38,939 bases of DNA, taken from Symbiobacterium sp. GTDB lineage: Bacteria > Bacillota > Sulfobacillia > DUSP01 > DYEP01. The notes beneath the pieces are model-generated. The model ran no database searches. It worked only from the letters and a program-made list of their open reading frames with translations, and was not told the origin of the DNA. This document shows positions 1 through 38,939 of this stretch, one piece after another; the first letter of the stretch is position 1; each line of letters begins with the position of its first letter. The stretch covers positions 1 to 38,939 of the forward strand of contig DYEP01000226.1 of assembly GCA_020725675.1 (NCBI GenBank), in the 5' to 3' direction. The position numbers and the translations under genes were made by a program.

Positions 1-225
1 TCAGGGGCATTCTGGCGAATGATTCGTAAACAAAATCCGGGTTCTCGATTTGCGCTCTTTGGAACAGACTGGCTGCTGGTCATGTAGTACCCACTCTACC
101 TCATCAGCTGTGGTCAGGCCGCGGGACTGGCGGGCCGGGACGGTGTTACAATTCACCCGTGCATAGTGCTGAAATCAGGAAAGCCAGGATCGGCTACGGA
201 GAATCCCAGTACTACGGAGGCCTGA

Positions 226-256
226 GATAGAGGACGGGTGTTCCCCGTCCTCTATC
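226..256. terminator. Perfect 13-bp inverted repeat (GATAGAGGACGGG / CCCGTCCTCTATC), probable terminator hairpin downstream of the MFS gene
   Basis: Direct reading; lies just past the 3' end of the minus-strand CDS ending at 284; no strong U-tract. Confidence 0.55.
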
Positions 257-283
257 CCTATCTGATGTCATCTCTTTGTAGGT

Positions 284-1483
284 CTATAAGCTTTGCCCCG
301 CTGCCGTGACAGACCTTCGCACCAGGAAGATGAGCGGAATTGAGATCAACTCGAGTGTTACAGCCAATGTGATGACATAAGAGACGTTCAAGTCATACAA
401 GGCTCCCATGGCTGTACTCCCTAAGAACCAGGCCAGGCCAAAACCTAGGTTAAATATCCCGTACGCGGTGCCGCGCCGTTCAGGAGGGATAATCTCCGCC
501 ACTGCTGCCCTCATCACCGTTTCTTGCACGCCCATGGCTGCACCCCAGAGAACCACTCCAAACAGGGCCAGGAGGTACGCCCGGGAAAACACAAGAAACG
601 GTATGGGAAGCGTTAATACGGGCAAAGCCAGCAGAGTACCAAGGCCTCGTTTGTCAAATAAGCGCCCGATGGGCAGGGCAACCAGAGCGTCCACCCCCAT
701 GGCCACCGCAAAAAGGATCGGGATCTGAAAGTCTGGAACTATACCTTCCGCCCTCATATGGTAGGAGATGAGCTGGAAACGGGTGAATCCGGCCACACTA
801 ATTGCCATGAACGCCGTGTACAGCCAGAATACCCTCGGTAGTCTCCCGTCGCCGGCAATTGGGTACCCAGGGTGTGTCGTTTCCATGTCCTGCGGGTTAG
901 GATACAAACGGCGGGAAACAAGCAGCGTGATGAGCGCTAGTGCGGCGGGAACGACAAGTATCCCAAACCCCGCCTGGTAACGGTTTTGCGTAAAGAACAT
1001 AGTTGCAGCAACAATCAGTGGCCCACTTACCGCTCCGATCTGGTCTAAAGTCTCGTGCAGGCCAAAGCCCCAGCCCGTACCCACCTGGCGAGTGGCGTGG
1101 GATAGCATAGCGTCTCTGGATGGAGTCCGGATGGCCTTTCCCAAACGCTCGGCTACGATCAAGAAGGCTGCTACCTCCCAGCGTCCGGTCAGGGCCAGGA
1201 TCGGCACGGCCAGCATGTTGATGCTGTAACCTATGATGGTAAACGCCCAGTAGCGGCGGGTTCGGTCAGCCCAATAACCGGTGAGCAGACGCAGTCCGTA
1301 ACCTATCAGCTCTCCGAGGCCGCCCACAAAACCGACGACCGTAGCGCTTGCACCGAGGTAGGATAGATAAGGTCCTGTGATGCCGCGTGCACCTTCATAA
1401 GTCATATCCGCAAACAGGCTGATAAGCCCCATCAAAAGGATGAACCGTACGGCATAGGTTTTGCTGCGATGCTCATCCAGCAT
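284..1483 (-). CDS. MFS transporter
   Basis: 399-aa, about 12 TM segments, MFS-like motif (GYWADRTRR) and second-half GRLFDKRG. Confidence 0.9.
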   Translation of the reverse strand: MLDEHRSKTYAVRFILLMGLISLFADMTYEGARGITGPYLSYLGASATVVGFVGGLGELIGYGLRLLTGYWADRTRRYWAFTIIGYSINMLAVPILALTGRWEVAAFLIVAERLGKAIRTPSRDAMLSHATRQVGTGWGFGLHETLDQIGAVSGPLIVAATMFFTQNRYQAGFGILVVPAALALITLLVSRRLYPNPQDMETTHPGYPIAGDGRLPRVFWLYTAFMAISVAGFTRFQLISYHMRAEGIVPDFQIPILFAVAMGVDALVALPIGRLFDKRGLGTLLALPVLTLPIPFLVFSRAYLLALFGVVLWGAAMGVQETVMRAAVAEIIPPERRGTAYGIFNLGFGLAWFLGSTAMGALYDLNVSYVITLAVTLELISIPLIFLVRRSVTAAGQSL

Positions 1484-1498
1484 ATGGATCCTCCCCTT

Positions 1499-2065
1499 CT
1501 AAACTGTCTCTCCCCCGCTCCTGCCTTGACCTTCCTGAACCTGAAATACCCTGTCGGCAAAGGCCTCAAGGGCCTCCTGGCACTGCAAAAGATACTCCCG
1601 GGCAACTGAGGACTTCATGGTGCCGAAGAAGTCACGACTGTGTATCTTTTGTAGCCACGTTTCCAGTCGCCGCAAGTTCTCCTCGTTCTCTTCCAACTCC
1701 CCATAGGTGAAGTTGTGCCGCGCTGTCTCCCTGCGGATTTCCTCGAGAAAAGCCTCGCATTGCTCCAGCAACTCTCCATACTCCCCGTCGCGCTCTGCGT
1801 TAAACCGTTCTACCACTTTTTGGTGGGCGGCTGGCTCCAGCGGTTCTGCCAACAGCAGTATGCTCTCACCACCCGCAGCGGTAATTTCCTCGGCGAGTGC
1901 ATGAAAAATGCTACGGCCTGAGGGGCTGTCCGGAAGAATACATACAGAGTTTTGCAAATAGATAGCACCCTTCTCCTTGAGACGTCGCCAAACAGCGACC
2001 CTGTGGCGGGACGGTTCTGCAGGGATCTTATACACTATGATCAGCCACTTGCATGCTTCTGTCAC
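1499..2065 (-). CDS. ChrB N-terminal-domain protein (chromate-resistance regulator-like)
   Basis: WLIIVYKIPAEPSRHRVAVWRRLKEKGAIYLQNSVCILPD resembles the ChrB N-terminal domain. GTG at 2065 is preceded by AGGGGTG; the longer ORF start at 2101 would run into the operator region. Confidence 0.75.
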   Translation of the reverse strand: MTEACKWLIIVYKIPAEPSRHRVAVWRRLKEKGAIYLQNSVCILPDSPSGRSIFHALAEEITAAGGESILLLAEPLEPAAHQKVVERFNAERDGEYGELLEQCEAFLEEIRRETARHNFTYGELEENEENLRRLETWLQKIHSRDFFGTMKSSVAREYLLQCQEALEAFADRVFQVQEGQGRSGGETV

Positions 2066-2082
2066 TTGATCACCCCTGTTCT

Positions 2083-2098
2083 TGTAACCACAGTTACA
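2083..2098. promoter_or_regulatory. Operator palindrome TGTAACCACAGTTACA
   Basis: Perfect TGTAAC-N4-GTTACA dyad at the predicted start site of the minus-strand promoter. Confidence 0.7.
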
Positions 2099-2104
2099 CA
2101 ACGG

Positions 2105-2133
2105 ATTCTATCATGTAACTACTGTTACGTCAA
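2105..2133 (-). promoter_or_regulatory. Sigma-A-type promoter for chrB/MFS: -35 TTGACG (2133-2128), 17-bp spacer, -10 TAGAAT (2110-2105)
   Basis: Direct reading of the reverse complement. Confidence 0.7.
2114..2129. promoter_or_regulatory. Second operator copy TGTAACTACTGTTACG, between -35 and -10
   Basis: Same TGTAAC-N4-GTTAC dyad, centre 31 bp from the first copy. Confidence 0.7.
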
Positions 2134-2233
2134 GGCACAGATTGTACCACAATAAATGTTCGTAAAACGATCAACTCGCAAGTGTTGCTTTAGCTATCAG
2201 CCTTCTTACGGATGTTCATCTAAACAGATCTTT

Positions 2234-2259
2234 AAACGTTTGTGCAAATGTTTTATAAT
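2234..2259 (+). promoter_or_regulatory. Imperfect operator AAACGTTTGTGCAAATGTTT directly followed by -10 TATAAT (2254-2259)
   Basis: 20-bp dyad with 2 mismatched pairs; placement between the -35 region and -10 is typical of ArsR/SmtB operators. Confidence 0.5.
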
Positions 2260-2278
2260 AGCTTTGGGAGGGAAGAAT

Positions 2279-2629
2279 GTGTTCAGTCATTATGAAGACC
2301 AGTGCGGAGAAACGCAGGTAAATGAAGAATTGGTGGCCAAGCTTCGTCCCAAGGTACTTTCTCTTTCAGGGATTTCCGAACTCTTTCGAGCGCTTGGAGA
2401 TGATTCACGAAGCAAGATTGCATATGCTCTGTCCCAGGCAGAACTGTGCGTATGCGATATCGCGTCACTCCTTGACATCACCCCCCAGGTGGCTTCCTAT
2501 CATCTGCGCATTCTGAGAAACTTAAGGCTTGTGAAATGCCGTCGTGAAGGCAAAATGGTCTATTATTCTCTGAACGACGATCATGTGAGAATGCTCATCA
2601 TACAGGCCGTTGATCACCTCAATGAGTAG
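2279..2629 (+). CDS. ArsR/SmtB-family metal-sensing repressor (CadC-like)
   Basis: Winged HTH with ELCVCDIASLLDITPQVASYHLRILR; GTG at 2279 behind GGGAGGGA. Confidence 0.88.
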   Translation: MFSHYEDQCGETQVNEELVAKLRPKVLSLSGISELFRALGDDSRSKIAYALSQAELCVCDIASLLDITPQVASYHLRILRNLRLVKCRREGKMVYYSLNDDHVRMLIIQAVDHLNE

Positions 2630-2644
2630 GAGCGATCAGACGAA

Positions 2645-4582
2645 ATGAAGCATCCAACCTGTGCGGGTTCTGACTGTGCTTGCACTACCCGCACCCCCGA
2701 ACTTGCCACAAAAGGTATTGATCTTAATACTGCCCTTACCTTTGTTTCAGGTGCCGGGCTCTTCCTGGGTCTTATTCTTCCTCTCTTTGCTGTGCGACAG
2801 ATTTCACTATACTTTTTCGCTATTTCGGTGGTATCTGGGCTCTTACCTGTATTTCCAAGGGCACTGGCATCACTCAAAAACCGGTCTCTTGACATGAACG
2901 TACTGCTTTTGGTGTCTACTTTCGGAGCAGTGTATTTGGGCAAAGCAGGCGAAGCGGCGGCCCTTGTATTCCTTTTTGCGGTCGGGAGCTACCTTGAATC
3001 GCTCGCAACCAACAGGACCCGGCGCTCTCTTGCAGAGCTTATGAGTTTTGTGCCTGAGACTGCAGAGGTAAAGAAGACCGATAAAGTTATTACCATGCCA
3101 GTTGAGGAAATATCACCTGGTGAGGTAGTGGTAGTAAGGCCTGGAATGCGAATACCTGTCGACGGAATCGTGACGTTCGGAGAAACGACCGTAAACCAGT
3201 CAGCCATTACGGGCGAATCCGTGCCTATCCGGATGTTCCCAGGTTGCCAGGTATACGCGGGTACTCTTAATAACGAAGGTTACCTCGAAGTACAAGTGAA
3301 CAGGTATTACAAGGCCACTACTCTCCAGAGGATAATCCAGCTGGTCAAGAAGGCAGAACAGCATAAAGCACCAGTAGAGAGTTTTGTCGCCAGATTTGCC
3401 CGCGTTTACACACCGCTCGTTATCGTGCTGGCAGTTGTTCTGGCTGTTGTACCGCCCATCATCTTCGCTCTTGATTTTAGGCCCTGGCTTTACAGAAGTC
3501 TTGCGCTGCTTGTGGTGTCATGCCCATGCGCACTTGTCATATCTACTCCTGTAGCGTTTGTTTCTGCCATAGGGAGCTCTGCCCGTTCCGGTGTGCTAGT
3601 GAAGGGAGGGGCGTTCCTTGAAGAAATCGCCCGCGCCCGCACAGTCGCATTCGACAAAACTGGCACGTTGACTTCAGGACGTCTACGCGTAACAAACGTC
3701 CATCCCGCTCCGGGTTACACCAAGGAAGAAGTCCTAAGGATAGCAGCCTCCGTCGAACGCAATTCGGAGCACCCGATAGCCCGAGCCATTTGCTTATACG
3801 CCGAAGAACAGGGAGTCCGATCTGTTGAGCTGCTAGGTTTTCGCTCTGTTCCTGGCCGAGGAGCGCTGGGTCTGGCAGATGGTGTGACATGGTGGGTTGG
3901 CAATGCAGCTATGGCTGAATTCTTCGAGGTACAGAGCGTTCATCACGCTACCGCGGACGAGTGGGGCTCAGGCGGGACTGCAGTTTTGGTAGGGACTGAC
4001 CGCGACGGCGTTATTGGCTACGTAACACTGGGAGACGAGATAAGACCCGGGGCGAGCGAATTGATCAGAAAGCTCAAAGGGCGGGGCATCAAGACCGTGC
4101 TTCTTACCGGAGACAACCGGTCGGCGGCAATGAGGGTCAGCAACGAACTCGGCATAGATGAGGTGTGCTGGGAACTGCTGCCAGAGCAAAAACTTAACGC
4201 AATCCTTGATCTGAAGAACCGGTTCGGACACACGGTAATGGTGGGAGACGGGGTCAACGACGCACCTGCGTTGGCTGTTGCCGACGTGGGAATAGCAATG
4301 GGGAGAATAGGTTCGGATACTGCACTGGACACTGCAGACGTTGTGCTAATGAATGATGATCTACTTTCCATTGATAGACTCTGGGAGCTGGCACAGCGTA
4401 CGTCCGCAGTAGTACGCCAGAATATTGCTTTTGCACTTGGAATTAAACTCCTTGCGGTTCTTCTGGCCTTCCCCGGGCTGTTGTCTCTGGTACTGGCCGT
4501 GCTTGCCGATGACGGTGCAGCGGTACTGGTCACACTGAATGCACTCAGGTTGACAATGGTACAAAGGAGTGGACAAGAATGA
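2645..4582 (+). CDS. cadA: P1B-type heavy-metal-translocating ATPase (Zn/Cd/Pb type, CadA/ZntA-like), no N-terminal HMA domain
   Basis: SCPCALVIS, DKTGTLTSG, SEHPIA, MVGDGVNDAPALA; last TM has ADDGAAVLVTLNALRL as in P1B-2 pumps. Confidence 0.93.
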   Translation: MKHPTCAGSDCACTTRTPELATKGIDLNTALTFVSGAGLFLGLILPLFAVRQISLYFFAISVVSGLLPVFPRALASLKNRSLDMNVLLLVSTFGAVYLGKAGEAAALVFLFAVGSYLESLATNRTRRSLAELMSFVPETAEVKKTDKVITMPVEEISPGEVVVVRPGMRIPVDGIVTFGETTVNQSAITGESVPIRMFPGCQVYAGTLNNEGYLEVQVNRYYKATTLQRIIQLVKKAEQHKAPVESFVARFARVYTPLVIVLAVVLAVVPPIIFALDFRPWLYRSLALLVVSCPCALVISTPVAFVSAIGSSARSGVLVKGGAFLEEIARARTVAFDKTGTLTSGRLRVTNVHPAPGYTKEEVLRIAASVERNSEHPIARAICLYAEEQGVRSVELLGFRSVPGRGALGLADGVTWWVGNAAMAEFFEVQSVHHATADEWGSGGTAVLVGTDRDGVIGYVTLGDEIRPGASELIRKLKGRGIKTVLLTGDNRSAAMRVSNELGIDEVCWELLPEQKLNAILDLKNRFGHTVMVGDGVNDAPALAVADVGIAMGRIGSDTALDTADVVLMNDDLLSIDRLWELAQRTSAVVRQNIAFALGIKLLAVLLAFPGLLSLVLAVLADDGAAVLVTLNALRLTMVQRSGQE

Positions 4583-5061
4583 GTTTTACAGTTTCTCTCT
4601 ATGTAGCAACATCGCTGCTTTATGTCATATCTTTCATACGCAACCGCGCGTCTACAGTTCAGGCCTTTACAAAAGCGAAGAAATCTTTTCTCAACATATT
4701 GCCGGACTTCCTCGCTGTACTGGGTATCATCGGTCTTGCCTTCACATTAGTCTCTCCGAACAAGATCGGGGCCATAACTGGTGAACGTTCAGGCATACTT
4801 GGTTCATTACTCACCTCGGTGATCGGCTCAGTTACGCTAATCCCAGGGTTCATTGCATTTCCTCTGGCAAAATCTCTTTTGGACATGGGTGCATCTATAA
4901 GGAATATCGCGCTGTTCGTATCCACACTCATGATGGTAGGCTGCGTCACTTTTCCTCTTGAAAGCAGGTACTTTGGCAGAAAAGCAGCATTGTTGCGGAA
5001 CGTTATGGCTTACATCTATTCGTTCTTTGTTGCCTTCCTGCTGGGGGTGATCGTTAAATGA
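4579..5061 (+). CDS. Small membrane protein, predicted permease half (pfam03773/ArsP-YraQ-like)
   Basis: ITGERSGILGSLLTSVIGSVTLIPGFIAFPLAKSL; ATGA overlap with the upstream ATPase. Confidence 0.75.
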   Translation: MSFTVSLYVATSLLYVISFIRNRASTVQAFTKAKKSFLNILPDFLAVLGIIGLAFTLVSPNKIGAITGERSGILGSLLTSVIGSVTLIPGFIAFPLAKSLLDMGASIRNIALFVSTLMMVGCVTFPLESRYFGRKAALLRNVMAYIYSFFVAFLLGVIVK

Positions 5062-5591
5062 AAAGGTACGCGCCTAGTTTGTGTATCGCAGCATCTATTG
5101 CGTTCCTGTACTTTATACGCCCGGAACTGGGCCGGCAAGCGGCACTGAAAAGCGCCTCGGCTATGATCGAAATGCTGAGAGTGGTACCGCCTGTGTTTCT
5201 GCTGCTCGGGCTATTTGACGTATGGGTCCCAAGGCAAACCATAATACGTCTGATGGGCGAAAGGTCTGGCGCGCTGGGCACGATCTTGTCCATAACTCTG
5301 GGCGCTGCAGCTGCAGGTCCCCTGTATGCCGCTTTCCCCGTGGCCGCAGCGATGGCGAAAAAAGGCGCCAAATTCGCAAACATAGCCGTGTTCCTCGGCG
5401 CCTGGTCAACTTTGAAGATCCCGATGTTTCTATTTGAAACGTCTTCACTTGGTGCCGTGTTCGCCGTATCAAGGTGGCTCATTAACGTTCCGGGCATCAT
5501 TGTCATTGGTTATCTGCTGGAGAAGTTCCTTGGCCCTGAAGACAAAACCAGGATATACTCCTACGAAGGAGAGCATCTGAATCAGGCGTGA
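5058..5591 (+). CDS. Small membrane protein, second predicted permease half (pfam03773-like)
   Basis: LMGERSGALGTILSITLGAAAAGPLYAAFPVAAAMAKKGAKFANIAVFLGAW; ATGA overlap with the upstream gene. Confidence 0.78.
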   Translation: MKRYAPSLCIAASIAFLYFIRPELGRQAALKSASAMIEMLRVVPPVFLLLGLFDVWVPRQTIIRLMGERSGALGTILSITLGAAAAGPLYAAFPVAAAMAKKGAKFANIAVFLGAWSTLKIPMFLFETSSLGAVFAVSRWLINVPGIIVIGYLLEKFLGPEDKTRIYSYEGEHLNQA

Positions 5592-5598
5592 TTGCCAG

Positions 5599-7803
5599 CT
5601 ATCGGCCACCAAACACCCTTATCGTATACCCGCCTTTTGTCGCTATGAGCGTAATCGCGCCTTGCCGGTCTGTTCTGTATGTTATTACCTTTGCGCCGTC
5701 AAGTAACGCAAGCACCCCTGGAGAAGGGTGACCAAAGCTGTTATGTCCTACAGATATCACGGCAGTTGAGGGTCGTAGGGCCGCAAGGATCGCTGCGTCT
5801 GTTGATGTTTCACCTCCATGGTGTGCTACTTTTAACACGTCCACGTAAAGATCCGGATACAGTGACATCACCAACTGCCATCCAGCCTGCTCCAGATCTC
5901 CTGTAAGCAACACGCGTAGGTTCGAGAAGCTTACAAGAAGTACTAGCGAGTTATCGTTCTCCAGCTCGAACGCGCTTGTACCTGGGTGCAGGCATTCGAT
6001 CCGAACCCCACCCGTGTTGATGCAGTCGCCAGCGCTGATTCGACCAAACCTGCTGTCGTGCGGCATAAAGTGCGGGGATGCCCAATACCTGCGTACACGT
6101 ACACCTGAGGCAATTCGCTCTAGCCCACCCCGGTGATCGGCGTGATCATGGGTCACGAACAGGTGATCGATGACAAAGACGCCGGCCGCTCTGAGAAATG
6201 GTAGTACAACCGAATCCGCAGCCTGTTCCGTTCCGCAATCCACCATGATACTATGACCGCCAGGTGTTTTTATGTAAATGGCATCGCCTTGTCCTACGTC
6301 GAGGAAGGTGATCTCCAGGATGCCGTTGGGCCTTGGGGCGGTGGAGAAGTAGAATATGAGGGTGCATAGTATTATGGAGCAGACGGCGGTTTTGGGCCGC
6401 GGACGGCAGTTTATCAACATGCAAACAGCATAGTATGCGAGGATGGAGATCACAGAGGGTCTCGGCAGGTGCAAGTAGCCCGGAAGAACAGCACCAAGCG
6501 CAGTCGAGAAAAAGAATATCTTGCACAAAAGGTTTACCAGCGGCCCAAGCAGCGCCGCGCCGGGCGGAATGATCACCGAAAATGCACCGAACAGAAACAC
6601 AAGGTAAAGTAACAGGGTAAATAGGGGTAAAAGCAGCCAGGAAAACACGAATCCAAGAAGCGGCCAGCTGCCGAAATGATAAAGTACAAGTGGCAGGGTA
6701 AATGATCCTGCGGAGCAAGACACAGCAGCCGCGGTCCGGATCAAGGAAGGCAGAAACGAAAGCCGCTGTTCCCAGGTCTCGCAAGTGAACAGTATTCCAA
6801 GCACGGCCGCATAAGATAGCTGGAACCCCGCGTCTTGCAAGAGCAGTGGGTTGTGTGACAGCATCAACATAGCCGATGCAGAGAGAGAATGAAGCGCGGG
6901 CATGCGTAGATGCATCACGCAGTACAGCATGAACACCGCACGGACAGCAGAGGGCGGAGCACCCGTCATTGCCAGGTAGAGTGCAAGTACAGCGGAAAGC
7001 AAAAACCTCAATATGCGGTCCGGAACTGACAGTCGCGACAGCACCAGCCGAATACCGGCCGCGAGCAAGCCCACATGGGCCCCGGATACTGCCAGGACGT
7101 GTGAAAGTGCCGTTTTCGCTATATTTTCCTGAAGCGGCCTGGCCAGCGCCCTCCTTTCTCCCAGCAGGAGAGACAGTACAAGACCGCATGACTCGGAGTC
7201 AAGATAGACATGAGCACTGTTGGCCAGCCGTTGTTTACACCAGTGAGAAATGCGCAGGATATCCAGTGGGCTACCTCGCTCAAGGACTTGGTACTTCATG
7301 TCGCGCCCAGTTCGGATAAGGTAGTGTACCCCGCGGCCTCGCAGGTACGCTCGGTAGCAGAACTGCCCCGGATTGCTCGCCTTCGGTGGTTCTTGGAGCG
7401 ATCCTTCCACGCGGACAATGTCGCCAGGCAAAGCGGAAAACTCCTGCTCTTCCAGGCTGAGTAGGGCCTTTCCGTTCACGGGGTAAAGAAGCTGCAGGCT
7501 CACATCAAGCCGCCCGTCTGTCAGCACCGAGAGGGTCCTCACACGACCGATCACATAATCCGAGGCGGGTGGCTGGCGCAAAGAGGGGATAAAGTAAAAC
7601 GTCCTCAGCATGCCCAGCAAGAAAAAGGCTGCTGACAGGATGAGTACTCGTCTGCCCCTGAACGCTGGGATCCAAAGGCATAAGGCCAGGGCATACCGCC
7701 GTCCAAGAGCAGCAGCTATTCCGCAGCAAAAGTACGCAGCGCAATAAAAGATAAGGGGCACACTGAGACTTCCTTTCAAGTGGGCCCCTCTTGATTTTAC
7801 CAT
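5599..7803 (-). CDS. comEC: DNA internalization-related competence protein ComEC/Rec2
   Basis: Competence TM domain (LSHVLAVSGAHVGLLAAGI) fused to a metallo-beta-lactamase domain (DVGQGDAIYIKTPGG, VTHDHADHRGG, KVAHHGG). Confidence 0.93.
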   Translation of the reverse strand: MVKSRGAHLKGSLSVPLIFYCAAYFCCGIAAALGRRYALALCLWIPAFRGRRVLILSAAFFLLGMLRTFYFIPSLRQPPASDYVIGRVRTLSVLTDGRLDVSLQLLYPVNGKALLSLEEQEFSALPGDIVRVEGSLQEPPKASNPGQFCYRAYLRGRGVHYLIRTGRDMKYQVLERGSPLDILRISHWCKQRLANSAHVYLDSESCGLVLSLLLGERRALARPLQENIAKTALSHVLAVSGAHVGLLAAGIRLVLSRLSVPDRILRFLLSAVLALYLAMTGAPPSAVRAVFMLYCVMHLRMPALHSLSASAMLMLSHNPLLLQDAGFQLSYAAVLGILFTCETWEQRLSFLPSLIRTAAAVSCSAGSFTLPLVLYHFGSWPLLGFVFSWLLLPLFTLLLYLVFLFGAFSVIIPPGAALLGPLVNLLCKIFFFSTALGAVLPGYLHLPRPSVISILAYYAVCMLINCRPRPKTAVCSIILCTLIFYFSTAPRPNGILEITFLDVGQGDAIYIKTPGGHSIMVDCGTEQAADSVVLPFLRAAGVFVIDHLFVTHDHADHRGGLERIASGVRVRRYWASPHFMPHDSRFGRISAGDCINTGGVRIECLHPGTSAFELENDNSLVLLVSFSNLRVLLTGDLEQAGWQLVMSLYPDLYVDVLKVAHHGGETSTDAAILAALRPSTAVISVGHNSFGHPSPGVLALLDGAKVITYRTDRQGAITLIATKGGYTIRVFGGR

Positions 7804-7871
7804 TTCATCCCACTTGGGAGTGTCGAAATAGCGCAGTCCTCTTAAGACAAAGCGTTTGTTGGCACGTTACG

Positions 7872-8957
7872 TTACTCCCACTGAAAGAACCGGATCCCCA
7901 ATGCGAAGGTGACTATCAGCCACGCTCCGAGTACTGTGACATCGGTAGCTAGACTGTACTGGGGCGGAGTACCGGTCATAACCTGCCGCAGTGCATCCGC
8001 CAGGTACGTAAGGGGCATCGCCTTCATCACCGGTCGCAAAAACCCAGGCATCATGTTCACCGGAAAGAAAATACCGGAGATAAACATCATGGGAAATTGA
8101 ACCAGCTGGATGATGCCATGTCCGCTCTCTTCGCTCCTTGCGAAAGAAACCAACATATAGCCCAGGCTGACAAATGTGGCCGCGCCCATTAAGACTAACC
8201 CTACGACGATGAACCAGCTTCCAAGAACAGTAACACGGAAAACCAGAGCACCTATGACAACGATGGTCGTGGTTTGAATAAGAGCCATCAACAGGCGTAC
8301 TATTACTTCCCCGCCCAGCAACATTCCACGAGGGAGGGGAGTCGCGCCCAGCCGTTTAAGGATCTTCTGTTCACGCAAGTAGGCCAGTCGCAAAGAGCCG
8401 AACAGTCCCAGTTGCATAATCGCCATCGCGAGGACCCCTGGCAAGAGGTAATCGATTTGCCGGAGGCGTACCGCATGTACCGGCTCTGGCCTGGGGTCAA
8501 GCAACCGCGGAGAGTTTGTCATGCGCCGCTCCACCTCGTCCAGCACCCTACCGATCACCGGGAGCAGCACGTGACTGCTCTGCCTGGTCTCGTCGTAATA
8601 GATCGGTATCTCCGCTGAGCTACCCTCCTCCAACAGCCTTGACAAACCGGCTGGCAGTACGATCACGAGGGATCTATCTCCCCGCTCAAGGGCCCGAAGT
8701 TCCTGCTGGCGACTGGTACCCCTCTCGATCTTAAGACTCGGAATCGACCCGAGGGCCTGTGCCAGACCATCTCCTAACAAACCCGGTTCCTCCTGAACAA
8801 GTCCTATACTGAAGCTGGCGGTATCATTGTTCTCCGAAAAGATCGTCCCGAACAACAGGATGAACAATACCGGAAAGGCCAAGAACCAGAACAGCGCCAT
8901 GCGGTCGCGAACCATTTCCTTGAAGTTTGCCATCACCAGTTGGAAAAGGGTGTTCAT
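7872..8957 (-). CDS. ABC-2 type transporter permease
   Basis: N-terminal TM, large extracytoplasmic domain, C-terminal TM bundle; ATGA overlap with the ATPase gene. Confidence 0.88.
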   Translation of the reverse strand: MNTLFQLVMANFKEMVRDRMALFWFLAFPVLFILLFGTIFSENNDTASFSIGLVQEEPGLLGDGLAQALGSIPSLKIERGTSRQQELRALERGDRSLVIVLPAGLSRLLEEGSSAEIPIYYDETRQSSHVLLPVIGRVLDEVERRMTNSPRLLDPRPEPVHAVRLRQIDYLLPGVLAMAIMQLGLFGSLRLAYLREQKILKRLGATPLPRGMLLGGEVIVRLLMALIQTTTIVVIGALVFRVTVLGSWFIVVGLVLMGAATFVSLGYMLVSFARSEESGHGIIQLVQFPMMFISGIFFPVNMMPGFLRPVMKAMPLTYLADALRQVMTGTPPQYSLATDVTVLGAWLIVTFALGIRFFQWE

Positions 8958-9880
8958 TCCCGGATCCGCCTCCCCGTTAGCTTCAAGAATACATCCTCCA
9001 GGGTGGCCTGGCGTATAACCATATCCTTGATCGGAGCACCAACAACTTCCCCCAACTCCATTAAACTGGCAATGGTCCGGGGCACGTCTGTAGTGTAGAG
9101 GGTAACGCGCTCGCCATTGCCCCGCACCCTGGTTACTCCGGATAACCCCGACAGCCGCTCGTCCCCGGCCAGGGCCGGCTGGATAAATTCCAAAGCACGC
9201 TCGAGAAAGTGGTCTCTGATCAGGTCATGGGGTGAACCAAGTGCGATGATCTTGCCGTGGTCAATCACCGCGACACGGTCACACAACCGTTCCGCTTCAT
9301 CCATATAGTGAGTAGTTAAAAAGATGGTCTTTCCGGACTTTTTAAGGGAGAATACTACATCCCAAAGGTTGCGGCGGGCCTGTGGGTCAAGGCCCGTGGT
9401 GGGCTCGTCCAAAAATACAAGGTCACCATCGTTGACCATTGCCAGTGCGATGGCCAAACGCTGCACCTGTCCTCCGGAAAGGTTCTTAATCTGTGTACCG
9501 GCCTTGTTCTGTAGTCCCACTTGGCTAATTATCTCAGCCGGCTCAAGATGACGGGAATAGAAACTGCAAAAGAGCCGCACTACTTCACTCACGGTCAGGC
9601 GAGGATACATGGAGGCAGTCTGCAGCTGTACGCCGATTCGATCTTTAACTGCCATCGGTTGCCGTTCCGGATCCATCCCGAGAACAAAGACAGTACCGCT
9701 ATCCCGCTTCCGGATGCCCACCAGCACTTCCACGGTTGTGGTCTTGCCTGCACCGTTTGGTCCCAACATGCCGAAGATTTCGCCTTTTTCCACTGTAAAG
9801 CTGAGCCCATCCACAGCCCTGACCTTACCGTAATACTTACGCAAATCTTGTACATTGACGATGCTATTATTGAGACTCAT
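8954..9880 (-). CDS. ABC transporter ATP-binding protein
   Basis: Walker A GPNGAGKTT, signature LSGGQVQRLAIA, Walker B LVFLDEPTTGLD. Start set at MSLNNSIVNVQDL; the ORF extends to 9973. Confidence 0.92.
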   Translation of the reverse strand: MSLNNSIVNVQDLRKYYGKVRAVDGLSFTVEKGEIFGMLGPNGAGKTTTVEVLVGIRKRDSGTVFVLGMDPERQPMAVKDRIGVQLQTASMYPRLTVSEVVRLFCSFYSRHLEPAEIISQVGLQNKAGTQIKNLSGGQVQRLAIALAMVNDGDLVFLDEPTTGLDPQARRNLWDVVFSLKKSGKTIFLTTHYMDEAERLCDRVAVIDHGKIIALGSPHDLIRDHFLERALEFIQPALAGDERLSGLSGVTRVRGNGERVTLYTTDVPRTIASLMELGEVVGAPIKDMVIRQATLEDVFLKLTGRRIRE

Positions 9881-9979
9881 TGATACAGGAAGACTCCTCT
9901 CACAAGAAACTAGAGGACGAGATAATTCGCAATGATCCGCCAAACAGCACCTTTGTCGTGTGCCGTCTTTCAATAATCC

Positions 9980-10954
9980 TTAATCATTCCGGCACACAGG
10001 TATGTCTAACATAGTCATCTCAAGGCTGGCACCGCGACCCAGCGGTTCCGTAAGGTCAAAATGCCCCTCTTGCCAGAGTTCGCCTTCCACCCAGATCACG
10101 ACTTTTTCGATGGAAGGAAGCTCAGTCAGCGTCCATACGAGGGAACCTAGTGTTATTGCTCCACCTGTGGTCCCGCCTGGGTGGTAAAGAGCGAATTCGT
10201 TTGTAAAGTCAACATAGCATATACCGTCCCTGATGTTTACCGACTTTACGCCGGCCTGTGCAGGTACCGTCCGACTCAGCTCTCCTTCGTGTGGCAGCGG
10301 TCCTTTGATCAATTCCTCCACTGCAGCCAGGGCAACAGACGAGGTGCGCGGGATATCCCTGCTCACCGGGGTCAAATAACACGGGTAAGGACCCTCAATC
10401 CCACAGATTACTAAAGGGTTATCCGCGAAGTATAGGGTGACGCTGATGGGGTCTTTGACCAGAGGCGGATCCGCTGATTTCACGCTGAAGCTCCACTCCT
10501 TGCTAACCCTGTCACCTTTGGTGGTCGTAGCGGACAACTTCGCCGTATGAACTCCATCGGGAAGCGGTGACGATTGGTACCAGACGACCAGGCGCTCAGT
10601 ACCGTTGGTGCTATCCCACTGATAGACCTCGGGGGTGACCAAGTCACCATCCACTTCCATCCGCAAACACGCCAGTTTGTCGCCGGATTTTACCTCCACA
10701 ACAGCGCGTATCAGAGGATCTCTCTTGGCCAGTTCCTCCTGGCCAAACACACCCGGAGATACCGGCGTTATAACCAAACCGGGGATAGATGCATTTTCTG
10801 GCGTAGAAGGAATGACAGGAATCGGAGAAGGCTCGACAGGCGGCTTTACTTCGGGCTCCGTTTGCTGCAAGGGGCGAGATGAAGCACACCCCCCCGTTCC
10901 GAAGGACAAAGTAACCATAATTAAGAGACAGACCAGCCCATACCATCGCGTCAT
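9980..10954 (-). CDS. GerMN-domain lipoprotein
   Basis: Lipobox-like signal (MTRWYGLVCLLIMVTLSFGTGGC); C-terminal GerMN-like region VTLYFADN...VNIRDGICYVDFTNEF. Confidence 0.8.
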   Translation of the reverse strand: MTRWYGLVCLLIMVTLSFGTGGCASSRPLQQTEPEVKPPVEPSPIPVIPSTPENASIPGLVITPVSPGVFGQEELAKRDPLIRAVVEVKSGDKLACLRMEVDGDLVTPEVYQWDSTNGTERLVVWYQSSPLPDGVHTAKLSATTTKGDRVSKEWSFSVKSADPPLVKDPISVTLYFADNPLVICGIEGPYPCYLTPVSRDIPRTSSVALAAVEELIKGPLPHEGELSRTVPAQAGVKSVNIRDGICYVDFTNEFALYHPGGTTGGAITLGSLVWTLTELPSIEKVVIWVEGELWQEGHFDLTEPLGRGASLEMTMLDIPVCRND

Positions 10955-11299
10955 GATAAAATCAGTCCTTCCTGGCAAGCTGACTTTCTGGCCTTTAGAT
11001 TTACTGACCATCGGTAGGCAGTGTCTGTTCCACCGCTCCAATATATTCGTCACCATGTTCAGTTTTCCCGCCTGCCTCTTGAAGAACTTGTCTTTGGAAC
11101 CCTGGCCCTGGCATCGGATAAGAAAACGAGGAACAACATGGGTTGCAGCAAGAGTGGGGGGAGCGGTTAGGTACCGGCCGGTCGTCAACCCTATCTAATC
11201 CTGTTAACGATAGTGTAACAAGTTCGAAGGTTACCTAGTAAATTAGAGGCAATTAGTGTACAATATTCCATAAAGCAAGCCTATAAAGGGAAGATCACG

Positions 11300-12586
11300 G
11301 TGGGCAAGGTAAACAAGGCGCTGGCTATAGCGGTCGTTATCTCCTTGATCCCTGTCGCGGTGCTCGCGGCCGGGGCTTCCTCACGCGGGCGGGTATATGG
11401 CTCCTTCGCCCAGGCTTGGCGTTCTCCCTCCTCGTTTTCATCTTACCGTGAGATATTCTCCCCGTTTGAGTCCGACGAGTACAGGCAGTGCATTGATGAT
11501 ATGCTTCCCTTTGGCCAGCGGTACCAGGCAAGAGAATATCTTTCACAGCTTAGAGAATTGAAGAACTCCCTGGAAAGTGACCCAAGCGGGCTCATGGCAT
11601 CTGAAACGCTCACTTTGCTCTCCTCAGACGCCTCTATTATACAGTCGAATGTCTGGGGAAAGGTATTGCCGGAAGGCGACGGGTCCTCAGTGTTCTCACG
11701 TGTTAGTGCTTTGATTCAGACTGAAGTGAACCATGCAACCAACAGCTTCTGGAACCGACTCCTCGCTATGGTAGGACTACGAAAACCCCAGGAAGCCCAG
11801 AAAGCCGTGAAGGAACAGATCGAAATGGCACCGCTGCTGCTCGAGCTGGCGGATCAGCTTGATTTAATTAGAGACGAACTGGCTTCCGAGTATTACCGCA
11901 CTCTCAGTTCGCTGACGGCGCTTGTAATAAGGCACGATGCACACAGGCTTATGGGGACCGAATTCACGGAAACCACTTCCTCGCTGGATCCCCCGCACAG
12001 CGCAATCTGGGCCCCGGAGGATAGCCGTTCGTTTGAGTTTGAGGTAGTGGACCTCCTGGGGAAGCCAGTCCCCACAAAACTTAAGTATGTGTCAGAAGTC
12101 ATCTCTGAAAGGCTCTCCAAAGAGAATGTGGCGGCCACCGTAACAGTATCTGAACACAAAATCACGGTGGTGCTGCCTGGTCCGGATGTACCTGACGAGT
12201 TCTACAAACAAATGTCGAGGCCGCTTCCATACGCGGGTCCCTCCAAAGTAAGGATCTTTATAGATAACAGCAAGGTGATCGCTACAGAAGCTGATATGGT
12301 CAAGGTAGAAGTTCAAACAGAGGCGGACCAGCGGGTTAGGTTAGTGATCACCTTCGGTGGAGAAGCAACGAGCAGGCTGAAAACGCATACCACAGCTTCC
12401 CTGGGCAGGCGTCTAGTAATGGAATATAAAGGAGACGAACTGCTAGGTCTGGTTCTGGTAAGACCGGTATCCACTGAGATCATTGCCTCTTACGGGCGCG
12501 GCCAAGCAGGACTGAATGCAGCTTTGAACACCGCGAATATATTGGCTTCCACAGGAGTACTTGTACTGAAACCTCTGACATGGTAG
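11300..12586 (+). CDS. Secreted protein with C-terminal SecD P1-head-like domain
   Basis: Signal peptide at N-terminus; EADMVKVEVQTEADQRVRLVITFGGEATSRLKTHTTASLGRRLVMEYKGDELLGLVLVRPV follows the SecD periplasmic pattern; no downstream TMs. GTG start. Confidence 0.6.
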   Translation: MGKVNKALAIAVVISLIPVAVLAAGASSRGRVYGSFAQAWRSPSSFSSYREIFSPFESDEYRQCIDDMLPFGQRYQAREYLSQLRELKNSLESDPSGLMASETLTLLSSDASIIQSNVWGKVLPEGDGSSVFSRVSALIQTEVNHATNSFWNRLLAMVGLRKPQEAQKAVKEQIEMAPLLLELADQLDLIRDELASEYYRTLSSLTALVIRHDAHRLMGTEFTETTSSLDPPHSAIWAPEDSRSFEFEVVDLLGKPVPTKLKYVSEVISERLSKENVAATVTVSEHKITVVLPGPDVPDEFYKQMSRPLPYAGPSKVRIFIDNSKVIATEADMVKVEVQTEADQRVRLVITFGGEATSRLKTHTTASLGRRLVMEYKGDELLGLVLVRPVSTEIIASYGRGQAGLNAALNTANILASTGVLVLKPLTW

Positions 12587-12625
12587 ACGGTGGGTGAAAG
12601 ATCTGCTACGCATATATGAGACGAA

Positions 12626-12649
12626 GGGAGCCCGTGGGCTCCCTGTTTT
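12626..12649 (+). terminator. Rho-independent terminator
   Basis: GGGAGCCC-GT-GGGCTCCC followed by TGTTTT. Confidence 0.75.
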
Positions 12650-12723
12650 GCAGCGGTTCTTGATTGGGCAAAGGTACGCTTTTGCCTGTACTGCTTTGAC
12701 ACTGTTCGAGTACGGAAACAGGA

Positions 12724-13227
12724 CTATTTTGTCATTCTTGCCTTGATCAAAGCGGCACTTCCCACAGCGCCGATCACGATACCTGAGGCACTTTGGCCGA
12801 TATTCCCGTATATCTCCAGTGCAACAGCTGCAGGTCCGTAAAGAATCCATGTGGCCGCTGCATACCCTAGCACGACTACAAGCGCTCCCGCGGTCATTCC
12901 AAGGAGACGACCCGCTACACCTTTGTTGTGGCCCAAGACACCAACAACCCAGCCTGCCATCGATTTTATTATTAAAGTCCACGGCGCCCACACCGCCCAA
13001 CCGCCCAGTATATCCGCCACCGCAGATCCGAACCCCCCGGCCACGGCTCCAACTGCAGGCCCAAATACCAAGGAAGCTGTAAAGATCAACCCGTCCCCCA
13101 GGTGGTAGTACCCCGTGACACCAGGGATTTTGAGGAACAATGTCCCCAAGGCCACTGCCGCTGACGCCACTCCCATAGAAGCTATCTGTACCACTTTTGC
13201 ATTTGACATTCTTTCCATTTCCAGCAT
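12724..13227 (-). CDS. ECF transporter S component (pfam07155-like, riboflavin-type)
   Basis: GYYHLGDGLIFTASLVFGPAVGAVAGGFGSAVADILGGWAVWAPWTLIIK is typical of ECF S components; preceded by an FMN riboswitch. Confidence 0.88.
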   Translation of the reverse strand: MLEMERMSNAKVVQIASMGVASAAVALGTLFLKIPGVTGYYHLGDGLIFTASLVFGPAVGAVAGGFGSAVADILGGWAVWAPWTLIIKSMAGWVVGVLGHNKGVAGRLLGMTAGALVVVLGYAAATWILYGPAAVALEIYGNIGQSASGIVIGAVGSAALIKARMTK

Positions 13228-13253
13228 CCCCCCGATGTGATTTTTGCAGCAAT

Positions 13254-13277
13254 AAACCCCCGGCTTTCCGGGGGTTT
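13254..13277 (-). terminator. Riboswitch expression-platform hairpin between FMN aptamer and ECF gene
   Basis: 10-bp stem AAACCCCCGG/CCGGGGGTTT, CTTT loop, before the ECF start codon. Confidence 0.6.
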
Positions 13278-13313
13278 TTTCGGGCGGACGTGTGCGAATA
13301 TGCTTCGCACGCG

Positions 13314-13447
13314 CCTTCTCCCATTCAGACTATACTGCCGGCTCCGGATTCTCACCGGATCAACTGCTGGGGCTGATGGGCTCGTCCCTTGAGGGCATCA
13401 CCACCGGTCGGAATCAAGGACTCACGTCCTATCACCATCCCCGAAGG
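13314..13447 (-). ncRNA. FMN riboswitch (RFN element)
   Basis: Minus strand reads CCTTCGGGGATGGTG...ATTCCGACCGGTGGTGATGCCC...GAGCCC...TTGATCCGGTGAGAATCCGGAGCCGGCAGTATAGTCTGAATGGGAGAAGG, the near-canonical RFN consensus. Confidence 0.95.
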
Positions 13448-13565
13448 CCGCTGCAATAGATATGATATTCTCTTTGATTAAATGGATTCCTTCAAGAGGT
13501 CACTGTATAATTACCTGATGTGTGAGCAGTAATTTTCTACCACAAATTGGGTTGGGTCTTGCGTC

Positions 13566-13594
13566 TTGACTACCAAGGGGTTCATTTTTATAAT
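13566..13594 (+). promoter_or_regulatory. Sigma-A promoter: -35 TTGACT (13566-13571), 17-bp spacer, -10 TATAAT (13589-13594)
   Basis: Direct reading. Confidence 0.85.
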
Positions 13595-13601
13595 TAGTAT
13601 A

Positions 13602-13615
13602 CGAACAGATGTTCG
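13602..13615. promoter_or_regulatory. LexA (DinR) SOS box CGAACAGATGTTCG
   Basis: Matches the Gram-positive CGAAC-N4-GTTCG consensus, at about +1 of the promoter. Confidence 0.92.
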
Positions 13616-13639
13616 CTATTAATCGAGGGGTGATGTCTA

Positions 13640-14815
13640 ATGAAACGGATAGCATACCTCTGGTTTAAGGGTTTAATATCAGAAACAGAAAACGCATCTC
13701 CTGCCGTAGTGGTAGACTCAAATCAGATAGTAGATTTATCCGCCACTCCTGAAATCTGCGGTATATACCCTGGTATGAAACTCGTCCACGCCAAGAAGAT
13801 CTGTCCTAATCTGAAAGTGCTACCCTTTGATGAAAAACAGTTCAAATTGGTACTGGAACCGATTATTGATAATATCCTTGAGTGTACACCAAGGGTGGAA
13901 AAGCTTTCACCCAACGAACTGTTTGTTGCCATTTTCCAAACCGAACAATCCTTCTTGGGCCACCTTAAAAAATGTTTAAAACCCTCTTATCGGGTGATCG
14001 CCGGGTTTGGTTCAAACAAGTTTCTTGCGAAAATAGCGGCGTTAAAAGTAAGGCAAGACGTGGAAAAGGGTAAGCTTTTACCAATTAAGCCTCTCCTTTA
14101 TTCCTCAATCCCAAGTGGCAGCGAGTCCGATTTTTTGAAATCACTGCCGGTGGACTTCCTTTGGCCGCTTCCTGGCTTGATCCCAGATTTAAGAAACCTT
14201 GGATTCCATACTTTGGGTGAGATCGCCTCAGCTCCCGAGCCAATGCTATATGGACTTTTTGGACATAACGGTAAGCGCGCACAGGATCTTAGTAAAGGTA
14301 TTGACACAGATGGAGTTCCTCTTTTCGTCAAAGATGAGATCTGGGAAATGGAGAACGAGTTCGAACCGGAAATATCAGACACCGCACCAATAGAAAACTT
14401 CATAAAATATGCGTCGGAGATATTATGCCGGAAAATGGAATCCACCGGCAAAACCGCCGGGTATATAAAGATTGGATTAAAATATACCGATGGGTCGTTG
14501 AAAGAACAGAAACGGGAGTATAAGGCCGGACCTAATCCTGAAGCCATAAACCGGTCCGCATCATTACTTTTAAACGGCATTAAGAAAACTTCCCGGGTTA
14601 AATCAGTGACACTGTCGGCAGGTGATTTCAAAGCAAGTCAACAATCTCAGATAACGTTCTTTGACAGAGATCTAAAGATTGAGAATGCACTCTCTGGTCT
14701 TTTAAGCAAATATCCTATCAAGACAGGAAGCATGGAAGAATCAAGAAGAGAGCGCATGCTCAGGCTCTGGGATCCAATCAGGGCGGGATATAAGTCGTCG
14801 CCCGGCGCATCGTAA
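13640..14815 (+). CDS. imuB: Y-family DNA polymerase-like protein, ImuB-like with degenerate catalytic site
   Basis: Y-family layout: YPGMKLVHAKKICPNLKVLPFD, GFGSNKFLAKIAALK, LPGLIPDLRNLGFHTLGEIA. Catalytic blocks altered (IAYLWFKGL; SPNE in place of SIDE). QITFF near C-terminus is a possible clamp motif. Confidence 0.82.
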   Translation: MKRIAYLWFKGLISETENASPAVVVDSNQIVDLSATPEICGIYPGMKLVHAKKICPNLKVLPFDEKQFKLVLEPIIDNILECTPRVEKLSPNELFVAIFQTEQSFLGHLKKCLKPSYRVIAGFGSNKFLAKIAALKVRQDVEKGKLLPIKPLLYSSIPSGSESDFLKSLPVDFLWPLPGLIPDLRNLGFHTLGEIASAPEPMLYGLFGHNGKRAQDLSKGIDTDGVPLFVKDEIWEMENEFEPEISDTAPIENFIKYASEILCRKMESTGKTAGYIKIGLKYTDGSLKEQKREYKAGPNPEAINRSASLLLNGIKKTSRVKSVTLSAGDFKASQQSQITFFDRDLKIENALSGLLSKYPIKTGSMEESRRERMLRLWDPIRAGYKSSPGAS

Positions 14816-14840
14816 AAAAGAAGGGAGCCTTTTTAGGGGT

Positions 14841-15074
14841 ATGCGGTTACCCATTTATGTATCTGAAAGCCTGGGAAGGCCGCTGAAACTCAGGATCCGG
14901 GGCTGTTGGCAACAGGTTGAACAGATCATTGAGGAGTGGACGGATTCAGGGCAATGGTGGGATGGGGAGTGTGAAAAGAGATTTTTCCGTATTATCTCAA
15001 ACGGTGGATTGTATGAGATCTATAAGGAAATTGCTCCTCAAGGACGCTGGTTCCTTTATAAGGTCTATGACTGA
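14841..15074 (+). CDS. DUF6504-like small protein in the mutasome cassette
   Basis: RIRGCWQQVEQIIEEWTDSGQWWDGECEKRFFRIISNGGLYEIYKEIAPQGRWFLYKVYD follows the WRGRRYxVxxVLxxWxxxGxWW pattern I recall for DUF6504; RBS-like AAGAAGGGAG upstream. Confidence 0.72.
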   Translation: MRLPIYVSESLGRPLKLRIRGCWQQVEQIIEEWTDSGQWWDGECEKRFFRIISNGGLYEIYKEIAPQGRWFLYKVYD

Positions 15075-15098
15075 TAAAGTGCAGGGAGCTGAGCAGTC

Positions 15099-18000
15099 GT
15101 GAAGCCATTCTTTATACACTTGCACACCCACTCCTACTTTTCTTTTTTAGATGGATCAAGCAGCATCAAGACATTGGTAGAAACCGCTGCAGCGCTGAAC
15201 ATGCCAGCGCTTGCTCTGACAGATCACAATAATGTTTCGGGCGCAGTTCTGTTTCAGCAGACTTCAGAAGAATATGGGATAAGACCCATCCAGGGAGCAG
15301 AACTTTCGCTCAAGGGTGGTTCTCACCTGGTGCTTCTCTGCAACGGGCCAAAGGGTTACGCCAACCTTTGCCGCCTCATTACCTCCGCTTATATGAGTGG
15401 CACAAAATTGCGCCCTGAACTGGATCCCAGCGAGCTCAAGTTTCATTCGGCTCATCTATTTGCACTATCAGGTTGTAGAAAGAGCGAAATAGCAAGACTT
15501 ATATTTCAACGGAATTTTGATAAAGCCCTGGATTTGTGTTATTGGTACAAAGATATTTTTGGCGATCGTTTCTTTTTGGAAATGGAAGCGGGACCGTTAC
15601 CAGGTACACACCTTTTAAATTCACGTTTGAAAGAGCTTTCGGATAAGGCAAAAGTCCCGCTCGTCGTTTCATGTAATGTTCATTACGCTCGCAGAGAGGA
15701 TTTTAAGATACATGATATTCTCACTTGCGTACGTACGCTCACGCAAATTTGGGACGTTCACCCTGAACGGCGTTTAAACCCTGAAAACTACATGAAAGCG
15801 GCATCCGAAATTGTTGTCTTGAACGAATACCCCGAGGTGATGCAGGGGCTTGAGCGGATCGTTTATTCCTGCGAGCCGGCACTGGACTTGAAGGCAAGGC
15901 ACTTCCCGTCGTTCGAAGTACCTTCAGGTCAGACTTCACATGATTACTTGTCCACACTGGTATTCCAAGGAGCAGCCAGGCGTTACGGAAAGGTCACCGA
16001 AAAGGTACGGGCCCGGTTGCTTCAGGAGCTGGATGTCATTTACAGACTGGGTTATTCAGATTACTTCCTCCTCGTATGGGATGTGGCACGATTCGCACGG
16101 GAGAATGGAATAAGGTACGCTGGCAGGGGCTCAGCGGCTGACTCTGCGGTAGCTTACTGCCTTGAAATCACTGAAGTGGATGCTATTGAAAGAGGCCTGT
16201 TATTTGAAAGGTTTCTGAGCCTGGAAAGGGCCCAAAAACCCGACATCGACATCGATTTTGATCAGCGCCACAGGGACCGGGTGGCAGACTATGTCTACAA
16301 GAAATATGGAAACGACCACGTGGCTGCAGTGTGTACCTTCAACACATACAGGGCAAGGTCTGCCGTCCGTGATCTGGGCAAAGTGCTGGGTTACCCTGCC
16401 GAAGAAATAGACCGCATCGCTAAGAGACTGCCGTGGATCCCCGCAGATGGTATTGAACAAGCCATCCCCCACTTCCCCGAGCTCCGGGACGCCCCGGTCA
16501 ACTGGGAAAAATACAGCTTTCTTTTTGAATGCTGTGCTAAAGTGGCAGGCTTCCCAAGACACCTGGGTACTCACCTTGGGGGCCTGGTAATAAGTAAAGA
16601 GCCTGTTTTGAACTATACTCCCCTTCAGCTGGCTGCCAAAGGAATAGCGGTTTCCCAATTTGACAAAGACGCTATAGAAGACCTGGGCCTTGTTAAGCTG
16701 GACCTGCTTTCATTGCGCACCCTGTCTGCAGTAGATATAGCGGTCGCATCAATAAGGGAGGAGCGTCCCGACTTTGATTACGACGCCATTCCCCCTGGGG
16801 ACCCGGATACCTACAGGATGCTCAATACCGGTGAGACCATAGGGGTATTTCAGCTTGAAAGCCCGGCCCAGAGAGCATTGCAATCACGCCTCGGTGCCGA
16901 TTGCATTGAGGACATCGTCGCCAGCGTAGCTTTGATCAGGCCCGGTCCGATCAAGGGCAATATGGTTGAGCCCTTCTTGAGGAGACGTCATGGCGAAGAA
17001 GAGGTATCATACCTTCACCCGAAGCTTCGCCCCATACTTGAAAAGACCTACGGTGTGGTGTTATTTCAGGAACAAGTAATCGAGATCGCCACTACGATCG
17101 CAGGTTTCACGCCAGGCGAAGCCGACAAATTAAGGCGCGTCATGACTCATAGCCGTTCCCAAGCAGAGATGGATGAGATAGGCCGGGAATTCGTAAAAAA
17201 AGCTATGATAAACGGAATAGAAGAAAAGACGGCACATACCATATTCTCATATGTCGCAGGGTATGCCAGTTATGGTTTTTGTGAAGCGCACGCAGCGGCT
17301 TTTGCAAAAACCGCATATAAAACAGCATACCTCATTAGACATTATCCAGCTGAGTTTTTTGCAGCCATCCTATCCATGCAGCCCATGGGTTATTACTCCC
17401 CTCAGGTGATCTGTCAGGAAGCGGCAAGACGGGGTATAAGGATACTAGGACCGGATATAAATGTGAGCCAGAGCGTCTTTTTACCTGAAAATAATACTAT
17501 CCGGGTTTCCTTAAAACAGGTGCAGGGAATGACGGAAGAGCTGCTTTCACGCATACTGAAAGAAAGAGAACACGGTGCTTTCACATCATTTGAGGATTTC
17601 TGCTTGCGGGTCAGACCGGATGCGGATATCCTGCAAAACCTCATCCTGTGCGGGTCTTTCGATAGCATTTCCGACAACAGGAGATTGCTTATGTGGAAAT
17701 TAAAGACAGGTCTGTATTTAAAAAACCCCTTACTTCAACCCAATTATGATATTAAAGATTTCAGCCTTCGGGAAAAGATCTGCCACGAATTTAATATCCT
17801 TGGGCTCATGGTATCGTGCCACATTATGAGTACTTTCAGAAAATGGTTGTCCAGAAAAGGCTTCCTAACCGCCGAACAAGTCAAAAAGGCAAAACCCGGA
17901 TCATTTGTGAAAATAGCTGGTCTGCCTATAAGACCACATAGACCGCCTGTGCGAAGCGGCAAGACCATAGTCTTCATGGCGGTAGCGGACGAAACTGGTA

Positions 18001-18155
18001 TAGTGGATGTGACAGTGTTTGAGCCCATATATCAAAAATGCGGTAGCGCCCTGTTCCGAGAATCACCCCCGCCCCTTTTAATATCCGGCTGTACTGAAAA
18101 AAGAGGAAACCATATTACGATTAATGCATCAAGTCTGGCGCCCTTCCTGGCTTAA
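15099..18155 (+). CDS. dnaE2: DNA polymerase III alpha subunit, DnaE2/ImuC-like
   Basis: PHP domain HLHTHSYFSFLDG / ALALTDHNN, polymerase motif PDIDIDFDQRHRD, C-terminal OB fold; HLVLLCNGPKGYANLCRLITSA resembles DnaE2; GTG start. Confidence 0.9.
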   Translation: MKPFFIHLHTHSYFSFLDGSSSIKTLVETAAALNMPALALTDHNNVSGAVLFQQTSEEYGIRPIQGAELSLKGGSHLVLLCNGPKGYANLCRLITSAYMSGTKLRPELDPSELKFHSAHLFALSGCRKSEIARLIFQRNFDKALDLCYWYKDIFGDRFFLEMEAGPLPGTHLLNSRLKELSDKAKVPLVVSCNVHYARREDFKIHDILTCVRTLTQIWDVHPERRLNPENYMKAASEIVVLNEYPEVMQGLERIVYSCEPALDLKARHFPSFEVPSGQTSHDYLSTLVFQGAARRYGKVTEKVRARLLQELDVIYRLGYSDYFLLVWDVARFARENGIRYAGRGSAADSAVAYCLEITEVDAIERGLLFERFLSLERAQKPDIDIDFDQRHRDRVADYVYKKYGNDHVAAVCTFNTYRARSAVRDLGKVLGYPAEEIDRIAKRLPWIPADGIEQAIPHFPELRDAPVNWEKYSFLFECCAKVAGFPRHLGTHLGGLVISKEPVLNYTPLQLAAKGIAVSQFDKDAIEDLGLVKLDLLSLRTLSAVDIAVASIREERPDFDYDAIPPGDPDTYRMLNTGETIGVFQLESPAQRALQSRLGADCIEDIVASVALIRPGPIKGNMVEPFLRRRHGEEEVSYLHPKLRPILEKTYGVVLFQEQVIEIATTIAGFTPGEADKLRRVMTHSRSQAEMDEIGREFVKKAMINGIEEKTAHTIFSYVAGYASYGFCEAHAAAFAKTAYKTAYLIRHYPAEFFAAILSMQPMGYYSPQVICQEAARRGIRILGPDINVSQSVFLPENNTIRVSLKQVQGMTEELLSRILKEREHGAFTSFEDFCLRVRPDADILQNLILCGSFDSISDNRRLLMWKLKTGLYLKNPLLQPNYDIKDFSLREKICHEFNILGLMVSCHIMSTFRKWLSRKGFLTAEQVKKAKPGSFVKIAGLPIRPHRPPVRSGKTIVFMAVADETGIVDVTVFEPIYQKCGSALFRESPPPLLISGCTEKRGNHITINASSLAPFLA

Positions 18156-18404
18156 ACGCATGACACCCGAACAAGAATAGGGCCACTCCTCCCAGACGTT
18201 TCTTCCATCGCCACTTATCGTCATCGGTACCATATCTTGACTGGTCGAGCGTCAGTATGCTATGATATTCCTGGCTGGGGCACGGAGATTCCGAGCCTCT
18301 TTACACACTAACCAACTCAGCGTAGTCTTATCCCTCATCAACTTTGTCTGCTCTACACCCGCTTTGCTCCTGCCTTCAGTAATTCAAAAGAAGGAGGAAA
18401 CCGG

Positions 18405-20135
18405 ATGAGAAAGATCCTGCGGGTCAACATGTCTGACCTCTCTCTGGCCTGGGAAGATCTTCCCGAAAAGTACCGGTTCCTGGGAGGAAGAGCGCTTACT
18501 TCCTCAATAGTATGCGACGAGGTCCCGCCCACATGTCATCCTTTGGGTCCAAGCAATAAACTGGTCATCGCTCCTGGTATACTCTCCGGCACGTCTGCAC
18601 CTAGCTCAGGCCGAATTTCTTGCGGCGGAAAGAGCCCTCTAACCGGAACCATAAAGGAGTCAAATGCTGGAGGACTTCCCGCCCAGAAACTCGGGCGCCT
18701 GGGTATTGCGGCCATTATTGTCGAAGGCAAGCCCAAGGACGCAGTATTCAGATTGCTGAAGATCAACAAGGATGGAGCCGAGCTCATTCCTGTGCCAGAG
18801 CTGGTGGGCAAGGGTATGTACGAGACCAACAGACTGCTATGGGACAGGTTCGGTAAAGTCGGAATCATGGGAATAGGCCCAGCCGGGGAAATGCTGCTAA
18901 CGAATGCTGGCATATCCTGCAATGATACGGAGAACGGCCCGGGGAGATACGCCGGACGCGGTGGCCTTGGGGCGCTTATGGGCTCAAAACAGCTGAAGGC
19001 CATTGTGGTAGATGATACCGGTGCTCCCGGAGTCCATATCGCCAACAAGGAGCTATTTGACACCGGCAGAAAGAAGATGGTGAAGGCCCTCACCAGTCAC
19101 GCAGTCACCTCACAGGCTCTTCCCACCTATGGGACTGCAGTACTTATCAATATCATGAACGAGGCGGGTGGACTGCCCACGAGGAATTTCAGCTCAGGTC
19201 GGTTTGAAGGGGCAAAACAGATCAGCGGAGAAGCTATTGCCGAGCTTACCGCCAGCCGCGGCGGCGCCGGCAAGATGGGCCATCCCTGCCATCCCGGCTG
19301 TATCATCAAATGTTCTAATGTCATCCCCTATGAGGACGGAAGCTACCATGTTGCGCCTTTGGAGTATGAGTCGGACTGGGCCCTCGGTGCCAACTGCGGG
19401 ATTGACAACCTTGATGCTATAGCTGAACTGAACCGTATTTGCAATGACGTAGGTCTTGATACGATCGAAGCGGGTTGTACTCTGGCAGTGGCGATGGAAG
19501 CAGGCTTGGCGAAGTTCGGCGATCACGAAGCTGCCATAGAGCTACTCAAAGAAGTTGGAAAGGGTAGCGCCCTTGGTAGAGTGCTGGGCTGCGGTTCCGC
19601 TTCCGTTGCCAGAACGTACGGAGTGACGAGGTGCCCCACAGTAAAGGGCCAGGCAATGCCCGCTTATGAGCCCAGAGCCGTCAAAGGAATCGGGTTCACG
19701 TACGCCACCTCTACAATGGGCGCAGACCATACCGCAGGTTACACCATCGCCCCCGAAATCCTCGGCGTAAGCGGGAAGAGCGATCCGTTTGATCCAAACA
19801 AGGCGGAGCTGGCTCGGAACTTCCAGGCAACAACAACATTCATTGATTCGACCGGGTACTGCTTGTTCATTGCCTTCGCCATACTTGACATACCTGAAGG
19901 TTTCGAGGGGATGATCGAGTCAGTCAACGGTGTAACTGGTTCTGACTGGAAGGGCGACGACGTTTTAGAGCTCGGGAAGCAATGGCTCAAGATGGAGCGG
20001 AAATTCAACCTCGCAGCAGGTTTCGGACCAGTCCATGATAGGGTACCCGAGTTTATGAAATACGAAAAGCTGCCACCGCACGACACAACTTGGGATGTGC
20101 CTGATGAAATGCTGGATGCAGTACACGATTACTAA
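18405..20135 (+). CDS. Aldehyde ferredoxin oxidoreductase-family tungsten enzyme
   Basis: LGGRALTSSIVCDEV, SGRISCGGKSPLTGTIKESNAGG, GAGKMGHPCHPGCIIKCSN. Confidence 0.92.
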   Translation: MRKILRVNMSDLSLAWEDLPEKYRFLGGRALTSSIVCDEVPPTCHPLGPSNKLVIAPGILSGTSAPSSGRISCGGKSPLTGTIKESNAGGLPAQKLGRLGIAAIIVEGKPKDAVFRLLKINKDGAELIPVPELVGKGMYETNRLLWDRFGKVGIMGIGPAGEMLLTNAGISCNDTENGPGRYAGRGGLGALMGSKQLKAIVVDDTGAPGVHIANKELFDTGRKKMVKALTSHAVTSQALPTYGTAVLINIMNEAGGLPTRNFSSGRFEGAKQISGEAIAELTASRGGAGKMGHPCHPGCIIKCSNVIPYEDGSYHVAPLEYESDWALGANCGIDNLDAIAELNRICNDVGLDTIEAGCTLAVAMEAGLAKFGDHEAAIELLKEVGKGSALGRVLGCGSASVARTYGVTRCPTVKGQAMPAYEPRAVKGIGFTYATSTMGADHTAGYTIAPEILGVSGKSDPFDPNKAELARNFQATTTFIDSTGYCLFIAFAILDIPEGFEGMIESVNGVTGSDWKGDDVLELGKQWLKMERKFNLAAGFGPVHDRVPEFMKYEKLPPHDTTWDVPDEMLDAVHDY

Positions 20136-20147
20136 TTAGACTGAACG

Positions 20148-20174
20148 AAGGACCCGGGTTCAGCCCGGGTCCTT
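20148..20174. terminator. Strong hairpin (11-bp stem) between AOR and MoaD-like genes
   Basis: AAGGACCCGGG-TTCAG-CCCGGGTCCTT; no U-tract, so it may attenuate or protect mRNA. Confidence 0.55.
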
Positions 20175-20196
20175 CCAAGTTGGGGGGTGGATTTGC

Positions 20197-20478
20197 TTGA
20201 TAACCGTGTTTCTTTACGGAGATCTGCGTCGGGTGGTCGTGCCGCAGCCTCCTATTACCGAGGATGCTTGCGTCGATCTACCTTCTGACACAGTAGCAAC
20301 TGTACGGGATGTCATACTAAAGCTCGGTCTTTCTCCTGGTGAGGTCAGCCACAAATTTGTCAACCATGTCTACGTTTCAGAAAACTATCCCCTGAGGGAC
20401 GGGGACCGGGTCGCTCTATTCCCGATAAAAATGAGCCTGATTTACAGGCAGTATTTCCCCCGGGCCAATGAGAGGTGA
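20197..20478 (+). CDS. MoaD/ThiS-like beta-grasp protein lacking C-terminal GG
   Basis: Beta-grasp pattern VYVSENYPLRDGDRVALFPIKM; TTG start behind GGGGGGTGG; ends YFPRANER. Confidence 0.7.
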   Translation: MITVFLYGDLRRVVVPQPPITEDACVDLPSDTVATVRDVILKLGLSPGEVSHKFVNHVYVSENYPLRDGDRVALFPIKMSLIYRQYFPRANER

Positions 20479-20484
20479 ACTGAG

Positions 20485-20730
20485 ATGAAAATTGTCGTGA
20501 GGTTATATGCAACTTTGAGGCAATTCGTACCAGGCAGCAGAACGGGTGAACCACTAACAATCGAAGCCAAGGATCACCTTACGGTATCTGAATTGCTTGA
20601 GCATCTTGGGATCCCTGCTGACGTGACCAAGGTCGTGTTTGTAAATGGAAAACAAAGAGAGAGGGACCACGTGCTGCAAGACGGAGACGAAGTCGCTATG
20701 TTCCCTCCCATTGCCGGAGGTTCATGTTAA
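20485..20730 (+). CDS. MoaD/ThiS-family sulfur-carrier-like protein ending GGSC
   Basis: MKIVVRLYATLRQFVPG...VFVNGKQRERDHVLQDGDEVAMFPPIAGGSC. Confidence 0.88.
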   Translation: MKIVVRLYATLRQFVPGSRTGEPLTIEAKDHLTVSELLEHLGIPADVTKVVFVNGKQRERDHVLQDGDEVAMFPPIAGGSC

Positions 20731-20734
20731 AACC

Positions 20735-20962
20735 TTATTTAGCCTGATACTTGGAGGATTTGCTGAGCCTGTCGCCTCTTAGAGCGATGTATACACCTAT
20801 AACTAACACAGCCACTGAGGCCACAGTTGCAGCAGCACTGAGACTTGTCCTCCAGAAGAAATCCGCGGGCATAGCTGCTTCTTCTACCCCGGCAAATGCG
20901 TGCATACCGCTTAAGAATGTGAGAACAACCACATATAAGCAGACAACTAACCTTCTGCCCAC
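20735..20962 (-). CDS. Small membrane protein (75 aa)
   Basis: Signal-like N-terminus (LVVCLYVVVLTFLSGMHAFA) plus one TM; GTG start with upstream GGGGG. Confidence 0.5.
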   Translation of the reverse strand: MGRRLVVCLYVVVLTFLSGMHAFAGVEEAAMPADFFWRTSLSAAATVASVAVLVIGVYIALRGDRLSKSSKYQAK

Positions 20963-21114
20963 TGAAGCCTACCCCCTTTTTGGGAATTTTATAAATTCTT
21001 AGTTAATCGTGAACGTGAAGCCAATCACTTTTAATGTTTCTCTCCAATTTATGCAATTCCTTCTTAAAAATTGCGTGTTTTCAACATCGTGTTTTTAACA
21101 AACAACAAACATAA

Positions 21115-21147
21115 ACCGGGGCCCGTGGTTTAGGACCCCGGTTTCCA
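21115..21147 (-). terminator. Terminator hairpin downstream of groEL
   Basis: AAACCGGGG / CCCCGGTTT arms followed by a T-rich stretch on the minus strand. Confidence 0.6.
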
Positions 21148-21161
21148 GGTCTTCTATCTTA

Positions 21162-23104
<1,943 letters not shown>

Positions 23105-23131
23105 TCTTGGCTTGACCTCCCTTCAGAATTG

Positions 23132-23158
23132 TTAGCACTCGCTTAAGGTGAGTGCTAC
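23132..23158. promoter_or_regulatory. CIRCE element (HrcA operator)
   Basis: TTAGCACTC-N9-GAGTGCTAC, one mismatch to consensus. Confidence 0.93.
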
Positions 23159-23167
23159 CAAGTAGAT

Positions 23168-23196
23168 ATTATAGGCATCTTCTTCATATCTGTCAA
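23168..23196 (-). promoter_or_regulatory. Consensus sigma-A promoter for groESL (TTGACA - 17 bp - TATAAT)
   Basis: Reverse complement: TTGACA at 23196-23191, TATAAT at 23173-23168. Confidence 0.9.
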
Positions 23197-23231
23197 CTTT
23201 AAACCTGAATTTCCAGCTAAAACTTTTTGAG

Positions 23232-26213
23232 TTAATCGCACAAGTGAACAAATGGGCAACGCGTACAATCATCTCTGTTTTCAGGGAATTCCTCATTGAG
23301 TATTCGCTCTGCGACACATGCAAGGAGGTCGGCAGTAGCACGCATGGCAGTCTCGGAGTTGTCCACCGGCAGCACCTCTCCGGTTCTCATGTAGTAAAGT
23401 AGAAGATCGGGCCTAGCCTCTTCCTTGTTTATTTGCGCCCACGCCATCCCATATATCCGGAGCTGGTGGGAGTAGTAATGGAGGTCCTTATCCAACATCA
23501 TCCTGTTGGTCTTGAAATCGACAATCCTGGGTCGCTCTTTATCGCGTATGACCATATCGATGAATCCTGACACCAAGATTGAATGTCCGCTGATACTCCA
23601 GGGCCAGTGAAACTCCACTTCAATGTCCTGTGGCAGCACTCGCGCAGCGCTGAGCCACGAGCGTTCGTACACAGACTTTAAGTTCTCCACATCCGCCTGG
23701 TAGTACCGGGCATATACGTCTGGAGAAAGCCCTACCCGGAGGGCAAGGCTTGTGCCATCAGTAGGATCTGTCCTCTTGCCAGTGTGATGTCTCCGGATTG
23801 CCTCGTGTACAAGCTTTCCGAGTAACGCACCGTCAGGATGCAAAGGCCCGGTGATTTTGCCGTGTTTTCCAGATATGCCAAGCACACGGGAAAAATAGTA
23901 GCGGCGCGGGCAGTCAATGTACTCCTTAAGTGCAGAAAAACTCAGGTGAACCGTGCGCGGTCCATCGGCTGAAGGCAAAGCAGAAGTCCTGTTGAAAAAC
24001 ATAAAACCGAGGCGGTCGCGGAGGCGTCCGCCAGCTGGCAGCTCGCCTCGTTCAGCGGAGTAGACCTGAGTACCCTCGGCCAATCTTAAGAGCTTTGCCG
24101 CCTCGGGATCATCCAGCAGTTCCCGCAGAAACTCCTTACCGTTCCCGGCAGCAGGTGATACCAGGAAGAGACGCGTCTTTGCCCTGGTAACCGCTACATA
24201 AAAGAGACGCCTCTCTTCCTGCTCTTGTTCAAGCATGACTCGCGGCTTGACACTCGTCTCGAACTTCTTTGTAGTCTTGCCTCCGGGCGCTTCTTTGCAG
24301 ACAACTCCCACGCCTGGTACATAGTATAGTCTGTCGTATCGTGGCTTCAGGGGGAATCTACCCCCTTTTAGGTTGCACACGAACACTACTGGAAATTCGA
24401 GTCCCTTCGCCTGGTGAATAGTGAGAATGTGGCACGCGTCCAATTCGGTGCAGGGCGCTTCGGGATTCAGCGCCTGCAACTCGTTTGCCACGTCCAGGTA
24501 TTCAAGCAGGGTATCAAGCCCTGCAAGCGGGTGGCTCTCCTCAAACTCCTCAATGAGTTCACCGAAGCTAGACAGGTTTGTTAGCGCACTGTCTCTTGAC
24601 TGCAGGGGAAGGGCATTCACCCACGCCAGGAGTCCGCTCTCTTCCACCGACGTTTTATACAGCCCGGCGAGGGTTGAACTCCCAGCGTACATCCTTAGCC
24701 GCTCAATAAGGGACACAAGCCTTTGACACCTGACATCCTGCTGGGTTTTGAAAATATCAAATAAAAGCAGCCCCGGTATTCTGTCTACCTCTAACCCGTC
24801 GAGCGTGAGTGCTCCAGCTCCTTGCAGTGCCAGGTCTGCCAGTACTGACGGAGGGATGCCAAACAATGCAGAGGAGGCGAGTTTGACCAAGGCCTGATTG
24901 TCGTATGGGTCGTGTATGACTCTGAGAAGAGCGATAGCATAGCCTACTTCAGTCGAGTCTGATAGTCCTGCGCCTCCCGCCGAATAGTAGGGAATTCCTC
25001 GGGCTCTGAGCGCTTCCTCGACGGGGCCCGCACCTGCCTTCACACTCCGGAATAAAATGGCGATCTCCCCAGGCTTTACTCCTGAACCAAGCAACGTTCG
25101 GATGCTTTCTGCAACAAACTCTGCCTCATCCTGTTCGTCTTTTGCCAGATATGCGGTCACCGATGATATATCCGGGCTTTCTGCGCATTGTGCCCTGAGT
25201 CGTATATCCTCAGATCTTTGAAAAAATCTCTCATCTTTGCAAATGCTTCGATGGGCCACTTCGAGTATGGGGTTTTGCGACCTGTAGTTGTCCTTCAAGT
25301 ATATGGTCTTGCCTCCCCACTCGTCCGCCAAGAAGTCGTCCATATTTTCAACCCTGGCGTTCCTCCAGGCATAAATTGCCTGCTTGTCATCGCCAACGAC
25401 TGTGACGTTTGACATGAATTTATCCTGAGCGACCAAGCTGAGAAGTCTAAACTGTGAGGCGTTGGTATCCTGGAATTCGTCTACGAGAATGTACCTGATC
25501 CTTTCGCGCAGGCGGCCCGCCAGTTCTTTGTCGCTATTGAGCAGACTACACGCCTTCACTACCAGGTCGGAGAAATCCAGTAGTCCGGAAGACTGAAGGG
25601 TTTCCTGATAAGACCGGTAAATCTGGTATACCAGTTCAGCGGCTTCCTTTTCATACTCCTCTTCGGCTCTCGTGAGCGCTTCGTGCAGAAACTCATCCGG
25701 AGTAATGGCCGTATCCTTCAGTTTCATGATCAGCCGGTGCGTCTCTTGATACAGAAACTCGGGATTTTCTACAGGAAGGCTCGGGGCTTTCAGGCGATAA
25801 CCTGTCCTGACCAGTTTGTCGACAGCCTTTCGGAACAAAAGCCCAGCCTCGATGTCGTCAGCCACTCCAAAAGCAGGATCAAGACCGGCCGAGACCGGGT
25901 TTTCTCTCAGCAGTTTTGTAGCAAACGAATGAAAGGTGGTGATATCAGCGTCAAGGAAATCCTCTTCGCGACAAAGTCCCATGCTGGTAGCACTACGGGC
26001 GATCCGCACCCTCATCTCCTCAGCGGCTCGGTTGGTGAAAGTGAGTGCGAGTACCCTGTCGGGCCCGATGCCTAGCGTACGTAGCGCTTCAATATACCGA
26101 AGGGTGAGCACTGTGGTTTTACCCGTTCCCGCACCCGCTGTGATCTTAAGCGGTCTGTCGAAAGGATGCTCTACTGCGTTTCTTTGATCCCGGTTCAGGC
26201 TCTCCTTATTCAT
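23232..26213 (-). CDS. UvrD/AddA-like helicase with C-terminal RecB-family (Fe-S) nuclease domain
   Basis: Walker A AGAGTGKTT, LVDEFQDTN, VAVTRAKTRLFLV; nuclease GFIDMVIRDKERPRIVDFKTNR; cysteines DCPRRYYF and CTRCPFVHLC. Start set at MNKESLNRDQ. Confidence 0.9.
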   Translation of the reverse strand: MNKESLNRDQRNAVEHPFDRPLKITAGAGTGKTTVLTLRYIEALRTLGIGPDRVLALTFTNRAAEEMRVRIARSATSMGLCREEDFLDADITTFHSFATKLLRENPVSAGLDPAFGVADDIEAGLLFRKAVDKLVRTGYRLKAPSLPVENPEFLYQETHRLIMKLKDTAITPDEFLHEALTRAEEEYEKEAAELVYQIYRSYQETLQSSGLLDFSDLVVKACSLLNSDKELAGRLRERIRYILVDEFQDTNASQFRLLSLVAQDKFMSNVTVVGDDKQAIYAWRNARVENMDDFLADEWGGKTIYLKDNYRSQNPILEVAHRSICKDERFFQRSEDIRLRAQCAESPDISSVTAYLAKDEQDEAEFVAESIRTLLGSGVKPGEIAILFRSVKAGAGPVEEALRARGIPYYSAGGAGLSDSTEVGYAIALLRVIHDPYDNQALVKLASSALFGIPPSVLADLALQGAGALTLDGLEVDRIPGLLLFDIFKTQQDVRCQRLVSLIERLRMYAGSSTLAGLYKTSVEESGLLAWVNALPLQSRDSALTNLSSFGELIEEFEESHPLAGLDTLLEYLDVANELQALNPEAPCTELDACHILTIHQAKGLEFPVVFVCNLKGGRFPLKPRYDRLYYVPGVGVVCKEAPGGKTTKKFETSVKPRVMLEQEQEERRLFYVAVTRAKTRLFLVSPAAGNGKEFLRELLDDPEAAKLLRLAEGTQVYSAERGELPAGGRLRDRLGFMFFNRTSALPSADGPRTVHLSFSALKEYIDCPRRYYFSRVLGISGKHGKITGPLHPDGALLGKLVHEAIRRHHTGKRTDPTDGTSLALRVGLSPDVYARYYQADVENLKSVYERSWLSAARVLPQDIEVEFHWPWSISGHSILVSGFIDMVIRDKERPRIVDFKTNRMMLDKDLHYYSHQLRIYGMAWAQINKEEARPDLLLYYMRTGEVLPVDNSETAMRATADLLACVAERILNEEFPENRDDCTRCPFVHLCD

Positions 26214-28842
26214 CGTTCGTCTCCTGTCCTTGACAGACAAAGATATAGGGGCATCGCGAGCAGTTGCCCGGTTTGGAGGGCCGGGCCGGGAAACTGCCAG
26301 AAAAGATCTCTTGGGAAACTTTACACATCTCCTCAAGCGCCTGTTCCATCTGCGCCGGTGTGATACTGAATGCCCCCCTGTCCTGTCCGATCCAGATCTC
26401 TCGGACAAAGGGCGTGCCATGGCGGGTTATGTTTTCAAGCTGGATGACGCTCACACAAACGGGATGATAGCCGAGCCGTGACGCCGCCAGGTAATACAAC
26501 GGAAGCTGGAAGTCCTCGGGGGACCAGTTCTCATCGCCATCGCCCATAAACTGCCTGATAAGCGCCTTCTCCGAAGCATTACTGCTGCCCGTCTTATAAT
26601 CCAAGACAACAGCTTCTCCTCCGGGCAACAGATCAATCCTGTCTATTCTGCCAGTATATGTATACCCGAGGTGTGATACCTCAAATACCTGCTCGAGCGA
26701 TGCAAATGTCCGCTCGGAGCACCACCTATATGCCAAAGGTGTGTAGCTTTCCAGCACCTGCATCAGCCTGTGGCGCAGACGGTTCACAATAAGTGCGCTG
26801 TCGATCCGCATTCCAGCTACAGTCTGCTCCAGCAAAAGCAGCGCCAATTCCCGGACCTCATTCGCGCTCGTGCAATGCTTAAGTTCCGGGCTTTGATGAA
26901 GCAGGAACAGACATTTGTGAACAGCTTCACCAAAACTGAGGGCATGATGCGGTGCCACATCCAGCCTGAGTACTCGCTGGTAGAAGAATTTTCGAGGGCA
27001 CTGCAAATACGCTCTGATACTGGAGGCGGACAACTTGAAGTTATCTGGCAGTATCACCCTGTCATCTTCGTACAGAGCAGCAGCAACAGCTCTGTCCGCC
27101 AAAGCGGGCGTTGTCCGCTTCGGCACCCCATTTGGTAAGGCCGCAGTCACAGCTGGAGCAGGCAAGTATGGGGAAGGTGACTCCTCATGGAGCCCGTCAT
27201 AGCTTCGTGCATAGCTGATGTGGGAATGCCTGCCCGCGTTCAGCAAACCACTGAACAGGAGAGCACGGTGCTTGAGGAACTGTTCCTGGTCGGTACTGGG
27301 GTGTGGAGGTATTCTCAGGAGCGCGCAGAGCGCGTTCTGGCTATGCCTTTCAAGGATGTATATACCCTTTCTTCTGCCGGGATACACCCTTAGCACTGCA
27401 GCAGGTATGAAAATATGCTCGAAGTACCGACCTACCGCATCTCCGGGACGAATGAAGCAAACGCCTTGCCCTGAGGCAGTACGCATGTGCGGAGCAAAGT
27501 ACCTGATGCCGTACTCTATCTCCTCAGAAAACCTGCCAAGGTCTTTTTCTCCAGTCAGCACCTGTATCTGTACTCCCATTTCCGTGATGATGTTAAGCTG
27601 CTGAAAGTACGCGGGAGCGTCCTTCTGGTTCTGGCACCACCTCAATAGGTGCTCATAGTTAGTCACCCTAAATAGAGCCTCGAGTGGGTCGTCAAACGGG
27701 TCTGACAACAGTGATACCAGGGAGCGGGCCCGCTCATATCCAGCATGATCCCTGAACATGTGTCTGTCAATGAATTCCCTTATACCCCTGGTACCTGCAC
27801 AATACTGAATCCTTTTTACGTCGATGGAGTTGATGCCTACAACAGGCGAAGATAACGCCCTTACCAGAGATTCGTCATCTCCCTGCATAGCGCGCAGGCA
27901 ATCCAGCACAAATGCCAAACATAGACCTTTGGGCCCCGGATCGACGGCATCATTTCTGGGCACGCCGAACATATCCAGGTACTGCCTAATGAGCCTGTCC
28001 ACCGAAAGCCCTGAAATCACTATGGCCACCTTGTCCGGACTCACCCCGTCAGATACCAGGGTCTTCACACTGTCTGCAAGCCAGAGTGCTTCATCATTGC
28101 CCGAATCCAGTGAGACTACCTGGGGCGGATCGTAAGCAACTGTGCCCTGGGTAGTGTGAGCACAGGAGTGGATGATGAACGAGCAATCTCCTGCAATAGA
28201 AGTGGCTGCTTCAACGACCGGTGCAGGTTGTCGTTCAGGTTCAACTATGACCTTCAGCATAAATTCGGGCAGGGTAATATGCTTCATATCAACGGTTCGC
28301 AGCATCCTGGGAAGGTCCGAGAACCCGACACTCCCCCTGCGGTGTATCTCTGCGTCATATTCGGTATAGATGCGAGCAACGTCAAGGATCTTAGGTGAGC
28401 GGATCTTCGTTGCCATTTTCATAAACTGCCCCGGCTCTACTGCGTTTTCCCTGAGGTGATTGAATAGGCTCAGCATACCATCGACCGCTCCGCGAGTATT
28501 ACACACCGAAGCAAGCTCACTCTTGTAAGCGAAGGAGCGCACCACATGGCGAAGCAGGATCCACTCCCGCCAACCCTCCAAAAGAGCCGGTTCCCTGCCG
28601 GCCTTCCTCAGAAGTTTTATTACCAACCCGTCGTACGTCAGGTTCCAGTCCTCACCGTAGGCACCTGGCAGCACGTTACTGAGAACTTCAGAAAAACGTT
28701 CCCGGTAAGCCCGGCTGGGAGAGACGATGAATACTTGCTCGCGACGGGCGCCACGGGCAGCTGCGTGCTCCAGTAGCCGCCGGACTTCCGGGACTACATC
28801 AGCACCCAGTTTGATTGACAGTGAGGTCATGTGTTGGGTCAT
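26206..28842 (-). CDS. AddB-like PD-(D/E)XK nuclease protein with Fe-S cysteines
   Basis: No Walker A; QCPRKFFYQR, GRIDRIDLLPGGEAVVLDYKTGSS, CSRCPYIFVC; short overlap with the helicase gene. Confidence 0.87.
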   Translation of the reverse strand: MTQHMTSLSIKLGADVVPEVRRLLEHAAARGARREQVFIVSPSRAYRERFSEVLSNVLPGAYGEDWNLTYDGLVIKLLRKAGREPALLEGWREWILLRHVVRSFAYKSELASVCNTRGAVDGMLSLFNHLRENAVEPGQFMKMATKIRSPKILDVARIYTEYDAEIHRRGSVGFSDLPRMLRTVDMKHITLPEFMLKVIVEPERQPAPVVEAATSIAGDCSFIIHSCAHTTQGTVAYDPPQVVSLDSGNDEALWLADSVKTLVSDGVSPDKVAIVISGLSVDRLIRQYLDMFGVPRNDAVDPGPKGLCLAFVLDCLRAMQGDDESLVRALSSPVVGINSIDVKRIQYCAGTRGIREFIDRHMFRDHAGYERARSLVSLLSDPFDDPLEALFRVTNYEHLLRWCQNQKDAPAYFQQLNIITEMGVQIQVLTGEKDLGRFSEEIEYGIRYFAPHMRTASGQGVCFIRPGDAVGRYFEHIFIPAAVLRVYPGRRKGIYILERHSQNALCALLRIPPHPSTDQEQFLKHRALLFSGLLNAGRHSHISYARSYDGLHEESPSPYLPAPAVTAALPNGVPKRTTPALADRAVAAALYEDDRVILPDNFKLSASSIRAYLQCPRKFFYQRVLRLDVAPHHALSFGEAVHKCLFLLHQSPELKHCTSANEVRELALLLLEQTVAGMRIDSALIVNRLRHRLMQVLESYTPLAYRWCSERTFASLEQVFEVSHLGYTYTGRIDRIDLLPGGEAVVLDYKTGSSNASEKALIRQFMGDGDENWSPEDFQLPLYYLAASRLGYHPVCVSVIQLENITRHGTPFVREIWIGQDRGAFSITPAQMEQALEEMCKVSQEIFSGSFPARPSKPGNCSRCPYIFVCQGQETNDE

Positions 28843-28940
28843 GCTCGAATTCCCTTTTCCGCCGGTTTCTATGTATACTGTTTACATTCCTCATTCTCCC
28901 GTCATTACCTCCCGCTCTCCGCTACTTTGATAGGGGGGCA

Positions 28941-29537
28941 TTACTCACACTTTATCAAGTGCAGGATGTTAGCGAAGACTTTGGGCCCTATGCCGGACAC
29001 CTTCATCAGATCTTCTGCACGGCTAAAGGGTCCAGACTTCTCGCGGTATTCGACGATCCGTTGGGCAATGGCAGGGCCGATTCCCGGTAGCGACTGGAGC
29101 TGTGCTGCAGTAGCTGTGTTGATATTTATCAGGACCTTCCCTTCCCCTTCTTTGATCTCTGAAAGCCAGGGCACCCGAATGCGCTGACCGTCAGATAACT
29201 TGGCAGCGAGGTTCAGATGTTCATCTGCGGCCCCTTCGGCAAACCCTCCTGCTGCCTGGATTGCGTCGACTACCCTGCTACCGTCCGGCAGTTCATATAC
29301 ACCAGGTGACATCACAGCGCCCGTGACGTGCACCACAATATTTGACGGCATGCGTGGGGCCTGAACCGGCTCAGGGTGCTTTATCGATTCTTGACAATTT
29401 AGGCCCTGAAACTGAGAGAAGTATACAAAGATCGTAATCAACGCACACATAAGAAGAGCAAGCAGTGCAACGCGTTCCTGCTTGTCGAGAATTGACACGT
29501 TGACGTCACCTCTCTTCAGTAATTCGACACTTACCAT
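28941..29537 (-). CDS. comEA: Competence protein ComEA (SLBB plus helix-hairpin-helix)
   Basis: One TM; VVHVTGAVMSPGVYELPDGSRVVDAIQAAGG; ININTATAAQLQSLPGIGPAIAQRIVEYRE. Confidence 0.93.
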   Translation of the reverse strand: MVSVELLKRGDVNVSILDKQERVALLALLMCALITIFVYFSQFQGLNCQESIKHPEPVQAPRMPSNIVVHVTGAVMSPGVYELPDGSRVVDAIQAAGGFAEGAADEHLNLAAKLSDGQRIRVPWLSEIKEGEGKVLININTATAAQLQSLPGIGPAIAQRIVEYREKSGPFSRAEDLMKVSGIGPKVFANILHLIKCE

Positions 29538-29651
29538 ATTTTTCCTCCAACGCGGTCCCTACGTCCTTCCTCGAAAAACCATCTTTCATGTGGTACAATA
29601 GTTTCTGGTTGTTCAGATGGGGCGTTGTGTGAATGATAAGGGGTGATAGGC

Positions 29652-30428
29652 TTGTCGCTGTCGGATTATCACATTCACAGCACTTTTTCCGCAGATGGCT
29701 GTGATAGTATCGATCAAATCTGCGAGCAGGCTATTAACACGGGCCTTGAGGAAATCTGCATCACTGACCACTTCGATTTCGAGCCTGAAGATCTAGTGTA
29801 CCACCAGCTGGATGTCAAACAGTATATTGCTGCTATACAGTCTGCCAGGTCTAGGTACCCGTCGCTGTCAATAAGGGTCGGGGGCGAGTTCTGTTATCAG
29901 AGCTCAAGAAGGCATGAGATCGCAGAGAAAGTTCGGACCACGCCTCTTGACTTCGTCCTGGGCTCAGTCCATTACGTCGATGGCCGGCTGCTCTTGCCGA
30001 GCCAGTGTGCGGCGTCTCCGGTCAGAGTGTGGGCCCGGTACATAGAGGAAGCTACCTCGCTGGCTGGAGCGGGGTTGTTCGACGTGATGGCGCACCTTGA
30101 CCTTCCAAAAAGGTACATGCCCGCATCATGCCGTGTCGAGCCGGAAGCATTTGTTCCCGTATTGCAAAACCTAGTGGAGACAGGTACTGGCATAGAGATT
30201 AACGCCTCAGGGTTTCGTTCCGGCCTCGGAGAACCCCTCCCCTCCCTGGCACTGCTCAAAATGTATAGGTCGATGGGAGGAGAAGTGGTCACGGTGGGGT
30301 CAGATGCTCACCGAGCCATCCATGTAGGAAGTCATATTAAAGACTGCCTTGAGTTGGCAAAGGCTGCAGGCTTCACACACTACGCCCGGTTTGTAGAGCG
30401 CAGGATTCAGTGGGTAAAGATCGACTAG
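29652..30428 (+). CDS. PHP-domain histidinol-phosphatase-family protein
   Basis: DYHIHSTFSADG, EICITDHFDF, GSVHYVDG, VTVGSDAHRA. TTG at 29652 has better RBS spacing than GTG at 29643. Confidence 0.88.
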   Translation: MSLSDYHIHSTFSADGCDSIDQICEQAINTGLEEICITDHFDFEPEDLVYHQLDVKQYIAAIQSARSRYPSLSIRVGGEFCYQSSRRHEIAEKVRTTPLDFVLGSVHYVDGRLLLPSQCAASPVRVWARYIEEATSLAGAGLFDVMAHLDLPKRYMPASCRVEPEAFVPVLQNLVETGTGIEINASGFRSGLGEPLPSLALLKMYRSMGGEVVTVGSDAHRAIHVGSHIKDCLELAKAAGFTHYARFVERRIQWVKID

Positions 30429-30495
30429 ATCAGCGTCGGTCATCCAGATGGCTTTTTGTTACTCGCTATGGCAAAATGCTACAAAAGGAAATCCA

Positions 30496-30539
30496 GGGTA
30501 GAAGCAGGAATACCTTAACCACAAACCTGCTTGCTACCC
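30496..30539. terminator. Hairpin between the convergent PHP and leuS genes
   Basis: GGGTAGAAGCAGG ... CCTGCTTGCTACCC; interrupted 12-bp stem, 17-nt loop. Confidence 0.35.
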
Positions 30540-30587
30540 ATGGCATATCACCCTTCGAGCGTCTCTGGTTTCCCAAGACCCGCAGGT

Positions 30588-33038
30588 TCAGATGTCTGAG
30601 AGTCCGGCGTCCCTTGCAACGATGTTCACCAGCCGTCCCGGTACGCATACGACCTTGACGATGTTCTTTCCCTCAAGCTGCCGCTTGACCCTTTCAAGGT
30701 TCAATACTGCCTCGCGGATTCTGTCTTCTTCCATATCTCTGGGCAGATCCACCCGGTCCCGGACCCTGCCATTGATCTGCACAGCAAGCGTAACCACTTC
30801 ATCGACCACGGCATCTGGATCGTACGACGGCCATTCCTGTGCGTGAACGCTGCCCTCGTACCCCAGCGTCTCCCACAGCTCCTCAGCCAGATGCGGACAG
30901 AATGGCGCAAGGAGAAGGCTTAGCGTCCGTAACGCTTGCCTCATGGTCTCGGTAGGGGCATCCTCCTGGTACATCGTGTTTACCATTTCCATGATAGCGC
31001 TAATTGCCGTGTTAAAATTGAAGCGTTCGGATATGTCCTCGGTGACCTTCTTAATGGTCTTGTGCATGACCCGGTACAATCTCTCAGAAGTACCCAAAAA
31101 AACTTGAGACTTGTACTTGAGCGCGAGGCGCCACACCCTGTTTATGAACCTCCAGGCGCCCTCAGCACCAGAGTCGCTCCACTCAAGCTCTTTCTCGGGA
31201 GGCGCGGCGAACAGGATAAACAGGCGAGTGGTATCCGCGCCGTACTTCTTCATAATATCGTCGGGGGCTACTATGTTCCCCTTCGATTTGGACATCACTT
31301 CTCCGTCCCTCAACACCATCCCTTGCGTAAGAAGGTTTGTGAACGGTTCAATGAACTTCACATAACCCTGGTCATACAGCACCTTTACAAAAAACCTGGA
31401 GTACAAAAGGTGCAGCACAGCGTGCTCAATTCCGCCCGTATACTGGTCAACTGGCATCCAGTAGTTCACGTCTTCCCGATCGAATGCCGCCTTGTCGGTA
31501 AAAGGGGAAGTGTATCTAAGGTAGTACCAGGACGAACATATGAACGTGTCCATTGTATCCGTTTCGCGCCGTGCAGGGCCACCGCAACCCGGACATTTGG
31601 TCTTTACAAACTCGCTGACTTCTGCTAGTGGCGAAATGCCAGAAGGCGTAAACGCCACATCATCAGGAAGCAACACGGGCAGTTCTTCTTCGGGAACAGG
31701 GACTATGCCACAGCTATCACAGTACACAACTGGTATGGGAGCGCCCCAGTAGCGTTGACGCGACACGAGCCAATCGCGAAGGCGGTAGTTTACTGTCCTT
31801 TTGCCGATACCCTTTTCCTCAATGAACTTCGCGATACGCTCCTTGCCTTCTTCACTGGACAGGCCGTCATATTCGCCCGAATTGACCATTATGCCTGGCT
31901 CCACATACACTGCATCGGTTTCCCGGGCTTCCTTCACCCCATCATGCGGTATAATAACCACGCGCATAGGCAGTCCAAACTGCCTTGCGAACTCATAATC
32001 CCTCGAATCGTGGCTAGGAACCCCCATAACCGCCCCCGTGCCGTACTCCATCAGCACGTAATTCGCTATCCATATAGGCACCTCTTCCCCGGAGATCGGG
32101 TTGATGGCGTGTGCCCCAATGAACATGCCTTCACGTTCAGTCTCGGTAGAAGTCCTATCGAGCTCGCTCATTTTGCCCACACGCTCTACAAATTTGGCCA
32201 CTTCGTCTTCAAGCGGCGTGCCCCGGGTCAACCGTGCTACCAGGGGATGCTCAGGCGCCAGGACCATGAACGTCACGCCGAATATAGTATCGTGCCGAGT
32301 AGTGAAAACAGTAATGGGGTCCCCTGTCTCCTTTACGGTGAAGGTGATCTCTACCCCCTCCGAACGTCCGATCCAGTTCTCTTGCATCACGCGAACCCGG
32401 GAAGGCCAGCCTTCCAAGAGACTTAGGTCCCGGAGCAACCGCTCGGCATAATCAGTAATCTTGAAAAACCACTGGTCCAGCTCTCTCTTTTCTATCACGC
32501 TCTTGCAGCGCCAGCACTTGCCGGATTCTACCTGTTCATTGGCAAGCACAGTGGCACAACCAGGACACCAGTTCACTGCAGATTTCTTTTTGTAGGCCAG
32601 TCCGGTTTTATACATAAGCAGGAACAACCACTGGGTCCACTTATAATACTCTGGGGAGCAGGTGGTTACTTCCCGGGTCCAATCATAGCTCATCCCCAGC
32701 AATTTGAGTTGTCTCTTCATGTTAGCGATGTTTGCGTACGTCCACTTGGCAGGATGGATACCGTGCTTTATGGCCGCATTTTCCGCAGGCAGGCCAAACG
32801 CATCCCAGCCCATTGGGTGGAGAACATTAAACCCATTCATACGCTTAAACCGGGCGATAACATCTCCGATGCTGTAGTTGCGGACATGTCCCATGTGTAG
32901 ATCCCCTGAAGGGTACGGAAACATTTCGAGGCAATAGTACTTGGGCGCATCTGTTCTACAAGTCCTATATGCTGAGTCTTTTTCCCATTTCTCCTGCCAC
33001 TTCTTTTCCACCGATGCAAAATCAAAGCGTTCTTCCAT
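30588..33038 (-). CDS. leuS: Leucyl-tRNA synthetase
   Basis: [33 protein letters not shown]; start set at [18 protein letters not shown]. Confidence 0.97.
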
Positions 33039-33201
33039 TTCGGGGCCTCCCTTAGGTCTGTAACGATGTTGAAACCTTCCCCCTGCAAGTAATATTGGCA
33101 ACCCTGGTAAACGTTGATGCAAAGATTACTCACGAGCAATGCCACTACACATCACTTAACTGTAGAATAGTAGATCAGCCTACTTCCGTCAACGGGGCGT
33201 T

Positions 33202-33227
33202 AAAAAGTGCTCCTGACGGAGCACCTT
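33202..33227 (-). terminator. Rho-independent terminator of the aminotransferase gene
   Basis: Minus strand: GGTGCTCC-GTCA-GGAGCACTTTTTA. Confidence 0.8.
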
Positions 33228-33251
33228 TACACTGCATGTTATCAATCCATG

Positions 33252-34526
33252 CTATTTTACAGGATACCTTGTCCTTACCACGTCGAGTGCTTCCCCTATG
33301 GCATTTAACGCATACTCGAGGTCTTCGGCCGTATGGCGATAGCAGATATACCAGTGGTGGTATGGTTGAATGAATAGGTTCCTTCTGATGGTCTGGGTGT
33401 AAAAACACTCCCGACGCTCCTTATACAGGTTATCCACCTTGTCAAACGTGATGAACGGCATGGGAGGAATACCGGACACTGTTGCGGGAACGCCCGAGTC
33501 TTTGACGATCTCATTCAGCCTATCCAGGAATCGCTGGCCACGAACCCAGATATCGTCGATTACCTTATCCCGCTCCAGGATATCTATGCATTTCATTGCG
33601 GCGACCATCTCAAGGCTGTTCGGGAAGAAAGTGGAGCTGATGAACACCTTTTTCTCCGCCACCTTCATGATCTCTGCCTTGCCGACGCAGGCGCTGATAG
33701 CATACCCGTTTGCCATGGCCTTACCTATCGTAGTAAGGTCCGGAGTGACTCCATAACGCTCCTGGGCTCCCCCGAGGGCGACCCGAAAGCCGGTACGAAT
33801 CTCGTCAAAGATCAGTACCGCCTCGTACCTATCAGCAAGTTCACGAACCCCTTCTAAGTAACCCTTGGGGGGAGCCATAACAGGCATTGCCAACGGGTGA
33901 CCTACCGGGGTGATGATAATAGCAGCCACCTCGCCACGGTTTTCCTCAAGTGCCTTTTCGAGGGCATCGAGGTCGCCATATGGGAACTCGATGGTTAACC
34001 TCCTTACTTCCTCTGGCACTCCCCCGTGTACTTCAACACACCAGTCGTGCCAGCCATGGTAACCACAGCGTAGGATCTTGGGCTTATCAGTATAGCCTCG
34101 GGCAATTCGAACCGCGACTCCTGTTGCATCTGATCCTGTTTTCACTAAAATGGCCATTTCAGCACAGGGCAGCAGTTGGATTAGCCTTGCCTCCAGTTCG
34201 TTCTGGATGGGCTGTACCAGGGAAAAACAAAATCCCTTATCCATCTGTTCGATTACGGCCTGGTTGATCTCAGGCTCGTTGTAGCCGATGATTATGGGGC
34301 CATAGCCACAGAGCATGTCAATGTAGTCATTCCCATCGACATCGATGATGTGCCCTCCATAACCCCGTTCAATAAAGATGGGGTATTCCCCTGGTACGAA
34401 GTTATAAGGGCGCCTGATACCCATAAGACCGCCTGGTGAAAGTTTCTGAGCCTCCTCGAACATCTGAAGCGACTTCTTCAGCTGAAGTTTAGGCTTGTCT
34501 GCCACGACTCTTACCCGCCTTTCCAC
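33252..34526 (-). CDS. Class III aminotransferase (glutamate-1-semialdehyde 2,1-aminomutase-like)
   Basis: GGHIIDVDGNDYIDMLCGYGPIIIGY, VKTGSDATGVAVRIARGYTDKPKILRCGYHGWHDW, LIFDEIRTGFR. Confidence 0.9.
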   Translation of the reverse strand: MERRVRVVADKPKLQLKKSLQMFEEAQKLSPGGLMGIRRPYNFVPGEYPIFIERGYGGHIIDVDGNDYIDMLCGYGPIIIGYNEPEINQAVIEQMDKGFCFSLVQPIQNELEARLIQLLPCAEMAILVKTGSDATGVAVRIARGYTDKPKILRCGYHGWHDWCVEVHGGVPEEVRRLTIEFPYGDLDALEKALEENRGEVAAIIITPVGHPLAMPVMAPPKGYLEGVRELADRYEAVLIFDEIRTGFRVALGGAQERYGVTPDLTTIGKAMANGYAISACVGKAEIMKVAEKKVFISSTFFPNSLEMVAAMKCIDILERDKVIDDIWVRGQRFLDRLNEIVKDSGVPATVSGIPPMPFITFDKVDNLYKERRECFYTQTIRRNLFIQPYHHWYICYRHTAEDLEYALNAIGEALDVVRTRYPVK

Positions 34527-34844
34527 AGGGAGAATTCGATGACCGCAAAAAGTCTGCCGGTCAAATTCGTCCTCTCGGACACACTGTTTTCCGACTTATT
34601 ACATTCGTCATATCGTTTGTTTTTCCTGGTTGGTACACAGGATCTAAGTAATAACAGGCATAGGCTTGAAGCACTGTACCTCTTGACAGTGCAATGTCTT
34701 GAAAACGGTCCGGGATATAGGCTCGATTCTCATGGATGGAGTATATCCATCCGTATTTTGGGCCCGAAGCGTCGATCACTACGCGTAATCGTACGGTCGC
34801 ACTGCCTTCTACTAAACAAGAGGCGCTTTGATTCCTGAGAACAG

Positions 34845-34876
34845 AAAACGGGGACCCGTCTTGACGGGCCCCCCGG
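34845..34876 (-). terminator. Terminator downstream of cstA
   Basis: Minus strand: CGGGGGGCCCGTCAAGACGGGTCCCCGTTTTC. Confidence 0.7.
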
Positions 34877-34904
34877 GAAGCACAGATGTATGTTCAGGTT
34901 CTGA

Positions 34905-36557
34905 CTATGCTGACTTGGATAGGCCAAACTCCGCCTTTTTCTTTGACCAGGTCTGGAAGCCAAGTATGATCACACCCAGGCCGCACAGGAACACGATAGC
35001 CCCTATCACGACCAGCAGGTAGGAACCTTTGGGCAGATAGTCAAAGAAGATGCTCCATAGCATTGCAGCCATAGAGCTGACCGCCATGATAATGCATGGT
35101 ATCAGATAGTGAAGCGTCGGTTTCCTCTGTATCAGAAGGAACACCGCGCATGCAAGCAGAGCCAGTGCAGCTAAGATCTGGTTACTGGCGCCGAACAGGG
35201 GCCAAAGTCTCATACCATATCCCGAACGGGCGAGAAAGATAATCACTAAGAACCCGGGTATGATAGAGATAGTCCTATCAGTTAAGAACTTGGGCAGCCC
35301 GAAGGTGTTCACGCTTTCAGCAAAGGCGATCCGTGTGAATCGCATTGCAGAGTCCAGAGTCGTCATGGCAAAGCTCTTTGCCACGACAGCCATGAAAGCA
35401 GCACCCAGCACTGGCGCCATGCCAAGGGGCACGAGCAAGGCAGACCCGCCCTCAGCCCAGACCTTAGCCCAGGCCGCCTTCCCCCAAGCACTATAGAACT
35501 CCTGGTACCCCACAGCACCGAGGCCGACCACAGCCGTAATCAGCGCGATGACGGCAAGATAACCCTCCCCAAGCATAGAACCGTAGCCAACAAACCTGGC
35601 GTCCAGTTCGTTCTTCAACTGCTTTGGTGTAGTTCCGCTACCCACTATGGAGTGCCATCCTGAAATGGCCCCGCAGGCTATGGTTATCATTACGAAAGGC
35701 CATATCGGCGGAGCTCCGGGCGCAGAGAGCCTGAGGGCCGGTGCAACAACCTGCCCACCGCCGGTGAATGTAAGCGCCAGTACGCCAAGCGTGCAGACAA
35801 CCAGCGCTATTACCAGCTGAATGCCATTTATGAAGTCTCTGGGTTGCACCAAGAGCCACACCGGCAAACGAGCAGCAATGAACATGTATGCGAGGAGAAT
35901 CCATACCCACTGGGTGTACGTTAGACGGAACGGATAGGCTACGCCGAGCCAAATAACACCGTACATAATTGCAACTGCTATGATAGATGCAAGCCACAAG
36001 TTTACCTTCCATTTATAACGGATCATACAGCCGATGATCATCGCCAGCGGTATTTCGATCCATACGGAGTACACTGCGGCCGGATAGCCTGCTGAAAGTG
36101 TGGCGATGACATGGACAAAAACCGCGGAGACCAGCACGAGCAGGAAGAAAACGACTACGTACATGATTTGCATCGCGCGCTTGCCCAATAGGTCCTGAAG
36201 GTAGTCGGCAATACCTCTTCCTTCATGCCTCAGGGATGTAACAAGCGCTCCGAAGTCATGCACTGCACCGATGAAGATTGTACCGAAAATGATCCAGAGT
36301 AGACCCGGCACCCAACCCCATATCGCGGCAACTACGGGACCGACTATGGGGGCTGCGCCAGCAATGGAAGTGAAATGGTGACCTGCTACTACTTCTTTTA
36401 CGGTAGGAACGAACTCGAACCCGTCTTCGTACTTTACCGCAGGAGTCACTCTGTCCGGATTTAGCTCCCAGATCTTTTCTGCAAGGTACTTGGCATAGAA
36501 CCGGTAGGCAAGGTAATAGAGGACAAGTGCCAAAACGACAAATGCCAAGGCGTTCAT
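34905..36557 (-). CDS. cstA: Carbon starvation protein CstA (peptide/pyruvate transporter family)
   Basis: AGHHFTSIAGAAPIVGPVVAAIWGWVPGLLWIIFGTIFIGAVHDF; multiple TMs. Confidence 0.95.
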   Translation of the reverse strand: MNALAFVVLALVLYYLAYRFYAKYLAEKIWELNPDRVTPAVKYEDGFEFVPTVKEVVAGHHFTSIAGAAPIVGPVVAAIWGWVPGLLWIIFGTIFIGAVHDFGALVTSLRHEGRGIADYLQDLLGKRAMQIMYVVVFFLLVLVSAVFVHVIATLSAGYPAAVYSVWIEIPLAMIIGCMIRYKWKVNLWLASIIAVAIMYGVIWLGVAYPFRLTYTQWVWILLAYMFIAARLPVWLLVQPRDFINGIQLVIALVVCTLGVLALTFTGGGQVVAPALRLSAPGAPPIWPFVMITIACGAISGWHSIVGSGTTPKQLKNELDARFVGYGSMLGEGYLAVIALITAVVGLGAVGYQEFYSAWGKAAWAKVWAEGGSALLVPLGMAPVLGAAFMAVVAKSFAMTTLDSAMRFTRIAFAESVNTFGLPKFLTDRTISIIPGFLVIIFLARSGYGMRLWPLFGASNQILAALALLACAVFLLIQRKPTLHYLIPCIIMAVSSMAAMLWSIFFDYLPKGSYLLVVIGAIVFLCGLGVIILGFQTWSKKKAEFGLSKSA

Positions 36558-37146
36558 TTTGCCATTTTGCCTCCTTAAGTATATTCGTTACCTACTGCCT
36601 TGGACGCGGTCACTACGAAACAGCGGGCTTTCCGTGCTATCTCACCTCCTTTATAGCGCGACTATTGAAGAAGCACTCACCTCCGTTTCTGAGCAATCAT
36701 ACCAATTATGTTATTCTACGGTTGGTTATGTGCCTCCTTCCATATTCCACTCAATTTTATTTCAATTCTTTGTCTATTGAATGATATATGCTTAAAGGAT
36801 AGTCACAATTCGACTATCACAACTGGAAAAGAAATTCCTTTCACTAATGTCTCTTAGAGAACTAGTGCCAGTTCCCCATAGGTTCGAAGATCATGGCACA
36901 TCCGAACACAACAAGTATAAGCCACCCCAGCAAAAGGTTGGATTTCCTCGGAGGCTAAGAGGAATGGTTCAGTATGTCCGCATAAGCAGACCTTCTAAGC
37001 TTTGTACGTCTAAACAAAGGTCATTCCTTCGGTGTGGGCGAACTGCAATGTCAGGAGTTGTCATGTCATTCCCTCAAGTACTACCGGGGTATACCCGGAT
37101 GTGGTAGCACTATCCAGTCATACCAACTGATGGGAGGTAAGTATAA

Positions 37147-38001
37147 ATGGGCTTTCGGGACAATGAGTACGGTAGACTCCGTAAGGTCTTGTTGTGTAAA
37201 CCCACATACTTTGAATGGGAACCCATAAATGAGGTGGCAAGGAACAACCTTGAGAAGCATAAAGGCAAATTTGACCACAGAAGAGCTATGGAAGAACACC
37301 AGGAGCTGGCTGATGCGTTGAAGTCCGCAGGTGTCGAGGTCTACTATATCGAGCCCAGTAAGCCCCATCACTACATGGTGTACACAAGGGACTATGGGAA
37401 AAACGTTGATAACGGAGTGTTACTCGGCAGGTTCAGAATGCCTGTACGAATGGGCGAGGAAGATCTTTTTGAGAAATTCTTGAAAGATCATGGCTTTCCC
37501 ATAGCGGGTCAGGTCGCCTGCGGATCATTTGAAGGCGGGGACGTTCATTTCATAGATAAGGATACCCTTGCGGTTGGAATCGGCGCGAGAAGCTCAATTG
37601 AAGGTGTTAACTCCGCAAGAGAGATGCTTGAGCCACAGGGCATAAGAGTGGTACCTGTTAGCTTTGAATACAAGTACCTCCATCTCGATCTTCTTTTCGT
37701 GGTACTGGCTGAGAAGCTCTGCCTCGTCTGCAAGGAGGGGCTCCCAGATGACTTTTTGAGGCTCCTTACAAGCAAAGGCTACGAGATGATCGAGGTATCT
37801 TCAGAAGATGCGATGCAGCTTAAGAATAATGTGCTTGCCATAGATGAAAAGCGCATACTCTCTTTCCGAGAGAATGAAGAAGTGAACAAGAAACTGAGAG
37901 CGCATGGATTTGAGGTATTAACACCCAGCCTTGACATGTTTACAAACGGGGGCGGAGGGCCTCGCTGCCTTACATTCCCGTTGGAGAGGGATGCCGTCTA
38001 A
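37147..38001 (+). CDS. Dimethylarginine dimethylaminohydrolase-like / amidinotransferase-family protein
   Basis: CGSFEGGDVHFID, YLHLDLLFVVL, TNGGGGPRCLTFPL. Confidence 0.87.
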   Translation: MGFRDNEYGRLRKVLLCKPTYFEWEPINEVARNNLEKHKGKFDHRRAMEEHQELADALKSAGVEVYYIEPSKPHHYMVYTRDYGKNVDNGVLLGRFRMPVRMGEEDLFEKFLKDHGFPIAGQVACGSFEGGDVHFIDKDTLAVGIGARSSIEGVNSAREMLEPQGIRVVPVSFEYKYLHLDLLFVVLAEKLCLVCKEGLPDDFLRLLTSKGYEMIEVSSEDAMQLKNNVLAIDEKRILSFRENEEVNKKLRAHGFEVLTPSLDMFTNGGGGPRCLTFPLERDAV

Positions 38002-38027
38002 TCCCCCCAGACTAGGCATCATGTGCA

Positions 38028-38058
38028 GGTCTCCCCTGGCTGAAGCCAGAGGCCTCAC
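38028..38058 (-). repeat. IS200/IS605-like right-end / omegaRNA-like hairpin relic
   Basis: Minus strand GAGGCCTCTGGCTTCAGCCAGGGGAG resembles the hairpin common at the 3' end of tnpB units; no tnpB ORF nearby. Confidence 0.45.
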
Positions 38059-38269
38059 GGTCTGTTTTCGAACTTCACGCCCGCTGCTACGGGTACGCGA
38101 GCGCGTAAATGATCGGAGTTGTAGGTAGACTCGACCTATTACGTGAGCAATAGGCTCACTCACATGGATGGAGTGAGTAGAAAGGAAAGGGCCCCCTACT
38201 GAAGGATGGGTGCCCTTATCTGTCATCTAGAGCTCGGTGTATTCTACGGTAGTGTTTTCACTGAAATAA

Positions 38270-38794
38270 TCAACCCTGCCAAAAGTCAGTGTCGTCCAGA
38301 AGCCCTGAATTGACAACACCGTTGAACTCATCAATACGGCTGCCAGACAGTCTGTCGCCTTTGAAGAAAATGTACAGCCCCGTAGGGTCCTCCTCAAACG
38401 GCATGAACACCCAGATCTCGCGGTTAAACTCTGGGTTTCTCGCAATGCTACGCAGCAGTACCGGGGGTTCTCCCAACAAATCACGGACTTCACCGATGGA
38501 CTTGCCGACCAGCGTCGTGGTTTCTGGTGTTGGAAAATAGGTCTGCCAACCTGGTCGGGGCTCACGGGTAATTCCTACTCTTGCATCCCCTTCCTGCTCG
38601 CGTTCAGCCTTAATCTGCTCTTGCAGCACACTAATTTGCTTTTGCAGCTCCGAGTTAACACTTTCCAAAGATTTCACACGTTGCTCAAACCTAGCTGTCC
38701 GCTGTACCAGGAGCAAATACATCCCTCCTCCTAGAACCAGGGCCGTGACCAGGACGGCTATTACGACTGCTCTAGAACCGCTCACAGCTGTCAC
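38270..38794 (-). CDS. Membrane-anchored coiled-coil protein with BamE/SmpA-like C-terminal domain
   Basis: N-terminal TM, coiled coil (SLESVNSELQKQISVLQEQIKAE), then LVGKSIGEVRDLLGEPPVLLR...WVFMPFEEDPTGLYIFFKGDRL. Confidence 0.7.
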   Translation of the reverse strand: MTAVSGSRAVVIAVLVTALVLGGGMYLLLVQRTARFEQRVKSLESVNSELQKQISVLQEQIKAEREQEGDARVGITREPRPGWQTYFPTPETTTLVGKSIGEVRDLLGEPPVLLRSIARNPEFNREIWVFMPFEEDPTGLYIFFKGDRLSGSRIDEFNGVVNSGLLDDTDFWQG

Positions 38795-38877
38795 CTCCGT
38801 AACCAGCTATCCCTACTACCGGGACGTTCTATTCCATAGTTTACATTAACCATAAATTATCCAAAACCTTTCCTCCA

Positions 38878-38939
38878 GTGACATCCTCCCACCCCTAAAG
38901 GGGTGGGCTTCCTCTTTCACTGAGGGAAGCTTACGCGGA
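38878..38939 (-). mobile_element. Probable end of an IS200/IS605-family (tnpB-type) element running off the right edge
   Basis: GTGACATCCTCCCACCCCTAAAGGGGTGGGCTTCCTCTTTC, a recurrent IS605-type terminal hairpin; the rest is outside the window. Confidence 0.6.

Follow-up and report, generated by a model that had tools for sequence, protein, structure and literature searches.

A probable SOS-controlled iPolY–ImuB-C–DnaE2 polymerase cassette without a detectable imuA in a Symbiobacterium genome

Genes and regulatory signals of the cassette

The window analysed here (the whole 38,939-nt stretch of contig DYEP01000226.1, forward strand, to whose positions all coordinates refer) contains three co-directional genes that encode an inactive Y-family protein (iPolY), a 77-aa protein and a C-family DNA polymerase (Table 1). 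An earlier note on this DNA had described three closely spaced genes flanked by a divergent ECF gene upstream and aldehyde ferredoxin oxidoreductase downstream; both neighbours were found, and the gene coordinates were confirmed, with gaps of 25 nt (iPolY to the 77-aa gene) and 24 nt (77-aa gene to dnaE). Its family guesses agreed with Pfam, which assigned IMS/IMS_C to the first gene, DUF6504 to the second and PHP, DNA_pol3_alpha, finger and HHH_6 domains to the third.

Table 1 Features of the cassette and its surroundings in the window
Feature	Position	Strand	Basis or remark
ECF riboflavin-transporter S component	12724–13227	−	Divergent from the cassette; ordinary
FMN riboswitch (RF00050)	13309–13452	−	70 bits; precedes the riboflavin-transporter S component; ordinary
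Sigma-70-type promoter	13566–13594	+	Best sigma-70-like match of the region
LexA (SOS) box CGAACAGATGTTCG	13602–13615	+	Shortly 3′ of the −10 hexamer; CGAACN4GTTCG has no other exact occurrence in the genome
iPolY, ImuY-like inactive Y-family protein, 391 aa, ATG	13640–14815	+	Pfam IMS/IMS_C; catalytic columns; C-terminal alignment
Standalone ImuB-C (DUF6504, PF20114), 77 aa, ATG	14841–15074	+	Pfam; family of Deinococcus deserti ImuB-C; hhalign
DnaE2-type C-family DNA polymerase, 1018 aa, GTG	15099–18155	+	Pfam, trees, residues
Aldehyde ferredoxin oxidoreductase, then two ThiS/MoaD-like genes (20197–20478, 20485–20730)	18405–20730	+	Downstream of the cassette
UvrD-type helicase with PD-(D/E)XK nuclease domain, preceded by an 878-aa ORF	23232–28842	−	May be an AddAB-like pair

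The putative promoter, TTGACT-17-TATAAT, matches the consensus at 11 of 12 positions. Because the scan as a whole yielded no more sites than shuffled sequences, its support comes from its position and the adjoining LexA box, a near-palindrome 24 nt ahead of the iPolY ATG. The sequence CGAACNNNNGTTCG occurs only once in the 2.56-Mb assembly, at this site. The genome encodes LexA from a gene outside the cassette (C127), and imperfect boxes (CGAACATATGTACG and CGAACATAAGTTTG) lie upstream of this lexA, suggesting that the LexA of this genome probably reads a Bacillus-type box. The SOS regulon of the genome was sampled by sequence patterns only; the 15 other exact GAACN4GTTC sites that we read lay mostly within long ORFs or had no clear gene start. 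Across related cassettes, a box with one transition allowed was present in 33 of 56 stretches spanning −300 to +30 (approximately 0.013 expected per stretch, as estimated from the remainder of the loci), and the other 23 leaders held none at this tolerance. In a tighter test on 53 related leaders, 32 carried LexA-type boxes (dinucleotide shuffles: mean of 0.28, maximum of 2 in 200; reversed controls: 2). The column counts read CGAACA..TGTT(C/T). At the sequence level, the unique box, the boxes before lexA and the conservation among related leaders thus support the SOS-type control, by a LexA box behind a promoter, that the earlier note had proposed.

An inactive Y-family protein, a standalone ImuB-C and the search for ImuA

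The 391-aa protein matches Pfam IMS (2.4e-12) and IMS_C. In an alignment with Pol IV of the same genome, two of its three catalytic carboxylates are lost (the first D is W, the second N) and only the E is kept, whereas the separate 410-aa Pol IV has intact CDLDAFF and SIDEAY motifs with all three carboxylates. Membership of the protein among active Pol IV (DinB) enzymes was checked and is ruled out, as the three carboxylates are not all present; the protein is a degenerate Y-family polymerase, as first proposed, and is predicted to be catalytically dead. The genome has only two IMS genes, which leaves no canonical ImuB at any other site. iPolY keeps a clamp-binding motif, QITFF, followed by a conserved tail (RRExML..DPxR, residues ~369–382) that is present in most iPolYs of the clade and was not seen in the Pol IV of this genome; this tail is a candidate for a peptide that docks onto ImuB-C or DnaE2. 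Four related cassettes (L068, L070, L072 and L081) encode an iPolY of only 175–187 aa, which lacks the palm but retains the little finger and the tail as well as the clamp motif. These cassettes are otherwise normal, and the missing palm part was not found upstream in L070, L072 or L081 (L068 stands at a contig end with no upstream sequence). The palm-less forms with clamp motif and tail therefore favour a role for iPolY as an adaptor and disfavour catalysis. The family is highly diverged (20–35% identity among relatives), and it was searched for by profile because plain pairwise search misses iPolY in some cassettes.

The 77-aa protein matches PF20114 (DUF6504) at 25.2 bits, just above the 24.2-bit cut-off, as does the standalone ImuB-C (80 aa) of D. 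deserti. A profile built from approximately 60 such proteins matches, over its whole length, the C-terminal ~80 residues of ImuB (hhalign probability of 93%, E = 2.9e-7), and the reciprocal comparison of the ImuB C terminus with the 77-aa-type profile gave 86%; the ImuB side comprised 11 proteins, mostly from annotated imuA–imuB–dnaE2 plasmid loci. This match rules out a novel third subunit of no known family: the small protein, which the earlier note had considered a possible third component, is instead the known ImuB-C, and the DUF6504 gene is explained as a split-off ImuB-C domain. The protein corresponds to the C-terminal part of ImuB and, by sequence comparison, the first two genes together therefore represent a split ImuB; a fused ImuB is not present, as iPolY ends at its own tail and ImuB-C is a separate gene. 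Structures predicted from two sequences each were too poor to use (mean pLDDT of 50.2 for iPolY and 51.7 for the 77-aa protein). Standalone DUF6504/ImuB-C genes also occur with no adjoining polymerase gene on a Thermaerobacter plasmid (L141) and an Alicyclobacillus plasmid (L143).

An ImuA protein was used directly as a query because the RecA profile PF00154 barely recognises ImuA itself. No imuA was found in the locus or genome, the best match to an ImuA query having an E value of 0.02 over 47 residues, in agreement with the earlier note, which saw no imuA in the locus. Apart from a single RecA, the genome gave one weak RadA-like hit and no RecA paralogue. imuA thus appears to be absent from the genome, save possibly for a very diverged ImuA. 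Of 52 genomes, almost all of which carry the cassette, one only (G392) has a second full RecA.

Whether the ordinary RecA could take the place of ImuA turns on a stretch of iPolY resembling RecA-NT (residues 343–359). The match is weak, both against the full-length family (P = 0.0075) and on the isolated tail (hhalign 46–54%), there is no Pfam match, and several related iPolYs (L102–L104 and L115–L118) have the stretch in truncated form or not at all. Its presence in this iPolY is suggested but not established. These points leave room for an alternative in which iPolY, ImuB-C and DnaE2 suffice and RecA serves for induction only, as reported for Caulobacter ImuAB–DnaE2, and a study of the Deinococcus system describes the requirement for RecA as not known (PMC8072749). 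However, in the full-length family the top match to RecA-NT comes after the clamp motif, where it would be expected, and RecA-NT motifs and modelled RecA binding have been published for iPolYs of such systems (PMC6511836 and PMC12926913); we regard this alternative as the less probable of the two.

The DnaE polymerase and the distribution of its clade

In a PolC-rooted mixture-model tree, the window DnaE clade groups together with the known DnaE2s (100/100, branch length of 0.49), and E. coli DnaE1, the DnaE1 of the same genome, clostridial DnaE1 and a Bacillaceae DnaE3 fall outside this group. A second PolC-rooted tree gave the same DnaE2 grouping, and an unrooted tree gave the same three groups. 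The DnaE2-like identity suggested in the earlier note is upheld, and placement in the DnaE1/DnaE3 clade, which was tested directly, was not recovered. Within the group, the window clade is itself supported at 100/100 and stands apart from the sampled proteobacterial, actinobacterial, Thermomicrobium and D. deserti DnaE2s; the D. deserti polymerase is not close (32% identity) nor its branch adjacent to the window clade. The DnaE retains the polymerase aspartates (D401, D403 and D555 in E. coli numbering) and all PHP metal ligands except D201, which is N here and in most of the clade (other PHP ligands kept) and D in the DnaE1 of this genome, making a change of proofreading activity possible. 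The QxxLF clamp motif is absent between the HhH and OB regions, whereas the DnaE1 of the genome has QLTLF there. PolC is also encoded, making this a PolC + DnaE1 + DnaE2 organism.

A reading of this DnaE as a non-mutagenic enzyme, either a second replicase or a polymerase for general repair, with only loose links to its neighbours, could draw on the NCBIfam scores, which slightly favour DnaE1 (878 bits) over error-prone DnaE (853 bits; both below cut-off), and on a nearly complete PHP metal site unlike that of proteobacterial DnaE2. The PolC-rooted trees nevertheless exclude a DnaE1/DnaE3 identity, the clamp motif is missing, the genome already has its own DnaE1 and PolC, and the operon and SOS box are conserved, all of which make this reading improbable. 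The divergence of iPolY might likewise suggest a decaying remnant; this is more improbable still, given that the three frames are open, that DnaE is 52–59% identical to many orthologues without stops, and that the polymerase aspartates and the LexA box are intact. A DnaE2-type polymerase in a maintained operon is the reading that we follow below.

The window DnaE clade or its nearest kin was present in 91 of 400 genomes drawn evenly from the phylum (~41–65% identity; hand count of rows scoring above the DnaE1 level), and a scan of viral contigs with the window DnaE gave no relatives. Neighbourhood analysis, as proposed in the earlier note, showed that the three genes share one direction in 52 of the 61 related loci examined, and the same gene order was found in a Limnochordaceae metagenome-assembled genome (L010). 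In L105, iPolY does not head the operon but is oriented divergently from the ImuB-C and DnaE2 genes, and in L062, L071, L076 and L101, 1.2–1.7 kb separate ImuB-C from DnaE2 with no evident long co-directional gene within. Two deeper-branching DnaE2-side polymerases (L119 and L120) are directly preceded by ImuB-C, and no iPolY was found in the stretch read 5′ of dnaE (~5 kb in L119, ~1 kb in L120); the 2026 survey discussed below (PMC12926913) lists DnaE2–ImuB-C pairs from Actinobacteria only.

Relation to known mutasomes and proposed mechanism

Cassettes of this composition have been described before. Aravind et al. (2013; PMC3765255) named ImuB-C, using Swol_1669 of Syntrophomonas wolfei as a search seed, and noted standalone ImuB-C in operons with DnaE2 and inactive DinB; Timinskas and Venclovas (2019; PMC6511836) described the operon of the Firmicute Kyrpidia tusciae; and a 2026 survey (PMC12926913) defined DnaE2X–iPolY–ImuB-C–RecA, which occurs with all three replication systems. 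The minimal Firmicute mutasome of the earlier note is borne out as a cassette with SOS-type control and no imuA, but its arrangement had already been published. The window locus shares with the K. tusciae module its composition, a Gram-positive host, PolC + DnaE1, and a genome without imuA or canonical imuB, a likeness by composition. The D. deserti cassette (lexA–imuY–imuB-C–dnaE2), in whose host UV mutagenesis disappears when ImuY, DnaE2 or RecA-C is lost, with similar results in D. ficus (PMC8072749), has the same order of inactive Y-family protein, standalone ImuB-C and DnaE2, the same LexA control and no imuA, but carries lexA within the cassette and a DnaE2 with a degenerate PHP site, whereas the DnaE here has a nearly intact one and forms part of a separate clade. 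ImuA–ImuB–DnaE2 (ImuABC) likewise combines a dead Y-family adaptor with clamp motif, an ImuB-C domain, DnaE2 and SOS control, but the window lacks ImuA, has ImuB in two genes and has a DnaE2 outside the sampled ImuA-associated group. Streptomyces-type iPolY–DnaE2 (DnaE2B) also pairs an inactive Y-family protein with an adjoining DnaE2 without imuA, but lacks ImuB-C, and a Kitasatospora DnaE2 from such a neighbourhood (L146) falls in another branch. Judged by these comparisons, the cassette is most likely a well-preserved Gram-positive member of the kind known from Deinococcus. To the published systems we add evidence for a large separate Bacillota DnaE clade, broad conservation of the SOS box and palm-less iPolY variants.

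The operon—whose gene order, protein families, lost catalytic residues, clamp motifs, conserved box and lack of imuA are read from the DNA itself—very probably encodes an SOS-inducible error-prone translesion polymerase complex of the iPolY–ImuB-C–DnaE2 kind, with a split ImuB and no ImuA. For induction, subunit contacts, the RecA partnership and mutagenesis, the relatives suggest the following scheme. LexA bound at the box would block the promoter until RecA filaments on damaged DNA trigger its self-cleavage, whereupon all three proteins would be made together. DnaE2 would be the only catalytic subunit, synthesising across lesions, and is predicted to lack strong sliding-clamp binding of its own. 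iPolY would serve as the adaptor: its QITFF motif would take the beta clamp, while its little finger and C-terminal parts, with ImuB-C, would dock onto DnaE2 at the PHP domain. These docking details follow the mycobacterial complex as modelled with AlphaFold in a published study (PMC12926913), in which ImuB-C sits on the PHP domain and the thumb on the HhH region. The RecA-NT-like stretch of iPolY would probably let ordinary RecA replace ImuA, and the outcome would be that lesions are bypassed and mutation rises after DNA damage.

More tentatively, the Bacillota cassette may constitute a separate and common branch of DnaE2 mutasomes—a sister clade of the known DnaE2s, with a near-intact PHP site bearing a clade-typical D-to-N change, a split ImuB and RecA in place of ImuA as driver—that could lie near the ancestral form of ImuA–ImuB–DnaE2. 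The cassette identifies a probable SOS mutagenesis machine for a broad set of little-studied Gram-positive bacteria and, because such systems have no ImuA, opens the way to testing directly if RecA also functions within a DnaE2 mutasome as one of its subunits.
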